From positions 1 to 40,604 of the forward strand of contig PAQK01000001.1 of assembly GCA_002709665.1 (NCBI GenBank): a stretch of 40,604 nucleotides of DNA. Direction: 5' to 3'. Source of the stretch: Gemmatimonadota bacterium. GTDB lineage: Bacteria; Latescibacterota; UBA2968; GCA-2709665. Below, in pieces: positions 1 through 40,604 of the stretch (position 1 is the first letter of the stretch; each line of letters begins with the position of its first letter). The notes beneath the pieces were generated by a model. The model was not told where the DNA came from, searched no databases, and saw nothing but the letters and a program-made list of their open reading frames with translations. The translations under genes and the position numbers were made by a program.

Positions 1-165
1 TACATCAAGGTGCTCCGTGACGATATCGGGTTGAATCTCGCAATCATCGGTTTTAGCGGCCAACTTCCTCAAGTTGTGATGGTTTCCGCTACGGATGAAG
101 AGATCGATATGCTCAAGGGACCCATCGAATCACTCGGGCTAGTCACCCACCCGCTCCGAGGTTGA
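1..165 (+). CDS. C-terminal fragment of an unidentified protein
   Basis: An open frame enters from the left edge and stops with TGA at 163-165, giving the last 54 residues of a protein (it ends LVTHPLRG). The residues are balanced and look coding, with an alternating hydrophobic stretch followed by an acidic helix-like segment. I do not recognise the family. The next gene begins about 30 bases downstream on the same strand, so the two are probably co-transcribed. The start and most of the protein lie outside the window. Confidence 0.55.
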   Translation, partial: YIKVLRDDIGLNLAIIGFSGQLPQVVMVSATDEEIDMLKGPIESLGLVTHPLRG

Positions 166-197
166 TTTTGCGGCACAAAATGTCCAAGGATATCAAA

Positions 198-1445
198 ATG
201 AAAACTGAGATTCTGATAATTGGTGGCGGATCAATAGGTGTTTGCTCAGCCCATTTCCTCAACCAGGCCGGACACGATGTCACGCTTGTGGACAAAGATG
301 ACATATGTGCAGGAAGTTCCTATGGAAACGCAGGGCTCGTCGTCCCGAGCCACAGTATTCCTCTTTCGGCCCCAGGCGTGTGGCTCAAGGGTCTCAAGTG
401 GATGTTCAATCCAGAGAGCCCCTTCTACATTAAACCAAGGATGGATAAAGATCTGATTTCATGGCTTTGGAAGTTCAAGGCCGCCTGTAACACGGGCCAT
501 ATGCATCACGTTACTCCGTTGATCAGAGAAATGAGTCTTGCAAGCGTCATCCTCTTCGATAAGATCGCCAATATCGACGGACTGGAGTTCGACTATGAGA
601 AGCGTGGTCATTTGATCGCCTACATTACCGAGAAGGGACTGGAGGACGGTAAAGCGGAAGCACGGATCTTGACGAAGCACGGGGTAGAAACACAGGTCAT
701 GGATGCGGAAGAGCTACAGGCACTCGACCCAGAAATCGAGAGCCGGGCTATCGGCGGCATTTTCTATCCACAGGATGCACATCTGACGCCACACAAATTC
801 GTCAACGGGCTTGCAACCCACATACAGCGGAACGGTGTGAAATTTCATTCTGCCGAAGCAATCGGATTCGAGTCGTCGGACCAGCAGCTCAGAAAGGTTA
901 TCACAACCAAAGGTGACATAGAGGCGGAGCAGGTCGTGATAGCGGCTGGGTCCTGGTCGCCGTTGCTAGGACAAGAACTTGGAATCAACCTGCCCATTCA
1001 GCCTGCCAAGGGGTACAGCATCACCTTCAAGAGACCTGAAACCAGCCCAACCGTCGGGATCTCGCTGGCGGAATCCAAAGTAGCCGTCACACCCATGGGC
1101 GATAGACTCCGCTTCGCAGGCACACTCGAACTCGCGGGATTGGATTTCGCCATTAACAAGCGGCGTGTCCAGGCCATCCTTAACGCAGTACCGAAATACA
1201 TGCCCCAACTGGATCCCTCCAATCTCGAAGTGTTGGAAATCTGGCGGGGCCTCCGTCCCTGTTCACCCGATGGACTCCCATTCTTGGGCCGATCTCGTTT
1301 TTACAAGAACTTGATTATCGCGGCGGGACATGCAATGATCGGCATTTCTCTTGGACCGATCACCGGAAAGCTGGTCACCCAGATAACAAGGGAAGAGACT
1401 CCTATGGTTGACCTGACAGCCATGTCTCCAGAACGATTCAAATAA
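198..1445 (+). CDS. FAD-dependent D-amino acid dehydrogenase-like oxidoreductase (DadA family)
   Basis: Likely oxidises an amino acid or other secondary amine with FAD, as DadA and glycine/sarcosine oxidase relatives do. The N-terminus has a Rossmann dinucleotide motif GGGSIG (residues 9-14 from this start), followed by an acidic end of the second strand (LVDKDD) and the family block SYGNAGLVVPS. The C-terminus has WRGLRPCSPDGLPFLG and AAGHAMIGISLGPITGKLV, the usual FAD-closing block. Length (415 aa) is normal for DadA. I chose ATG 198 because AAGGA lies about 10 bases upstream and it places the Rossmann strand at the usual distance from the N-terminus; TTG 162 and ATG 180 are alternatives. 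Next to a desuccinylase-like gene it may process an N-linked substrate. The exact substrate cannot be read from sequence. Confidence 0.85.
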   Translation: MKTEILIIGGGSIGVCSAHFLNQAGHDVTLVDKDDICAGSSYGNAGLVVPSHSIPLSAPGVWLKGLKWMFNPESPFYIKPRMDKDLISWLWKFKAACNTGHMHHVTPLIREMSLASVILFDKIANIDGLEFDYEKRGHLIAYITEKGLEDGKAEARILTKHGVETQVMDAEELQALDPEIESRAIGGIFYPQDAHLTPHKFVNGLATHIQRNGVKFHSAEAIGFESSDQQLRKVITTKGDIEAEQVVIAAGSWSPLLGQELGINLPIQPAKGYSITFKRPETSPTVGISLAESKVAVTPMGDRLRFAGTLELAGLDFAINKRRVQAILNAVPKYMPQLDPSNLEVLEIWRGLRPCSPDGLPFLGRSRFYKNLIIAAGHAMIGISLGPITGKLVTQITREETPMVDLTAMSPERFK

Positions 1446-1466
1446 CAATCAACCGTGGGACACACT

Positions 1467-2456
1467 ATGGAGAGCAGGATGATCGTTGACAAGCTGGACG
1501 TGGTCGCCTTAGGCAAAGGCAGCAAACATGCCGGATGGCTTACGGTCGCCTCTCGTCCTGACGGTGGGGATTGGCGGCTACCATTTTTGTGTGTCCGAGG
1601 TAGGCAGGACGGCCCCACGCTAGTTGTGGTAGCAGGTGTGCACGGTGATGAGTATGAGGGCGTCGAAGCGATCCCACATGTCTTCGGCCAGCTGGAGGCG
1701 AACGATCTCAAGGGTGACCTCCTGATGGTCCCTATCTGCAATATGCCCGCCTATGAGGCTATCCTCAGGAGCAGCCCGATCGACGGGCTCAACCTGGCAC
1801 GTGTATTCCCGGGAATTCCTGACGGGAGCATCACCCACCGCATAGCGGCATCCGTCAGGGAGAACCTGATCAGACAAGCCGATTTCTTCATCGACCTACA
1901 TTCGGGAGGAATCACCTACAACATTCCTACGCTCGTGGGCTATGCACACGACGAAGGAGACCTGGGACAGCGATCTCTCCAAGCCGCTAAAGTCTTTGGG
2001 GCTCATATTCTATGGGGTCATCCCCTGCCGCTGCCGAAAGGGCGGACCATCAGCACTGCCGTTGGATTGGGAATTCCCTGTATCTATACCGAGGCTCCCG
2101 GCGGTGGAGTCGCTCGTCCGGAGGATGTAGCCTGCTTTGGGAATGGCATACTGAATGTCATGAAATGGATGGACATGCTGGCCGGCGACCCCGAGCCATC
2201 CTCTATAGATTATCACTTTGTCGGAAAAGGCAATCTCGACCAGGTTGTATCCGCGCCACTTGCCGGCTATTTCCGACCAAAAGTACATCTCCTTGAAGGG
2301 GTCACCAAGGGGCAACTCATCGGTGTGATCCAGGACTTCTTTGGAGATACGATCCACAAGACTTATGCTGACGCCGATGGACATATCATAATGCTTCGGC
2401 GGCTTCACCGTGTCCAAGTCGGTGATGGTCTTGTGCACATCGCTACGCCGATCTAG
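1467..2456 (+). CDS. Succinylglutamate desuccinylase/aspartoacylase-family metallohydrolase (M14-like)
   Basis: Zinc hydrolase of the AstE/ASPA branch of M14 carboxypeptidase folds, which removes acyl groups from N-acyl amino acids or similar amides. Counting from the in-frame GTG at 1455, the zinc ligands are H63 and E66 (in GVHGDEYEG) and H149 (in DLHSGG). The substrate-arginine region is GLNLARVFPG and the putative general base is E213 in YTEAPGGG. The C-terminal part has the beta domain typical of AstE proteins (residues about 250-330). ATG 1467 and ATG 1479 are both plausible starts: GGGA precedes the first and GGAG precedes the second. The gene follows the DadA-like gene by about 20 bases. 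A second, broken M14-type gene follows, so two related hydrolases once sat in tandem. Confidence 0.82.
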   Translation: MESRMIVDKLDVVALGKGSKHAGWLTVASRPDGGDWRLPFLCVRGRQDGPTLVVVAGVHGDEYEGVEAIPHVFGQLEANDLKGDLLMVPICNMPAYEAILRSSPIDGLNLARVFPGIPDGSITHRIAASVRENLIRQADFFIDLHSGGITYNIPTLVGYAHDEGDLGQRSLQAAKVFGAHILWGHPLPLPKGRTISTAVGLGIPCIYTEAPGGGVARPEDVACFGNGILNVMKWMDMLAGDPEPSSIDYHFVGKGNLDQVVSAPLAGYFRPKVHLLEGVTKGQLIGVIQDFFGDTIHKTYADADGHIIMLRRLHRVQVGDGLVHIATPI

Positions 2457-2542
2457 ATTCCAGTGCCATGTTGCTTTCGGCTCCGGAGAATATCCAAAAA
2501 CACGGGAACTCATTCGTTGAGCGTTCCATGGGAGAGGAAGAA

Positions 2543-3641
2543 GTGACAATTTCATCAGACCACTGTCTTAGAACTGAAGATGTCCTGAGCCAGCTCCGCA
2601 AGAGCGGAAAATTGCTCACCGAATGGGGCAGGGCCATTGACGGGACTCCCATCATATCCGCGTGGACAGGCGGTGACAAGCAACCCGCCATTGTCATCGC
2701 AGCAGGTGTGCATTGCACAGAAACCTCCGGAGTCCACGGGGCACTGAACATTCTGGACTAGATCGAGACGGAGCACGAAGTTTGCATGTTCTACTACTGC
2801 GCGATCCTTATGGATTCGCCGGCGTAGACCATTGCCTGAGTTTCGCTGTCGGGAAAGCCGTGCGAGTGGCTGACACTGGGGAAGCTTTAACATATCTAGT
2901 CGCCAATGCAGAGCAACTCTGGCACACGGACGACGTGCACCTCTTCAAGCTTGGAGACGTCGGGTTCATGTGGGATATCCCTCGTCCAGGTCTCCAGACC
3001 TTCTGACACTAGTTCAACCTGATGGCCCATCTTTCAGATGAAAAGCCATTGGTTTGCTCTCAGGATGTCCGGTGATGCTTATCAACACCAATTCAGACAT
3101 CGAAGGATCCGGCAGTATGCAGCACTGTTATCACACCATTCTTGATAAGAAGGGCCAATGGCTGCACCTCAACCGCTATCTCAGCGAGGACCATGTGCCT
3201 CCGGAAGTGACAGCAGTCATCCGGCTGGTGCAGACTATCAACCCGGGACTTACCTGCGACCTTCACGAAGGCAACGGAAGCGGTTTCTGGATGCCGATCA
3301 CCAAACCGGACAACCCCGACCCGGTGATCCAGATGACCGGGGCATTCTTCGACCACATCAAATCCGGAGGGTATCCAATCACGGACTACGATGACTGGAA
3401 GGCCACCGATCAGACCAATACAGAAGAATCCAACTGGCTCCTACCAGAACCATCTCTCACCGGACTCTTCTGGCTCAACATTCTCCTCAAGAACGAAGGC
3501 CACAACCTGATCACCTACAGCCATCTATTTGGCACCGCGTACGGAACCGAAGCACCAATGGAGCGTCCGCTCAACAGGCGCACAAACGAGATTACGAACG
3601 GAATTCTAGCTGCAATCAAGGTGTGGAAAAAGACTCAATAA
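2543..3641 (+). pseudogene. Broken M14-type zinc carboxypeptidase-like gene
   Basis: Three consecutive frames together encode one M14/AstE-like protein. Frame 1 (from GTG 2543 with GAGG upstream) carries AAGVHCTETSG, the H-x-x-E zinc motif, and ends at an in-frame TAG at 2759-2761. Similarity resumes in a second frame at about 2790 with LRDPYGFAGVDHCL, which stops at about 3006. A third frame from about 3054 carries INTNSDIEGSG, the third zinc ligand in CDLHEGNGSG, and a normal C-terminus ending at 3641. Both shifts fit single-base losses. All zinc ligands survive, so the damage may be recent. Sequencing error is possible, but the long genes on either side are intact. It is a paralogue of the preceding desuccinylase-like gene only at family level. 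Confidence 0.72.
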
Positions 3642-3664
3642 TCCGTTTCAGAGAAAGGTAATGC

Positions 3665-5143
3665 ATGCCAGACTTCATTACATCCGACCAACCCAACATC
3701 TTACTCATCTGTACCGACCACTGGAGTGGACTCCTCACCGGACATTCCGGTCACCCGGTGGCTATGACTCCCACAATCGATCATCTTGCCCGGTGCGGCG
3801 TCACCTACACCAATGCCTATTCAGCCTGTCCCTCGTGTGTTCCCGCCAGACGTTCTCTCCTCACGGGAATGAGTCCCAGAGCAAATGGACTAAGGCAATA
3901 TGCGGATGGCCTCGACTTCCCCGACGTGCCGACCCTGGCACAGACATTCCGGGAGGCCGGATACCAGGCGTACGGGGTAGGCAAATTGCACGTTTACCCT
4001 CAGCGACACAGGGTCGGCTTCGACGATGTATTGGTAGAAGACCAGGGACGACACGTCTTTCACGACACATCGGACGGCATTGCGGACGATTACGAACTCT
4101 ATCTTGCCGAGCAGGGATACGGTGGCCAAGAATATGCGGGAGGAATGACCCAGAATGAGTTTCTGACTCGCACCTGGCACTTACCTGAAGAAACCCATCC
4201 GATCAATTGGGCGACCAGAGAGATGTGCAAATACATCCGCCGGAGAGACCCGAGGAAACCGGGATTCTGGTATCTCTCGTACTCCACTCCCCACCCCCCT
4301 TTGACACCTCTCCAGGCCTATATGGATCTCTACAGAGACGCACCACTTGATGAACCGGCTATGGGCAACTGGTCGGAGAATTTCGACGACCTGCCTCACC
4401 ATATCAAGACACTCAGCAATCCCGAGGATCTATCCTTGTGCCGTGCGAATCGACACGAATGGGAACTCACCCGTCGTGCATACTACGCCACCCTTACCCA
4501 TCTCGATCACCAGATTCGGGTCGTCATAGGGTACCTAAGAGAAAACGGACTGCTCGATAACACAATTATCTTGTTCACCAGCGACCATGGTCACATGGTC
4601 GGTGAACACGGCCTCTGGTGTATGACACCGTTCTACGAAATGTCCGCCAAAATTCCTTTCATCATCATGCCCGTACAGGGTGACCAGCGCATGCCCGCCG
4701 GGACAAGCGACCACCGGCTGGCAGAGGTTGGGGACATCATGCCCACTCTTCTCGACCTCGCCAGGGTGGATATCCCAGATACCGTGGACCGCCAGTCTCT
4801 TGTCAGCGATCCACCCAGAGAATATCTCTACGGTGAACACGGTGAAGGCGTAGCCGCTATGCGCATGATCCACGACAAGAGGTTCAAGCTCATCTACTAC
4901 CCGGTCGACAACTGTAGCCAGCTCTTCGACATCGATAGCGATCCACGCGAGTGCGTCGATCTTGCGCAGGATCCGAACCACACAGGAGATCTGGAGCGGC
5001 TGCACGAACTACTCCTAGACAATCTCTATGGCGACGACACAGGCTGGGTGAAGGAGGGGAATCTGGTGGGGCTTCCTGCAATCGAATACATACCTTCCGC
5101 AAACCGAAGCATGCGCAATCAGCGCGGGCTAAGATTTATGTAG
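3665..5143 (+). CDS. Type I sulfatase (arylsulfatase/choline-sulfatase-like)
   Basis: Formylglycine-dependent sulfatase that hydrolyses sulfate esters. The activation motif is C58-V-P-A-R62, followed by LLTG. The cysteine is the residue converted to formylglycine. Other family residues are visible: D18 (metal), K107 and H109 (GKLH), H210 (STPHPP), and D307-H308 (FTSDHG). The length of 492 aa is normal. ATG 3665 is preferred, with AGAAAGG upstream; an ATG at 3661 is in another frame. No signal peptide is present, so it should act in the cytoplasm. No formylglycine-generating enzyme is in the window, so maturation would depend on one elsewhere. Placed among lyases and glycosidases, it probably desulfates a sugar or its breakdown products; the exact substrate is unknown. 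Confidence 0.9.
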   Translation: MPDFITSDQPNILLICTDHWSGLLTGHSGHPVAMTPTIDHLARCGVTYTNAYSACPSCVPARRSLLTGMSPRANGLRQYADGLDFPDVPTLAQTFREAGYQAYGVGKLHVYPQRHRVGFDDVLVEDQGRHVFHDTSDGIADDYELYLAEQGYGGQEYAGGMTQNEFLTRTWHLPEETHPINWATREMCKYIRRRDPRKPGFWYLSYSTPHPPLTPLQAYMDLYRDAPLDEPAMGNWSENFDDLPHHIKTLSNPEDLSLCRANRHEWELTRRAYYATLTHLDHQIRVVIGYLRENGLLDNTIILFTSDHGHMVGEHGLWCMTPFYEMSAKIPFIIMPVQGDQRMPAGTSDHRLAEVGDIMPTLLDLARVDIPDTVDRQSLVSDPPREYLYGEHGEGVAAMRMIHDKRFKLIYYPVDNCSQLFDIDSDPRECVDLAQDPNHTGDLERLHELLLDNLYGDDTGWVKEGNLVGLPAIEYIPSANRSMRNQRGLRFM

Positions 5144-5170
5144 TGCTAATGCAACACACATCGTGGAGCT

Positions 5171-7528
5171 ATGGAAATTATGAAAAGACCAAACCAACCT
5201 TCGACTCGAAACATCACAGTTCGTGTATATACGCGATATCAGACTCGAAAAGTGTACGCCCGGATACATGTCGTTGGGGAAACACACATTCTGAATGGCA
5301 GTAAGGTCGAACTCAGACTTCGGAGCCAACGGTCAGGCGAGATCCAAGAAAGGCGGCTAATCAAGTTGCCATCCTCCGATGCAGTCGCCTTCGACACGAG
5401 GGACATTGTCTCAGGGTGTTGTGTGTTTGAAGCCACCTTGATCGATCGCCACGGTGTTCACTTCACCACAGACGTCATTCACGACAAGTCACGTGGCAAG
5501 ATACCTTGGCTTGGTTCTCAGGAAGGCGTAACCAGCAAAGTTCCCAAACCCTGGACGCCAGTCAAGGTAACCAAGAGAAAGTCTCAGCTCCACGTCTCGT
5601 GCTGGGGAAGAGAGTACAGTTTCGACAGAACAGCATTTGCCACACAGATCAGCTCAGCGGGCAAAGGCATGCTCGTCTCACCTATCCGGCCAGAAGCCCG
5701 CGTAGACGGGAAAGCAGTCACTTGGAAAGTGGGAAAGCTCTCTGTTGTTGGCCAAAGCGGGAGCCAGGTGGTACTCGCCCAGGAGTTCCGGGCGGCATCT
5801 GGGGTTATTGTATTCTCCAGATCGGAAATCGACTTCGATGGTGTCGTCCGGATCGACTGGGGTATAGCGTCAAAAGAAGTCGTGCGGCTCGACTCACTCT
5901 CCATTGCCATCACCCTTCCAAAGTCATTGGCAAAATACCTTTACCACTTCCCAGGCCAATGGGGCGGGGTGAAAAACGTTGGCGCACTCCCTATGAAGAA
6001 CCTGAAACTGGGGTTCCGTCCATTCATCTGGCTTGGTGATGAAGAACGCGGGCTCTCCTGGTTCGCGGAATCGGACGAGAACAGGTTTCTCAAGGATCCC
6101 GGTCGGGCAACGGAAATCACCCACCAAGGCCGAACGGTAACACTGCGCATCAACCTGGTCACAGAGCCCCTCAAACTCATTCCAGGAGAACAGACACGCA
6201 GAGGATGGACCGGATTCGGTGATGACATAAGGCCCCTCTCCCAGGGGGGAATCGTAACAGACCTTATCCGATACACCTTTGGTCTTCAGGCGACGCCAGT
6301 CAAACCCGTCACGAAAGATGCATGGGATGATCGTATCTACTGCATCGGGCAGCAAAATGAGGGATTCAGAGACAGGTTCAATGTCTCAACTCGTCACCTT
6401 GACAAGCTGGTAAAAGCGGGCGTTCGCACCGTGGTCTTGTTTGAACATTGGGCAGATGCCGAAGGTTATGTGGATACCCCACACAAGGCTGCCGTCAAAA
6501 AGGTGGTTAATGCGTGCAAAGTCCGTGGTCTCAACGTCCTCTTTTACTTCAGTTTTCTCGCGTCGGATATTGCCCCGGAATGGGAAGAATTCGGCAAGGA
6601 CTCGGTCATTCTACCGAAGGGTGGCTATCCAGTTTTTCATTATCAACCTCAGCCGGAGCAATCGGCCTGGCGGGTATGCCTGAACAGTCCCTGGCAGGAC
6701 CTGCTCACCGACGGCATGGCAAAGGTCATGAAGACGTATGACCTGGACGGCGTCTACCTTGACGGAACGGAGTATCCATTCGGCTGCTGCAACACCGAAC
6801 ACGGATGTGGTCACATTCGATCCGATGGCAGCATAGCGCAGACGTATCCCATATTCGGTGTTCGAAGTACCATGCGCCGGATCTACGAAATCGTCAAGTC
6901 TCGTAAACCCAAGGGGTACATCAACGTACACAATTCTACGTGCATGACAATGCCGACACTTGGTTGGGCAACAAGCTATTGGGACGGGGAACAGTTCCAG
7001 GGCGTCAGCAAACGAGTCGACGTGGACCAGCTGCTCCCGCTGGATGCCTTCAGAGCCGAGTTCATGGGGTATCAGTGGGGGGTCCCTGCGGAATTCCTGT
7101 TGGCGGGAAGCGCTTTCACTTTCAAAGAATCGTGGTCATTTTCACTTTTACACGATATTCCGGTTCGACCTCACAGCGATCCCAAGGATTTGGTGCTTAT
7201 CTCCAGGATCTGGAATGTGATGGACAGATTTGGCAGGAAAAAGTCCGAGTGGATTCCCTATTGGCGGAATGAGAAACTAGTCAAGTCTACATCGAAAGGC
7301 ACCTACTGCAGTCTGTATAGACATTCCAAGAATGGCTTGCTCGCAATGGTGTCAAATCTCAGTGGAAAAGAGAAGCAAGTCAAAGTTGCGTTCAACAAAA
7401 GGGCGCTGGGGATTAAGAACGATACGAAGGCGCTGGATGTCCTTTCAGAGAAGGATATTGGGATTCAAAAAGGGACCATCCAGATCAAATTAGGACATAT
7501 GGAGTGGCGGTTGGTTTGGGTGGGGTAA
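5171..7528 (+). CDS. DUF6067-like putative glycoside hydrolase
   Basis: A 785-residue protein with an N-terminal beta-sandwich-like half (about 1-380) and a C-terminal TIM-barrel-like half. The segment EERGLSWFAESDENRF near residue 290 and the barrel segments TVVLFEHWADAEGY and DLDGVYLDGTEYPF resemble DUF6067 proteins, which are treated as glycoside hydrolase-like. In retaining clans a YLDG segment often carries the catalytic acid; that assignment here is inference. The end (about 700-785) looks like a small C-terminal beta domain. The start may be ATG 5171 or ATG 5180; GGAG lies only two bases before the first. There is no clear signal peptide. The next gene begins about 135 bases downstream. 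Substrate unknown, probably an oligosaccharide given the neighbours. Confidence 0.65.
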   Translation: MEIMKRPNQPSTRNITVRVYTRYQTRKVYARIHVVGETHILNGSKVELRLRSQRSGEIQERRLIKLPSSDAVAFDTRDIVSGCCVFEATLIDRHGVHFTTDVIHDKSRGKIPWLGSQEGVTSKVPKPWTPVKVTKRKSQLHVSCWGREYSFDRTAFATQISSAGKGMLVSPIRPEARVDGKAVTWKVGKLSVVGQSGSQVVLAQEFRAASGVIVFSRSEIDFDGVVRIDWGIASKEVVRLDSLSIAITLPKSLAKYLYHFPGQWGGVKNVGALPMKNLKLGFRPFIWLGDEERGLSWFAESDENRFLKDPGRATEITHQGRTVTLRINLVTEPLKLIPGEQTRRGWTGFGDDIRPLSQGGIVTDLIRYTFGLQATPVKPVTKDAWDDRIYCIGQQNEGFRDRFNVSTRHLDKLVKAGVRTVVLFEHWADAEGYVDTPHKAAVKKVVNACKVRGLNVLFYFSFLASDIAPEWEEFGKDSVILPKGGYPVFHYQPQPEQSAWRVCLNSPWQDLLTDGMAKVMKTYDLDGVYLDGTEYPFGCCNTEHGCGHIRSDGSIAQTYPIFGVRSTMRRIYEIVKSRKPKGYINVHNSTCMTMPTLGWATSYWDGEQFQGVSKRVDVDQLLPLDAFRAEFMGYQWGVPAEFLLAGSAFTFKESWSFSLLHDIPVRPHSDPKDLVLISRIWNVMDRFGRKKSEWIPYWRNEKLVKSTSKGTYCSLYRHSKNGLLAMVSNLSGKEKQVKVAFNKRALGIKNDTKALDVLSEKDIGIQKGTIQIKLGHMEWRLVWVG

Positions 7529-7604
7529 CAAACAATCGGTGAATAATCAGGATTTCCAAGATATGCCGAGACGAGGAGAACAGATCGTTGAGGTGGAAGT
7601 TGCC

Positions 7605-7621
7605 GGCAGGAGCCGGCTCCT
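7605..7621. repeat. Palindromic intergenic repeat, copy 1
   Basis: Between the DUF6067 and ThuA-like genes the 14-base word AGGAGCCGGCTCCT (7608-7621) is a perfect palindrome. The larger word GGCAGGAGCCGGCT (7605-7618) recurs exactly at 8365-8378 in the next intergenic gap. It looks like a small REP-type element. A role in transcript processing is possible but unproven. Confidence 0.6.
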
Positions 7622-7664
7622 ACGATGGTTGGGAGCAAAAGATGAATTTTTCAGGAGGTAGAAA

Positions 7665-8312
7665 ATGAGTGTTAGTCTGAAATCAAAGGGAAGCATCAGC
7701 ACCGCGGTCATTACCGGCGGGCATTATTTCGATGTGCCGGGATTTCACACGATGATGCGGAATCTCGAGGGAATTGACGCTTACATTCAGGATATGGAGA
7801 ATTTCGTTGCGGATGTTGGTAAGGTACGAGAGTCTTATGATGTCATCTTATTCTACAGCATGCACAAGCAGACGCCCAATCCCAAAACCGCAGAGATATT
7901 GGAGCAAATTCTGTCAACCGGACAGGGTGTCTTCCTGCTTCACCATGCGTTGCTGGCATATCGAGATTGGGAGTTCTGGTCCCAGTTGGTCCGTATCGAG
8001 AATAGAAATGACCACGACTATTTCCACGATGAGAAAATCAGACTCAACGTCACGGGGACGGAGCACCCGGTTACTCAGGGGTTGGAAAGATGGACTATGA
8101 TCGACGAAACATACACCTTGCCTGAGCCCACCGACTGTGAGGTCCTATTGACCGTGGACCATCACAGAAGTATGGCTGCAATGGCGTGGACTCACCAGTT
8201 TCGATCCGCCAGCGTCTTTTGCTTCCCGTGTGGGCATGACAATCAGACATATGTGGATCCGAACTTCCAACGTGTCATTGCCCAAGGCATAAAGTGGTGT
8301 GCAGGGCGTTGA
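7665..8312 (+). CDS. ThuA-like domain protein
   Basis: A 215-residue protein of the ThuA-like (trehalose utilisation) fold, related to class I glutamine amidotransferase-like domains. Supporting segments are the N-terminal strand TAVITGGHYFDVPGF, the FLLHHALLAY segment, and EHPVTQGLERWTMIDETY, which matches the HPVTxGL and dE-Y pattern of the family. It starts at ATG 7665 with a strong AGGAGG eight bases upstream. Members are common in carbohydrate clusters of Planctomycetes-like and Bacteroidetes genomes, and their biochemical activity is mostly unknown. No signal peptide is present. It is flanked on both sides by copies of a short palindromic repeat and precedes the CBM9-like gene, which may be its functional partner. 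Confidence 0.8.
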   Translation: MSVSLKSKGSISTAVITGGHYFDVPGFHTMMRNLEGIDAYIQDMENFVADVGKVRESYDVILFYSMHKQTPNPKTAEILEQILSTGQGVFLLHHALLAYRDWEFWSQLVRIENRNDHDYFHDEKIRLNVTGTEHPVTQGLERWTMIDETYTLPEPTDCEVLLTVDHHRSMAAMAWTHQFRSASVFCFPCGHDNQTYVDPNFQRVIAQGIKWCAGR

Positions 8313-8364
8313 GATTCCAGGCTACTACGTGCGAGCGAGACAACCCAAATTGGAGATCGCCGGC

Positions 8365-8378
8365 GGCAGGAGCCGGCT
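8365..8378. repeat. Intergenic repeat, copy 2
   Basis: GGCAGGAGCCGGCT repeats exactly the word at 7605-7618, and GCCGGC is present on both sides. Here the right arm is not completed (CTAA instead of CTCCT), so it is a degenerate copy. It lies between the ThuA-like and CBM9-like genes. Confidence 0.55.
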
Positions 8379-8417
8379 AACATCAGATTGTAAATCAATG
8401 ACAGGAAGAAGCTCTCT

Positions 8418-9098
8418 ATGGAATACGCTATAAAAACATCTCCGGAATCGCTGGGGAATCCAAATGCAGATTGGGAGGATTCCAGATGGTCGGGGGCTGA
8501 GACACTGGAGATCACTCACTACAAGTGGCAAGATTCCGGACATCATCCACCAACACAAGCCCGGATCATCTATGATGATGACTTCATTGCCACGATCTTC
8601 CGTGTTGAAGACCAATTCGTCCAGGCTGTGGCGAGAAACTTTGGGGATCCGGTGAGCCAGGATAGTTGTGTCGAGTTCTTTGTCTCGCCATTTGCAATGG
8701 GTGAGACAAATGCCTACTTCAATTTCGAAATCAATTGCGGGGGCACGTTGCTGCTGAGACGTTGTTCGTCCCTGAAGGAGCGCACTTGGGGGCGAGAGAA
8801 TGCGATGCTTGCTGAGACCGACGCCGATCTCGTGTCAATCGCGCACACGTTGCCGAATCGTATCGAGGAAGAGATAACAGAAGCCATCACCTGGGCTGTG
8901 GAATTCCACGTCCCCTTCGAGCTGTTCGCCAAGTACTTTGTTGATCTCCCAAGGCCATCGGCTGGAACGGAATGGAAGGGCAATCTCTATAAGTGTGCCT
9001 CCGGCTCACATCCGCACTGGGGCAGCTGGGCCCCAATCGAACTGTTAGATCCAAGCTTTCACGCACCCGAGTTCTTCCAACCCCTTAGATTCGGCTAA
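8418..9098 (+). CDS. Single-domain CBM9-like (DOMON-fold) carbohydrate-binding protein
   Basis: A 226-residue protein made almost entirely of one family-9 carbohydrate-binding-like beta-sandwich. Diagnostic segments are RIIYDDDFIATIFRVED, QDSCVEFFVSP, YFNFEINCGG and AITWAVEFHVPFELF, ending with WKGNLYKCASGSHPHWGSW. In known enzymes CBM9 is attached to xylanases; here it stands alone with no catalytic partner and no signal peptide. ATG 8418 is supported by AGGAAG upstream. A clear paralogue is encoded on the other strand at 31097-31807 and shares the SCVEFF, NCGG and SHPHW blocks. It may bind an intracellular oligosaccharide or act as an accessory subunit; catalysis cannot be excluded. Confidence 0.8.
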   Translation: MEYAIKTSPESLGNPNADWEDSRWSGAETLEITHYKWQDSGHHPPTQARIIYDDDFIATIFRVEDQFVQAVARNFGDPVSQDSCVEFFVSPFAMGETNAYFNFEINCGGTLLLRRCSSLKERTWGRENAMLAETDADLVSIAHTLPNRIEEEITEAITWAVEFHVPFELFAKYFVDLPRPSAGTEWKGNLYKCASGSHPHWGSWAPIELLDPSFHAPEFFQPLRFG

Positions 9099-9154
9099 CC
9101 AGATCCACAAGAGCACCACGTAAACTTGTGAACCCTCCGTACGGAGATCCCGTC

Positions 9155-10294
9155 ATGCTCAATATCGTCAAAGGACCCTACCTTCAGTGGCCCACTCAGG
9201 ATTCCATCAAGGTAATGTGGGAAACCTCCCAGCCTGCCAGTTCCACTGTCACCTACTCAAGGACCCAAAGGGTTCACAGTGGACTCAGTGGTGGATTCCA
9301 TACTCTCGAAGATTCTAAGAGGAAAGTGGAAGGGGATGGGGGGACGGAATTCCACACCGTCACGCTGGACAATCTCGATCCGGAAACCACATATCATTAC
9401 CAGGTCATCTCCACTGGAGAGGATGGCGATGAAACGTCGAGTCAAGTATACCCCCTGCAAACCGCGGTACGCGAGGAAACCCCTTTCTCCTTTGCCGTCA
9501 CCAGTGAAACCGGTGGATTCGGCAGCGACGACTTTAATCGAGAGATCTTCGAGCAGATTTCAAGGTACAGACCCAACTTCCTGCTTATCCCTGGAGACAG
9601 CGTCAGTCGCGGCTCCAGGTACGAAGATTGGTCACGCTATCTGTTCAGTCCCGGTCGCACTCTATTCACCACGACGCCATTCTACCTTTGTCAGGGAAAC
9701 CACGAAGAGAATTCCTCCTGGTACTATCGATTCACATCGTTTCCGGAACCCGGAAACTACTACAGTTTCGACTATGGAAACACGCACTTCACCGCACTGG
9801 ACTCTACTGCTTTTATTGAGTACAGAGACGGAAAGCCCATTCCAAGAGAGGAACTGAAACCAGGATCCGCACAGTACGAATTCCTGGCTGATGATCTTGC
9901 CAAAACCGAAGAGACCGGACAGACGTGGAAGATCGTCTATTTCCACTACCCTCCGTACGTTTCCGGGGATTATCAGGTCGAGGAAATGAGAGCCCTGTCT
10001 CCGGTAATGGAGCGGCACGGCGTAGATCTCGTCTTCAACTCCCACACCATCGTTTATGAACGGAGCCATCCGCTCACGGCAAATAGACTGGATGAGAAAT
10101 CGGGCATTATCTATATTTTGGCCGGCGGTGCCGGAGCCAAGCACGATTGGTTCCACCACAAGCAATCCTGGCACACCGCCAAATCTCTTGCGGTCCCCCA
10201 CTTTCTGCAAGTCATCATTGCCGGGGGCACGCTCGAACTTCATGCCATCGACTTGAACGGACAGCTGTTCGACACCTTGAAATTGACCAAATGA
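9155..10294 (+). CDS. Purple-acid-phosphatase-like metallophosphoesterase with altered metal ligands
   Basis: It has an N-terminal fibronectin-III-like domain (about 1-105) typical of purple acid phosphatases, then a calcineurin-like domain. The metal motifs are visible but changed: the first Asp motif reads SETGG (E118 where Asp is expected), GD148 is present but the usual Tyr three residues later is Ser, GNHE (181-184) is intact, H264 is present, and the final GHxHxYER motif reads SH297-T-I299-V-YER, with Ile for the second His. Activity may therefore use a different metal centre or be lost. ATG 9155 is chosen over GTG 9128 because GGAG sits eight bases upstream. No signal peptide is present, unlike secreted relatives. 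The gene ends 13 bases before the enolase-superfamily gene. Confidence 0.82.
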   Translation: MLNIVKGPYLQWPTQDSIKVMWETSQPASSTVTYSRTQRVHSGLSGGFHTLEDSKRKVEGDGGTEFHTVTLDNLDPETTYHYQVISTGEDGDETSSQVYPLQTAVREETPFSFAVTSETGGFGSDDFNREIFEQISRYRPNFLLIPGDSVSRGSRYEDWSRYLFSPGRTLFTTTPFYLCQGNHEENSSWYYRFTSFPEPGNYYSFDYGNTHFTALDSTAFIEYRDGKPIPREELKPGSAQYEFLADDLAKTEETGQTWKIVYFHYPPYVSGDYQVEEMRALSPVMERHGVDLVFNSHTIVYERSHPLTANRLDEKSGIIYILAGGAGAKHDWFHHKQSWHTAKSLAVPHFLQVIIAGGTLELHAIDLNGQLFDTLKLTK

Positions 10295-10307
10295 AAGGAG
10301 CATCCCT

Positions 10308-11402
10308 TTGAAGATCACCAAGATCACTGCAACCCCAGTGAGAGTGCCACGTCCCCAGCTCTTTATGAGCAGCCTGGGCAAGAATCTTGCATCCGAAAAC
10401 GCTGTAGTTGAGATCGACACGGACCAGGGGGTTACCGGCGTAGGGGAAATCTGCAGTATCTGGGACCGAAAGGGACGGGGAGATGCCGAAGACATCAACG
10501 ACCTTCTCGCCGAGGCACTCACCGGTCGCGACCCTTTCCGAATTGCAGAGATACACGGAGCAATGGACAGTCTACTCCACCGTTCGTACCCGGCGAAGGC
10601 TGGAATCGACATGGCTCTGTACGACATTGTTGGGAAAAGCCTAAAAACTCCCGTCTACAATCTGCTAGGGGGAATGGTCAGGGATCGCGTGTTGTTGAGT
10701 CATTCCCTATCTATGGGAGATCCGGAGGAAATCGGAGACTATGCAGCGAATCTGGTAAAACAAGGGTACAAGACGATCAAGGCCAAGATCGGCATGGACG
10801 CAGAATCCGACGAGGCAACGGTTGCAGCAGTGCGAAGCAAGGTGGGAGATGACATCACAATCCGGGTGGATGCTAACATGGGATGGAAAAATCCCAAAGA
10901 AGCCGTACGTAATATTAAAGCCCTGGAACCCTACAACCTCGAACTCGTTGAACAACCGCTTCACTACAGCGACCTGGAAGGTCTCCATCACATTCGGGAA
11001 CACGTTGACACACCCATAATGGCCGACGAAAGCGTCTGGACACCATCCGATGCGATGGCCTGCATCAAAGCGGGATCGGTGGACATCTTCAACGTCTATG
11101 TCTCGGAGGCAGGCGGGATATTCCCAGGGTCCAAGATTTTTGCAATCGGGGAAGCCGCTCGTATTCCCTGTATCATCGGCAGCATGCCCGAACTGGGAAT
11201 CGGCACCTCCGCCCAGGCGCACCTGGCATTCGCCATGCAAAACCTCGGCTATGGAAGCGATGTCAACGGCTTTGTCTACCACAGTGACGACATCATCAAC
11301 GAGAAATTCTCGATCGAAGACGGCCACCTCCTTCCCCCGCCAGGGCCTGGACTGGGAGTAACGCTGAACAGAGACAAGATCGAGCAGTATCGGATCAAAT
11401 AG
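10308..11402 (+). CDS. Enolase-superfamily enzyme, muconate lactonizing (MLE)/dipeptide epimerase-like subgroup
   Basis: Enolase-superfamily barrel that abstracts a proton alpha to a carboxylate. The KxK motif is K158-A-K160, the metal ligands are D188, E215 (VEQP) and D240 (ADES), and E295 is in the SMPELG block. The position where dipeptide epimerases and muconate lactonizing enzymes carry the second catalytic Lys is Tyr (Y264 in NVYVSEAGG). The 24-residue gap from D240 to Y264 matches the D244-K268 gap of Bacillus subtilis Ala-Glu epimerase. The length of 364 aa is normal. Translation starts at TTG 10308 with AAAGGAG upstream; the RBS begins right at the preceding stop codon, which suggests coupling. 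Dehydratase, epimerase or lactonase activity remain possible. Confidence 0.88.
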   Translation: MKITKITATPVRVPRPQLFMSSLGKNLASENAVVEIDTDQGVTGVGEICSIWDRKGRGDAEDINDLLAEALTGRDPFRIAEIHGAMDSLLHRSYPAKAGIDMALYDIVGKSLKTPVYNLLGGMVRDRVLLSHSLSMGDPEEIGDYAANLVKQGYKTIKAKIGMDAESDEATVAAVRSKVGDDITIRVDANMGWKNPKEAVRNIKALEPYNLELVEQPLHYSDLEGLHHIREHVDTPIMADESVWTPSDAMACIKAGSVDIFNVYVSEAGGIFPGSKIFAIGEAARIPCIIGSMPELGIGTSAQAHLAFAMQNLGYGSDVNGFVYHSDDIINEKFSIEDGHLLPPPGPGLGVTLNRDKIEQYRIK

Positions 11403-11416
11403 GCTCAGAATCAGAC

Positions 11417-11887
11417 ATGATCGACATCGAAATCCCTGGTTTTGGGAGACTCCAGCTCGAGCATCTCGTACTCGACTACAATGGCACTCTGGCAATAGAC
11501 GGGGAACCCATCGAAGGAGTACTTGGCAGACTCAAAAACCTTGCACAGTCACTCACGGTTCATGTGGTTACTGCAGACACTTTCGGAAAAGTCAAATCCC
11601 GGCTGACCGGAATCCCCTGCCATATCGCCATTCTGCATCCAGACAATCAGGCCGAGGGTAAGCGAGACTACATTCAGAAACTCTGTTTCGATCATACCGC
11701 ATGCATCGGAAACGGTCGAAACGACAGACTTATGCTCGAGGCATCCGCCCTGGGGATCGCGGTCATTCAAGAGGAGGGGACCGCCCACGACGCCATATCC
11801 CTCGCCGATGTTGTCTGCCCAACAATCCTATCCGCACTCGACCTGCTCACAAATCCTCTTCGACTTGTCGCTACCTTACGTACGTGA
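11417..11887 (+). CDS. HAD-superfamily soluble P-type ATPase-like phosphatase
   Basis: A 156-residue stand-alone HAD domain resembling the soluble P-type ATPase-like family (COG4087). The nucleophile is D20 in LDYNGTL. The residue two after it, which is Asp in most HAD phosphatases, is Asn, as in P-type ATPases. Motif II is T52 in VVTAD, motif III is probably K82, and motif IV is IGNGRND (98-103). The ending, DLLTNPLRLVATLR, is characteristic of this family. No membrane segments are present. It lies 14 bases after the enolase-superfamily gene in the same transcript. Substrate unknown; a sugar or acid phosphate would fit the context. Confidence 0.82.
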   Translation: MIDIEIPGFGRLQLEHLVLDYNGTLAIDGEPIEGVLGRLKNLAQSLTVHVVTADTFGKVKSRLTGIPCHIAILHPDNQAEGKRDYIQKLCFDHTACIGNGRNDRLMLEASALGIAVIQEEGTAHDAISLADVVCPTILSALDLLTNPLRLVATLRT

Positions 11888-11922
11888 CTTCTCTTGCACA
11901 ACGACCCAAAAGGAGAACTGAT

Positions 11923-13305
11923 ATGGCCACTGGAAAGGCCGGTTGGGCGGAAGCTGAAACCACTCCCCCGCTTGGGCTGCCCATGGGTGGGCGGGGCCCA
12001 CGTTTCACCCCGGGAGCATCGGTCCTCGATCCCCTCATGTCCTTCGCCACACTTCTGGAGGACGGGCAGGACAACAGAACGCTATGGATATCCGTAGATG
12101 TGGTCAGCATGGACCAAACAGCGACCTATCGTTTGCGGCAGGACCTTGCGGGGATCGTCAATGTCCCCCTCGAGGCGATCGTCATCAACTGTTCGCACAC
12201 CCATAGTGGTCCGATGTGCGGTTATGAGGGATACTCCACGCTCAGGCCTAAACCTAAGGAACTACAAGCCTACGAGAGTGATGTTCACCGGAAGATCTTG
12301 AAGATGGCGGTGGAAGCCCAAGATCAGCTGCAGCCTGTAGACATCAAACTCTACCGGGGCGAATCTGACATAGGGATCAATCGCCGGCGAAGGCAGGCAT
12401 CAGGAGATATGGGTATGGGGCCCAATCCTGGCGGCACGTGCAATCCGGACCTATGGATCCTGGAAGCCAAAGCTGCCGCAGGGGAGACAGCTATCATTTT
12501 CAACTATGGGTGTCATCCAGTACTTGTGTATGGATATGCCTGGGACGGAATCTCTCCAGACTGGCCCGGTGTGTGTCGTGCTAAACTCAAAGAGGAACTG
12601 GGAGAAGACACGCATGCACAATTTATACAGGGATTGGCGGGCAATGTTCGACCAAGAGTGGTTGCGGACCTGGAAGAAGGGAAATTTCGGAAACCTACGC
12701 CTGACGACCCTTTGAGTGCGGGGGCACGACTAGCTGGACACATCGCCGGAGTGCTTTCTGGCGAAGGCGATTCCGTAGACCTGGACCTTAAGGCAGCAGC
12801 CGGTGGATTCCTGGGACCAAAAGACCAGGGGAAGATTCCACCTCTGTCGCATTGGCAATCACTGAATCCGGAAGGCGCAAGGGATCCTCTACGATCCGGA
12901 TCAGCAGCCAGCGAGAATGAACTCTCCAGAGAGCTGGGTGCCTACTGGACCGACCGTTTGGAGAGCGGCATCCCACCGGCTCTTTCCGCCCCGATCGAAA
13001 TCGGAATCATCCAGCTGTCCTACAACCACAAGATTGCGTGGATGGCAGGAGAAGTGCTGGCGGAGTGGATGACTCACGTCAGGGGATGGCTCAACGACCC
13101 AGACCTGATCGTTTGGGGATACTGCCAGGACGGCCGAGGGTATTTGCCCACCGAGGAGATGCTGCATGAAGGAGGGTATGAGGTCGATCGGGCAAATACT
13201 TACAGCAGGACCGGACCGGGGCCATTCGCGGAAGGACTCAACCATGCGGTAAGGGCGGAATTTGAGCGGTTGGGACGAGGGTTGGGGTGGGGTGGGGTTG
13301 AATAA
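11923..13305 (+). CDS. Neutral/alkaline ceramidase N-terminal-domain-like protein (copy 1)
   Basis: A 460-residue amidohydrolase-like protein matching only the N-terminal catalytic domain of neutral ceramidases. The signature is CSHTHSGP, with H92, H94 and the presumed nucleophile S95. A second metal His is H198 in YGCHPV. True bacterial ceramidases are longer and carry a C-terminal immunoglobulin-like domain and a signal peptide, both absent here. The natural substrate is thus probably not ceramide; an amide or ester made inside the cell is more likely. ATG 11923 has AGGAG seven bases upstream; the long upstream extension in the same frame is not coding. A second copy on the minus strand (35281-36513) has its HTHS motif at the same residue numbers. 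Confidence 0.8.
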   Translation: MATGKAGWAEAETTPPLGLPMGGRGPRFTPGASVLDPLMSFATLLEDGQDNRTLWISVDVVSMDQTATYRLRQDLAGIVNVPLEAIVINCSHTHSGPMCGYEGYSTLRPKPKELQAYESDVHRKILKMAVEAQDQLQPVDIKLYRGESDIGINRRRRQASGDMGMGPNPGGTCNPDLWILEAKAAAGETAIIFNYGCHPVLVYGYAWDGISPDWPGVCRAKLKEELGEDTHAQFIQGLAGNVRPRVVADLEEGKFRKPTPDDPLSAGARLAGHIAGVLSGEGDSVDLDLKAAAGGFLGPKDQGKIPPLSHWQSLNPEGARDPLRSGSAASENELSRELGAYWTDRLESGIPPALSAPIEIGIIQLSYNHKIAWMAGEVLAEWMTHVRGWLNDPDLIVWGYCQDGRGYLPTEEMLHEGGYEVDRANTYSRTGPGPFAEGLNHAVRAEFERLGRGLGWGGVE

Positions 13306-13417
13306 CGAAAATATTAGGGTGACACAACCCCAAGGGAGGAGCGAAGTCGGCCAAACTCCCGGAAAACCAGATTAACCAATAACAATACTCACCATAGCGG
13401 AGCACTAGGAGATTACG

Positions 13418-15640
13418 ATGGCTGAGAGGCCGGTTGCGGCATATCCAGGTAACTACACACCTGGCGATTTAGATATCCGGCTGGAGATGAAGTTCACGGA
13501 TCTGGAAGGGAATGTCAGGAAATCGCCGTGTCTCGAGGTGGTGACAGGTGACGCAGGAACCTGGGAATTGAGATTTGAGAATCATCACGCGGATCTTGGA
13601 CCAGGAGCGATCATCACCCTTGTGCGATTCAACTATCAGATCGCATCGGATATGCCCTCGGATCATCCCGGGAAGCGGGATCATTGCTTGCTTGAGAAGA
13701 AGACCCTAGCGGAGCTCGAGCTCGTTACCTGGAAGGATTCGGTAAATCTGCTGAGTGTAATCGTTACCTCAGGGCAATTCAGAAAAGGTGAAAGTTTCAC
13801 CGTGATGGTGGGAGAACGTACAGGAGGAAGTGTCGGGTCAGAGGTGTTCTGGTCTGCTACAAATGGGACCTTCTTGATCGCGTTAGATACAACAGGAACG
13901 GGTGCGTTTGTGGGTGTATCTGGAAATCCATTTGAGTTCGAAGCGGTCGCGCACCACCAGGTGGAGTTGCTGCGACTGCTGGGACCATCTGTTGCGAAGA
14001 CCGGAGAGACGTTTCGTCTTCACCTTGGTATTTACGATCGAAACCGGAACATCATAGAGACCTACACAGGGCAAGTCGATTTCGATATTCCCGAGGGACT
14101 CTATGGACTCCCCTCTTCCTATCAGTTCCGGTCCGAGGATAAAGGCCTGAAGATATTTGATCATGTTGCAGCACAGGGATCCGGAGTCTATCGAATCGGC
14201 GTTTCTGAAGCGACATCGAGCGAGACATTCCGTTCCAACCCTACCCTTGTTTCAGATTCCCCCGATGCATATGTATACTGGGGCGATGTGCATGCCCACG
14301 GATGGGGTGACTCGACAATGCACTTGATGCACGCCCGAACGAAGAAACTCGATCCTGTTTCCCGTCATAAACAGGGACGGGATATTGGACGGTATGACTT
14401 CGCCTGTCCCGCCTCAATGTCCATGGATCCCGATAAACGGGAGGAAATCTGGGAGCCATATCGTGAGGCTTGCGAGAATATGGATGAACCGGGTCGATAC
14501 ATCCCCTTCCTGGCCTACGAGGCACATCCGAAAGCTGGAGATCGCCAGGTCATTTTCAAGGAGTACAAAACAGAACCCATCCCACCCAAAATGCGGACCG
14601 ATATGGAGGAAGTCGACCAGGTATTCGGCAAAAGAGACGATGTATTGCTGCAAGTGCACATTGGTGGAAACACTCCCCGCTGGGATCTATACCAACCCGA
14701 AAGAGAGCGCTTTCTGGAAGTCTGCTCAGGATTCGGTTGCGCAGAATGGCTGTTGCAGAAGGGCCTTCAACTGGGCTATCGGCCGGCGGTCTGTGGGGCA
14801 TCTGACCTGCACCTTGGACTTATGGGTGGCCCAAGAGCAGTAGAAACCTTCAGAGGTCGATTTGGCCCCAAATACCCAATGAAACAACGCGATTGGGCAT
14901 ACGGCACCGGGCCGGTAACGGCAATCATCGCTCCTGAGTTGACCCGAGACAGCCTCTGGCAGAGCATCGAAGACAGAAACACCTATGCCACTAGTGGATC
15001 TCGAATCTTGCTCAAGGTCACCGGCAATGGACTGTACGCCGGATCGGACCTCCTCCTCAAAGACAAGCTGGAAATCTCGATCCGTTGTCACGCATGCGAG
15101 GAAATTGAAACTATTGAGCTCATCATCGGAGAGCATACAGCGGCCTCTTGGCATCCCAACTCACCGGACTTCGTCGAAAATGTCCGTATGGATGCCGATC
15201 AGGTTCCAGGTGAATGGGCTTATGTGAGAGTATCCCAGACGGACGGTGAGTATGCCTGGTCCACACCACTCTACATCCAGCGGGACACCCCCCTGCCATC
15301 TACAAACCTCCCAGCCTGGAATGATCAGGAATCCCTGCAACTCGACGCGATGGCTCAGAATGATGCCACACCATATCTGTCAGCCCTTGTCGCGTATCTG
15401 AAACTTGAAGAAGACCCCGATCGGTTCAGGAGTATCACACCTGTGGGTGTTCTGAAACTCAGTATGGGAACCTGTGCACTTTTCTACTGTCACTGGTCTG
15501 ACGAGAAGCTGCCGATGTCCATCCGTTGGTTTTTCGAGTTCGACATCCCCAAGATCAGATACGACCTGGGGTGGCGAGACTACGGCGCATACGACGAAAA
15601 TGACCTGGGTCCAAGAATGATGGCCAAATACAAGGCATGA
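13418..15640 (+). CDS. DUF3604 family protein (PHP-like metallohydrolase fold)
   Basis: A 740-residue protein. The N-terminal 280 residues are beta-rich with no recognisable motif. The C-terminal half carries the DUF3604 pattern: VYWGDVHAHG (metal D and HxH), ERFLEVCSGFG, CGASDLHLG, and APELTRDSLWQSIEDRNTYATSGSRI. DUF3604 is related to PHP-type phosphoesterases, but its reaction is unknown. ATG 13418 follows AGGAG. No signal peptide is present. It follows the ceramidase-like gene by about 110 bases in which I see nothing distinctive, and the DegT-type aminotransferase gene follows closely. It is common in glycan-degradation neighbourhoods of uncultured bacteria, so a role in substrate trimming is plausible but not shown. 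Confidence 0.82.
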   Translation: MAERPVAAYPGNYTPGDLDIRLEMKFTDLEGNVRKSPCLEVVTGDAGTWELRFENHHADLGPGAIITLVRFNYQIASDMPSDHPGKRDHCLLEKKTLAELELVTWKDSVNLLSVIVTSGQFRKGESFTVMVGERTGGSVGSEVFWSATNGTFLIALDTTGTGAFVGVSGNPFEFEAVAHHQVELLRLLGPSVAKTGETFRLHLGIYDRNRNIIETYTGQVDFDIPEGLYGLPSSYQFRSEDKGLKIFDHVAAQGSGVYRIGVSEATSSETFRSNPTLVSDSPDAYVYWGDVHAHGWGDSTMHLMHARTKKLDPVSRHKQGRDIGRYDFACPASMSMDPDKREEIWEPYREACENMDEPGRYIPFLAYEAHPKAGDRQVIFKEYKTEPIPPKMRTDMEEVDQVFGKRDDVLLQVHIGGNTPRWDLYQPERERFLEVCSGFGCAEWLLQKGLQLGYRPAVCGASDLHLGLMGGPRAVETFRGRFGPKYPMKQRDWAYGTGPVTAIIAPELTRDSLWQSIEDRNTYATSGSRILLKVTGNGLYAGSDLLLKDKLEISIRCHACEEIETIELIIGEHTAASWHPNSPDFVENVRMDADQVPGEWAYVRVSQTDGEYAWSTPLYIQRDTPLPSTNLPAWNDQESLQLDAMAQNDATPYLSALVAYLKLEEDPDRFRSITPVGVLKLSMGTCALFYCHWSDEKLPMSIRWFFEFDIPKIRYDLGWRDYGAYDENDLGPRMMAKYKA

Positions 15641-15678
15641 GATTCACCGCATCGAACAGTTCTGAATGAGGACAACCC

Positions 15679-16911
15679 ATGCTCGCAATCGACGGCGGGG
15701 AGAAACTTAGAAAGACACCCTTTCCAAAGCGCCATCTCCTGGGTGAAACCGAAAAGGCAGCAGTAGAACGCCTGTTCGATCAGGCCATCGACTCTGGAAA
15801 CGCGATCGGGTACGGTGGACCTGAAGAACAGGCATATGAAAGGGAATTCGCTGCGTATATGGGTGGTGGTTTCGCCGACCTGGTCAATTCCGGGACTTGT
15901 GCCATATTCGCTGCTCTGGGCGCACTCGAACTGAAGGTAGCGGGAGAAGTCATTGTTCCCTCCATCTCCGATTACGGCGGTGTGATGCCTGCCGCATTGC
16001 TGAACCAGATTCCAATTCCTGCGGACACAATGCCGGAGTCGTTCAACGTGGGACCCAACCAGATCGAAGCGGTACTTAGTCCCCATACACGAGCCATTGT
16101 AGTTGCCCACATTTCCGGCGAACCGGCGGACATGGACCCCATACTCGAAATCGCAAACTCGCGCAATATCCCGGTTATCGAAGATTGCGCACAGGCGCAC
16201 GGTGCGACCTACAAAGATCGTCTTGTCGGAACAATGGGTACTGCGGGGGCATTTTCCACCATGAGCGGGAAGCATCATGCTACTGCGGCTCAGGGCGGCG
16301 TCGTCTTTACCAAGGACGAGAACCTGTACTGGCGAATCAAGAGATTCTCTGATCGAGGAAAACCATTCAATCTTGACGCCACGAGCAATCCAAGAGCAGG
16401 CCTCAACCTGAACGGCACTGACCTCTCAGCTGCAGTCGGACGGGTTCAACTCAAGAAGCTTCCGGAAATTACACGGCGGCGGCAGCAAGCAGCTAATATC
16501 ATCCTCGACGGCATCAGAGACCTGGTCTCTGTATCCGCCAAGGAGATGTCCAAAGGAACAGATTCGGCTTATTGGTTTATGCCAATCCAGGTGGACAGCA
16601 CGAAGCTCACGGTCGACAAAGACGCATTTGCGAAGGCCCTGGCGGCAGAGGGCATCCCATTATCCGTCTACTACGGTCGTGTAGTACCTCATTCGATATG
16701 GTTTCAGGAACGAAAAGTTTTTGGGACCAGTGACTATCCCTGGGGATTGCCTGACTATGAAGGAGATCGGGAAGCTGAGTTTCCCTGCCCGAATGCCGTG
16801 GAGGCGAGAAACATTATGTTCGTGATCAGGTTACACGAGCAGTGGGGGGAACGGGAAGCGCGGGACACGATTGAAGCGATGAGGAAGGTTGAGGAGCATT
16901 ACAGGAAGTAA
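15679..16911 (+). CDS. DegT/DnrJ/EryC1/StrS-family PLP-dependent aminotransferase
   Basis: PLP enzyme of the sugar aminotransferase family. The Schiff-base lysine is K198 in FSTMSGKHHATAAQGG, and the cofactor-binding D169 and Q172 are in IEDCAQAHGA. Length (410 aa) and the N-terminal NSGTCAIFAAL phosphate-binding block are normal. Family members add or remove an amino group on keto sugars, or act as dehydrases. Some relatives handle inositols, for example amino-scyllo-inositol. ATG 15679 is preceded by GAGG. The context is catabolic with no nucleotide-sugar genes nearby, so it could work in degradation of an amino sugar or amino cyclitol. That is inference. Confidence 0.9.
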   Translation: MLAIDGGEKLRKTPFPKRHLLGETEKAAVERLFDQAIDSGNAIGYGGPEEQAYEREFAAYMGGGFADLVNSGTCAIFAALGALELKVAGEVIVPSISDYGGVMPAALLNQIPIPADTMPESFNVGPNQIEAVLSPHTRAIVVAHISGEPADMDPILEIANSRNIPVIEDCAQAHGATYKDRLVGTMGTAGAFSTMSGKHHATAAQGGVVFTKDENLYWRIKRFSDRGKPFNLDATSNPRAGLNLNGTDLSAAVGRVQLKKLPEITRRRQQAANIILDGIRDLVSVSAKEMSKGTDSAYWFMPIQVDSTKLTVDKDAFAKALAAEGIPLSVYYGRVVPHSIWFQERKVFGTSDYPWGLPDYEGDREAEFPCPNAVEARNIMFVIRLHEQWGEREARDTIEAMRKVEEHYRK

Positions 16912-17038
16912 CGGCGGTTGTCGCGAGAAGAAGAGCAAAAAGATCGTTCGAAGTTTGGAGTTCGGTTGCGTTGTAAAGGCACTCGCAGAATTGGGAATCA
17001 GAAGCAGAGACAAATCCCCCTCCCTGCTCTGCTCAACA

Positions 17039-17058
17039 TTCTTCGCTAAAGCTACGGA
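17039..17058. repeat. REP-like intergenic element, left copy
   Basis: The word TTCGCTAAAGCTACGGA within 17039-17058 resembles TTCGCGTGAAGCTTCGGA at 17153-17170, 100 bases away. Sequences of this type are scattered in intergenic gaps of several uncultured and PVC-group genomes, as far as I recall. It lies in the 289-base gap between the aminotransferase and amidohydrolase genes, where I see no gene. Confidence 0.45.
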
Positions 17059-17090
17059 TGTCAATGAAGCTGCTCCAGGTGGGCGGTCCC

Positions 17091-17106
17091 CCCTTATACA
17101 AAAGGG
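17091..17106. repeat. Short hairpin repeat (CCCTT / AAGGG)
   Basis: CCCTT (17091-17095), loop ATACAA, AAGGG (17102-17106). The surrounding CCCCCCTTATACAAAAGGG looks like a degraded intergenic repeat. There is no T-run after it, so it is a poor terminator. Confidence 0.4.
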
Positions 17107-17146
17107 AAGATCTGCAGGTATCATACGATGGTAATGGAATCAGTGA

Positions 17147-17173
17147 CCCTCCTTCGCGTGAAGCTTCGGAGGG
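17147..17173. repeat. REP-like hairpin, right copy
   Basis: CCCTCC (17147-17152) pairs with GGAGGG (17168-17173), and the centre resembles the element at 17039-17058. It ends 18 bases before the RBS of the amidohydrolase-like gene, so it could influence translation or mRNA stability. Confidence 0.5.
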
Positions 17174-17200
17174 CAAGTCACAAATCGACTTGGAGGATGT

Positions 17201-17953
17201 ATGGAGTGGATTGATGTGAATTGTAGGGGTGGGAGTGCTAGAGATCACGCGGCGGGTACGCCCACGGTTGCACAGCTGCTCGAGGAGATGGATCGGCTGC
17301 AGATCAGTGAGGCATGTGTGCATTCACCCTGGTCCGAGGTAATGGCGGCCGATCATGCGAATGAGCAGTTATTTGAAGATTTGGTGCCGCACGATAGGCT
17401 TCACGCGATTCCGGAAGTGCTTCCAGAGGGTGGGCAGCATTTCATCGACAAGCAGGCTGATGCTATCGAAGACCTGATCTCCAAGGGTGCGATAGCGGCA
17501 GTTGCCAGGTTGAGCAAGAACAAATTCCCTTTAACACCGTGGTGCGCCGGAGCGATGCTCGAGGCGATGCAGGCTGCGAGGTTCCCTCTGACTGTATTCT
17601 ATCCTGAAATCGATCCGAACCATCTCAACGAAACACTCGAAGCATTTCCAGAACTGCCGATTCTGCTGCAAGAAATACCACGGACAGGATACAACCGGAT
17701 CGTCTATGCACTGATGGCCAAACACAAGAACCTGCGCCTCGTGTGTGATCCGCCTCAATTTGTACTTGCCGGCATTGAATATCTGGTGAATCGATTGGGT
17801 CCGGACCAATTGCTCTGGGGAACACGATACCCGATTTCTGAGGGCGGGTCGGCGATTGCAGGGATTATGTACGCTGATGTTTCCGATGCAGCGAAAGAGG
17901 CGATAGCGAATGGAAATATCAAACGTCTTATGGAGGAGGTGCGACGTGGCTGA
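17201..17953 (+). CDS. Amidohydrolase-2-like protein lacking metal ligands (probable pseudoenzyme)
   Basis: A 250-residue protein with the overall pattern of an amidohydrolase-2 TIM barrel: an N-terminal IDVN strand, and near the C-terminus the LLWGTRYP segment that corresponds to the usual FGSDYP. The metal-binding HxH of motif I is replaced (DVNCRGG), the middle His motifs are not visible, and the catalytic Asp of GSD is Arg. It therefore probably lacks hydrolase activity. It starts at ATG 17201 with GGAGG upstream. Its last eight bases overlap the following gene, which is a complete member of the same superfamily, so a paired or heteromeric role is likely (inference). Confidence 0.75.
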   Translation: MEWIDVNCRGGSARDHAAGTPTVAQLLEEMDRLQISEACVHSPWSEVMAADHANEQLFEDLVPHDRLHAIPEVLPEGGQHFIDKQADAIEDLISKGAIAAVARLSKNKFPLTPWCAGAMLEAMQAARFPLTVFYPEIDPNHLNETLEAFPELPILLQEIPRTGYNRIVYALMAKHKNLRLVCDPPQFVLAGIEYLVNRLGPDQLLWGTRYPISEGGSAIAGIMYADVSDAAKEAIANGNIKRLMEEVRRG

Positions 17954-18722
17954 TCGGTACCTGCAGGCTGGATGGGAAGGTAAGCCCGTCGATTTCCACT
18001 TTGTGATGGACACGCATGCCCACCTCGGGATGAATGTGGACTTTGTAGTGATGGACGGATCTGTGGAAGGCATGTTACGCTGCAAGGACAAGATGGGAAT
18101 CGACCTTACGGCGATTAGCTCCATTCCCGGCACCATTGGTGGGTGGACCAAGGGCAATGACGAGGTGATCGAGGCTGTTCAGAAATATCCCAAAAGGTTT
18201 CTGGGCTATGTCACGGTCAACGCACACGATCCAGACTCGGTGGTACCAGAATGTGAACGATGCTGGGATGCGGGCTTCAAAGCCCTCAAACTCCATACTG
18301 GTCAGAAACTGAACTACGATCATCCCAATATTCAGCCGGCACTCGAATTTGCGAATGACAAGGGGTGTCCGATCCTCTGCCACGTCTGGGGTCGAGAATT
18401 GGATCATATGGAGCCGCTGATTGAAAAGTACAGTAAAAGCATCTGGCTCCTGGCACACGCTGGGTGTGCGGATAAAGAGAAATACGTGAAGGTCGCGCAG
18501 AACCACGAGAATGCCGTTCTTGAGACATGCTATTCAAGGTGCCCAAAGGGATTGCTCGAGTACTTTGTCGACGAAGGATTGGAAGACAAGTCCCTATGGG
18601 GCTCGGATGCGGATTTTTATGCATCCACCCATCAGTTTGGGAGAGTGTTGTTCGCAGAATTAAGTGAGGAGATCAAGAAGAAGATGCTTTGTGACAATGC
18701 CAGGCGGGTGTTCGGGGTTTAG
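17946..18722 (+). CDS. Amidohydrolase-2 family metal-dependent hydrolase
   Basis: A 258-residue TIM-barrel hydrolase or decarboxylase of the amidohydrolase-2 family. All expected ligands are visible: MDTHAHLG (HxH), KLHTG, LCHVWG, LLAHAG and LWGSDADFY, which contains the catalytic Asp. It starts at GTG 17946 with AGGAGG about six bases upstream. It overlaps the previous gene by eight bases, which indicates translational coupling to its degenerate partner. The family hydrolyses lactones or decarboxylates aromatic acids; lactonase activity would suit a sugar-acid pathway, but that is only inference. Confidence 0.88.
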   Translation: MADRYLQAGWEGKPVDFHFVMDTHAHLGMNVDFVVMDGSVEGMLRCKDKMGIDLTAISSIPGTIGGWTKGNDEVIEAVQKYPKRFLGYVTVNAHDPDSVVPECERCWDAGFKALKLHTGQKLNYDHPNIQPALEFANDKGCPILCHVWGRELDHMEPLIEKYSKSIWLLAHAGCADKEKYVKVAQNHENAVLETCYSRCPKGLLEYFVDEGLEDKSLWGSDADFYASTHQFGRVLFAELSEEIKKKMLCDNARRVFGV

Positions 18723-18745
18723 GTTGAGTTTGAAACACAAAATTT

Positions 18746-18771
18746 AGGGGCGGACACACAGGTCCGCCCCT
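18746..18771. repeat. Perfect hairpin repeat with AGGGGCGGAC arms
   Basis: AGGGGCGGAC (18746-18755), loop ACACAG, GTCCGCCCCT (18762-18771) form a perfect 10-base stem. It lies 24 bases after the amidohydrolase stop. There is no T-run, so it is either a factor-dependent stop, an mRNA-stabilising hairpin or a REP-type element. Similar GGGGCGGAC hairpins occur between genes in many environmental genomes. Confidence 0.65.
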
Positions 18772-18875
18772 ACGCGTGGTGATTGTGGTAGAAATTATGT
18801 CGACGAGGTATTGCAGAATTATTATGGGTAAGTTCGCAAGCCCATATGGCAGACATGAATCAGGAAGGGAGAGGT

Positions 18876-21641
18876 ATGGCAGCGGAGTGGTTGGAGAGTT
18901 GGCGCGGGGAATTTGATATTGAAGAAATGATGGATACCGGGAGGTGGGAAAAGTATCGGCAGAGCGTGAGCCATCCGGCTACGATCTTTTCTAGAGGAGA
19001 TATTGAGCGGGCAAGAGATAACTGTGCCAGGCAGTCCTGGGGGAAGAAGGTCCTGGCGAGGCTGCTTGCCAGAATTGAGAAGGCTGGATCGGTTACAAAG
19101 GGTTGGGCTAAGACATATGTACCCAGTACCACCCCCTATTCACCGCATTTTACAATGTGTCCCAAGTGTGAATTTGCCAGAATGCATGGTGCTTACGATT
19201 GGTACCCAGATGATCCTGAACAAATTGTGTGCAAGGGTTGTGGAACAGTATACCCGAATGAGGATTATCCGGAGGATCTGACATTTCACAGCAAATACGA
19301 CATCAATCAAAAGATCACACTTTATGGTGGCAAGTCCTGGTACGCCTACGGGTACCAGGCGGTCCACTCCAGCTTTTCCGGACACGCTCGGATCCATCAG
19401 TGTAGGTACGCGGCCAATACCGCGGAAGATCTTGCGCTTGCATACGCGCTTACAGGCCGTAAGACGTTTGCCCGGAGTGCAGCGAACATCCTACGGCGGT
19501 TTGCAGATGTGCATCCGAATTATCTGATACATTCGTGCTATGGCGACATCGCAGATATGGATCCCAAGATCGCTGCGCCGAACGTCAATCACTTGCCTGA
19601 AGACGAGTGGTGTCCGCCCGGGAACACACCAAACCGAATTCTACATCCCGGCTACTGGGCCGTGTTGCGCTGGGGATCCTCAGGGGGGATGGAAGGGACA
19701 TCGTTACAGAAGGTGATCCTGGCATATGACCTAATCGCAGAGACATTGTCCGACGAGGACCGCAAGCATATCGAACACAACCTTCTGCTTGACGCTGCGA
19801 CAGTGCTCTACTGCAACAGCGTGATTAACAACAAGACCGGAATGAACAGGTGTGCTGTCGCCCTGATCGGTATCACCTGCGGTGATCCACTGCTGGTTCG
19901 TTTTGGGCTGGACGGATTCGTAAGGGCCGTGCGGGATTGGTGGCTTCCCGATGGCGGGACACCTGAATCGATCGGGTATGCACACATGATGCTCGCGGGA
20001 GTATGGCGAACCGCCGAGGCTATGAAGCAGTATTCGGATCCCGATGAACTCGATCTGGCCCCTGCCCGAATCGATCGCCTTGACCTCTACAAGTGGCCGC
20101 GATACCGAGCGGTCTGGCAGAACATGGCTCGTCCGCTTCTGCCCAACCTGGACTATCCGCTGCTCACAGACAACAGACTCCCCTGTCACCTCTCGGCAAT
20201 GCATGCCGACATGCTCGCACGGAACTATCCGTCACTGAATCACCAGCTCCTCCAACGAGATATCGCGAAGGTTCCCAGGTGTTACACCGGGCGTATCGCG
20301 CAGTTCTGGTATGGGGGTAACCTCGACTCCTCTGCAGCATTCTATAGAACTCCTGCCAGGCTACCTGCTCAACCACCGAAATTTGTTGATGATCTGGGTC
20401 CCCATCTCAACATCGGCACCTTGCGCACCGGTGAACGTGGAAATACCGGAACGACCATCCTCTATGGTGCTGACCACAAGGGACACCACCATTGTGATAA
20501 TCTGAATCTCTACTACTGGAAGGAAGGCCGCGAGCTTTTAACAGACCTGGGCTATCTCTGGGATATGGAAGATGTGAGATACGGTGTCACACGTACCCTT
20601 TCTCACAATCTGGTTCTGGTGGACGAAGCCGAGCAAATCTTGCAAGGCAGACGCACGACTTTTCACCTCTTCTCGTCCACACCGAACGCAAAGGTGATGG
20701 AGGCCTCCTCCAACGTATACCCCGGTGCATCCATCTACCAGCGAACTGTAGTCACTGTCAACAGCGGACCTACAGAATATGTGGTCGACGTCTTCCGTGT
20801 CAGAGGAGGAAAGACACACGACCTGGTACTCCACGGTCCAGACAACTCGTTGTCGCTAAAAGGCTTAGCTGCCAAAAGGACCCAAAAGCAGGTCTACGAC
20901 TTCACGCACCTGCGAAAAGGCCAATCCAACAGTCCCTGGACGGCAACCTGGAGACCGCACGGTGGCAAACCCTTCCGTGTTCACGTGCCTGCCAGCGCCA
21001 ATGAAACGGTCTTTGTCGGGCAAGGGTTTGGTCAGCGTAAAGCAGTGGATCGTGGTGAAACGATACCCTATCTCACCAGACGGCGCACCAAAAAGGGCAG
21101 CATTTTTACCACGGTATATTGCGAAGGCAGCACCGTGAAATCTGTAAGAGAACTATACTCGGATCCACGAACTCTCACCCTGGTCCTTGAAATCACTACA
21201 GAGAGGGGAAAGGACATCGTCATCAGCGCCGGTCCCAAAGGATCACCCAAGACCATTTCCCTCGGGGGCAGGATGCTGAAATTCGATGGAAAATTCGGTC
21301 TCATCGCGAGATCGGGAAGTATTCTGGTTGGCGGAACCCACCTTTCTCTGGGCAAGGTTACACTGAGCCAGCCTGAAGCAAGCATCTCGGGTCCTGTAAT
21401 CGAAACGTATCTGAATGAAGATGAATCCGGCCTTGTCACTTCGGGGGGTCCTGGTGACCTCGGCCAGATCATCGGTAAACAAATCTTTGTAACCGAGGGC
21501 AAAGGCCTGATCAGGACCTATCCCGTCCTCGGCCTTGCCCTTTCGGACGGAAGACCCGTGCTTATTACACGGCGCGGGAACGACGGATATGACATCCGTG
21601 GCGGCGATACATGGTCAGCCTGGTGTCAAACCATTACCTAG
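18876..21641 (+). CDS. Heparinase II/III-family polysaccharide lyase-like protein (copy 1)
   Basis: A 921-residue protein with an N-terminal helical (alpha/alpha toroid) part, a zinc ribbon (CPKC at 95-98 and CKGC at 119-122, followed by YPNEDYP), and a C-terminal heparinase II/III-like beta-sheet domain with GADHKGHHHCDNLNLYYW and ELLTDLGYLWD. The INNKTGMNR segment resembles the Asn-containing active-site region. Such enzymes cleave uronic-acid-containing polysaccharides by beta-elimination. ATG 18876 is supported by GGAAGGG six bases upstream; ATG 18846 and ATG 18855 are alternatives. No signal peptide is present, so the substrate would be an imported oligosaccharide. A second heparinase-like gene is at 32755-34539. 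Confidence 0.85.
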   Translation: MAAEWLESWRGEFDIEEMMDTGRWEKYRQSVSHPATIFSRGDIERARDNCARQSWGKKVLARLLARIEKAGSVTKGWAKTYVPSTTPYSPHFTMCPKCEFARMHGAYDWYPDDPEQIVCKGCGTVYPNEDYPEDLTFHSKYDINQKITLYGGKSWYAYGYQAVHSSFSGHARIHQCRYAANTAEDLALAYALTGRKTFARSAANILRRFADVHPNYLIHSCYGDIADMDPKIAAPNVNHLPEDEWCPPGNTPNRILHPGYWAVLRWGSSGGMEGTSLQKVILAYDLIAETLSDEDRKHIEHNLLLDAATVLYCNSVINNKTGMNRCAVALIGITCGDPLLVRFGLDGFVRAVRDWWLPDGGTPESIGYAHMMLAGVWRTAEAMKQYSDPDELDLAPARIDRLDLYKWPRYRAVWQNMARPLLPNLDYPLLTDNRLPCHLSAMHADMLARNYPSLNHQLLQRDIAKVPRCYTGRIAQFWYGGNLDSSAAFYRTPARLPAQPPKFVDDLGPHLNIGTLRTGERGNTGTTILYGADHKGHHHCDNLNLYYWKEGRELLTDLGYLWDMEDVRYGVTRTLSHNLVLVDEAEQILQGRRTTFHLFSSTPNAKVMEASSNVYPGASIYQRTVVTVNSGPTEYVVDVFRVRGGKTHDLVLHGPDNSLSLKGLAAKRTQKQVYDFTHLRKGQSNSPWTATWRPHGGKPFRVHVPASANETVFVGQGFGQRKAVDRGETIPYLTRRRTKKGSIFTTVYCEGSTVKSVRELYSDPRTLTLVLEITTERGKDIVISAGPKGSPKTISLGGRMLKFDGKFGLIARSGSILVGGTHLSLGKVTLSQPEASISGPVIETYLNEDESGLVTSGGPGDLGQIIGKQIFVTEGKGLIRTYPVLGLALSDGRPVLITRRGNDGYDIRGGDTWSAWCQTIT

Positions 21642-21650
21642 AACGGGGTC

Positions 21651-22586
21651 TTGCGTGTGAAGATCGGGATCGGCGCATCAAACGATGTCAAGGAGACCGT
21701 GGCACGATGCAAGGAGGTCGGCGTCAGTTCTGTCTACATCTCCTGCTCGTCGATGAAGGGGTTTAGAGAAAACGGCTATCCTGAATTGGACTGTCTGCTT
21801 CGCTTAAGGGAAGGGCTCGAGAAAGAAGGCATCGACGCCACAAGTGCGACATACTGGTTCGCTAAATGGCCTGATCGTCGATTCAGACCGGGCGCTACCA
21901 ACCCCGATATCCTCCTGACAAGAAACCGAGAATGCATCGATGCCATGGCCAAGATGCTCGAAGTCCTAGGTAAGGCCGGCGTCACTTCCATCCTCCACTA
22001 CATCGACCTTGGTAAGCCCGATGACCCGTCACAAGAGGACCCCTGTTGGGAGGGTCTCATCGACATCTACTCAGAATTGGTCCCAATCGCCGAAAACCAC
22101 GGAATAGGGATTGGCACACATAGCCTGCACCGCCTTCTGGCGGATGGCGTACGGGAAAGGGCTGTGGACTCAGGGATGCGCATCGAGGATTACAACACCT
22201 ATCGCGCCGAGGGTTGGGGCGGACCATTCCTCGTAGGTACATGGAAAGAGTTACGATGTCTGATCGCCGCGGTGCCGAGCCCAAGCAATGGGATCACGCT
22301 CTGCACAGGAATGGACATCCCAGGCGGAGATGTTGTGGATCTGGTGCGGGAATTCGGTGAGAAGATCCACTTCTGTCAGCTGAGAGACCACACAGGAAGA
22401 TGGCCCGAGGGCATCGAAGTGCCGCCGGGAGAAGGAACAATGAATTTGAAGGCAATCGTGGCAGCGCTATCGGAGATGGGATTCAGTGGCGTGGTGAATC
22501 CCGAGCATCTGGGGAAGCCGAGATACGAAGGTGAGGATCTGGTGAAGGTGGCGGTGGGGTATGAGAGGGGGCTGTTGGACGGATAG
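21651..22586 (+). CDS. UxuA-like / xylose isomerase-like TIM barrel protein
   Basis: A 311-residue protein of the AP-endonuclease-2/xylose isomerase-like fold. The segment LCTGMDIPGGDVVDLVREFG followed by KIHFCQLRDHTGRWPEG and PGEGTMNLKAIVAALSEMGFSG follows the order of mannonate dehydratase (UxuA) motifs: a Cys-containing loop, then His/Arg after a strand, then the GEG-D region and an ending with PEHLG. It is shorter than classical UxuA, so the reaction may be a dehydration or an epimerisation. TTG 21651 or GTG 21657 could start it. It is the last gene of the plus-strand series and follows the heparinase-like gene by about 10 bases. Convergent genes begin 72 bases later. Confidence 0.75.
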   Translation: MRVKIGIGASNDVKETVARCKEVGVSSVYISCSSMKGFRENGYPELDCLLRLREGLEKEGIDATSATYWFAKWPDRRFRPGATNPDILLTRNRECIDAMAKMLEVLGKAGVTSILHYIDLGKPDDPSQEDPCWEGLIDIYSELVPIAENHGIGIGTHSLHRLLADGVRERAVDSGMRIEDYNTYRAEGWGGPFLVGTWKELRCLIAAVPSPSNGITLCTGMDIPGGDVVDLVREFGEKIHFCQLRDHTGRWPEGIEVPPGEGTMNLKAIVAALSEMGFSGVVNPEHLGKPRYEGEDLVKVAVGYERGLLDG

Positions 22587-22658
22587 CTGCTGACCGGGAG
22601 GAAAGTAGGTCTGACGATTGGGAATTTCAGTTTGATGCGGATCATCACACCTTAGTGA

Positions 22659-24572
22659 CTACCCACGAACGCTCCGCAAAGGCTTACTACGGGAGAACGA
22701 ACCCTTCGCAATGCCACTGATTCTCAACCAGGACCTGTAGGGTGTTCCGCCTTCGCCGGCACTTCCGAAGTCGCAAAGCCTTAGTTTTCTCCCCTCGCCA
22801 TCGCGGTATTCCAGCAACAAGATCGGTTCAATACGACCTTTCCAATTGATATGGCGGCGTCTGAGAGTACGGCCATCAAGCTCCGGTAGGTCACCCGGAT
22901 CGATTTCATTGAACCGCCGATCGTAGGTCATCAGGATGGGTCCGCGATACATGGAGACCCGGCCGCGACATTGCTTACTTCCAACCCAGAAATGTTCCGA
23001 CATATCCAGACGGATCTCTACACAATCCCCCTTTTTCCAATCACGCTCCAGTGGAAAATAGCTTCCAGCAGAGACGTTACGGATCCGCTCCCCGTTCACG
23101 TAAAGCCGTGTTTTCTCCGACCAGAAAGGGATTCGCAGGTTCAACCTGAATTGCATTGTGCTGGATGGATGAATGCTCAGCCTTATGTGTCCGTTGACCG
23201 GATAACTGGTTTCCTGAACAAACTTGACTCTCCGGTTGGAACCCAGTTTGGCCGTCATCGTAGATGGACCGTAGTAGTTCAGAGTGATCCCGTCATCTCC
23301 CTGGTGCATCAGCGCCCAATCGCTGATCATGCCAAGGCCGCGATGCCCGTTGACGCTGCAGCAGTTCAGCTCCGAGGTGCCCTCCCGCGAGTGACATGCA
23401 ATAGAATGTGCGCTAGCCCTACGAACACCATCCATAGGTGTGTCGTAAGTAACCCAGCGGCCAGACGCCGAGTGCATTCCGACCACGGAATTGAGCGTAG
23501 ACAGTTCAATTTCATCTGCCACAATGGAACTACCCGTCAAACGCAGCATTTCAACGCTCATCGCGATCCAGGCAATCGTACAGCAGGTTTCAATGGGGAG
23601 TTTCAGGTATGGGTTCCCCCTGGCACGCTCCGCGCTGCTGAAGCCTCCGTTGTTGTGGCGATCCAACTTGACAATGCTCCAGTAAATGTGCTCGAAGGAT
23701 TCACGATATCGCCGATTACCGGTGATGTAGTAGAGCTCCGGCAACGCCATGATCGTGTGCAGACTCTCCCACCTTGGCTTTGGTGTCTGGTGGAACTCCT
23801 TTCCCTCCAATGCCGTCCGCACGTAATCCCCCGCATACTCTCCTCCCCGTCCCCGCAGCTCGAATTCATGCACGATTTGCTCCGCTAACTGCATATATCG
23901 GCGGACTCCGGTCTTCTTGTGCAGCAGACAGAGCGCATGTACCGGGGAGAGATTCGTCTCAGTCCTTCGTCCAGCATCAACCAGACGTCTTCCTGTGCCC
24001 AGAAACCTGGTGCAAAGCAGGTCAGCGATCTTCCTGGCGCTACGCAAGGCCTTTTTATCGCCTGCTAACTCAGCCCATAGCATCAGCCCCATCATTGTGT
24101 GATAGTGTCCCCAGGCGTCCCAAGTATCACTGCCTCCGTTCCGCCCATCCGTCTTGCTTTCAGGAAGCCCGGTAACACCGAGAATGCCGGACCCTCCGCC
24201 GCGACTGCTGTTCGGCGCCCTCCCTGTCAGGCGCGAACCCTGCGGCCATGGTCCAAGGTATCCGTCCTCGTCCTGGCAGGCAACCAAATCCGTAACGAAG
24301 TCTGCCAGGACCGCCCTCAGTCCATTATCCCCCGTAAGCCGCAGAACCTGCACTGCGCCCGTCAAGTATTTGCCGGCAAATTCTCCTGCAAAGGGCACCA
24401 TGTCACGCAACGGTCGCCGATCCCGATCACGCAGGATCTCAAGGATACCCGGGTTGGACGATGGAACGACCTTGATCCATTGGTCTGTGACCTTCTGGAG
24501 ATATTGTCCCAACCAGCCGTCCAGGCTGTATTGACTCACTGCGGCACGATCTAACTTTGGCGTTTCCTTCAT
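22659..24572 (-). CDS. Glycoside hydrolase family 127 (DUF1680) beta-L-arabinofuranosidase-like
   Basis: A 637-residue protein with the GH127 pattern. The zinc site E-x-C is E328-T-C330 (in IETCCTIAW), with C404-C405 in LNCCSVNG. In Bifidobacterium HypBA1 the equivalent residues are E338, C340, C417 and C418, of which C417 is the nucleophile. A likely acid/base Glu is E315 in GGFSSAE. Relatives remove beta-L-arabinofuranose. The start is ATG 24572 with GGAGG seven to eight bases upstream; the long upstream extension in frame overlaps the previous gene and is not used. No signal peptide is present. The LamG/VCBS gene ends 34 bases upstream, so the two are co-transcribed. Confidence 0.9.
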   Translation of the reverse strand: MKETPKLDRAAVSQYSLDGWLGQYLQKVTDQWIKVVPSSNPGILEILRDRDRRPLRDMVPFAGEFAGKYLTGAVQVLRLTGDNGLRAVLADFVTDLVACQDEDGYLGPWPQGSRLTGRAPNSSRGGGSGILGVTGLPESKTDGRNGGSDTWDAWGHYHTMMGLMLWAELAGDKKALRSARKIADLLCTRFLGTGRRLVDAGRRTETNLSPVHALCLLHKKTGVRRYMQLAEQIVHEFELRGRGGEYAGDYVRTALEGKEFHQTPKPRWESLHTIMALPELYYITGNRRYRESFEHIYWSIVKLDRHNNGGFSSAERARGNPYLKLPIETCCTIAWIAMSVEMLRLTGSSIVADEIELSTLNSVVGMHSASGRWVTYDTPMDGVRRASAHSIACHSREGTSELNCCSVNGHRGLGMISDWALMHQGDDGITLNYYGPSTMTAKLGSNRRVKFVQETSYPVNGHIRLSIHPSSTMQFRLNLRIPFWSEKTRLYVNGERIRNVSAGSYFPLERDWKKGDCVEIRLDMSEHFWVGSKQCRGRVSMYRGPILMTYDRRFNEIDPGDLPELDGRTLRRRHINWKGRIEPILLLEYRDGEGRKLRLCDFGSAGEGGTPYRSWLRISGIAKGSFSRSKPLRSVRG

Positions 24573-24606
24573 CTTATTGCCTCCCGCCACACCTGATAGG
24601 TTGGCA

Positions 24607-26496
24607 TCAATCTGAAGCCTTATAGACAAATGCCTCATCGGGGTATGTGAAGACAAGCTCATCACACCCGTCGCCGTCCACATCCATTACATCGCCACGG
24701 CCTTTCTGGATCCCGTAGGACCCCTTCGAAGGCAACTCGGGACAGTCCAATCGAACGCACACATTCCCGTGGCCATCCCACAGGCCAAAAGCCTCTTCCG
24801 AGGTGGACAGAAAAATAAAGTCTCTTCCGTCACCTGTCCAACGTACGGCAGGGCCGCCCTGACTCACTTTGTCGGGCTGCCACATCTTCACAAGCTCACC
24901 CTCTGTGTCCAGAACACTCAGCACACCGTAATTTCCCCACCGTGTACCCACGCAGTAGTCCATCCCCGGTCGGTCATGAAGATAATTTCCAGCCGAACAC
25001 CCTTGCACGTGACCCGCGTTGTGCCGAGCGATCACCTCGCCGGAACCGCCATCGAGAATAAAGAACCCGTCGTCCCCGTTCGTACCACATCCCCGTGGCT
25101 CCTGATTCGGTCCGTACAACCCCAACTGGACCTCATCCACGTGATCGTCGTCGTTCAACTCCGTCTCCAGGCACTTCCACAGGAGATTACCATCCGCATC
25201 GAAGAGATGAAATCCGGCGAGTATCTCTTCCCGTCCGTCACCATCGATGTCACACATCGCCAGCCGATGACCGTAGCGAGGACGTCCCACCTGAGCGGCC
25301 CACAACAGATTCAGAGACCCATCGTACGCCCAAAGGGTTCGCCCACCCCGGCTCTCGCGGTCATCTTTAATGACAAATTCCTGCTGTCGACCGTTCCCGC
25401 TCAAATCCGCGGGGTACCAAGGAAACAGATCTGGTGCGATCCTCTGCCCTCGGTGCCCCTGAAACGGGCACGACGAGGGCAAAGGCGCTTCGTTTACAAT
25501 CTCGCCATTCTCGCTCGACAGAACCACCATCCGTTCATCGTCCATTATGCCAAGGATTTCCTCGCGTCCATCGCCATCGACATCGATGGCATAGGGAAAT
25601 CGGATCGGTATCTCTTGCCCCCACAGGAGATTCCCCTCCGTGTCGGACACACCCACTCGAGGGATGGTGCCGGAACCGTATCGGGATGCGAATTCTGCAG
25701 AGAAAACCGAATCCGAGTTGTACATCAAGAAACCCCAGGTCCCCTCCGGTCCAACCCGGCGAAGTTGGCTCACTTCGTGTGGCCAATTCGGCTTCGGGTA
25801 TCTAGCCAGGAATCTCTCTTGGGGGAATTTCGATTGGAATTCAGCCGCACGGTTCGCTCTCGCGGTGCGCCGAATCTCATAATTCTCGCTCTCATTACCA
25901 CCACCAGTAATCTTTACATCCTCAAACCGAACACGGCCCTGGTTATGGATCCCGGCCCCACCTGTCAGATATTGGCCATCTGTGACATCAAAAACCTCGA
26001 CACCGTCAAGATATGCACGTAGACATGCACCCTCCACCGACAGGCCCAGCGTATGGTAACGACGGCGATCCACCTCAAGCGGCGTTTCAGCGAGAACGTG
26101 CCATTCGGTGTTGTCCCGGCGGTAAAGGACAAGCCTGCCGGAACATTCTACGGTAAGCAGGTAGTAGTGTCGCGATGTCTGATATCGTGCCAGAATCCCA
26201 CCCTTCGCGCCTTGGCCAATCACACGCACGCGCGACTCAACTATGTAGTCCCCCCAGTCCATACTCCCCGTCGTCATCGCCGCTTCTACTGAGCGCTCGC
26301 ACTCCAGAACCGTACCCACATCCTCCTCTTCATCGAGGATATACGGACTCTGTCGCTGCCAATATTTATGTGGTGTCAGCGGGAGAACCCAATCTGCCAG
26401 GTATTTGTCCTCGATTGTCTTGTCGGAGTCGCCAAAGTCAAAGATGCGACCCACCGGAGCATCGGTCAGGTTAATCTCTGCTAGAATTTTATTCAT
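24607..26496 (-). CDS. LamG-like plus VCBS/FG-GAP beta-propeller protein
   Basis: A 629-residue protein. Residues about 60-200 form a concanavalin A-like beta-sandwich, similar to 3-keto-disaccharide hydrolase-type and laminin-G domains. Residues about 260-629 contain repeated calcium-binding FG-GAP loops (DVDGDGREEIL, DIDGDGREEIL, DVDGDGCDEL), as in rhamnogalacturonan lyases of PL11. No signal peptide or membrane anchor is visible, which is odd because such propellers are usually extracellular. Whether it is a lyase or a binding protein cannot be decided from sequence. Translation begins at ATG 26496. It lies between the decayed island and GH127. Confidence 0.78.
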   Translation of the reverse strand: MNKILAEINLTDAPVGRIFDFGDSDKTIEDKYLADWVLPLTPHKYWQRQSPYILDEEEDVGTVLECERSVEAAMTTGSMDWGDYIVESRVRVIGQGAKGGILARYQTSRHYYLLTVECSGRLVLYRRDNTEWHVLAETPLEVDRRRYHTLGLSVEGACLRAYLDGVEVFDVTDGQYLTGGAGIHNQGRVRFEDVKITGGGNESENYEIRRTARANRAAEFQSKFPQERFLARYPKPNWPHEVSQLRRVGPEGTWGFLMYNSDSVFSAEFASRYGSGTIPRVGVSDTEGNLLWGQEIPIRFPYAIDVDGDGREEILGIMDDERMVVLSSENGEIVNEAPLPSSCPFQGHRGQRIAPDLFPWYPADLSGNGRQQEFVIKDDRESRGGRTLWAYDGSLNLLWAAQVGRPRYGHRLAMCDIDGDGREEILAGFHLFDADGNLLWKCLETELNDDDHVDEVQLGLYGPNQEPRGCGTNGDDGFFILDGGSGEVIARHNAGHVQGCSAGNYLHDRPGMDYCVGTRWGNYGVLSVLDTEGELVKMWQPDKVSQGGPAVRWTGDGRDFIFLSTSEEAFGLWDGHGNVCVRLDCPELPSKGSYGIQKGRGDVMDVDGDGCDELVFTYPDEAFVYKASD

Positions 26497-26664
26497 TTTC
26501 AGGTATGTTCCCCGATAAAGAGTAACTTGTCCGATTCCCCAGCTTCGGTTCTTACTCGAAATCGCCGGCCGTTCGGCCAGCGGAGTATTGATCCCAACTT
26601 GAGATCTTTAGTGTTTGGGCAATGTCCTTTTGGCCATGAAATCGTCGCAGCGCAGCAAGGCGAC

Positions 26665-26987
26665 TTATGCGATCTCCGCTCCCGCCTTTTCAAGAAGAAC
26701 CCGGAGCAATGAACGATGACAGTGGGTTTCACTCTCGCAGTAGCAACCGACGGACAAATTGGTGTGTTTCGACAACGCAGCCAGCAAATCTATATCGCGA
26801 CGCCTGTCGGTTTCCTCCATTTCGGCCAGGAAATGCCGTTTGAATTTGCGCCATCCGGGCTCCTCGGTCCAAGTGGATGCTTTCAGGAGTTCCTCGCTGG
26901 GCGCAGGTTTGGAAACCACACATCGTAGATATTCTTACGTGCATAGTCTTCCTTTTTTACACCCCTGGGAGGACGTAATTCTATCAC
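26665..26987 (-). pseudogene. Frameshifted DUF488-family gene
   Basis: From GTG 26987 the frame reads RPPRGVKKEDYARKN and then IYDVWFPNL, matching DUF488 proteins. A one-base loss at about 26900 moves the rest to another frame that reads APSEELLK, KFKRHFLAEM and SVGCYCESETHCHRSLL, the normal C-terminus. Together they make one DUF488 protein of about 107 aa. Its 5' end overlaps the end of the broken metallophosphoesterase gene. DUF488 function is unknown. Confidence 0.65.
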
Positions 26988-27658
26988 AGTCGATTTCCAC
27001 CCGCCTGTGTGTGAGTTCGCAGCCTGATCGGTCCGCATCAAGAATCCCATACTTGGCCCGTCTGTCCGAAGTCTGCGCATTGGCAGTGCAACCGAAGGTA
27101 ATGAAACGTGTTCCATTGGCACTCAAATCAGCCTCCAGGTGTGTATGCCCAGCGAAAATCAGTTCTGCCTAGCAATCTGAAAATCTCTCGATCAACTCGC
27201 TATCAGTCGTTTCCGCCAGGAATCCCAGCCTATCGCTCACCAGCAAAGCGTGGACACCAAGAACACGAGTTCCATCGGGCAATACAATACGCTGTTTGGT
27301 TGGGAGATCTCTCAACCATTCGAACCAGCCCTTCGCCGAAAATGCACCCCGTGCCCAACCATTACCCTGCTCGACACTGACCAGCTGATTTAAAAGAGCC
27401 GGTTCCGACATGACGCACTCAAAGAATGGCCCGCGCCTTCCACCCTTTCCGAGATAACAATCCGTATTGCCAGTGACGCAATTGACTTTCTGCAGGCGGA
27501 AAACCCGCTCCATCACACCAACAGGATCATAGCCCTGATTAACCAAATCCCCGAGAATCCAATATCCGTCCACCACCCCCTTCTGCATGGATGTCGTCCA
27601 ATACAGCATCGAGAGCGATGGCGTTCCCAGAGATGTCGGAGAGTATGGCGATGCGCAG
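26935..27658 (-). pseudogene. Degenerate calcineurin-like metallophosphoesterase gene
   Basis: Pieces in two frames assemble one YfcE/Ap4A-hydrolase-like metallophosphoesterase. The N-terminus LRIAILSDISGNAIALDAVL begins with CTG instead of a start codon and has Ser in place of the His of the DxH motif. A +1 shift then lies in the G-rich run complementary to 27571-27580, after which GYWILGDLV and VTGNTD follow. An in-frame TAG at 27169-27171 interrupts it just before AELIFAGHTHLEADL, the final GHTH motif. The C-terminus ends at 26935. Four separate lesions show real decay rather than one sequencing error. Confidence 0.72.
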
Positions 27659-27827
27659 GGATCTGTCACACTTATCTAGAAAGCGTGTAACCGCACGACG
27701 GTCCGGACGGTAAGTCACCGAGTATTTATGGCATGGACATTGGGGATGATCCAAGAACACTTAAAATGTGCTTCAGGTCGGATGGCCGAGTCCCTACTCG
27801 GACGACAGCAATGTCGTGAATCAAACT

Positions 27828-28316
27828 CTATTCATCTATGACGCGTTTGAATTCATTTGTTAGAAAGCATGCCCACGGTTTCCCATGTCCGGCCAATTCA
27901 AAGGTTTCGTGGAATTCGTCCTCATCTAGAATTTCATAGATTGTACTGGCGGACCATTCAGGACCAATATTCTCAATGGCCTCAGAGATAAACTCCTTTC
28001 GCCGTTCCAGGGGGTCACCCTGTAGGACATATTGATTCACAAACCCTTCCACGTGAAATTCGCGAAATAAATATTTCTTGCGCAACACATCGAAACTGAA
28101 GATCCCGAGTTCTTCATGGACTTCACCCTCTGGGGTTCTTTCTTGAGGAGGATAGACCGAACGATCATAAACCTGAATGAACTGGTCCTGTAGGATGAAC
28201 CTATACTCGCGTTTGATTTGGCCGGGTTTTCATTCACCGCTGCTCTGCCACCTCCCCAGAAAATATTGGAAGGGCAACCAGGGATCTGATGCTGAAGACT
28301 CTTTTTCATTCGTCAT
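27828..28316 (-). pseudogene. Small beta-barrel-like protein gene with one in-frame TGA
   Basis: From ATG 28316 a single frame runs 162 codons to TGA at 27828, interrupted only by TGA at codon 29 (28232-28230). Upstream reads DPWLPFQYFLGRWQSSGE; downstream reads KPGQIKREYRFILQD, GEVHEELGIFSFD and FREFHVEGFVNQYVL. The whole resembles FABP/nitrobindin-like small beta-barrel (DUF1579-like) proteins, in which a Gly would be expected near the stop. TGA is an ordinary stop elsewhere in the window, so this is a nonsense mutation or a sequencing error. Confidence 0.6.
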
Positions 28317-28448
28317 ATCCTAATCCCCGACACAAATGGGTGTGGATTGTCTTTGCCTGGAATCCGGCCTCGCCTCAGACTTCACCAACACAGGCTGTCT
28401 AACGGTGCAGTTATTTTGGCACCCTCTCGAGCGTTGGTGTCGCTGTTG

Positions 28449-29534
28449 TCATCTGGGCCATCTCGCTTGAAGACCGGGGAACTCGGGGAATCTGGTGTGC
28501 GGTTCCTTCTGGTACCAGTACGCAACTGACGCGATGTCGTCGGCCAGAGGCTGAAACCTGCCGTTTGGCCACCATCCAAGTGCCTGGATCGTCACACGGA
28601 GATCCTTACGGAAACAAATTGGATCCATAATGTGCCAGCGATAGAGGCTCCATTTTGGCGGACCATTTTCTCTGCGACCATCGAGTGTCGTCCCACAATA
28701 TGCCGTGGTGTACACCTCCGGAAAGCCATTGCTTCCGCAAAAATAGTCCTCTGTTCCCGTCCCACAGATTGTTGGAAATTCCGTGTCTCCATCCATGTAG
28801 AATTTGATTTCACCTTCCCCAAACCAACTATCGGACAGCTGCGTCCAGGCCAGGAACGTACCGACATAGCGGCCTTGTCCCTTGATGGCGTCCAAAATCA
28901 CGTAGTCCGGATTCGCACGGTCAGTAACAGCGCGTCGCCACTGGGCGTGGAAGTAGCCTGCGTTTTCGGCAACATCGGTCTCTGCATAGGTGATCTGAAA
29001 TGCCAGGTTGGTCATGTCCTTGTCGGACTCATTCGTGAGCGTCACTCTGGCATGTCGCCTGAAAGGCATTGGCCAATAGCAGTTGAGGCTGGCCTCGGGG
29101 ACCACCACAACAGCCAGTGAATTGACACGAGAGACAATGTCGTGCCCAACGGCGAAAAAGTCGGTCATAGGCACTTCGATGGAGGGAGTCTCCTCTCCGT
29201 CCCAGTAGAAACGGAGGACATATGAGCGACCTTCGCCCGGCTCTTTCAGGTGGGTTGCCATCCAGATATGCTGAATAACTCCAGGGCCATCGACATCCAT
29301 CAGGGTTACTGTCTCGCCCGCCTTCGGTTTGAAGAACGGGTTCACCTTCCACCCTTGACCTAAATCGATGGCACGGTTCGAGAAGGGAAGATTCGGGTCC
29401 TGGGGATCTGGAACCGCCATGCCACCTTTCCCTTTTTCACCAGTTGGATTTTCTGCGGATATAGAACGGGTCACGGCGTTTGTGAGTATTGGCAGCGTTC
29501 CTAGACCGAAACCCAGGCCTGCAAAGTCGTTCAT
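28449..29534 (-). CDS. GH172 (DUF2961) alpha-furanosidase-like enzyme
   Basis: A 361-residue protein of the DUF2961 family, now GH172, whose members act on alpha-D-fructofuranosides or alpha-D-arabinofuranosides and include difructose anhydride enzymes. Diagnostic blocks are GPGVIQHIWM, the N-terminal RSISAENPTGEKGKGG, SWFGEGEIKFYMDGD (residues 236-250) and GTGTEDYF (258-265). The two Glu-containing blocks hold the expected catalytic acids. The length is slightly short but complete. ATG 29534 has GGAAGAG upstream. No signal peptide is present. Together with GH127 it suggests furanose side chains on the target glycan. Confidence 0.9.
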   Translation of the reverse strand: MNDFAGLGFGLGTLPILTNAVTRSISAENPTGEKGKGGMAVPDPQDPNLPFSNRAIDLGQGWKVNPFFKPKAGETVTLMDVDGPGVIQHIWMATHLKEPGEGRSYVLRFYWDGEETPSIEVPMTDFFAVGHDIVSRVNSLAVVVVPEASLNCYWPMPFRRHARVTLTNESDKDMTNLAFQITYAETDVAENAGYFHAQWRRAVTDRANPDYVILDAIKGQGRYVGTFLAWTQLSDSWFGEGEIKFYMDGDTEFPTICGTGTEDYFCGSNGFPEVYTTAYCGTTLDGRRENGPPKWSLYRWHIMDPICFRKDLRVTIQALGWWPNGRFQPLADDIASVAYWYQKEPHTRFPEFPGLQARWPR

Positions 29535-29588
29535 CTCTTCCTTCTCCCTTCCTGTGAACCATCTTTACCTTACAGACCAGATCCCACC

Positions 29589-30665
29589 TCAAGCTCCGCC
29601 GTAGACTGCCTGAATCATTGCATTGATATAGCCAAAGCAGTACGAATATGACTGATAGTAACCCTTCGGATCATCCTCAGTGCGTGGCACATGGTCGGGA
29701 TCAATACCGTAACAGTAGCCTGTATCTTTAAGGGCTTTTAGCACCCTGTAGAAATCCATATCCCCTTCGTCGGGCAGGGCCTCACGGAAGCTGTACCGTC
29801 CGCCAAGAAGGTTACGATAGTGAACCAGGAATATCGTATTCCGGCTGCCGAAGTATTCTATGAAAGTGAAGATCTCATTGGCCGAATCTTCGAGCATCTC
29901 AGCGATGGATCCAACGCAAAAATTCCATCCGTGATACGAACTACGCTGAATTTCGATGAATCGTTTCATGCCCTCAAAGTCATTCAGGACCTTGTCCACT
30001 CCCTTATAACCTGCGGGAGTTGCAGGATCCTCCTGTGAATTGCCCAACCGAACCTTGAATTCCTCTGCGACAGGAATGATACGTTCGAGCAGATACTCTA
30101 TTCTTTCCCAGTGCATTTCTGCCGTAACACGACCTGCCTCGGACAACTGCGCCTGTTCCTCTGCCGAAATTTTGTCAAGGCGAAAAGCCGTGTAGACGTA
30201 CCCTCCGCGGCCCACTTCTCGTTCGGTACGGTCGATGGGCAGTACGCACGTGTTATAGCGAAGAGAATCGATGCCGGCTCTAGAAGCAGTTCGAATCATT
30301 TCGCAAACAAGGTCGATCTCTCTGTCTCGCTCCGGGCTTTTCCCGTAGTAAATGATGTTGGGAAACTCCGAATAAATCGGCAGCAAGCTCATGTCCAATG
30401 TCATCCCGTGTGCTTCGTGATGCTCACGCTCACGAATCAACTCGTCGAGATCCCAACCTTTATCCGCGTGGAAGGGAAATGTGGCAGCCTTGTGGTGCAC
30501 GCCATTACGCTGCAGAAAACGAAGCTCGGCCTCGGTCGATCCAAAACCCTGTGTGCGAACATACATGCGACCTTCACTTCCCGATGGCTTCGAGGTGCCC
30601 CCAGCGGCAGAGGCGGCTTGCTCACCAGCTGCCAGACCTTTTTCGTATGACTCGATTTCCTTCAT
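29589..30665 (-). CDS. Mannonate dehydratase-like (UxuA family) enzyme
   Basis: A 358-residue protein with UxuA motifs. FCVGSIAEM supplies the metal-binding Cys, FLVHYRNL the His and neighbouring Arg, then REALPDEGDMDFYRVLKAL, and YGIDPDHVP near the C-terminus supplies a metal His. In the hexuronate pathway UxuA converts mannonate to 2-keto-3-deoxygluconate. The N-terminal 35 residues are low-complexity (Gly/Ala/Ser) and not part of the fold. ATG 30665 has AAAGGA upstream. GH172 is 54 bases downstream. A shorter relative ends the plus-strand series (21651-22586). No kdgK or kdgA aldolase is present in the window. Confidence 0.85.
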   Translation of the reverse strand: MKEIESYEKGLAAGEQAASAAGGTSKPSGSEGRMYVRTQGFGSTEAELRFLQRNGVHHKAATFPFHADKGWDLDELIREREHHEAHGMTLDMSLLPIYSEFPNIIYYGKSPERDREIDLVCEMIRTASRAGIDSLRYNTCVLPIDRTEREVGRGGYVYTAFRLDKISAEEQAQLSEAGRVTAEMHWERIEYLLERIIPVAEEFKVRLGNSQEDPATPAGYKGVDKVLNDFEGMKRFIEIQRSSYHGWNFCVGSIAEMLEDSANEIFTFIEYFGSRNTIFLVHYRNLLGGRYSFREALPDEGDMDFYRVLKALKDTGYCYGIDPDHVPRTEDDPKGYYQSYSYCFGYINAMIQAVYGGA

Positions 30666-30786
30666 GTGATTCCTTTCTTTGATTAGACGTTGCTATTGTG
30701 CAACAGTCGACGCACAATCCGACCCAGAATCGGTCCCGAATCTACCCAAGATTCCCGGGCAAAAACCTAGGTCTGCAGGACCTTAG

Positions 30787-30987
30787 TTAGCCTGTGCCCT
30801 CAGTGTCCTTGAAAATGACTTCCTCGTGTGATCGTTGAGACAGGAGTGGCGTTATCAATGCTACCTGTCTAAAGTGCTTTATGTATGCCGCTGCCGCAGA
30901 ATCTTCGTCTCCAGAATCCAGGGCGCACTTCACAGAGACGAGCGAGGGAGCGGTCAAATCGAGCAAACGTAGGAATGCGGTCAGGAG
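30787..30987 (-). pseudogene. Remnant of a heparinase II/III N-terminus
   Basis: A short frame in the 431-base gap 30666-31096 reads LLDLTAPSLVSVKCALDSG, followed by AAAAYIKHFRQ. This matches the pattern that opens many heparinase II/III and alginate-lyase-like proteins (LDLxRPxLxxVKxALxxGD...AAxxAYxxHFRxR). It then runs into TAA at 30787-30789, with no start codon and no catalytic domain. I see nothing else in the gap except a short GTTGC/GCAAC hairpin at 30689-30704. Confidence 0.38.
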
Positions 30988-31096
30988 TTATGAATGTTTC
31001 CACCGACACCCTGGGTGGTATCAATTCTCTCGACGCATCTGCCATTGGTGATTCCGCTCCTGAATGGCCAAGCGGGACGTCTCTCGATCTACACGT

Positions 31097-31807
31097 TTAA
31101 ACGAACTTGATTGTACCAAAACACTCAGGCACGTGAAACTGCGGCATTGGGCGATTGACAGGTGACCAGGTGAGCCAATGCGGATGAGAGGTCCCATCTC
31201 CACATTTGTAGAGATTTGCTTTCCAGTTGACACCAGTTGAAGGATTGGCGGAATCCGGACAATATTTCCTGATCACCTCAAATGGCATACGGTATTCCAA
31301 CGTCCACGTTGTGGGTTCCTCGATTTCCGGGTCCACTATGTTAGGCAATGTGTGAGCGATCTCGAGCTTCTCAGCATCTTCAGCGGCAATTTGGACTGCC
31401 TTGTCCTGGTCGCCCTCCGGTTGCCAATGGAAGAGCATCATCCCCCCGCAATTGACCTCTATATTGAAATAGGCTAGCCCGAGATGAGAACCAGGTGTGA
31501 AGAAAAACTCCACACAGCTGTCTCTGCAGACCGGATCCTGATATTTTTTCGCAAGTGCCCTAACGTAGCGGTCATCGACGTGATAGATGATGTAAACCGC
31601 TTTGTCATCCCAAGCAAGCTTAGCCAACACCCTGGGTCGATGTTCCGGCTCTTGACCCATATGGTGCTCGAAGGTCAGTGGCTCGACTTTATTCCAGGCC
31701 GGCTTGTCCCAGTTTGCGTCCATCTGAATAGGTTCGGATAGCCTTGCTACACAATACTCCAGTGGTTCTGTGTCCATTCCTGATTCCTCCATTGTATCAT
31801 CCAACAC
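31097..31807 (-). CDS. Single-domain CBM9-like carbohydrate-binding protein (copy 2)
   Basis: A 236-residue paralogue of the plus-strand CBM9-like protein. Shared blocks are RDSCVEFFFTP, YFNIEVNCGG, KLEIAHTLPNIVD, TWTLEYRMPFEVI and WKANLYKCGDGTSHPHWLTW. It likewise has no catalytic domain or signal peptide. The most likely start is an ATG near 31807 or 31774, and the first 11 residues are not conserved with copy 1. It lies between the nucleotidyltransferase gene and the heparinase remnant. Confidence 0.82.
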   Translation of the reverse strand: MLDDTMEESGMDTEPLEYCVARLSEPIQMDANWDKPAWNKVEPLTFEHHMGQEPEHRPRVLAKLAWDDKAVYIIYHVDDRYVRALAKKYQDPVCRDSCVEFFFTPGSHLGLAYFNIEVNCGGMMLFHWQPEGDQDKAVQIAAEDAEKLEIAHTLPNIVDPEIEEPTTWTLEYRMPFEVIRKYCPDSANPSTGVNWKANLYKCGDGTSHPHWLTWSPVNRPMPQFHVPECFGTIKFV

Positions 31808-31946
31808 CTGTCGGGCAGAAAACGGGATTGAACCCTCTCAAACCGCACGAATCGGTTCTCAGGTGGCGTCCCCCTTTCGCTCGCTTGTACCCCGCGGTAC
31901 CCAAACGTCTTTTACAACAGAATCGCTTTGGATCAGCATGTGTAGT

Positions 31947-32718
31947 TCATCGATATAGATGTATAACCTGATCAACTTTTGTCTTTACATCGGAAACAGT
32001 GTTCCGGAGAAGATACAGGTCTTCGAGTCGGTCCGAAATCCTCCTGGGTTTACGTTGGAATCCGTCCATCTCGATTCGTGTTCGCTTAGGCTTCACCATC
32101 ATCCTGTCGTTGAGCAGGTAAACTATCCTCAACATTCCCATGACCGATTCGTTGAGAACACGATTGACCATAATCCAATCGCCTCGCTCTGCAAGTTGCA
32201 GCAGATTTCCTCCACGAAAGTAGAAGTTGAGCGATCCCATGACATTGGCGATCGTCCCTCGCTTCATTGCGGCAGGTACCCTCTCACACTTCCTACGCCA
32301 CGTTGCGAACGCATCTTTATCACCATGGAGGACCTTTCCATTCACGATGTATCTGGACAGTTCACCATATTCCTCGTAGGATACATCTGGATATTCTTCG
32401 ACCAAGCCTGCGATCCTGTCCCTAGAGGTGAACATCACTCCAGCTGGAATATCATCGATTTGGTGATTCGCGCCGAAATGGAATTCGCCGTGCAGAAACT
32501 TGCAGACTGATATTTTACCAAGACAGGCGGCGATGTCCTTCTCCAGCGGTTCATTCCGGTAAACCACCTGGATATCAATGTCTGAAAACTCATCCGCTGT
32601 ACCGTCAGCCACCGAGCCAATGAGAAGCACATATCGGGTCTCTGCCAACTTGGACATAGAACAGCGGCCACCTTCAGCGCCCTCTGGTAGTGTGCTTTGC
32701 TCAGTGCCGTTCTATCTT
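31947..32718 (-). pseudogene. Nucleotidyltransferase-fold gene with damaged 5' end
   Basis: The main frame (31947-32657, 236 aa from ATG 32657) contains LIGSVADGTADEFSDIDIQ, the GS motif (residues 14-15) and D26-x-D28 of the pol-beta/kanamycin nucleotidyltransferase superfamily, with an all-helical C-terminal half. The helix expected before this motif (ALSKAHYQRALKVAAVL) lies just upstream in a different frame, one base out, and would begin with ACG instead of ATG at about 32714-32718. The gene is therefore probably frameshifted near 32655, although a shortened protein starting at 32657 may still be made. Substrate unknown. Confidence 0.55.
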
Positions 32719-32754
32719 GGCCTCGTCCGTGGTCTTACAGGACATATCGTGATG

Positions 32755-34539
32755 CTACTTGATCCTGAAGGAATAGGACAGCCGTCCACTGGAAGGCTTG
32801 ACAAATGCCTCCACGGCAAAATGGTGAATCGTAATCGGTTCGGCACTTTCCCTCTTGTTGGGAATCAGATCGACATACTCACCCAGAGACAACTTGAATG
32901 GTCCGTCTGAATCAACTTCAACAGTAAGGGTTGTGTCTCCGGATTTTATGGTGATCGTCTTCTCACCTGGAGTGATCTCGCCGCTGCAGTGGAATTGACT
33001 CCGAATCTCCAGTTCCTCATTCACTGAAAACCGATCAACTATCAGCAATCTATCCGGACGCTCAAACGTGAATGACCGTTGGAAATATTCAAGGGAATCA
33101 TTTCCATACGGTTCAGTCAGGTCGACCACCAGAGTCTCCGTATCTCCGCCCAACTCGACAACCTCGATCGCTCCCTCTCGTGGACGATCTGTCAGTTGTC
33201 CTTTTCCATCGATAAGTGGCAGATTGTGCGCATTGGTTTCCCTGAAGCGCCAGTCATCGGGACCATATCTGGGAATGCCGAACTCCCGGATGATCGTCTC
33301 ACCACAAGCGTGCAAAACGAATGTCCCTACATCCGCATGTCCGTGAGGAGCCACCGTTTTCCCGACCTTCACGGGAACAATCATAGCCTCCGGATCAGCA
33401 ACATCTGTCCTGAAGATCGTCCACCCCACCTCCGGAAAATGGACAGACTGTTCTGCGAATTGGGTGGGAACCGGCTCTACATCCACCGGCCACCAGAGCA
33501 ATCGAAAAATGTCTAGCTGATTCGTCTTGTAGAATGGCTCCAGTGTCTTGAAGTACCACAGGTGTCTGCCGTCCTTTTGTTCCTGAGCCAATTTCAAATG
33601 TGCGGGTGTGATCCAGGGCATCGAGTAGCTGTCGCCGAAACTGATCCAACGATCCGGAGGCAACAGACCGTGCAACGGAAACTCTCCGATATCCGCCATG
33701 GAAGGATGTCTGAAGAAATCAATCGCACCGCCGGTTACCGAACGCAGGACGTGTGCAAAAGTCATTGCAAGACCGGTGCCGTACTCCCAGTAGGTAAGCC
33801 CTTCCACCCACGCCCCATTGTTGCCGAATTCATCCAGAAATCTCCAGGTCGCGCGTGCACACTTATCTGCCAGATCGAAATAGACATCCGATTCCTGATG
33901 CCCATTCGCGGCGAATGCCAAAGCCGCCGTGCCCACTCCCGTGCAACAAACCGCACACCAATTGCTGTTGTAGTGAGTCGTCCATCTGGGAGAAAAGTCA
34001 TTCGAAAGTTCCGAGAGACCACGCCACCAGCAATGGCTCTCTATCTCGACACGCTGACTATCGGAAAGACGGTCGTATAGAAAATCATAGACAATGGCCA
34101 TACACATCAACGCCGTAGAAGACCGGAGATCCACCACCATCCAGGGCAATTGGGGATGAACCCAGCGCGGCCAGCTCATGAACTCGTGTGCAAGCTCGTA
34201 GGTGGCCTCAACAAGACTCGGGTCTTCCTCAACCACTGCAGCAAGCGCGGCATTGGTCAGCAGGCAGATTCTCTTTTGGTCTGTTTCTATCCAGGCATCG
34301 AATTGGGGCTTGCCGTAGCGACTCAGATCACCCCTAGGGGCGGCCAATGATGATTTGTGTTCGAGGTGTTCTGCCAGACTCTCACGGATCTTATCGTACT
34401 CAAGGCCTGCATCTCCCGTACGACACTTCATTTGTAGCCCATCGACATCCTGCTTCTGAAAGAAGAGGAAGGGGTGATCGAGTCCAGGCGAAAACGCGTC
34501 TCTGAGAGGAGGAAAGTTATATGGTGTCTTTTGATTCAA
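32755..34539 (-). CDS. Heparinase II/III-family lyase-like protein (copy 2)
   Basis: A 594-residue protein with a helical toroid domain (about 1-330) containing HYNSNW (189-194) and WVEGLTYW, followed by a heparinase II/III beta domain starting near 365 with [18 protein letters not shown] (H398, H400, D402). These are the positions used for beta-elimination in the family. It lacks the zinc ribbon of copy 1 and a signal peptide. Translation starts at TTG 34539 with GGAAG upstream; no better ATG exists before the fold. The 326 bases upstream show no gene. It probably cleaves an uronate-containing oligosaccharide inside the cell. Confidence 0.85.
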
Positions 34540-34865
34540 GTTCTCTTCCTTCGTCGTGTGAAAGTTGTCGGTGCAACTAAGCCCTTCGCAACCTCTGGGG
34601 GCTTGAACCTGAAACGCGTTCTACCGAGGTTGGTGTTTCACAGACAATCTTTTCAGGTTTTCCCCCATCTTCATACCTCCGTGGGTGAAACCGTGTTACC
34701 CGAGCGAATCGGACCGCAACTCTACAAGGATGAATCCTGGAAGACAAGATAAGACTGTTTTGGAGACTTTACAGGTAAGATTTGTCGAGAGGAGGGCAAA
34801 CACAATTCGGCTTTGTGCTTCTGGTCTGAGTCTGGCTCATACGGCCTTCCTTCAGGTCCACCTGT
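34540..34865. other. Intergenic gap with no recognisable gene
   Basis: I checked both strands. Short open frames here show no motif, and no strong hairpin or clear promoter was found apart from the RBS of the following lyase gene near 34550. Confidence 0.5.
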
Positions 34866-35240
34866 TCAATGCGTTCCTGTATCCCCCCAAATCTCTTTCA
34901 AACGCCGATCCCGACTGTAGTTCCATCGGTACACCCTATATCTCACAGGGTTGTTCTTGTAGAAATCCTGGCGATAGCTTTCATCACTCTTAATTGGATA
35001 AAAGGTTGATGCATCCAGAATTGGAGTAACGACCTTTTCGTCTGGAAACCGCTCCACTACCTTCCGCCTGGATCGCTCAGCCAATTCTCTTTCGGTATCG
35101 TTTGCAGCAAAAATGGCGCTTTGGTAGCTTGGTCCCTTGTCACAAAACTTACCGCTATCATCAAAGGGATCTATATGAACCCAAGAATACTCCAGGTGCC
35201 TCTCGTAACTGATATTATTCCTATCGCATGGAAAATTTAT
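34866..35240 (-). pseudogene. msrA: MsrA remnant lacking the catalytic N-terminus
   Basis: The frame carries the second half of peptide methionine sulfoxide reductase A: ISYERHLEYSWVHIDPFDDSG, KFCDKGPSYQSAIF, VVTPILDASTFYP and NPVRYRVYRW, ending RDRRLKEIWGD. Intact MsrA begins with a GCFW catalytic Cys motif about 80-100 residues earlier; that part is absent. The open frame continues upstream only into the 3' end of the ceramidase-like gene. Conserved positions are also drifting (H to R in the ESYRQDFY block). This is a truncated leftover, probably created by a deletion or rearrangement at about 35240-35281. Confidence 0.8.
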
Positions 35241-35280
35241 TTGCAGACTATTGTGTGATTTATCCAGTGCCACACGCTCC

Positions 35281-36513
35281 CTACTTCCCACCAACCATTC
35301 CCACCGCCGCGTCTACCAGCTTCTGTCCCGCTTCCCAGGTCATTGGCGCTGGAAGATCTGAGTTGAATTTGAAAGCTGATCTCACCTCGTAACCACCCAG
35401 GTCCCAACCAATCTTCGACGGGAAATAGCCCGCGTGGGCGTTTGCCTGGTTTACGAGCATTACTCTTTCGTTCGGCCAGCGCTCTCTCAACTCGATCCCC
35501 CAGGAGCCAAACAGCTGGCCTGGAAAACAGGCAAGGAACAGATCGCCAACGCAGATTCCCTGGACCTCGAGGTCGACCTCCATAACGATCTCCCCTCCCG
35601 ACGCTCGCATCTCCAACTGATCGCTTGCCCAAGCGGGTTCGTACCCTCCTCCTGTCTCAGCCAGCTCCTTCAGCTCTTCCTCAGTGGGAATTTCGTCCAG
35701 CGGCACTTTCACACGAACAGATTCTCCAGAAGTCCCGGACACTTCGCTGTAGGTCAGCCCCTCTCCAAGTGTCTGCGTAGTCCCGGCGATCCCCTCCCCG
35801 ATCTTCGCCACCTCTGCGAAATTTTGTTCAGGACGGTAGGGTCCCACATCTCCCAGGCACCCATTGAAGAAAGCGGCGACACCTCCCCAGGTGTCTTCCA
35901 ATTCCTCACACAGAACACCAGGGAAATCCGTGGACCAATAGAAATTCTTCCCGGTGAGAATCGTCGGGTGACACGCGTAATCGACCCAGGCCGCTACGGT
36001 CGCACCGGCCTTGTCCACAAACCTGGCAAGCCCCAGGGTCGAGTCGATCGGCTGACCTTCATTCCTCCTGTTGTGATGAAATTCCGGTTCCTGGACTTGA
36101 CCGTAGCCCAGCTTCACCGGCACCCGACTGTCCGCCGCCTGAGAAACAACCGATACGATCCCCTCGGTCACCGTGACCATATAATCTGGGTCCGGAAGCG
36201 CCGAGCGGAACTTTGTCGTCACAGGTCCCGAGTGGGTGTGTGTGGTCGCGATTAGAATTCGGTCCGGCGAGATCCCTGTCGCACCCTTGACCGCCTGACG
36301 GATATCCCGCGTGGTCTCATCGCTGAACCCTACCACGTCTACAACGACCATGGCAACGAGATCGCCGCCCTCGCCACACACAAAAGCCCTTGCCCAAAGC
36401 GGTAAGTGCGTGCCCACTGCCGGGTTGTCACGCCCTCCGTATCCGGCCATCTTCAATCCAGCAGGTGGTGTCACGTCCTGCTTCGCTGCCCCTAGCTTCA
36501 AACCTGTAGCCAT
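35281..36513 (-). CDS. Neutral/alkaline ceramidase N-terminal-domain-like protein (copy 2)
   Basis: A 410-residue relative of the plus-strand copy, again only the catalytic domain. It opens with LGAAKQDVTPPAGLKMAGYG, the normal start of neutral ceramidase domains. The catalytic block is TTHTHSGP (H92, H94, S95), and a second metal His is H182 in YACHPT. No signal peptide or C-terminal domain is present, so ceramide is not the obvious substrate. ATG 36513 has GGGAGG upstream. The GNAT gene lies 27 bases upstream on the same strand and is likely co-transcribed. Confidence 0.83.
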   Translation of the reverse strand: MATGLKLGAAKQDVTPPAGLKMAGYGGRDNPAVGTHLPLWARAFVCGEGGDLVAMVVVDVVGFSDETTRDIRQAVKGATGISPDRILIATTHTHSGPVTTKFRSALPDPDYMVTVTEGIVSVVSQAADSRVPVKLGYGQVQEPEFHHNRRNEGQPIDSTLGLARFVDKAGATVAAWVDYACHPTILTGKNFYWSTDFPGVLCEELEDTWGGVAAFFNGCLGDVGPYRPEQNFAEVAKIGEGIAGTTQTLGEGLTYSEVSGTSGESVRVKVPLDEIPTEEELKELAETGGGYEPAWASDQLEMRASGGEIVMEVDLEVQGICVGDLFLACFPGQLFGSWGIELRERWPNERVMLVNQANAHAGYFPSKIGWDLGGYEVRSAFKFNSDLPAPMTWEAGQKLVDAAVGMVGGK

Positions 36514-36540
36514 TGTTTCCTCCCTGATTGAGCCGCGGGA

Positions 36541-37005
36541 TTATCCCTTGTCTTCCTTCATCCACTCGAACAGGTGATAGTGATCCGCACTCATTCCCAT
36601 TTTCTCGTAAACGCCCTGTGCGCTTCCGTTTCCGGTGTCCACATAAAGGCGTAACCCCTTGAGGTCGTCCGCGGCCACCACACGCTCTCTTAGATTCTCG
36701 TAAAGCTTCCTGAACACCCCTTCTGTCCTCGCCTCCGCAATCACGTAAACAGAGTGGATCCAGAGCACGGTGCCATTCCGCCAGTCGCTCCACTCGGGAA
36801 CCGTCAGTAAACAGCCCACGATCTGGCCTTCACGTTCAGCGATCCAGTACTCGCCTCTCGTGGGATCATCGAAGACACCTTGTACTCCGGCGGTCACCCT
36901 CGCCTTGTCCAACGTCAATTCCTCGGTTTCCCAAGCCATCGCGACCTGGAATCCCGCTATCGTGCCCCGATCTTCCGGACGCCCTTTTCTCACAGAAATC
37001 GCCAA
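36541..37005 (-). CDS. GNAT-family N-acetyltransferase
   Basis: A 154-residue GNAT protein. The N-terminal strand-helix reads SVRKGRPEDRGTIAGF, the central part VGCLLTVPEWSDWRNGTVLWIHSVYV, and the acetyl-CoA-binding turn ARTEGVFRKLYENL occupies the place of the usual Q/RxxGxG/A. The ending GLRLYVDTGNGSAQGVYEKMGM is the classic last strand-helix of the fold. The acceptor amine is unknown. Confidence 0.88.
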   Translation of the reverse strand: MAISVRKGRPEDRGTIAGFQVAMAWETEELTLDKARVTAGVQGVFDDPTRGEYWIAEREGQIVGCLLTVPEWSDWRNGTVLWIHSVYVIAEARTEGVFRKLYENLRERVVAADDLKGLRLYVDTGNGSAQGVYEKMGMSADHYHLFEWMKEDKG

Positions 37006-37006
37006 A

Positions 37007-37528
37007 TTGAAGCTCCTCTTCAGGTTGGCCGACTTGTCCTTCTTGGCACGAGCCAGTAAATTGCTGAACCCCTATATTCGCCACTACCTCACACCCGGGA
37101 TAAACGCTCTGACTCCCAAAGACATTCGAGAAATTCTCTGGTGCGGTCTCCATGTAAAATGTACACAATGCGGCCAGGGCAAGCCGTATCAGGGCTGGCA
37201 CCTCCTGAATGAACGCTGTGTCCACTGCGGGTGTGAATTCCAGAATCGCGAAGGCAATTGCTGGGCGTTTATGTATTTGTCGACCGTCTTCTTCACGGGT
37301 CTATTCATCCTAACCATTCTCCTCACGCGACCACCAACGATCTTCATTGGCCAGGTGATTGTCGTTGTCAGCGCCTTGGCGATCACAGGAATCACCTTAC
37401 TCTATCGAAAAGGGGTTGCACTCGCCATCGACTACCTGGTGGACAACAAGGTGGACCGGCAGGATGATCGCCTTGGGGGCTCGCAGACACCAGACTCTCG
37501 ACCCCCAACTCCCGACGCTTCTCAGTAG
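37007..37528 (+). CDS. DUF983-family zinc-ribbon membrane protein
   Basis: The frame encodes two CxxC pairs (CTQCGQGKPYQGW and RCVHCGCEF), then two hydrophobic segments (about FMYLSTVFFTGLFILTILL and FIGQVIVVVSALAITGITLLY), the DUF983 arrangement. The protein is predicted to sit in the inner membrane with the zinc ribbon in the cytoplasm. The start is uncertain: no ATG lies close upstream, and candidates are TTG 37007, 37025, 37043 and 37061. The frame extends much further upstream, but that part is antisense to the GNAT gene and not convincing. Its stop overlaps the M55 gene tail-to-tail by seven bases. Function unknown. Confidence 0.62.
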   Translation: MKLLFRLADLSFLARASKLLNPYIRHYLTPGINALTPKDIREILWCGLHVKCTQCGQGKPYQGWHLLNERCVHCGCEFQNREGNCWAFMYLSTVFFTGLFILTILLTRPPTIFIGQVIVVVSALAITGITLLYRKGVALAIDYLVDNKVDRQDDRLGGSQTPDSRPPTPDASQ

Positions 37529-38307
37529 TACTCTTCGATCGATTCCAACCTGTGACGCACCGTGTACGGGTCGATCCTCTCTCCCCGCTTGAATCCCCTG
37601 CTGGCCGCCTGGGCAGCCTCCAGCCGCTTATACCTGATCTCCATCGTCAATGGGGAAGCGAACGTGAACGGTTTGCAGCCGTCCAACTTTGGTACAACTT
37701 GTTGTATCTTCTCGTAGATCTCACGCACTGCTCGCCCGGGATGTTTGCTGACCGCAGCATTCCAACCCATTCCCCGCTTCGTCGTCACCGTCTCGATCCC
37801 CTCGAAAAAGGAACTCGCCTCGGTGATACCCTTATCGTCGCTCGCGCAGAACACCACTGGAACGCCGCGTTCACCAGCCACCGCGCCGTCGATTGCCATT
37901 TCACCTACCTCCTGCCCGTTGATCTTCTTGTACTGGTAGGTTGTGGAACTGAACGTGTGACACATCACCCCGTCAATCGTATTGTCCATCGCGTGGTAAC
38001 CTATGAACGTCACCCCGCTGAAGGAATCGTCCATTCCTGGAAACCGATGCTCGAAGCCTACACCCAGCGCAATATCGCACCGCTCATCGAGCAGGTCATA
38101 ATCCAGATTCAAGCTCCCGTTGTGATTATCCCACACGATTACCTGCTCGGCGCCTGCTTCGAACAGCCCCCTCGCGGCAGCGTCCGCCTCGCGAGTTGCC
38201 TGGAGTTTGGCGAACTCCAGATCCCGAGAAGCATTCAGCGATCCCCCGGGCGAACCCACCGCACAGGCGACACCTTCACAGTCGACAGCGACCACGAATT
38301 TCATCAT
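37522..38307 (-). CDS. M55-family D-aminopeptidase (DppA-like)
   Basis: Zinc peptidase removing N-terminal D-amino acids. Counting from the ATG at 38304, the ligands match Bacillus DppA: D8 and E10 (VAVDCEG), H62 (WDNHNGS), H105 (GYHAM), E136 (VGEMAIDGA), with H117 as the likely nucleophile-position His. The adjacent start codons ATGATG (38307 and 38304) follow AGGAGG. The length of 261-262 aa is normal for the family. Together with the DadA-like gene it hints at use of D-amino-acid-containing compounds, but the two lie 37 kb apart. Confidence 0.88.
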   Translation of the reverse strand: MMKFVVAVDCEGVACAVGSPGGSLNASRDLEFAKLQATREADAAARGLFEAGAEQVIVWDNHNGSLNLDYDLLDERCDIALGVGFEHRFPGMDDSFSGVTFIGYHAMDNTIDGVMCHTFSSTTYQYKKINGQEVGEMAIDGAVAGERGVPVVFCASDDKGITEASSFFEGIETVTTKRGMGWNAAVSKHPGRAVREIYEKIQQVVPKLDGCKPFTFASPLTMEIRYKRLEAAQAASRGFKRGERIDPYTVRHRLESIEEYY

Positions 38308-38395
38308 ATCCTCCTGAAGCGAGAATGAAACAAATCTCAAACGGTCAGAGTCTCAGTTCCAGCGTGTTTCAAGGCATCAATCACCCGATTTCTTC

Positions 38396-38424
38396 TTGAC
38401 ACATTTCAGGCCTTTGCTTATTTT
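38396..38424 (+). promoter_or_regulatory. Sigma-70-type promoter for tRNA-Thr
   Basis: TTGACA (38396-38401), 17-base spacer, TATTTT (38419-38424). It lies about 45 bases before the tRNA and on its strand. Confidence 0.6.
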
Positions 38425-38469
38425 TGTACCATTGGACAAGACAATAATAACGTGTTTTTTCACACGTTA

Positions 38470-38545
<76 letters not shown>

Positions 38546-38553
38546 GTTTTGGA

Positions 38554-38586
38554 AAAGGGCTTGTGTCCATTTGACACAAGCCCTTT
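38554..38586. terminator. Strong hairpin terminator after tRNA-Thr
   Basis: AAAGGGCTTGTGTC (38554-38567) pairs with GACACAAGCCCTTT (38573-38586) around a five-base loop. The 14-base stem ends in a T-run, and the A-run on the other side could serve the converging aldolase gene. Confidence 0.85.
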
Positions 38587-38608
38587 CTCCTTCCCCCTCA
38601 TCTGTCCA

Positions 38609-39277
38609 TCAGGCGATCACAGGTTCCGATTGCTTTTCCTTCCAGGCATTCCAGTCGTTCAAGAAACGCTCGAGACCACTGTCCGTCAGCGGGTGGGAAA
38701 GCAGCTTTTTGAGCACATCAGGCGGCAGGGTTGACACGTCGGCGCCGGCAAGCGCGGCGTCGATCACGTGCAGGGGGTGGCGCAGGCTCGCGGCCAGGAT
38801 CTCGGTCTGAAACCCGTAGTTGTCGTAGATCTGACGAATCGTGGCTATCAGGTCCATTCCTACGTGACCGATGTCGTCCAGCCTGCCCAAGAACGGGCTG
38901 ATATAGGAAGCACCGGCCTTTGCGGCCATCAACGCCTGATTCGCAGAGAAGCAAAGCGTGACGTTCGTTCGAATCCCTTCGTCGCTGCAGGCCTTGATCG
39001 TCTTGAGGCCATCGAGTGTGATCGGGATCTTCACCACCACATTCTCGTGGATCTTCGAGATTTTCCGCGCCTCCTTGATCATCTCCTCGTGGTCCGTTTC
39101 CACCACCTCTGCGCTCACCGGGCCGTCCACCATTTGGCAAATCGTCAAAATGATGGCCTCGAAGGATCCTTCCTCCTTGGACACGTGGGTTGGGTTCGTT
39201 GTTACCCCATCCAGCACGCCCATATCATTGGCCTCTCGGATCTCATCCAGATCCGCTGTATCAATGAAGAACTTCAT
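38609..39277 (-). CDS. Transaldolase/fructose-6-phosphate aldolase-like (TalC/FSA) enzyme
   Basis: A 222-residue class I aldolase of the small transaldolase group. It opens [13 protein letters not shown] and [11 protein letters not shown], typical of TalC and FSA. The Schiff-base lysine is K83 in VVVKIPIT (K85 in Escherichia coli FSA). [31 protein letters not shown] and [19 protein letters not shown] are the other barrel motifs. It acts in sugar phosphate interconversion in the cytoplasm. ATG 39277 has AGGAGG upstream. The prenyl synthetase gene lies 52 bases upstream on the same strand. Confidence 0.94.
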
Positions 39278-39329
39278 ACCTTGCCTCCTATCCTGCGTTT
39301 TTTAGGGGAGTACTGGATTTAGACCCGCT

Positions 39330-40373
39330 CTAAAATACTCGCTCAACCAGAAAACTACACATCTCCCGCATCGTCTCTCTCGGTTCTGAGGGCGGAATCG
39401 CCTCAAGGATCTGCTCTGCCTGCTGGGCACGTTCTCGGCAGGCATCTTCAGCCCTGCGGATCGAACCGTACTGTTCCATCAAGGCGATCGTCCACTCGAT
39501 ATCCTCGGGAGTGACGTCAGAGCGATCCCCGTTGAGGATCTCCAGGACCTGTCGCTGTTCACCGGAGTTACACTTGTGGAACAGGTCGATCACCATCATC
39601 GTCCGCTTCCCCTCGGCAATATCTCCTCCGCGCTCTTTGCCGTAACCGCCCGCTGTCGTCGTCGGCGCTTGCGAAGCATCCTCCGCATGAACGGTCAGGT
39701 TGAGAAGGTCATCACGGATCTGGAACGCCACAGCCATCATTTCGCCAAAATCCCCAATCGCTTTTCGCTGATCCTCAGGCGCCCCGGCGATCAGCGCTCC
39801 GGCCGTACAAGGTCCTCGTCCACTGTACCAGCCTGTCTTGAGCCGAAGCATTTCGAGAAAGTCCTCTACGCTGGGCATCTCCCGCGCCTCGATCCAACCA
39901 ATGTCGTAGGCCTGTCCCTCGAACGTCAGCTGAGCACCCTGGACCATTTCCTCAACGAGATCGAGTGTCACAGACTCGCCCAGCACCTCCCGATTCGCCG
40001 AAAGGACCTCGAATACCTTGGAGTACAACGCGTCCCCCACATTCATACTCAATGGCACGCCGTGAATGTGGTGAAGACACGGCTTTCCCCGGCGCATCTC
40101 GGATCCGTCCTCAATGTCATCGTGTACCAGTGCAAAAGACTGGAACATCTCGAAGGCGGCAGCGGTACGTACCGCCCGCATTTTTTCCCCCCTGAATGCC
40201 TCACAGGAAAGCAGGACGAGGGCAGAACGGAACCGCTTACCACCTCGCTCAGGATAATCCCGCATCGGCTCGTAGAGAAACCGCAGTGGCTCCTGTTCAG
40301 GCAGAAAGGAAAACATCTCCTCGTCGATCAGAGGCACCTGTGCCTCAAGATATGTCTTCAGGCGCGTGTTCAA
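39330..40373 (-). CDS. Polyprenyl (farnesyl/geranylgeranyl-type) diphosphate synthase
   Basis: A 347-residue trans-prenyltransferase. The first Asp-rich motif is D85-D-I-E-D89 in LVHDDIEDGSEMRRGKPC, and GGKRFR (44-49) binds diphosphate. The second motif is QIRDDLLN (D221, D222, N225), where the last Asp is Asn. Phe at position -5 from the first motif would favour a medium chain length, but I cannot predict the product. A roughly 20-residue Gly/Thr-rich insertion follows the second motif before the KERGGDIAEGKRT block. The start is TTG 40373, overlapping the upstream stop as TTGA, so translation is coupled. Confidence 0.92.
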   Translation of the reverse strand: MNTRLKTYLEAQVPLIDEEMFSFLPEQEPLRFLYEPMRDYPERGGKRFRSALVLLSCEAFRGEKMRAVRTAAAFEMFQSFALVHDDIEDGSEMRRGKPCLHHIHGVPLSMNVGDALYSKVFEVLSANREVLGESVTLDLVEEMVQGAQLTFEGQAYDIGWIEAREMPSVEDFLEMLRLKTGWYSGRGPCTAGALIAGAPEDQRKAIGDFGEMMAVAFQIRDDLLNLTVHAEDASQAPTTTAGGYGKERGGDIAEGKRTMMVIDLFHKCNSGEQRQVLEILNGDRSDVTPEDIEWTIALMEQYGSIRRAEDACRERAQQAEQILEAIPPSEPRETMREMCSFLVERVF

Positions 40374-40603
40374 CGCTTGAATCCTCTCACCTTCCGCCGA
40401 ATCTTCGCCTCTACGTTCGTCGACATCGGATTCACTGGTATTGGTGGGCTCTCAGGGTCAGAGGGATCCGCAAACATTGCAGGCGCAGCGGCCAGTACGG
40501 GTCTCGGTTGCTTTGGAGCGTAGGGCTCCTTCTCCAACAAGGCGTGTAGCAGAACCATTGCCGCCTCCTTGTCCGGAATCGTTCCCTTGGTCCCGCCGTC
40601 GTC
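40370..40603 (-). CDS. C-terminal fragment of an unidentified protein
   Basis: The open frame enters from the right edge and ends with TGA at 40370-40372, overlapping the prenyl synthetase start. It is rich in Pro and Ala in the middle (PKQPRPVLAAAPAMFADPSDPE) and ends with basic residues (RRKVRGFKR). An internal ATG at 40558 has AGGAGG upstream, so a 62-residue protein is also possible. I do not recognise it. Confidence 0.5.
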   Translation of the reverse strand, partial: DDGGTKGTIPDKEAAMVLLHALLEKEPYAPKQPRPVLAAAPAMFADPSDPESPPIPVNPMSTNVEAKIRRKVRGFKR

Positions 40604-40604
40604 G

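Follow-up and report, generated by a model that had tools for sequence, protein, structure and literature searches.

Two described systems are among the closest to the gene pair reported here. In 2-amino-3-carboxymuconate-6-semialdehyde decarboxylase (ACMSD), a homodimer with one zinc and with both subunits active, Arg239 of the adjacent subunit completes the active site (PMC11650718). The aspartate transcarbamoylase of Pseudomonas includes a pseudo-dihydroorotase of the amidohydrolase fold, which lacks catalytic residues and is needed for the activity of its partner (PMC7053772). In that system the partner is a transcarbamoylase, a protein of another fold, whereas the partner of the dead subunit considered below is its own paralogue from PF04909 and is often fused to it. 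A dead amidohydrolase-fold subunit is already known from Pseudomonas, and what appears to be new here is a dead partner paralogous to a live PF04909 enzyme. No published account of an enzyme-pseudoenzyme pair in PF04909 was found in the literature searched, most subscription journals lying outside it; PMC4207490 proved unrelated.

The window, i.e., the whole stretch of 40,604 nucleotides that was analyzed, contains two consecutive genes of this family, A and B (Table 1). Both proteins exceed the gathering score of PF04909 (Amidohydro_2, 26.4 bits), and neither of them matched an NCBIfam model. The ligand set of the two-metal amidohydrolases (HxH, Lys, His, His, and Asp) is complete in B (His24, His26, Lys115, His146, His171, and Asp221) and wholly absent from A, where the corresponding residues are Asn7, Arg9, Phe133 (β-5 His), Glu158 (β-6 His), and Arg209, together with, for the Lys, either Ala102 or Arg103 according to which alignment is used. 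The distribution of the ligands of B, with HxH on strand 1, Lys on strand 4, His on strands 5 and 6, and Asp on strand 8, is the pattern of two-metal amidohydrolases with a bridging carboxylated lysine. A sequence-only reading of this DNA had reported that A lacks HxH and the catalytic Asp, that B has every ligand, and that the two genes overlap by eight bases with a ribosome-binding site inside A. All of these observations hold, with Asn7-Cys-Arg9 found in place of HxH and WGTRYP in place of WGSDxP. Its wording "fused by overlap" does not apply to the window, where A and B overlap as separate genes, many of their relatives being fused.

The GTG codon is the likely, not the proven, start of B, because an in-frame ATG at 17910 is another possible start, which would give a protein of 270 aa and an overlap of 44 bases with A. 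The N-terminal extension of B includes one position, Trp258 of the tandem chain, that is the same in all ten rows of the alignment with natural fusions. Direct comparison of A with B by BLASTP gave hardly any match (E 1e-4 over 53 residues). Their family profiles align over the full length (hhalign probability 99.9, E 1e-33), which makes the two proteins paralogues.

Table 1. Features of the A-B locus in the window.
Feature	Position	Strand	Basis
DegT/DnrJ/EryC1-type PLP aminotransferase, upstream of A	15679..16911	+	profile match
Gene A, degenerate amidohydrolase-like barrel (putative pseudoenzyme), 250 aa	17201..17953	+	PF04909 39.7 bits; 0/6 ligands; eight strands in AlphaFold2 model
Codons Asn7-Cys8-Arg9 of A replacing His-x-His	17219..17227	+	sequence and alignment
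Codon Arg209 of A (WGTRYP) replacing catalytic Asp	17825..17827	+	sequence and alignment
AGGAGG ribosome-binding site for gene B, within gene A	17934..17939	+	read directly; GTG six bases on
A/B overlap, eight bases	17946..17953	+	ORF coordinates
Gene B, intact amidohydrolase, 258 aa, GTG start	17946..18722	+	PF04909 73.1 bits; 6/6 ligands (HxH, Lys, His, His, Asp)
N-terminal extension of B, collinear with linker in natural A-B fusions	17946..18011	+	alignment

The window pair aligns with the natural fusions from end to end, the N-terminal extension of B matching their linker. An AlphaFold2 model of one such fusion (L112:3995-5542, 516 aa, 10 sequences) has a mean pLDDT of 87.7 and a pTM of 0.87. 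Predicted as one chain of 506 residues, the window pair has a mean pLDDT of 79.4 and a pTM of 0.77; each half shows eight strands, and pLDDT falls below 50 only at residues 12-18, 78-80, and the junction 248-262. For chains of two domains, these pTM values imply that the mutual placement of the barrels is predicted with fair confidence. The structure prediction of the heterodimer that had been suggested as a check thus returned, for single-chain models, two complete barrels in a fairly confident mutual placement. The natural fusions and the predicted packing both favor a physical contact between A and B.

Among known structures, CAC3332 (PDB 3cjp, Z 26.0, profile E 3.8e-22) and BB4693 (PDB 3irs, Z 24.0) match the intact half best, by structure and by profile. 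These differ from the present pair in being uncharacterized amidohydrolases solved as single-barrel chains, and we know of no degenerate partner for either. ACMSD, whose Pfam family we take to be PF04909, shares the fold (2hbv and 4ifk, Z about 22; Z 22.4 for the B half of the window chain against 2hbv) and gives a weak, partial sequence match to B (E 3.6e-7 over 113 residues). Both subunits of ACMSD are active, whereas the window pair has one dead member and a live B with an extra Lys. For the window's A, the top structural match is the dihydroxybenzoate decarboxylase 6m53 (Z 23.2 over 243 residues), and for the A half of a fusion it is the γ-resorcylate decarboxylase 2dvt (Z 23.3). Both decarboxylases are active metal enzymes, whereas A has none of the ligands.

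The retrieved stretches were merged into 114 contig pieces, almost all belonging to a single phylum, and the six ligand columns were read for each of their 222 domains. The loci had been included because they resembled A or B, or because they were PF04909 matches in the window's genome, so the counts give the arrangement of A-like and B-like genes and not their frequency. Ligand loss is bimodal: 94 of the 222 domains have all six ligands and 78 have none, with few intermediates. An intact domain is present on the same strand within 400 bases for 90 of the 98 degenerate domains, being adjacent downstream (39), fused downstream (28), adjacent upstream (18), fused upstream (1), or overlapping (4), and 29 of the 98 share one polypeptide with an intact domain. 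Conserved adjacency of both forms, which had been proposed as a check, is therefore found in other genomes, and chance adjacency of A and B is rejected on these counts. The reciprocal count gave a degenerate partner within 400 bases for 92 of 106 intact domains. Three of the remaining 14, which have no visible partner, are truncated by contig ends, and two (C19:51031 and C33:61599 in the window's genome) show none within 1.5 kb of flank at either end, so a B-like enzyme may in some cases work by itself. The eight degenerate domains that are partnerless at 400 bases comprise four at contig ends, two of them resembling HHR-type fragments, one with an intact domain about 730 bases away (G043:C79), and three from the window's genome (C49, C70, and C35:28979) that fall outside the main degenerate branch. 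Solitary HHR-type members, which have Arg at the Lys column, have no partners within 400 bases. The window's genome alone yields 51 PF04909 matches, including several adjacent pairs and two pairs within single ORFs (529 and 546 codons). The P0001 search found relatives in 31 of 41 genomes, the window's own included (E up to 1e-3). Across the phylum, 41 of 64 genomes gave relatives (E up to 1e-8). Many of the top matches lie in ORFs of 520-630 codons.

At E up to 1e-30, the A profile (alignment A1) also matched 44 of the 121 genomes in the phylum of an Armatimonadota genome; in the family of a Paenibacillus genome, 9 of 104 genomes matched. From the Armatimonadota search 28 new loci were retained, of which 24 have an immediate intact partner, three have it one gene away, and one is at a contig end; all 10 loci from the Paenibacillus family are paired, 8 of them by fusion. 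Homologues of A that occur alone had been named as evidence against a functional pair. Three relatives that seemed to live alone (L205, L215, and L219) proved, on wider stretches, to have an intact B on the same strand, separated by a single gene, which is GH42-like in one locus and an Eco57I-type methylase in two, and a further stretch (L214) stops at a contig end. The Eco57I-type DNA methylase genes (PF07669, TaqI_C) between the degenerate and intact genes belong to two Armatimonadota genomes (L244:2195-4441, minus strand, and L245:7516-9825, plus strand) and overlap one or both of the amidohydrolase genes.

A total of 131 pairs, those of the Armatimonadota and Paenibacillus relatives among them, was obtained with a partner limit of 3,500 bases, as against the 400 bases used for the 98 degenerate and 106 intact domains above; this count omits L185-L204 and has the wider stretches L243-L246 in place of L205, L214, L215, and L219. 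The order degenerate-intact is found in 67 split and 43 fused pairs, and the order intact-degenerate in 20 split pairs and one fusion. The sole reverse-order fusion found (L176, G044:C287, 2517-4061) encodes 515 aa with the intact half first. On a tree of 57 pairs out of 123, from which the C18 pair had been dropped, at least four changes between fused and split are needed, at least two of them required by well-supported branches, along with three changes of gene order.

In a tree of 99 domains built with the ligand columns removed, 42 of the 46 degenerate rows, plus two odd rows, form one branch (SH-aLRT 99). A tree of 91 rows that includes the other phyla requires two changes of the degenerate label, compared with 30 when labels are shuffled, and places the window's A within an all-degenerate set of 33 (SH-aLRT 98). 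The intact rows make up one side of a branch with weak support (SH-aLRT 86 for 33 rows of the 99-domain tree and 51 for all 34 rows of the 91-row tree). From these trees, A and B would go back to an early gene duplication. Distances among A domains correlate with those among B domains (r 0.71, with none of 2000 permutations as high) in 58 non-redundant pairs, thinned from 124 pairs with both halves longer than 190 residues. Measurement of selection on the degenerate gene, another of the checks suggested, indicated purifying selection in relatives (dN/dS 0.16 and 0.11). By the Nei-Gojobori method, split pairs (21 comparisons of 7 pairs from one genus) have an average dN/dS of 0.159 in A and 0.124 in B, and fusions (10 comparisons of 5 fusions) one of 0.105 and 0.098, respectively. 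The window's A is divergent, with at most 32% identity in the distance comparison, and the dN/dS values are those of its homologues. A has the barrel fold in the model, has lost the catalytic residues, and is under selection, the last as read from relatives, as is usual for a pseudoenzyme. A pseudoenzyme would also lack activity of its own and act through a partner, and the natural fusions support such a partner role.

Other loci of the window's genome contain related arrangements. One degenerate-intact pair (L094, G000:C18, 3220-4691), whose dead half retains two His, falls outside the main branch and, on its sequence, may be an independent origin of the arrangement. At L092 (G000:C35, 12202-13771) both members are altered: one reads QFREVN, and the second keeps Lys, His, and His, has Asn for Asp, and has no aligned HxH. 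Two loci of the same assembly, L095 (G000:C15) and L013 (G000:C36), carry look-alike runs of amidohydrolases with intact and degenerate members, a likeness that suggests duplication or strain mixture (contamination estimate 8.77%).

The surroundings of the pair in the window form a carbohydrate-catabolism island with sulfatase, GH123, ThuA, CBM9, and enolase-type genes, as well as DUF3604, DegT aminotransferase, heparinase-like, and GH127 genes. Among 20 neighbors picked from 8 regions around other pairs were Gfo/Idh/MocA oxidoreductases, xylose-isomerase-like barrels, transporter subunits, creatininase, aconitase X, and aminotransferases. A DegT-type aminotransferase is located within 2 kb, always on the same strand, for 25 of the 131 pairs compared with none of 33 solitary domains, 7 of which have short flanks. 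Being found beside only these 25 pairs, it was rejected as an obligate partner. The gene upstream of the aminotransferase in the window encodes a DUF3604/CehA-McbA-like protein (740 aa, 13418-15640), only part of which is covered by the models. DUF3604 relatives were detected at none of 243 loci (phmmer, E 1e-10, mostly with 1.5 kb of flank), so there is no sign that this neighbor belongs to the A-B unit. Judged by the neighbors, B is probably a metal hydrolase that acts on a sugar-derived amide or lactone in carbohydrate catabolism.

We consider it probable that A and B are two subunits of one heteromeric enzyme, in which A is an obligate non-catalytic partner, likeliest one that completes the active site of B. 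Rather than a decaying gene, A is probably a functional component of this two-part enzyme, because the same couple recurs, often fused, across many bacteria. The loss of all ligands and the divergence of the window's copy are what one would expect of a decaying duplicate of B retained by chance or hitch-hiking, yet such an origin of the pattern is highly improbable given dN/dS values of 0.1 to 0.16 in relatives, the co-divergence with B, the single old degenerate branch, and the repeated fusions; at the level of the family, dN/dS, co-divergence, and recurrent fusions reject a pseudogene. All six ligand columns in B are at or above the 97th percentile of conservation. In A, 33 of 43 rows have Asn in place of the first His (97th percentile) and 33 of 43 have Arg in place of the Lys (88th percentile), whereas columns H2, H3, H4, and D range from the 28th to the 41st percentile, below the median column of A, and differ from subfamily to subfamily. 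Poor conservation at these four columns, with Asn and Arg retained, points to a metal site that was abandoned while two positions at the mouth of the barrel were kept. The Lys-column Arg of most A domains is also present in solitary HHR-type relatives and therefore may be ancestral, not new; besides it, no A-distinguishing Arg reached at least 70% over the degenerate rows. In the window's A, the residues Cys8, Glu158, Cys182, and Asp183 would, by alignment, sit near the old ligand positions, where an alternative metal site might be sought; such a site had been named as a second finding that would count against the sequence-only reading, and neither of its two refuting findings turned up as far as the analysis reached. 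Arg166, considered as a possible counterpart of the bridging Arg239 of ACMSD, lies a few residues past the old strand-6 ligand and is nearly invariant among 15 aligned rows; no cross-interface residue was found.

Some PF04909 relatives are said to function without metal. A could accordingly be a metal-independent enzyme, e.g., an isomerase or lyase, that works in sequence with B as a bifunctional two-step enzyme with channelling. Strong purifying selection, the retained Asn and Arg, and fusion, which is typical for sequential enzymes as well, agree with such a role, but the four other former ligand columns are poorly conserved and vary by subfamily, and the window's A deviates at an A-defining column, with Asp183 where most A domains carry Ser. 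We regard this role as quite unlikely, and the variable former ligand columns disfavor a single metal-free active site common to all A domains. It is also unlikely that A is a regulatory subunit whose old active site serves as a sensor of a pathway metabolite and so controls B allosterically: the Asn and Arg at the barrel mouth could grip a carboxylate, and the dead dihydroorotase required for partner activity is a precedent (PMC7053772), but the pocket columns differ among subfamilies and the sequence carries no hint of a regulated response. The sequence-only reading had proposed a catalytic subunit with a regulatory or structural pseudoenzyme. Its general form is supported by adjacency, selection, and the predicted barrels, and completion of the active site is added here beside the regulatory and structural roles.

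The heteromeric enzyme proposed above would most simply be a heterodimer of two TIM barrels, and our best reading of the pair is an old, undescribed A-B heterodimer that acts in carbohydrate catabolism. After duplication of the ancestral gene, one copy would have lost its metal site and been retained as A, the obligate non-catalytic partner, taking the position of one of the two subunits in an ancestral symmetric dimer. B, which has the metal site, would do the chemistry, probably amide or lactone hydrolysis, and gene overlap or fusion would allow A and B to be produced together. The likeliest mechanism is that A shapes or completes the active site of B across the interface, as Arg239 does in ACMSD.

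For the family as a whole, we tentatively suggest, as a possibility somewhat short of an even chance, an ancient and widespread group of two-barrel proteins in which one barrel bears the metal and the other is a permanent pseudo-subunit completing the active site of its partner, and which has been repeatedly fused and rearranged, in both orders, in Latescibacterota, Armatimonadota, and Paenibacillus relatives. Annotation pipelines can be expected to label both A and B "amidohydrolase" and thus to count two enzymes, while a recognizable half of such "amidohydrolase" genes here would be non-catalytic partners. In screens, B expressed alone could fail without A. With more than 100 natural pairs, split and fused and in both orders, the family would be a good system for the question of how a symmetric homodimer becomes an obligate enzyme-pseudoenzyme heterodimer.
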